Assembly (NCBI GenBank): GCA_021325365.1
Contig: JAJPHF010000157.1
Coordinates: 1-8,872, forward strand
Length of the DNA: 8,872 nucleotides
Direction of reading: 5' to 3'
Origin: Pseudomonadota bacterium
GTDB taxonomy: Bacteria; Chloroflexota; UBA6077; JAJPHF01
Shown here: one piece after another, positions 1 to 8,872 of the stretch
How the letters are laid out: the number at the start of each line of letters is the position of its first letter
Numbering within the stretch: the stretch's first letter is position 1
Notes under the pieces: generated by a model
Database searches by the model: none
What the model was told of the DNA's origin: nothing
What the model saw: only the letters and a program-made list of their open reading frames with translations
Made by a program: the position numbers and the translations under genes

Positions 1-507
1 AGCCGCCTGGGCATGACCACCGCCGAGGCGGGGGCGTTCATCCGCGAGTACTTCGCGCGCTTCTCCACCGTGCGGGCGTACCAGGAGCGGGTGCTGGAGG
101 AGGGGCGGCGCTGCGGCTACGTGATGACGCTGCAGGGGCGGCGGCGCTACCTGCCCGAGCTAACCGCGCGCCACGGCGGCGTGCGCCAGGCGGCCGAGCG
201 CATGGCGGTGAACGCGCCGATCCAGGGGACGGCCGCCGACATCATCAAGCAAGCGATGATCGACATCCAGCGCTACCTGGACGAGCACCACCTGCGCGCC
301 AAGATGCTGCTGCAGGTCCACGACGAGCTGGTGTTCGAGGTGCCGGACGACGAGGTGGCGACGCTGGCGCCGGTGGTGAAGCGGCTGATGGAGGGCGCCT
401 ACCCGCTGGCGGTGCCGCTGGAGGTGGAGATCAAGACCGGCCGCCACTGGGGCGAGATGACGCCCGCCCGCGAGGGCGAGGAGCTGGCGGTCGAGGTGGA
501 AGAGTGA
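1..507 (+). CDS. polA: DNA polymerase I, C-terminal part of the polymerase domain (5' truncated by window)
   Basis: Template-directed DNA synthesis in repair and Okazaki fragment processing. The frame is open from base 1 (S-R-L-G before the first Met), so the gene starts outside the window. The 168 visible codons cover the end of the family A polymerase domain: the fingers/palm segment GYVMTLQGRRRYLPEL, the conserved AERMAVNAPIQGTAADIIK (palm motif B-side helix), and motif C, QVHDELVFEV, whose Asp (fragment residue 108) is a catalytic metal ligand, with Glu109 beside it. The order and spacing match the E. coli Pol I C-terminus. After the usual end (KTGRHWGEM) there is a short acidic tail ending EVEE. 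The next gene on the same strand is fpg; polA-fpg adjacency is common in bacteria. Nothing can be said about the exonuclease domains, which lie outside the window. Confidence 0.97.
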   Translation, partial: SRLGMTTAEAGAFIREYFARFSTVRAYQERVLEEGRRCGYVMTLQGRRRYLPELTARHGGVRQAAERMAVNAPIQGTAADIIKQAMIDIQRYLDEHHLRAKMLLQVHDELVFEVPDDEVATLAPVVKRLMEGAYPLAVPLEVEIKTGRHWGEMTPAREGEELAVEVEE

Positions 508-513
508 GGCCGG

Positions 514-554
514 GCCCCCTCCCCCAACCCCCGCCCCCTATGGGGGGAGGGGGC
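514..554. repeat. GC-rich inverted repeat after polA, terminator-like
   Basis: Twelve-base arms GCCCCCTCCCCC (514-525) and GGGGGAGGGGGC (543-554) are perfectly complementary and enclose 17 bases; an alternative inner pairing of CCCCC with GGGGG around TAT is also possible. It begins 7 bases after the polA stop. No T-run follows, so intrinsic termination is uncertain. It may instead be one of the dispersed C-run/G-run intergenic repeats common in high-GC genomes. Confidence 0.7.
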
Positions 555-582
555 TTCCCGGCGGAGCCAGCGACTGCGCTCT

Positions 583-612
583 CCCCCCTTTCCCCCGTGG
601 GGGAGAGGGGGG
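583..612. repeat. Second GC-rich hairpin, just upstream of fpg
   Basis: C6-TTT-C5 (583-596) can pair with G5-AGA-G6 (599-612) through one G-T wobble, giving a stem of about 14 pairs with almost no loop (the closing pair would open in practice). It lies 18 bases before the fpg start codon, so in a polA-fpg transcript it would sit next to the fpg ribosome binding site (GAGAGGGG). It and the 514-554 hairpin share a C-run then G-run layout and fill most of the 123-bp spacer. Confidence 0.65.
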
Positions 613-630
613 CCGGGGGGGAGAGGGGTC

Positions 631-1677
631 ATGCCCGAACTCCCTGAAGTAGAAACCACGCGCCGCCACCTGGCCGAGCACCTGCCCGGCGCGCGGGTGG
701 CGGCGGTGGCGCTGCTCGATCCGCGCGCCCTGCTGCGCCCCGATCCCGCGACGTTCGCTGCGCGCGTCGTCGGCGCGACGGTCCTGGCCGTCGCGCGGCG
801 GGCGAAGTACCTCATCGTGCCGCTTACTCCGACTTGTGGCCAGGCTGAACGATCGGCTGACACCGGGGTTGCGGCCTGCGGGCCGCGGGCGGGCACGCGA
901 CCCGCCCCTACGATATTCGGCGGACTGCCGGCGGGCGGGAAACCCGCCGCTACCAGACGCCGGCCGCGCTCCTTGCCTGCAAGCAGTGCTGGCGGCGCGG
1001 TGGCGAACGGCCAGGTATGGACGAATGCCAGCCGCCGAAACGGGCAGGCGGCGCCGGCCGACGACTACCTGATTGTCCACCGCCGCATGACGGGCAACCT
1101 CTTGCTGCGCGAGCCGGGCGCCCCGCCCGACGCGCACACCGTAGCCGTGCTTACGCTGGACGACGGCCGCGAACTGCGCTTCTGCGACATGCGCCGCTTC
1201 GCCAAGCTGTGGCTGGCCGACGCCGCGGAGGTGGCCGCGCTCGACCGGGCGCTCGGTCCCGAGCCACTGACGCGCCTGTTCACCGCCGAGCGCCTGGCGG
1301 CGGCGCTCCGCGGGCGGCGCGGCTCGCTGAAGCCGCTGCTGCTGAACCAGAACCTGGTGGCCGGGCTGGGCAATATCTACGTGGACGAGGCGCTGTTCGC
1401 CGCGCGCCTGCACCCCACGCGCACGGTCGACACGCTGACCGACGCCGACTTCCGCCGCCTGCACCGCGCCATCCGCGCCGTGCTCGCGCAGGGCATCCGC
1501 AACGAGGGCACGACCTTCCGCGACTACCTGGGCGCCGTGGGCCAGCCCGGCCGCAACCAGATGATGGTCGAGGTGTTCAAGCGGGAGGGAAAGCCCTGCT
1601 CGCGCTGCCGTACGCTCATCCGGAAGACCCGCGTGGGCGGCCGCGGCACTCACTACTGCCCCCGCTGCCAGCAGTAG
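631..1677 (+). CDS. mutM: Formamidopyrimidine-DNA glycosylase (Fpg/MutM) with an internal 78-residue insertion
   Basis: Bifunctional glycosylase/AP lyase that removes 8-oxoguanine and ring-opened purines in base excision repair. Family signatures are complete. The N-terminus is MPELPEVETT; Pro2 is the nucleophile after Met removal and Glu3 follows it. Lys59 in RRAKYLIV matches E. coli Lys57. Met153 in HRRMTG and Arg189/Phe190 in DMRRF are the void-filling residues. GLGNIYVDE carries the DNA-binding Asn248 of the H2TH region. The C-terminal zinc finger is C323-x2-C326-x16-C343-x2-C346, with Arg338 at its tip. The product is 348 residues, whereas the family is usually about 270-280. The excess lies between Leu65 and about Ala143, exactly where E. 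coli Fpg has a short beta-turn (PEG). The start is supported by the invariant MPELPE and a purine-rich site (GAGAGGGG) before it. The insertion is in frame, so the protein is probably active, but this is inferred. Confidence 0.95.
   Translation: MPELPEVETTRRHLAEHLPGARVAAVALLDPRALLRPDPATFAARVVGATVLAVARRAKYLIVPLTPTCGQAERSADTGVAACGPRAGTRPAPTIFGGLPAGGKPAATRRRPRSLPASSAGGAVANGQVWTNASRRNGQAAPADDYLIVHRRMTGNLLLREPGAPPDAHTVAVLTLDDGRELRFCDMRRFAKLWLADAAEVAALDRALGPEPLTRLFTAERLAAALRGRRGSLKPLLLNQNLVAGLGNIYVDEALFAARLHPTRTVDTLTDADFRRLHRAIRAVLAQGIRNEGTTFRDYLGAVGQPGRNQMMVEVFKREGKPCSRCRTLIRKTRVGGRGTHYCPRCQQ
871..967 (+). repeat. Double-hairpin palindromic repeat, copy 1, inside fpg coding sequence
   Basis: It is bounded by inverted ends GCGGCC and GGCCGC. 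Inside are two perfect hairpins: GGGCGGG (887-893) with CCCGCCC (901-907) around a 7-base loop, and GGCGGG (934-939) with CCCGCC (943-948) around AAA. A related sequence on the opposite strand lies at 6038-6147. The first 42 bases of the two copies match at 35 positions without gaps and the last 19 at 16; the middle aligns only with gaps. It is translated in frame as part of the extra Ala/Arg/Pro/Gly-rich segment of Fpg. Confidence 0.75.
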
Positions 1678-1688
1678 ACGGCCGGGCC

Positions 1689-2057
1689 TTAGCGGGCGTC
1701 GAGGTGGTCGTCGACGAGCTGCAAGAGATCGTCGATGCTGAACGGCTTGGCCAGGTAGCCCTGGGCGCCGATCTCGGCCGCGCGCCGCGAGGCGTCCTGG
1801 GCAGCGGTGATGACGATTACCGGGGGCCGGGGCGGCGGAAGCTCGGCATAGCGCCGCGCGAACTCCCAGCCGTCGACGATGGGCATCTTCATGTCGAGCA
1901 GGATGAGATCCGGCTGCTCCTGGTTCAAGGTAGCCAACGCCACGGCCCCGTCGCGGGCCGTCACCACCTCGTACCCCTCGCTGGCCAGGACCATCTCCAT
2001 CATGTCGCGGATGCTATCGTCGTCCTCGACGACCAGGAGGCGACGCGTCCCGTTCAT
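1689..2057 (-). CDS. Receiver-only response regulator (CheY-like)
   Basis: Phosphorylatable receiver domain of 122 residues with no output domain. Visible landmarks are the acidic cluster Glu11-Asp12-Asp13 in LLVVEDDDS, phosphoacceptor Asp55 in LILLDMKMP, switch Thr84 in VIVITAA, and Lys104-Pro105 in YLAKPF. The start ATG (2055-2057) overlaps the stop of the kinase gene as ATGA, so translation is probably coupled and the two proteins made together. The partner is very likely the PAS-GAF kinase encoded upstream. With no DNA-binding or enzymatic domain it must act through protein contacts or as a phosphorelay intermediate; the target is not visible here. It ends 11 bp from the convergent fpg gene. 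Confidence 0.93.
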   Translation of the reverse strand: MNGTRRLLVVEDDDSIRDMMEMVLASEGYEVVTARDGAVALATLNQEQPDLILLDMKMPIVDGWEFARRYAELPPPRPPVIVITAAQDASRRAAEIGAQGYLAKPFSIDDLLQLVDDHLDAR

Positions 2058-3736
2058 GCCCGAGCCTCGGCCACGACGCGTGCCGGCACCTCGACCACGA
2101 AGCGGCTGCCCCGCCCCTCGGCCGACTCGGCCCAGATCCGCCCCCCGTGGCGCTCCACGATCTGCCGGCTGAGGTAGAGCCCCAGGCCCAGCCCCGAGCG
2201 ATGGCTGGCCGCGTGGGCCTGGTAGTAGCGCTCGAAGATGTGCGACTGCCGGTCGGCGGGGATTCCCAGGCCCTCGTCGCGCACCGCCAGCCGCACCCAG
2301 CCGGGCCGGGACTGCGCCAGCTCGACCTCGACGTGGCCGCCGTCCGGGCTGTACTTGATCGCATTGTCGAGCAGGTTGGCTACGACCTGCTCGAAGCGGA
2401 ACGCATCCACCTCCGCCCACAGCTCGGGCGGCGCGTCCAGCGTGAGGGTATGCCGCTCGGTCTGGCTCTGCGCCTGCTCGACGGCCCGGCTGACGAGTCG
2501 GGCCAGGTCCTCGGGCGCCCGATCCAGCTCCAGGTGGCCGCCATCGAGGCGCGACATCTCTAGGAGCTGCGTCACCAGCCGCGACAGGTTCCCGGCCTGG
2601 TGATGGATGCTCTCGACCGCCCGCTGGAAGCGCGCCGAGTCCAGCGCGCCGCCGCGCGCCGACATGCGCAGGAGTAGCTCGGCAAACCCGCGCAGGCTGG
2701 TGACCGGGGTCTTTAGCTCGTGGGCGGCGGTCGAGAGGAACTCGTCGCGGAGCTGCACGGCGCGGATCGCCTCCTCGGCCTCCTCGCGGGCCAGCCGGGT
2801 CGCCTCGTACAGCCGCGCGTGCTCGATCGCCAGCGCCGCACGGTCGGCGACGATCTGCAGGAAGCTGACATCGTTCGCGTTGAAGCGACGATAGTAGAGG
2901 GTGCCGACATGCAGCACGCCGAGCACGCGCCCGCGCACGATGAGCGGGGCGCCCAGCAGCGACTTGACGCCTTTCTCGCGCAGGATGGGGTTGCGCACGT
3001 CGCTCTGCTCGACGTCGTCCACCGTGATCGGTCGGCGCTCGGCGGCGATGCGGCCGGCAAAGCCCTGCCCCAGCGGGAGCGGTATGCCCGCCACCACCTC
3101 TTCCTCGATGCCCTTCGCCGCCCGGGGCATCAGCACCTGCTCGTCTTCGTTGAGCAGCAGGATGGCCACGGTATCGACGTTCAGCACTTCGCTGACCCGA
3201 TCGAGCAGCGTGGCCAGCAGCGCATCCAGCTCCAGGTGGGCCAGCGCGGCCTCGGTCACGGTCTGGATCGCGCGCAGCTGGTCGAGCGCCGTCTCGGCCT
3301 GGGTGCGCGCGCCGCGCTCCATCTCCAGCAGGCGCAGGCGCTCTTCTTCCGCCCGCTTGCGCTCGCTCAGGTCGCGAGTCACCTTGGCGAAGCCGACGTG
3401 TCGCCCCCGGCCGTCGCGCAGGGCGGTGATCAGCACGCTGGCCCAGAAGCGCGAGCCATCGCTGCGGATCCGCCAGCCCTCGTCTGCCCAGCGCCCTTCC
3501 TCCAGGGCCGTCCGCAGGGCGTAGGCGGGCTTGCCACGACGCGCCTCCTCCGGCGGATAGAAGATCGAGAAATGCTTACCGATCACCTCGTCGGCGCGGT
3601 AGCCCTTGATCCGCTGGGCGCCGGCGTTCCAGCTCTGGACGCGGCCGTCGGGATCGAGCAGGAAGATCGCGTAGTCTTGCACGCCCTCGACGAGCAGGCG
3701 GAAGAGATCGCTTTCTAGCTCCGTCTTTAGCGCCAT
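2054..3736 (-). CDS. Soluble hybrid-sensor histidine kinase, PAS-GAF-HisKA-HATPase
   Basis: Sensor kinase of 560 residues that autophosphorylates and passes phosphate to the overlapping response regulator. Domains in order: PAS (about 8-125, with DYAIFLLDPDGRVQSWNAGA and the PAC end GFAKVTRDLSERKRAEE), a charged coiled coil (about 124-158), GAF (about 165-306, with GQGFAGRIAAERRPI), a second helix, HisKA (about 326-392) with His339 in the H-box STAAHELKTPVTSLRG, and the ATPase domain (about 440-552) with N-box NLLDNAIKYSP, G1 DEGLGIP, F-box FERYY and G2 GLGLGLYLS. There is no signal peptide or membrane segment, so it senses a cytosolic cue; the ligand cannot be read from sequence. I chose the ATG at 3736 because the PAS domain starts right after it. 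An in-frame GTG at 3835 would add 33 low-complexity residues, and the Shine-Dalgarno at 3736 is weak (GGATAG). The word hybrid here means mixed PAS/GAF input; there is no receiver domain in the chain. Confidence 0.93.
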   Translation of the reverse strand: MALKTELESDLFRLLVEGVQDYAIFLLDPDGRVQSWNAGAQRIKGYRADEVIGKHFSIFYPPEEARRGKPAYALRTALEEGRWADEGWRIRSDGSRFWASVLITALRDGRGRHVGFAKVTRDLSERKRAEEERLRLLEMERGARTQAETALDQLRAIQTVTEAALAHLELDALLATLLDRVSEVLNVDTVAILLLNEDEQVLMPRAAKGIEEEVVAGIPLPLGQGFAGRIAAERRPITVDDVEQSDVRNPILREKGVKSLLGAPLIVRGRVLGVLHVGTLYYRRFNANDVSFLQIVADRAALAIEHARLYEATRLAREEAEEAIRAVQLRDEFLSTAAHELKTPVTSLRGFAELLLRMSARGGALDSARFQRAVESIHHQAGNLSRLVTQLLEMSRLDGGHLELDRAPEDLARLVSRAVEQAQSQTERHTLTLDAPPELWAEVDAFRFEQVVANLLDNAIKYSPDGGHVEVELAQSRPGWVRLAVRDEGLGIPADRQSHIFERYYQAHAASHRSGLGLGLYLSRQIVERHGGRIWAESAEGRGSRFVVEVPARVVAEARA

Positions 3737-4030
3737 CTGGCTATCCGTGACCGCACCTTGCCCGCTCCCGCCCGGCGACGTGACCCGCGCGAAGCACCCC
3801 CCGGACGGCCCGTCCCGCGGCGGCCTGGCAGCCACACGTCAGCTGGCCGCGCCGAAACGCGGCGAGCCTCGCGCTGTCGGGAGGGATCCGGGGACCAGAC
3901 CGGCGGCGAGCCATTCCGGCGGGAATGCACAAAGCATACCATGCCGGCGCCGCGGCTCCCTGCCGGCCAGGGGGTAGCGTCGGCGGACCGCGGCGGGGGC
4001 GGGCTAACCGCCTCGTACACTCCGCGCGCC
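3737..4030. other. Intergenic region upstream of the kinase operon
   Basis: 294 bp between the aldolase stop and the kinase start, both on the - strand, without a convincing gene. It should hold the kinase promoter. The best candidate is an extended -10 on the - strand (TGG-TATGCT, 3933-3941) in a locally AT-richer patch, but there is no recognisable -35. Just at the aldolase stop, CGCGCC and GGCGCG can pair around CTGA. This is a weak hairpin without a T-run, and I do not call it a terminator. Confidence 0.4.
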
Positions 4031-4903
4031 TCAGGGCGCGGGGGCGCGGCCGGTGGCGCGGAGAGCGGCTTCGAGGCCGCCGTAGCTACGGGTGGGCGCG
4101 GCCATCAGGAAGCGGTAGCCCTCCTCGACCAGCCGGCCGACGTTGCGCGCGTCGACGTGCGGGTGGCCGCACACCACGTTGTGCTCCTGGCAGATGCGCA
4201 GGATCGTGCGCATGGCGTCCGCGACGACGGGGTGCTCGTACTGGCGCGGGTAGCCGAGGTTCTGCGACAGGTCGCCCTCGCCGATCAGCACCACGCCGAT
4301 GCCGGGCACCTCCCTGAGGATCCGCGGCAGCTCGTCGATGGCGCGCACTTCCTCGCACATGATGATGACCAGCAGCTCGCCGGTCGGGTTGAGCGGCCAG
4401 ACGTCGGCGCGCTGGTAGTACTCTTGCTGCCCGAGGCCCCAGTAGCGGGCCGCGACGGTCGGCGCGTCGCCGCGCACGCCCTCCGGCTCGTAGTTCGGCG
4501 CCTCCTTGGGCCGCGGGTAGCGGCACGCCGCCACGGCGTTGTAGGCGTCCTCGACGGTGCTGACGTGCGGCCACACGACGCCGTAGACGCCCGAATCGAG
4601 CACCTGCTTGGCAATCCACTGGTTGTGCTCGCCGCCGTTCGGGGGGATGCGCACGATGGGAGTGACGGCCGGGGCCAGCGTGCCGCGCTGGACGATCTGG
4701 CCGCGGTTGAGCATGTACTGGAGCGCGTCGCGCAGCGCGCGGATGTCGTAGGGGCCGTGCTCCATCTCGTAGACGATGCCGTCGTAGGCCGACGTGGCGT
4801 TGGCGATCGCCGAGTCGAGATCAGTACTGGAGAAGGCGGTGATGGGCGTGCCGCCGCTCTCCAGCACGCGGATGATGCCGTTTAGCCGCGGGATGTCAGC
4901 CAT
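4031..4903 (-). CDS. HpcH/HpaI-type class II aldolase (probable pyruvate-dependent aldolase)
   Basis: Member of the HpcH/HpaI aldolase / citrate lyase beta superfamily, 290 residues, a TIM-barrel metal enzyme that makes or breaks C-C bonds with pyruvate-type enolates. Residues known from E. coli HpaI can be placed: His49 in YEMEHGPYD (catalytic His), Arg85 in TPIVRIPPNG (substrate carboxylate), Glu184 in IIMCEE (metal), and Asp211 in LIGEGDLSQNLGY (metal). It has an insertion of about 30 residues before the Glu184 strand (around 131-170) relative to HpaI. The start is set by a strong TAAGGAG six bases upstream, which includes the stop codon of the LigJ-like gene; the two genes are surely cotranscribed. 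The natural substrate is not provable. The neighbour suggests cleavage of 4-carboxy-4-hydroxy-2-oxoadipate to pyruvate and oxaloacetate, a step usually done by RraA-fold enzymes. Confidence 0.88.
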   Translation of the reverse strand: MADIPRLNGIIRVLESGGTPITAFSSTDLDSAIANATSAYDGIVYEMEHGPYDIRALRDALQYMLNRGQIVQRGTLAPAVTPIVRIPPNGGEHNQWIAKQVLDSGVYGVVWPHVSTVEDAYNAVAACRYPRPKEAPNYEPEGVRGDAPTVAARYWGLGQQEYYQRADVWPLNPTGELLVIIMCEEVRAIDELPRILREVPGIGVVLIGEGDLSQNLGYPRQYEHPVVADAMRTILRICQEHNVVCGHPHVDARNVGRLVEEGYRFLMAAPTRSYGGLEAALRATGRAPAP

Positions 4904-4909
4904 GCTGTG

Positions 4910-4916
4910 CTCCTTA
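4910..4916 (-). promoter_or_regulatory. Ribosome binding site overlapping the upstream stop codon
   Basis: On the - strand TAAGGAG provides both the TAA stop of the LigJ-like gene and a near-perfect Shine-Dalgarno for the aldolase, six bases before its ATG. This arrangement favours translational coupling and a fixed ratio of the two enzymes. Confidence 0.85.
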
Positions 4917-5927
4917 TGCCGAACGGGCCGCGAGGCGTTGGTTGAGGCGGGAGTAGACGCGGCGGGCGTTGCCCTCGAAGAGCTTGTGGCGGTCCTCGTC
5001 GGTGAGCCAGGAGATGCCGTCGAGGTAGGGCTTGGTGTCGTCGAACCAGCGGCCCGTCTTGGGATCGATGGCGTTGACGGCGCCGACCATCTCGGAGGCG
5101 AACATCACGTTGTCCACGCCGACGGCCTTGATGAGCGTCTCAACCGCGTCCTGGCTGTAGATCGCGGTGTCGAAGTACAGCTTCTTGATCGCCTCCTCGA
5201 ACGGCTGGCGGCCCTGCACGACGTTGATGCCACGGTAGCGCGCGAGCTGGTAGGGCACGGCGCCGCCGCCATGAGGAATGACGATCTTGAGCGTGGGGAA
5301 GTCCTCGAAGACGCGCGACTCCAGTAGCTGGAACACGGCGGCGGTATCGCCGTTGATGTAGTACACCGCCGTCGTGTGCAGCGCCGGGTTGATCGACGTG
5401 CTGACGTGGATCATGGCCGGCACGTCCAGCTCGACCAGCGCCTCCCAGAGCGGGTACCACCACTCGTCGCCGAGGGAGGGCGTCACGCCCATGCCGGCGC
5501 TGGGGTCAGGGTTCACGTTGGCGCCAAGGAAGCCGAACTCCAGGATGCAGCGCCGCAGCTCCTCGATGCAGTTCTTCGGGCTCACGCCCGGTGATTGCGG
5601 GAGCTGGCAGACGCCCGCGAACTGGTCCGGGAAGAGCTGGCAGACCCGATGGATCAGCTCGTTGTTCACCTCGGTCCAGTAGCGGCTGACCAGCTCGCCG
5701 CCGAAGTGGTGGCCCATCGCCGAGGCCTGGGGCGAGAAGATGGTCAGGTCGGTGCCGCGCTCCTGCTGCTGCTTGATCTGGCTGTTCTCCAGGCTGGCCT
5801 TGATCTGCTCGTCGCTGATCTGCAGCTTGCCCTTCGTCGGCCGGCCGAGATTGATGATCTGGTTGGCGCGGTAGGCGCGCAGCGGCGCGGGAGCCGTGGT
5901 GTAGTGGCCGTGGATGTCGATGATCAT
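4914..5927 (-). CDS. ligJ: 4-oxalomesaconate hydratase-like amidohydrolase (LigJ family)
   Basis: Zinc enzyme of the amidohydrolase superfamily (COG2159 group), 337 residues. It resembles Sphingobium LigJ, which hydrates 4-oxalomesaconate to 4-carboxy-4-hydroxy-2-oxoadipate in protocatechuate 4,5-cleavage. Visible matches to LigJ as I recall it are the N-terminal MIIDIHGHY, RGTDLTIFSPQASAM, FAGVCQLPQSP, NVNPDPS, LDVPAMIHVS, IVIPHGGGAVPY, SEMVGAV-(x)-IDP and FDDTKPY. Candidate metal/active-site residues are His6, His8, His174, His219 and Glu279. The Glu in SEMVGAV, where the related ACMSD decarboxylases have Asp, favours hydratase over decarboxylase. The start at 5927 is chosen because AGGAG lies 9 bases upstream and the family begins MIID; a GTG at 5954 and an ATG at 5936 are less likely. 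It is first gene of an operon with an aldolase. A related amidohydrolase of other substrate range cannot be excluded. Confidence 0.87.
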   Translation of the reverse strand: MIIDIHGHYTTAPAPLRAYRANQIINLGRPTKGKLQISDEQIKASLENSQIKQQQERGTDLTIFSPQASAMGHHFGGELVSRYWTEVNNELIHRVCQLFPDQFAGVCQLPQSPGVSPKNCIEELRRCILEFGFLGANVNPDPSAGMGVTPSLGDEWWYPLWEALVELDVPAMIHVSTSINPALHTTAVYYINGDTAAVFQLLESRVFEDFPTLKIVIPHGGGAVPYQLARYRGINVVQGRQPFEEAIKKLYFDTAIYSQDAVETLIKAVGVDNVMFASEMVGAVNAIDPKTGRWFDDTKPYLDGISWLTDEDRHKLFEGNARRVYSRLNQRLAARSA

Positions 5928-6037
5928 GCGTTCCATCTCCTGTTGTGGTGGCACGCTCGCCGCGCCAGCCGCGCGCCTACCGCGCCGTGGGGGTGGGCCG
6001 AGCCGAGCGGCCTTAGAGCGCCGTGCAAAGCGGGTGA

Positions 6038-6147
6038 GCGGCCAACGTCTGGTAGGGGCCGGTTGAAACCCGCTCGCGGCCCGCGGCGTCGTGCCCGCCC
6101 GCTAACGTAGGGGCGGCTCCGGTGGTCGTCCGCGCCCCGCAGGCCGC
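6038..6147 (-). repeat. Palindromic repeat, copy 2, in the leader of the ligJ operon
   Basis: Read on the - strand it starts GCGGCCTGCGGG and ends CAGACGTTGGCCGC, as copy 1 in fpg does (CAGACGCCGGCCGC). It also shares the core CCGCCCCTACG and the same GCGGCC/GGCCGC inverted ends. On the + strand it shows two GTAGGGGC motifs about 55 bases apart, like the two modules of copy 1. It is 13 bases longer than copy 1 and its inner hairpins are less perfect, so it is a diverged family member rather than a recent duplicate. Confidence 0.7.
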
Positions 6148-6239
6148 TGCCCCGGCGCCGGCCGGTCACTCATCCGAGCTGCAAGCCGCTGTAGTGGCCG
6201 CCGGCGACGCGGTGACGCGGGTGGCCCGGCGCTCGGCTC

Positions 6240-6256
6240 GGGGCGCGCGGCGCCCC
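6240..6256 (-). other. Perfect hairpin near the 5' end of the predicted ligJ leader
   Basis: GGGGCGC and GCGCCCC pair perfectly around a three-base loop, about 20 bases after the predicted transcription start. There is no T-run after it on the - strand, so it is more likely a leader stem-loop than a terminator; its role is unknown. Confidence 0.5.
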
Positions 6257-6282
6257 TCATTGTCCCGCGTTGGTTCGGGCGC

Positions 6283-6311
6283 ACTATAGCATCGGCCCGG
6301 GCGCGGGTCAA
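6283..6311 (-). promoter_or_regulatory. Sigma-70-type promoter for the ligJ-aldolase operon
   Basis: On the - strand: -35 TTGACC (6306-6311), a 17-bp spacer, and -10 TATAGT (6283-6288) preceded by TGC, an extended -10. Five of six bases match consensus in each hexamer and the spacing is ideal, which stands out in DNA this GC-rich. The predicted start of transcription is near 6276, giving a leader of about 350 nt. It lies 55 bp past the stop of the binding-protein gene, so the operon can be expressed independently of it. Confidence 0.7.
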
Positions 6312-6365
6312 CGCGGGCGTGGCTCCGGCGGCCGTCGCCAGAGCGCGGCTACGGACGGGGAGCGG

Positions 6366-7451
6366 CTACGGATGGTAGTGCGCGGCGAGCCAGCCGCTCG
6401 CCTCCAGCTCGCGGACGAGGCTGAGGTCGACGATGTCGGCAGGGTGGGCGGTGCGCGCCGCAGGCAGGTCGGTGTTGTCGAGCACCGTCTGGATGCCGTC
6501 CTCGGAGATCCACGGGCTCCAGGCGTCACGGTAGAGCTGGTAGGCCTGCTCGGCGTCGGGACGCGAGTCCTGGCGGGTGCCGTGCATGATGGCCGCGATG
6601 GCGGCGTCGGGATGGTCGCGGGCATACTGCAAGCCCTCGATGTACGCCATCACGAAGCGACGCAGCATGTCGCGCTCGCGCTCCAGCTCGCCGCGCGAGG
6701 TCGTGACGTGGTTCAGCGCGACGCGGATGCCCAGGTCGTCCACGTCGACGAGTTGCCGGGCGCCGCTGGCGATCGCCTGCTCGTTGAACGGCGACGGCAG
6801 CGCGCCGGCCGCGACGGCGCCCGTAAGCACCGACGCCAGCACGGTCGGCTGGTCGCGCAGGTAGGTGATCTCGGCGTCGCGGTCCGGCTCGACGCCGAGG
6901 CGGCGCAGCGCGGCGAACAGCGCCATCGAGCCGCCGGAGCCCGGCGTGGTGGTCGCCACCGAGCGGCCGCGCAGGTCGTCCACGCGGGTCACGTCGGGCG
7001 TGTTGGTCACGACCTTGAGCAGCGCCTTGTCGTTCACGCCGGCGATGAACACGCGATCCGTCGCGCCGCTGAGCCAGGCGACGATCGACGAGCCGCCGCT
7101 GATGGCGAGGGGCACGCTGCCGGCGGAGAGCGCCTGGCTGGTGGCCGCCGGCGACATGTTGGCCAGCTCGGGCGCCAGGCCGTAGCGCTGGAAGATGCCC
7201 TGCTCGTCGGCCACCCACAGCGGCGTGACCGACGCGCTGAGCGCCGAGACCGCCACCTGGAACGCCCGCGGCTCCGGCGCCGCGGCGGGCGGGGCATCCG
7301 GCACGCTGGCGGCCGGGGACGGGACGGTGGCGGCGGCGAGGGGCGCGCTCGCCCCGGCGGGAGCCGACGGCGTGCCGGCACCGGCGGGGGCGCAAGCCAG
7401 CAGGCTCGCGAGCAGCAGCCCGCCGAGCCACGATCGGAGTCCGTGTTGCAT
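6366..7451 (-). CDS. NitT/TauT-type ABC transporter substrate-binding lipoprotein (NMT1/SsuA-like)
   Basis: Extracytoplasmic binding protein of 361 residues that would capture a small solute for an ABC importer. It has a lipoprotein signal: a short N-region with Arg6, the hydrophobic stretch LGGLLLASLL, and lipobox LLAC with Cys20 as lipidated residue. An Ala/Pro/Ser-rich linker (about 21-62) follows, then the periplasmic-binding fold: SALSASVTPLWVADEQGIF, LAPELANMSPAATSQALSAG, a hinge region, and DLRGRSVATTTPGSGG, the typical second-lobe start of the NMT1/THI5-like family. The start is set by GGAGGG eight bases before the ATG. No permease or ATPase gene lies in the window. The ligand is unknown; family members bind sulfonates, nitrate, pyrimidines or aromatic acids. 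Its position beside the ligJ operon hints at an aromatic or dicarboxylic acid, but this is a guess. Confidence 0.9.
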   Translation of the reverse strand: MQHGLRSWLGGLLLASLLACAPAGAGTPSAPAGASAPLAAATVPSPAASVPDAPPAAAPEPRAFQVAVSALSASVTPLWVADEQGIFQRYGLAPELANMSPAATSQALSAGSVPLAISGGSSIVAWLSGATDRVFIAGVNDKALLKVVTNTPDVTRVDDLRGRSVATTTPGSGGSMALFAALRRLGVEPDRDAEITYLRDQPTVLASVLTGAVAAGALPSPFNEQAIASGARQLVDVDDLGIRVALNHVTTSRGELERERDMLRRFVMAYIEGLQYARDHPDAAIAAIMHGTRQDSRPDAEQAYQLYRDAWSPWISEDGIQTVLDNTDLPAARTAHPADIVDLSLVRELEASGWLAAHYHP

Positions 7452-7504
7452 GTCGCCGTCCCTCCGTCCGGGGCGTCCCCGCTCGTAAACTCAGCCGCTC
7501 TGCC

Positions 7505-7708
7505 CTAAAGCAGATCGATGTGCTTGCCCCTGGCGCCGGTGCGACCCTCGACGACGCCGGCCCGTTCCCAGCACGCGCAGCCGCTGCACGAGCAGTGAGT
7601 GCGGAATGCCGGGCACGCCTACCTCTCGCGGACGATGAGCGGCGTCCAGCGCTCTGCGATAATCTCGCCCGCCTTCGCCACCGGACAGAAGCCGCCTTAC
7701 GTGCGCAT
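7505..7708 (-). pseudogene. Remnant of an HxlR-family winged-helix transcriptional regulator
   Basis: A good ribosome binding site (GGGAGG, 6-8 bases upstream) leads to ATG at 7708, followed by M-R-T-stop and then, in the same frame, GGFCPVAKAGEIIAERWTPLI-VRE. This is the HxlR N-terminal signature, with the family's Cys-Pro-Val-Ala and the GERW-like helix. The stop (TAA, 7697-7699) stands where the family usually has Tyr (TAC), so one base change explains it. After VRE (about 7625) the winged-helix middle is missing and the frame shifts. The next block, GVPGIPHSLLVQRLRVL, is the recognition-helix part. One extra G at about 7567-7568 then shifts the frame back to the first one, giving ERAGVVEGRTGARGKHIDLL and a TAG at 7505. 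With three separate lesions a sequencing error is unlikely. It lies 53 bp upstream of the binding-protein gene on the same strand. Confidence 0.8.
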
Positions 7709-7726
7709 GACCGACCTCCCCCAGGA

Positions 7727-7739
7727 CTGGTAATTCCAG
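7727..7739. promoter_or_regulatory. Short palindrome upstream of the HxlR remnant, possible relic operator
   Basis: CTGGTAATTCCAG is an imperfect palindrome (five of six pairs) in an AT-richer patch, 18 bases before the remnant's ATG. Autoregulation through such sites is known for HxlR-type regulators, but a 13-bp palindrome can occur by chance. Confidence 0.25.
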
Positions 7740-8061
7740 CTTACTCCATTTTTCGGACTGACCGATCGTAGGTGACCGCCTTATGCTCGAATTGGGCGGG
7801 CGTACCGAGCGTTCACGCCGGATGCGGTAGTTCAAGGAGGAGCACGACGACGCTCGCACAGACAGCCTGAGAGGCGAGCCGCCTGTTTGGGGGATGCACG
7901 ATGGTCAGGGTATCCGTGCCGCTTCACGTGACGCCACGCCGGGCGTGCCGGGGCGGTAACGCGCTACGCGCGCCCCCCTCTGGCCCGCCTGACACCCAGG
8001 CCGCTCGCCCCACCTGTGATGGGTTCTTCGCGCTGGAACACTGAACTGATAGGAGAGAGCC
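7740..8061. other. Gene-free stretch between the HxlR remnant and the small secreted protein gene
   Basis: I see no recognisable gene on either strand. The region 7740-7800 is lower in GC than its surroundings and probably held the promoter of the decayed regulator. AAGGAGG at 7833-7840 looks like a ribosome binding site but no start codon follows at useful distance. No clear promoter for the gene at 8062 could be picked out. Confidence 0.5.
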
Positions 8062-8457
8062 ATGAACCTTCGCAAGTCCAGCCGGCCCCTCGTGATGGCC
8101 TCGGTGCTGACTCTCGCTGGCCTGAGCGTCACCGCCTTGCAGGCTCATGCTGAGGACCAGGGGGCGTGTACTCCCGCCACCTGCGGCACCAAGACGTGCT
8201 ATGACTACTTCAACCGCAGCGGGACCTACTCTGGCGGCGACACGATCGTTTTCAAAAACTCAGAAGGGGAGCTCCACATCTACATCTGCAATGGCTTCAC
8301 GGGCGACTGGGACTTCGTGGGTGGGCCGCCGCCGCCCGCGGGCAACCCACGTGGGCCCGTGCCGGGCAGTATGGCCCCGCCGGCTGAGACCTCGCCGACG
8401 AGCCCCGCCGGGCCGCCGAGCGTCACCGGCCCGCGTCCCAACGCCCCCGCGCGCTGA
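8062..8457 (+). CDS. Small secreted four-cysteine protein with proline-rich C-terminal tail, function unknown
   Basis: 131 residues; family not recognised. A Sec signal peptide is clear: MNLRKSSRP, a hydrophobic core VMASVLTLAGLSVTALQ, and a signal peptidase I site AHA-ED after residue 30. The mature part (31-88) has Cys36, Cys41, Cys46 and Cys76, enough for two disulfides, and is rich in Gly, Thr and aromatic residues (CYDYFNRSGTYSGGDTIVF, LHIYICNGFTGDWDFVG), suggesting a small beta-rich domain exported and oxidised outside the cytoplasm. Residues 89-131 are a Pro/Gly/Ser/Ala tail, probably disordered. There is no lipobox, LPxTG motif or membrane anchor. AGGAG lies six bases before the ATG. 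The core uses more A/T-ending codons (for example TTC-AAA-AAC-TCA-GAA) than its neighbours. It stands alone on the + strand. Confidence 0.8.
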   Translation: MNLRKSSRPLVMASVLTLAGLSVTALQAHAEDQGACTPATCGTKTCYDYFNRSGTYSGGDTIVFKNSEGELHIYICNGFTGDWDFVGGPPPPAGNPRGPVPGSMAPPAETSPTSPAGPPSVTGPRPNAPAR

Positions 8458-8499
8458 GGGGGCGGACGCCAGAGCAGCGGTCAGCGTTCAGCCCCCTGG

Positions 8500-8596
8500 C
8501 CTGCCGGCAGCAGCGATGGCGGCGCGGTTCTCAGCAGCGCCGCCTCGCCTGCCGCCACCGGGAAGTCCAGCAGCCCTCGCCCCTGCTGCCGGCAGG
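8500..8596. repeat. 97-bp element with 14-bp perfect terminal inverted repeats and nested hairpin
   Basis: CCTGCCGGCAGCAG (8500-8513) and CTGCTGCCGGCAGG (8583-8596) are perfect reverse complements. Inside, GGCGGCGC (8518-8525) pairs with GCGCCGCC (8537-8544). The layout resembles a miniature palindromic element, but no second copy or target duplication is visible, and there is no coding capacity. It begins 42 bases after the secreted-protein stop and could also act as a 3' structure of that transcript. Confidence 0.6.
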
Positions 8597-8645
8597 TGGT
8601 CCGGGCTCGCCTGCCCACACCGCAGCCTCACGCTCATGCCGCGGT

Positions 8646-8685
8646 TGTAGCGGGTCGCGGCTCGTGGGGCAAACCCGCCACGGCG
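8646..8685. repeat. Possible degenerate third copy of the GTAG/GGCGGGT repeat
   Basis: GTAGCGGGTCGCGGC followed by GGGGCAAACCCGCCAC resembles the module GTAGGGGCGGGTCGCG seen on the reverse strand of copy 1, with a GCGGGT/ACCCGC pair. It lacks the inverted ends and most of the second module, so membership is tentative. Confidence 0.35.
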
Positions 8686-8713
8686 GCGTCTGAAGGCGGG
8701 CGTGAACGTTTGC

Positions 8714-8739
8714 GAGCCTGGCTCGGGCGAGCCAGGCTC
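8714..8739. terminator. Perfect 11-bp hairpin, possible terminator
   Basis: GAGCCTGGCTC and GAGCCAGGCTC pair perfectly around GGGC. It lies about 256 bp after the secreted-protein gene. The following bases TCTCTGCT are only moderately T-rich, so it could be a weak terminator or simply a palindromic repeat. Confidence 0.4.
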
Positions 8740-8843
8740 TCTGCTGCCTGGGCAAGCGAGGCCGCAGCACCGAACGCTGCGCGCTCACGCTACGGCCACC
8801 ACCTTCCTCTAGCCGCGACGGCGGTGCTCCCCTCGCTCGTGCC

Positions 8844-8865
8844 GAGCCCCGGCCACGCGGGGCTC
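8844..8865. repeat. Hairpin at the window edge
   Basis: GAGCCCCG and CGGGGCTC pair perfectly around GCCACG. Its context is cut off by the window end. Confidence 0.4.
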
Positions 8866-8872
8866 AGCGGCC

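Follow-up and report, generated by a model that had tools for sequence, protein, structure and literature searches.

The fpg (mutM) gene of an uncultured bacterium, probably a member of the Chloroflexota, carries a DNA repeat with two GTAG-tagged hairpins that is read in frame as part of an expanded protein loop. In our reading, to which we assign a probability of about 0.8, a mobile repeat of the GTAG-REP type landed in frame in a tolerant turn of the glycosylase, the resulting loop is most likely tolerated, and the same turn was apparently hit twice. The features are compiled in Table 1, with positions counted in the window, i.e., the whole stretch of 8,872 nt (8.9 kb) that was analysed. It harbors the end of polA, fpg, and genes for a response regulator, a PAS/GAF histidine kinase, an HpcH/HpaI aldolase, an amidohydrolase, and an NMT1-like binding protein.

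Table 1. Positions of fpg, its landmark codons, and the repeat features in the window.
Feature	Position	Strand	Basis
fpg/mutM, formamidopyrimidine-DNA glycosylase, 348 aa, with expanded loop	631..1677	+	Pfam and NCBIfam matches
Conserved Lys59 codon	805..807	+	Alignment to Geobacillus MutM (Lys60, counted from the printed alignment)
REP-bearing repeat element, copy 1, 143 bp, read in frame as ~48 residues (67-114)	830..972	- (GTAG tags)	Local alignment to 6033-6189; non-coding codon-position GC
Near-palindrome GCGGCCTGCGGGCCGC, adjoining hairpin 1	871..886	.	Sequence and predicted fold
GTAG hairpin 1, GTAGGGGCGGGTCGCGTGCCCGCCC	887..911	-	884-911 identical to a place in genome G077
GTAG hairpin 2, GTAGCGGCGGGTTTCCCGCCCGCCG, same orientation as hairpin 1 (head-tail pair)	929..953	-	Pattern and fold
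Remaining part of the expanded loop, 28 residues (115-142)	973..1056	+	Inferred older hypervariable loop of the clade
Met153 codon, strand after the insert	1087..1089	+	Alignment to Geobacillus MutM (Met77)
Intergenic copy 2, in inverse orientation to copy 1, with decayed hairpins and GTAG at 6052 and 6107	6033..6189	+	Alignment to copy 1

In the deduced Fpg, Pfam placed the N-terminal domain up to residue 65, the H2TH domain at residues 208-297, and the zinc finger at 320-348. The original prediction had described the protein as about 78 residues longer than its family, with the extra segment in a turn. The location was right, while the size had to be corrected to 76 residues, based on 348 aa in the window Fpg and 272 aa in uninserted close relatives such as P0009. 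Alignment to the best solved MutM chain breaks off at residue 62 and restarts at residue 145. Lys59 and Met153 correspond to Lys60 and Met77 of Geobacillus MutM, which places the extra segment in the turn between the strands of these two residues. We take Lys59 to be the catalytic lysine and Met153, as the counterpart of Met77, to be a functional residue as well. As predicted, the known functional residues on both sides of the insert are all kept in the alignments, namely Pro2, Glu3, Lys59, Met153, Arg188, Phe190, Asn248, and the zinc-finger cysteines Cys323/326/343/346; Pro2, Glu3, Arg188, Phe190, Asn248, and the four cysteines presumably have the functional roles assigned to them in Fpg/MutM. 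Six residues separate Lys59 from the insert and eight separate the insert from Met153, and these strand lengths suggest that the loop is directed away from the active site. Fpg is probably still active as an enzyme despite the insert. The window Fpg (P0001) comprises two member sequences on five contigs, perhaps including the contig of the window, which makes an assembly error less likely.

Local alignment of the element (830-972) with the reverse complement of 6033-6189 extended over 156 columns with 109 identities and 13 gap columns, i.e., 76% identity in the ungapped columns. The score was 54, whereas 1000 dinucleotide shuffles averaged 13.8 and did not exceed 23 (z 17.65). As a further control, 87 stretches of 235 nt from the window were used as queries; those without overlap with the repeat pair reached at most 31, and the median of all 87 was 21. 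A related copy lying between genes in the opposite orientation had thus been predicted correctly, with the extents of 871-967 and 6038-6147 now replaced by 830-972 and 6033-6189. Two copies were found within the 8.9-kb window. A third one suspected by eye near 8640-8720 was rejected, as the best matches elsewhere in the window scored at background level (15-20) and were located elsewhere. Inspection by eye revealed no clear target-site duplication around the insert. The GC content by codon position is 0.73/0.83/0.71 for 829-972 and 0.73/0.49/0.95 for the C-terminal core, so that the segment still looks non-coding. Since four of its six frames are open, the element would be readable through as an Ala/Arg/Pro/Gly-rich loop of ~48 residues.

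According to Di Nocera, De Gregorio, and Rocco (2013; PMC3733652), GTAG-REPs are short palindromes defined by GTAG at their base, and Chloroflexi are one of the phyla in which they occur. In the element of the window, GTAG opens both minus-strand hairpins (911-887 and 953-929) as a terminal tag. Two GTAG hairpins on one strand appeared in 0 of 3000 shuffles of the element (at least one in 39 of 3000), and a GTAG hairpin was lacking in all 60 further 143-nt tiles taken from the window. Folded alone, each 29-nt unit is predicted to form a stem of 8 bp, which lies within the dimensions of GTAG-REPs (stem of ~6-13 bp, unit of 20-40 bp). Folding of the hairpins only moderately beats that of shuffles (z -1.39 and -2.10, with 17/200 and 7/200 shuffles as good), the whole 143-nt element folds no better than its shuffles (z -0.95, 26/200), and the hairpins of the intergenic copy are decayed (z 0.70, 1.48, and -0.76). 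In the predicted fold of 830-972, local hairpins were seen but no end-to-end pairing. The element of the window does not display the inverted REP pair characteristic of REPINs, both GTAG hairpins being on the minus strand.

Beyond the window, positions 884-911, comprising hairpin 1 and its flank, agree in all 28 nt with a dispersed repeat of genome G077. This repeat yielded 48 matches at E<=0.01, including six inverted pairs ~145 bp apart. G077 was the sole genome with a match at E<=1e-6 among the 400 of the Chloroflexota search group, and its matches were hairpin-sized. With at most two candidates per genome scored, the full 143-bp form did not turn up in any of these 400 genomes at E<=1e-6. 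These results bear on a different origin of the loop, namely growth by slippage or drift of GC-rich low-complexity DNA, with a merely compositional likeness to 6033-6189. We regard this as improbable for the element, given an alignment z value well above both the dinucleotide shuffles and the control queries of the window, the presence of two GTAG hairpins, and the 28 nt shared without mismatch with the dispersed repeat of G077.

In a search of 158, 396, 393, 400, and 29 genomes for a close relative, one was found, G1009 (69% to P0009); a contig scan for a close genome gave 51% as the best among the matches listed, and seven Fpg relatives were identified in IMG/VR (best 39%). G1009, the closest genome to be identified, belongs to a class with 29 genomes, which is referred to as the nearest class. 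Here, a relaxed REP pattern resulted in 196 hits in 11 of the 29 genomes, a number that includes hairpins counted twice (variable spacer, both strands), compared to 5 hits for the reversed control pattern. The remaining 18 genomes, G1009 included, showed no match to the relaxed pattern, and in G1009 neither REP pattern matched. Y1_Tnp domains above the cut-off were detected in 8 of the 29 genomes. REP-rich G1015 had three weak matches, and REP-rich G1057, G1117, and G1045 had none; among the seven window proteins scanned with Pfam, no Y1 transposase was found. Around the Y1_Tnp genes of this class, 14 of 278 GTAG sites start a hairpin. The corresponding counts are 3 of 714 for fpg loci and 5 of 1363 for 20 named loci, these controls being mostly from other classes. 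Of all 256 tetramers, TAGG, CGTA, and GTAG, three registers of one tag, had the highest hairpin rates in the Y1_Tnp loci. In the fpg control loci, too, no tetramer had a higher rate than TAGG, but its 7/340 is well below the 14/121 near Y1_Tnp. In 4 of 14 loci (L165, L167, L168, and L173), the Y1_Tnp gene is flanked on either side by GTAG hairpins of opposite orientation, which is the arrangement of a RAYT. In L167 (G996, contig C293), the flanking hairpins at 1375 and 1920 are identical. The element of the window was presumably moved by a RAYT-type Y1 transposase.

For comparison of the turn among relatives, the best 120 of 7806 Fpg homologues above threshold were considered, of which 116 could be parsed. 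The segment from the lysine to the next strand motif had exactly 14 residues in 101 of the 116, 13 residues in two, and more in 13, and all 13 with a long segment fall within P0001-P0019. P0001-P0008 form one clade (support 95/99) in a core tree for which the loop was removed from P0001-P0023 and four outgroup proteins were entered whole. Though the cores of P0002-P0008 are 89-93% identical to that of the window Fpg, the loops of P0001-P0008 measure, in this order, 77, 81, 26, 44, 28, 56, 6, and 26 aa; P0005 and P0007 share 99.6% of their cores and have loops of 28 and 6 residues. With sizes so variable in near-identical cores, the turn is a hypervariable, permissive site. The original claim of a palindromic repeat lying in frame in this turn is supported. 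The relatives do not share the segment in the way of a conserved domain.

The loops of P0003 and P0008 are related (z 13.0), no pair involving P0001 exceeded z 3, and an RNG tail is visible in several loops of the clade. Repeat DNA accounts for only ~48 of the 77 loop residues and not for the other 28. For the stretch encoding the latter (973-1056), no match above background was found elsewhere in the window. The remainder is about the size of the P0003, P0005, and P0008 loops, and its size and the shared RNG tail suggest that these 28 residues stem from a hypervariable loop that was already present in the clade. Judging from size, the simplest order of events would be growth of the loop to some 26-28 residues and subsequent entry of the element at the loop start. 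The hypervariable turn, this source-less part, and the other expanded loops of the clade are what speaks for slippage or drift: five of the six tested (P0002, P0003, P0004, P0005, and P0008, but not P0006) gave no clear repeat match and were dropped as repeat-derived. The P0004 loop against copy 2 and the P0003 loop against copy 1 were each equalled by 2 of 60 shuffles and discounted given the number of tests; the comparison covered the loops within the clade, with P0012, P0013, and P0017-P0019 left out. For 973-1056 and the loops of P0003, P0005, and P0008, slippage or drift is still the explanation that fits best.

The sixth loop behaved differently. The loop of P0006 matched a reverse-strand frame of the element (VGAGRVPARGPQAATPVSADRS against VGAGCTPARGLQAAAPARADAS) with a score of 74, compared to 28-33 for the forward frames. 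This score was reached by none of 3000 shuffled loops (maximum 62), none of 2000 shuffled elements (maximum 58), and none of 113 other pieces of the window (maximum 53). The match spans ~846-935 and thereby extends beyond hairpin 1. It emerged from an initial screen with the six translated frames of the element that took in seven loops and three libraries, and the margin holds up against the number of tests in that screen. At the protein level, this suggests a second, reversed insertion of the same repeat family at the Fpg turn. Regarding further copies, which a mobile origin had been said to need, there are thus 6033-6189 in the window and, at the level of protein, the P0006 loop.

Under the preferred reading, a mobile GTAG-REP element, small and non-autonomous and in this case a 143-bp composite carrying a pair of GTAG hairpins, would have landed in fpg at an expanded, sequence-tolerant beta-turn with the frame preserved. 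The element would then be read through as a loop rich in Ala, Arg, Pro, and Gly. The catalytic core is preserved, and most likely the loop is tolerated without being of use. One repeat family would have hit this turn at least twice, in opposite orientations, in the window Fpg and in P0006. The variability of the loop speaks for tolerance, and the insert is presumably neutral in Fpg. Mobile bypass elements exist in some mitochondria, and GC-rich hairpins in a conserved gene recall them, so that removal or skipping of the insert after transcription (splicing, intein-like removal, or ribosome hopping), leaving a protein without the added loop, was considered as well. It appears highly improbable: the insert is open and keeps the frame, relatives with different loops keep it too, the Pfam scan of Fpg detected no intein domain, and the window gave no Rfam match at the gathering score.

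The insert had also been called domesticated, a description that is not supported. A loop retained for changing Fpg activity or the mutation rate would fit with the REPs in several repair genes of other bacteria and the mutator speculation in PMC3733652, and with the hits seen here, apparently two in fpg and one in recG of a related genome. However, neither sequence nor length of the loop is conserved, as the near-identical cores of P0005 and P0007 with their different loops illustrate. A search for the insert peptide in other proteins returned the query alone (44 candidates of 0.55-1.75 x query length), as did that for the P0006 insert peptide (170 candidates of 0.55-1.75 x query length). We therefore give little credence to domestication. 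A census of REPs in the related class, covering 81 distinct groups after merging of overlapping matches (loci L124-L162 and L184-L283; 14 of the 43 pattern hits in G1117, and without six contig-end sites, four in G1015 and two in G1117), revealed a coding-like frame across the REP in 8 of 81 groups. A bias to repair genes is unmeasurable with so few.

The clearest case in this census is recG (L136:1501-1525; G1117, contig C99), in which a GTAG-REP hairpin encodes an in-frame GGFETRPY that precedes the matched part of the helicase-C domain, with 7 residues extra compared to two solved RecG proteins. In queG for epoxyqueuosine reductase (L257:1501-1523; G1015, contig C118), a GTAG-REP hairpin is likewise in frame, and the stretch with the REP between two aligned parts has 68 residues compared to 20 in the solved protein. 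A methyltransferase gene (L195) and a CoA ligase gene (L197) have an in-frame REP near a domain junction and represent candidate insertions. L188, L196, and L270 were dropped as in-gene evidence, a domain match being present without a visible sign of insertion, and so was L149, a frame without a family. The in-frame hairpins of L136, L195, and L197 share one reading frame ending in R-P-Y-E. A preferred reading frame for in-frame REPs is possible, though three cases are too few to establish it. Across the G077 repeat, none of 26 distinct groups (30 loci of the 48 matches) showed a coding-like frame.

With respect to known systems, the main text of PMC3733652 describes in-frame REPs in uvrA, uvrB, uvrD/rep, recBCD, polA, dnaE2, and DNA ligase (both tags, several species), weighs a neutral effect in loops, and speculates on mutators. 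Like these intragenic GTAG/CGTC REPs, the repeat of the window is a tagged short stem-loop translated in frame in a repair gene; unlike those described there, it is a longer 143-bp composite with a head-tail pair of hairpins, and the Fpg turn was apparently hit twice in opposite orientations. The likeness to the Rickettsia palindromic elements (RPE; Ogata et al.), 105-146-bp palindromic repeats in frame in conserved genes (PMC2229807, PMC3733652), had been pointed out originally. It stood as far as in-frame insertion in a conserved gene is concerned, but not as to type: the tag is GTAG instead of the CGTC reported for R. conorii RPE sequences (PMC3733652), a long stem-loop with terminal inverted repeats was not seen in the predicted fold, the lineage is unrelated, and intragenic REPs occur outside Rickettsia according to the same text. 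One guanylate kinase from Rickettsia that carries such an insert is reported to be active, its substrate affinity being changed (PMC2229807). Resemblance to REPINs/BIMEs with RAYT transposases (PMC2817692, PMC3116915) lies in the GTAG hairpins near Y1_Tnp in related genomes and the inverted pairs of G077; unlike in those, the two tagged hairpins of the window element point in the same direction, and a Y1 transposase is absent among the seven scanned proteins of the window. The tandem repeats of M. tuberculosis (PMC2734929) are located upstream of fpg, outside the gene, and are of another type. The window case is well supported as a further example of a known phenomenon, its unusual feature being the apparently repeated hits at one turn.

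The words mutM and formamidopyrimidine do not appear in the main text of PMC3733652, its supplementary gene list aside, and no report of a REP inside fpg was found among the titles and abstract starts listed in a literature search. With the window case, fpg/mutM joins the repair genes with repeat-coded inserts that are named in that main text. Among the relatives, loop length grades naturally from 3 to 81 residues within one protein, and a single turn has apparently been hit twice independently, so that whether such loops are tolerated or used becomes directly testable in a small, easily assayed enzyme. A wider reading appears rather unlikely to us: the Fpg turn of this clade would be a recurrent landing site for REPs in both orientations, with repeat-coded loops gained and lost even among nearly identical proteins, and the variants could tune 8-oxoguanine repair and mutation rate within a broader entry of REPs into repair genes.

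Apart from the repeat, window positions 8062-8457 contain an ORF of 131 aa without a Pfam match that has, by eye, a signal-peptide-like start and a Pro-rich end. Between polA and fpg (516-612), two G/C-run palindromes, each with C runs followed by G runs, were recognized by eye, possibly a terminator or another type of repeat.
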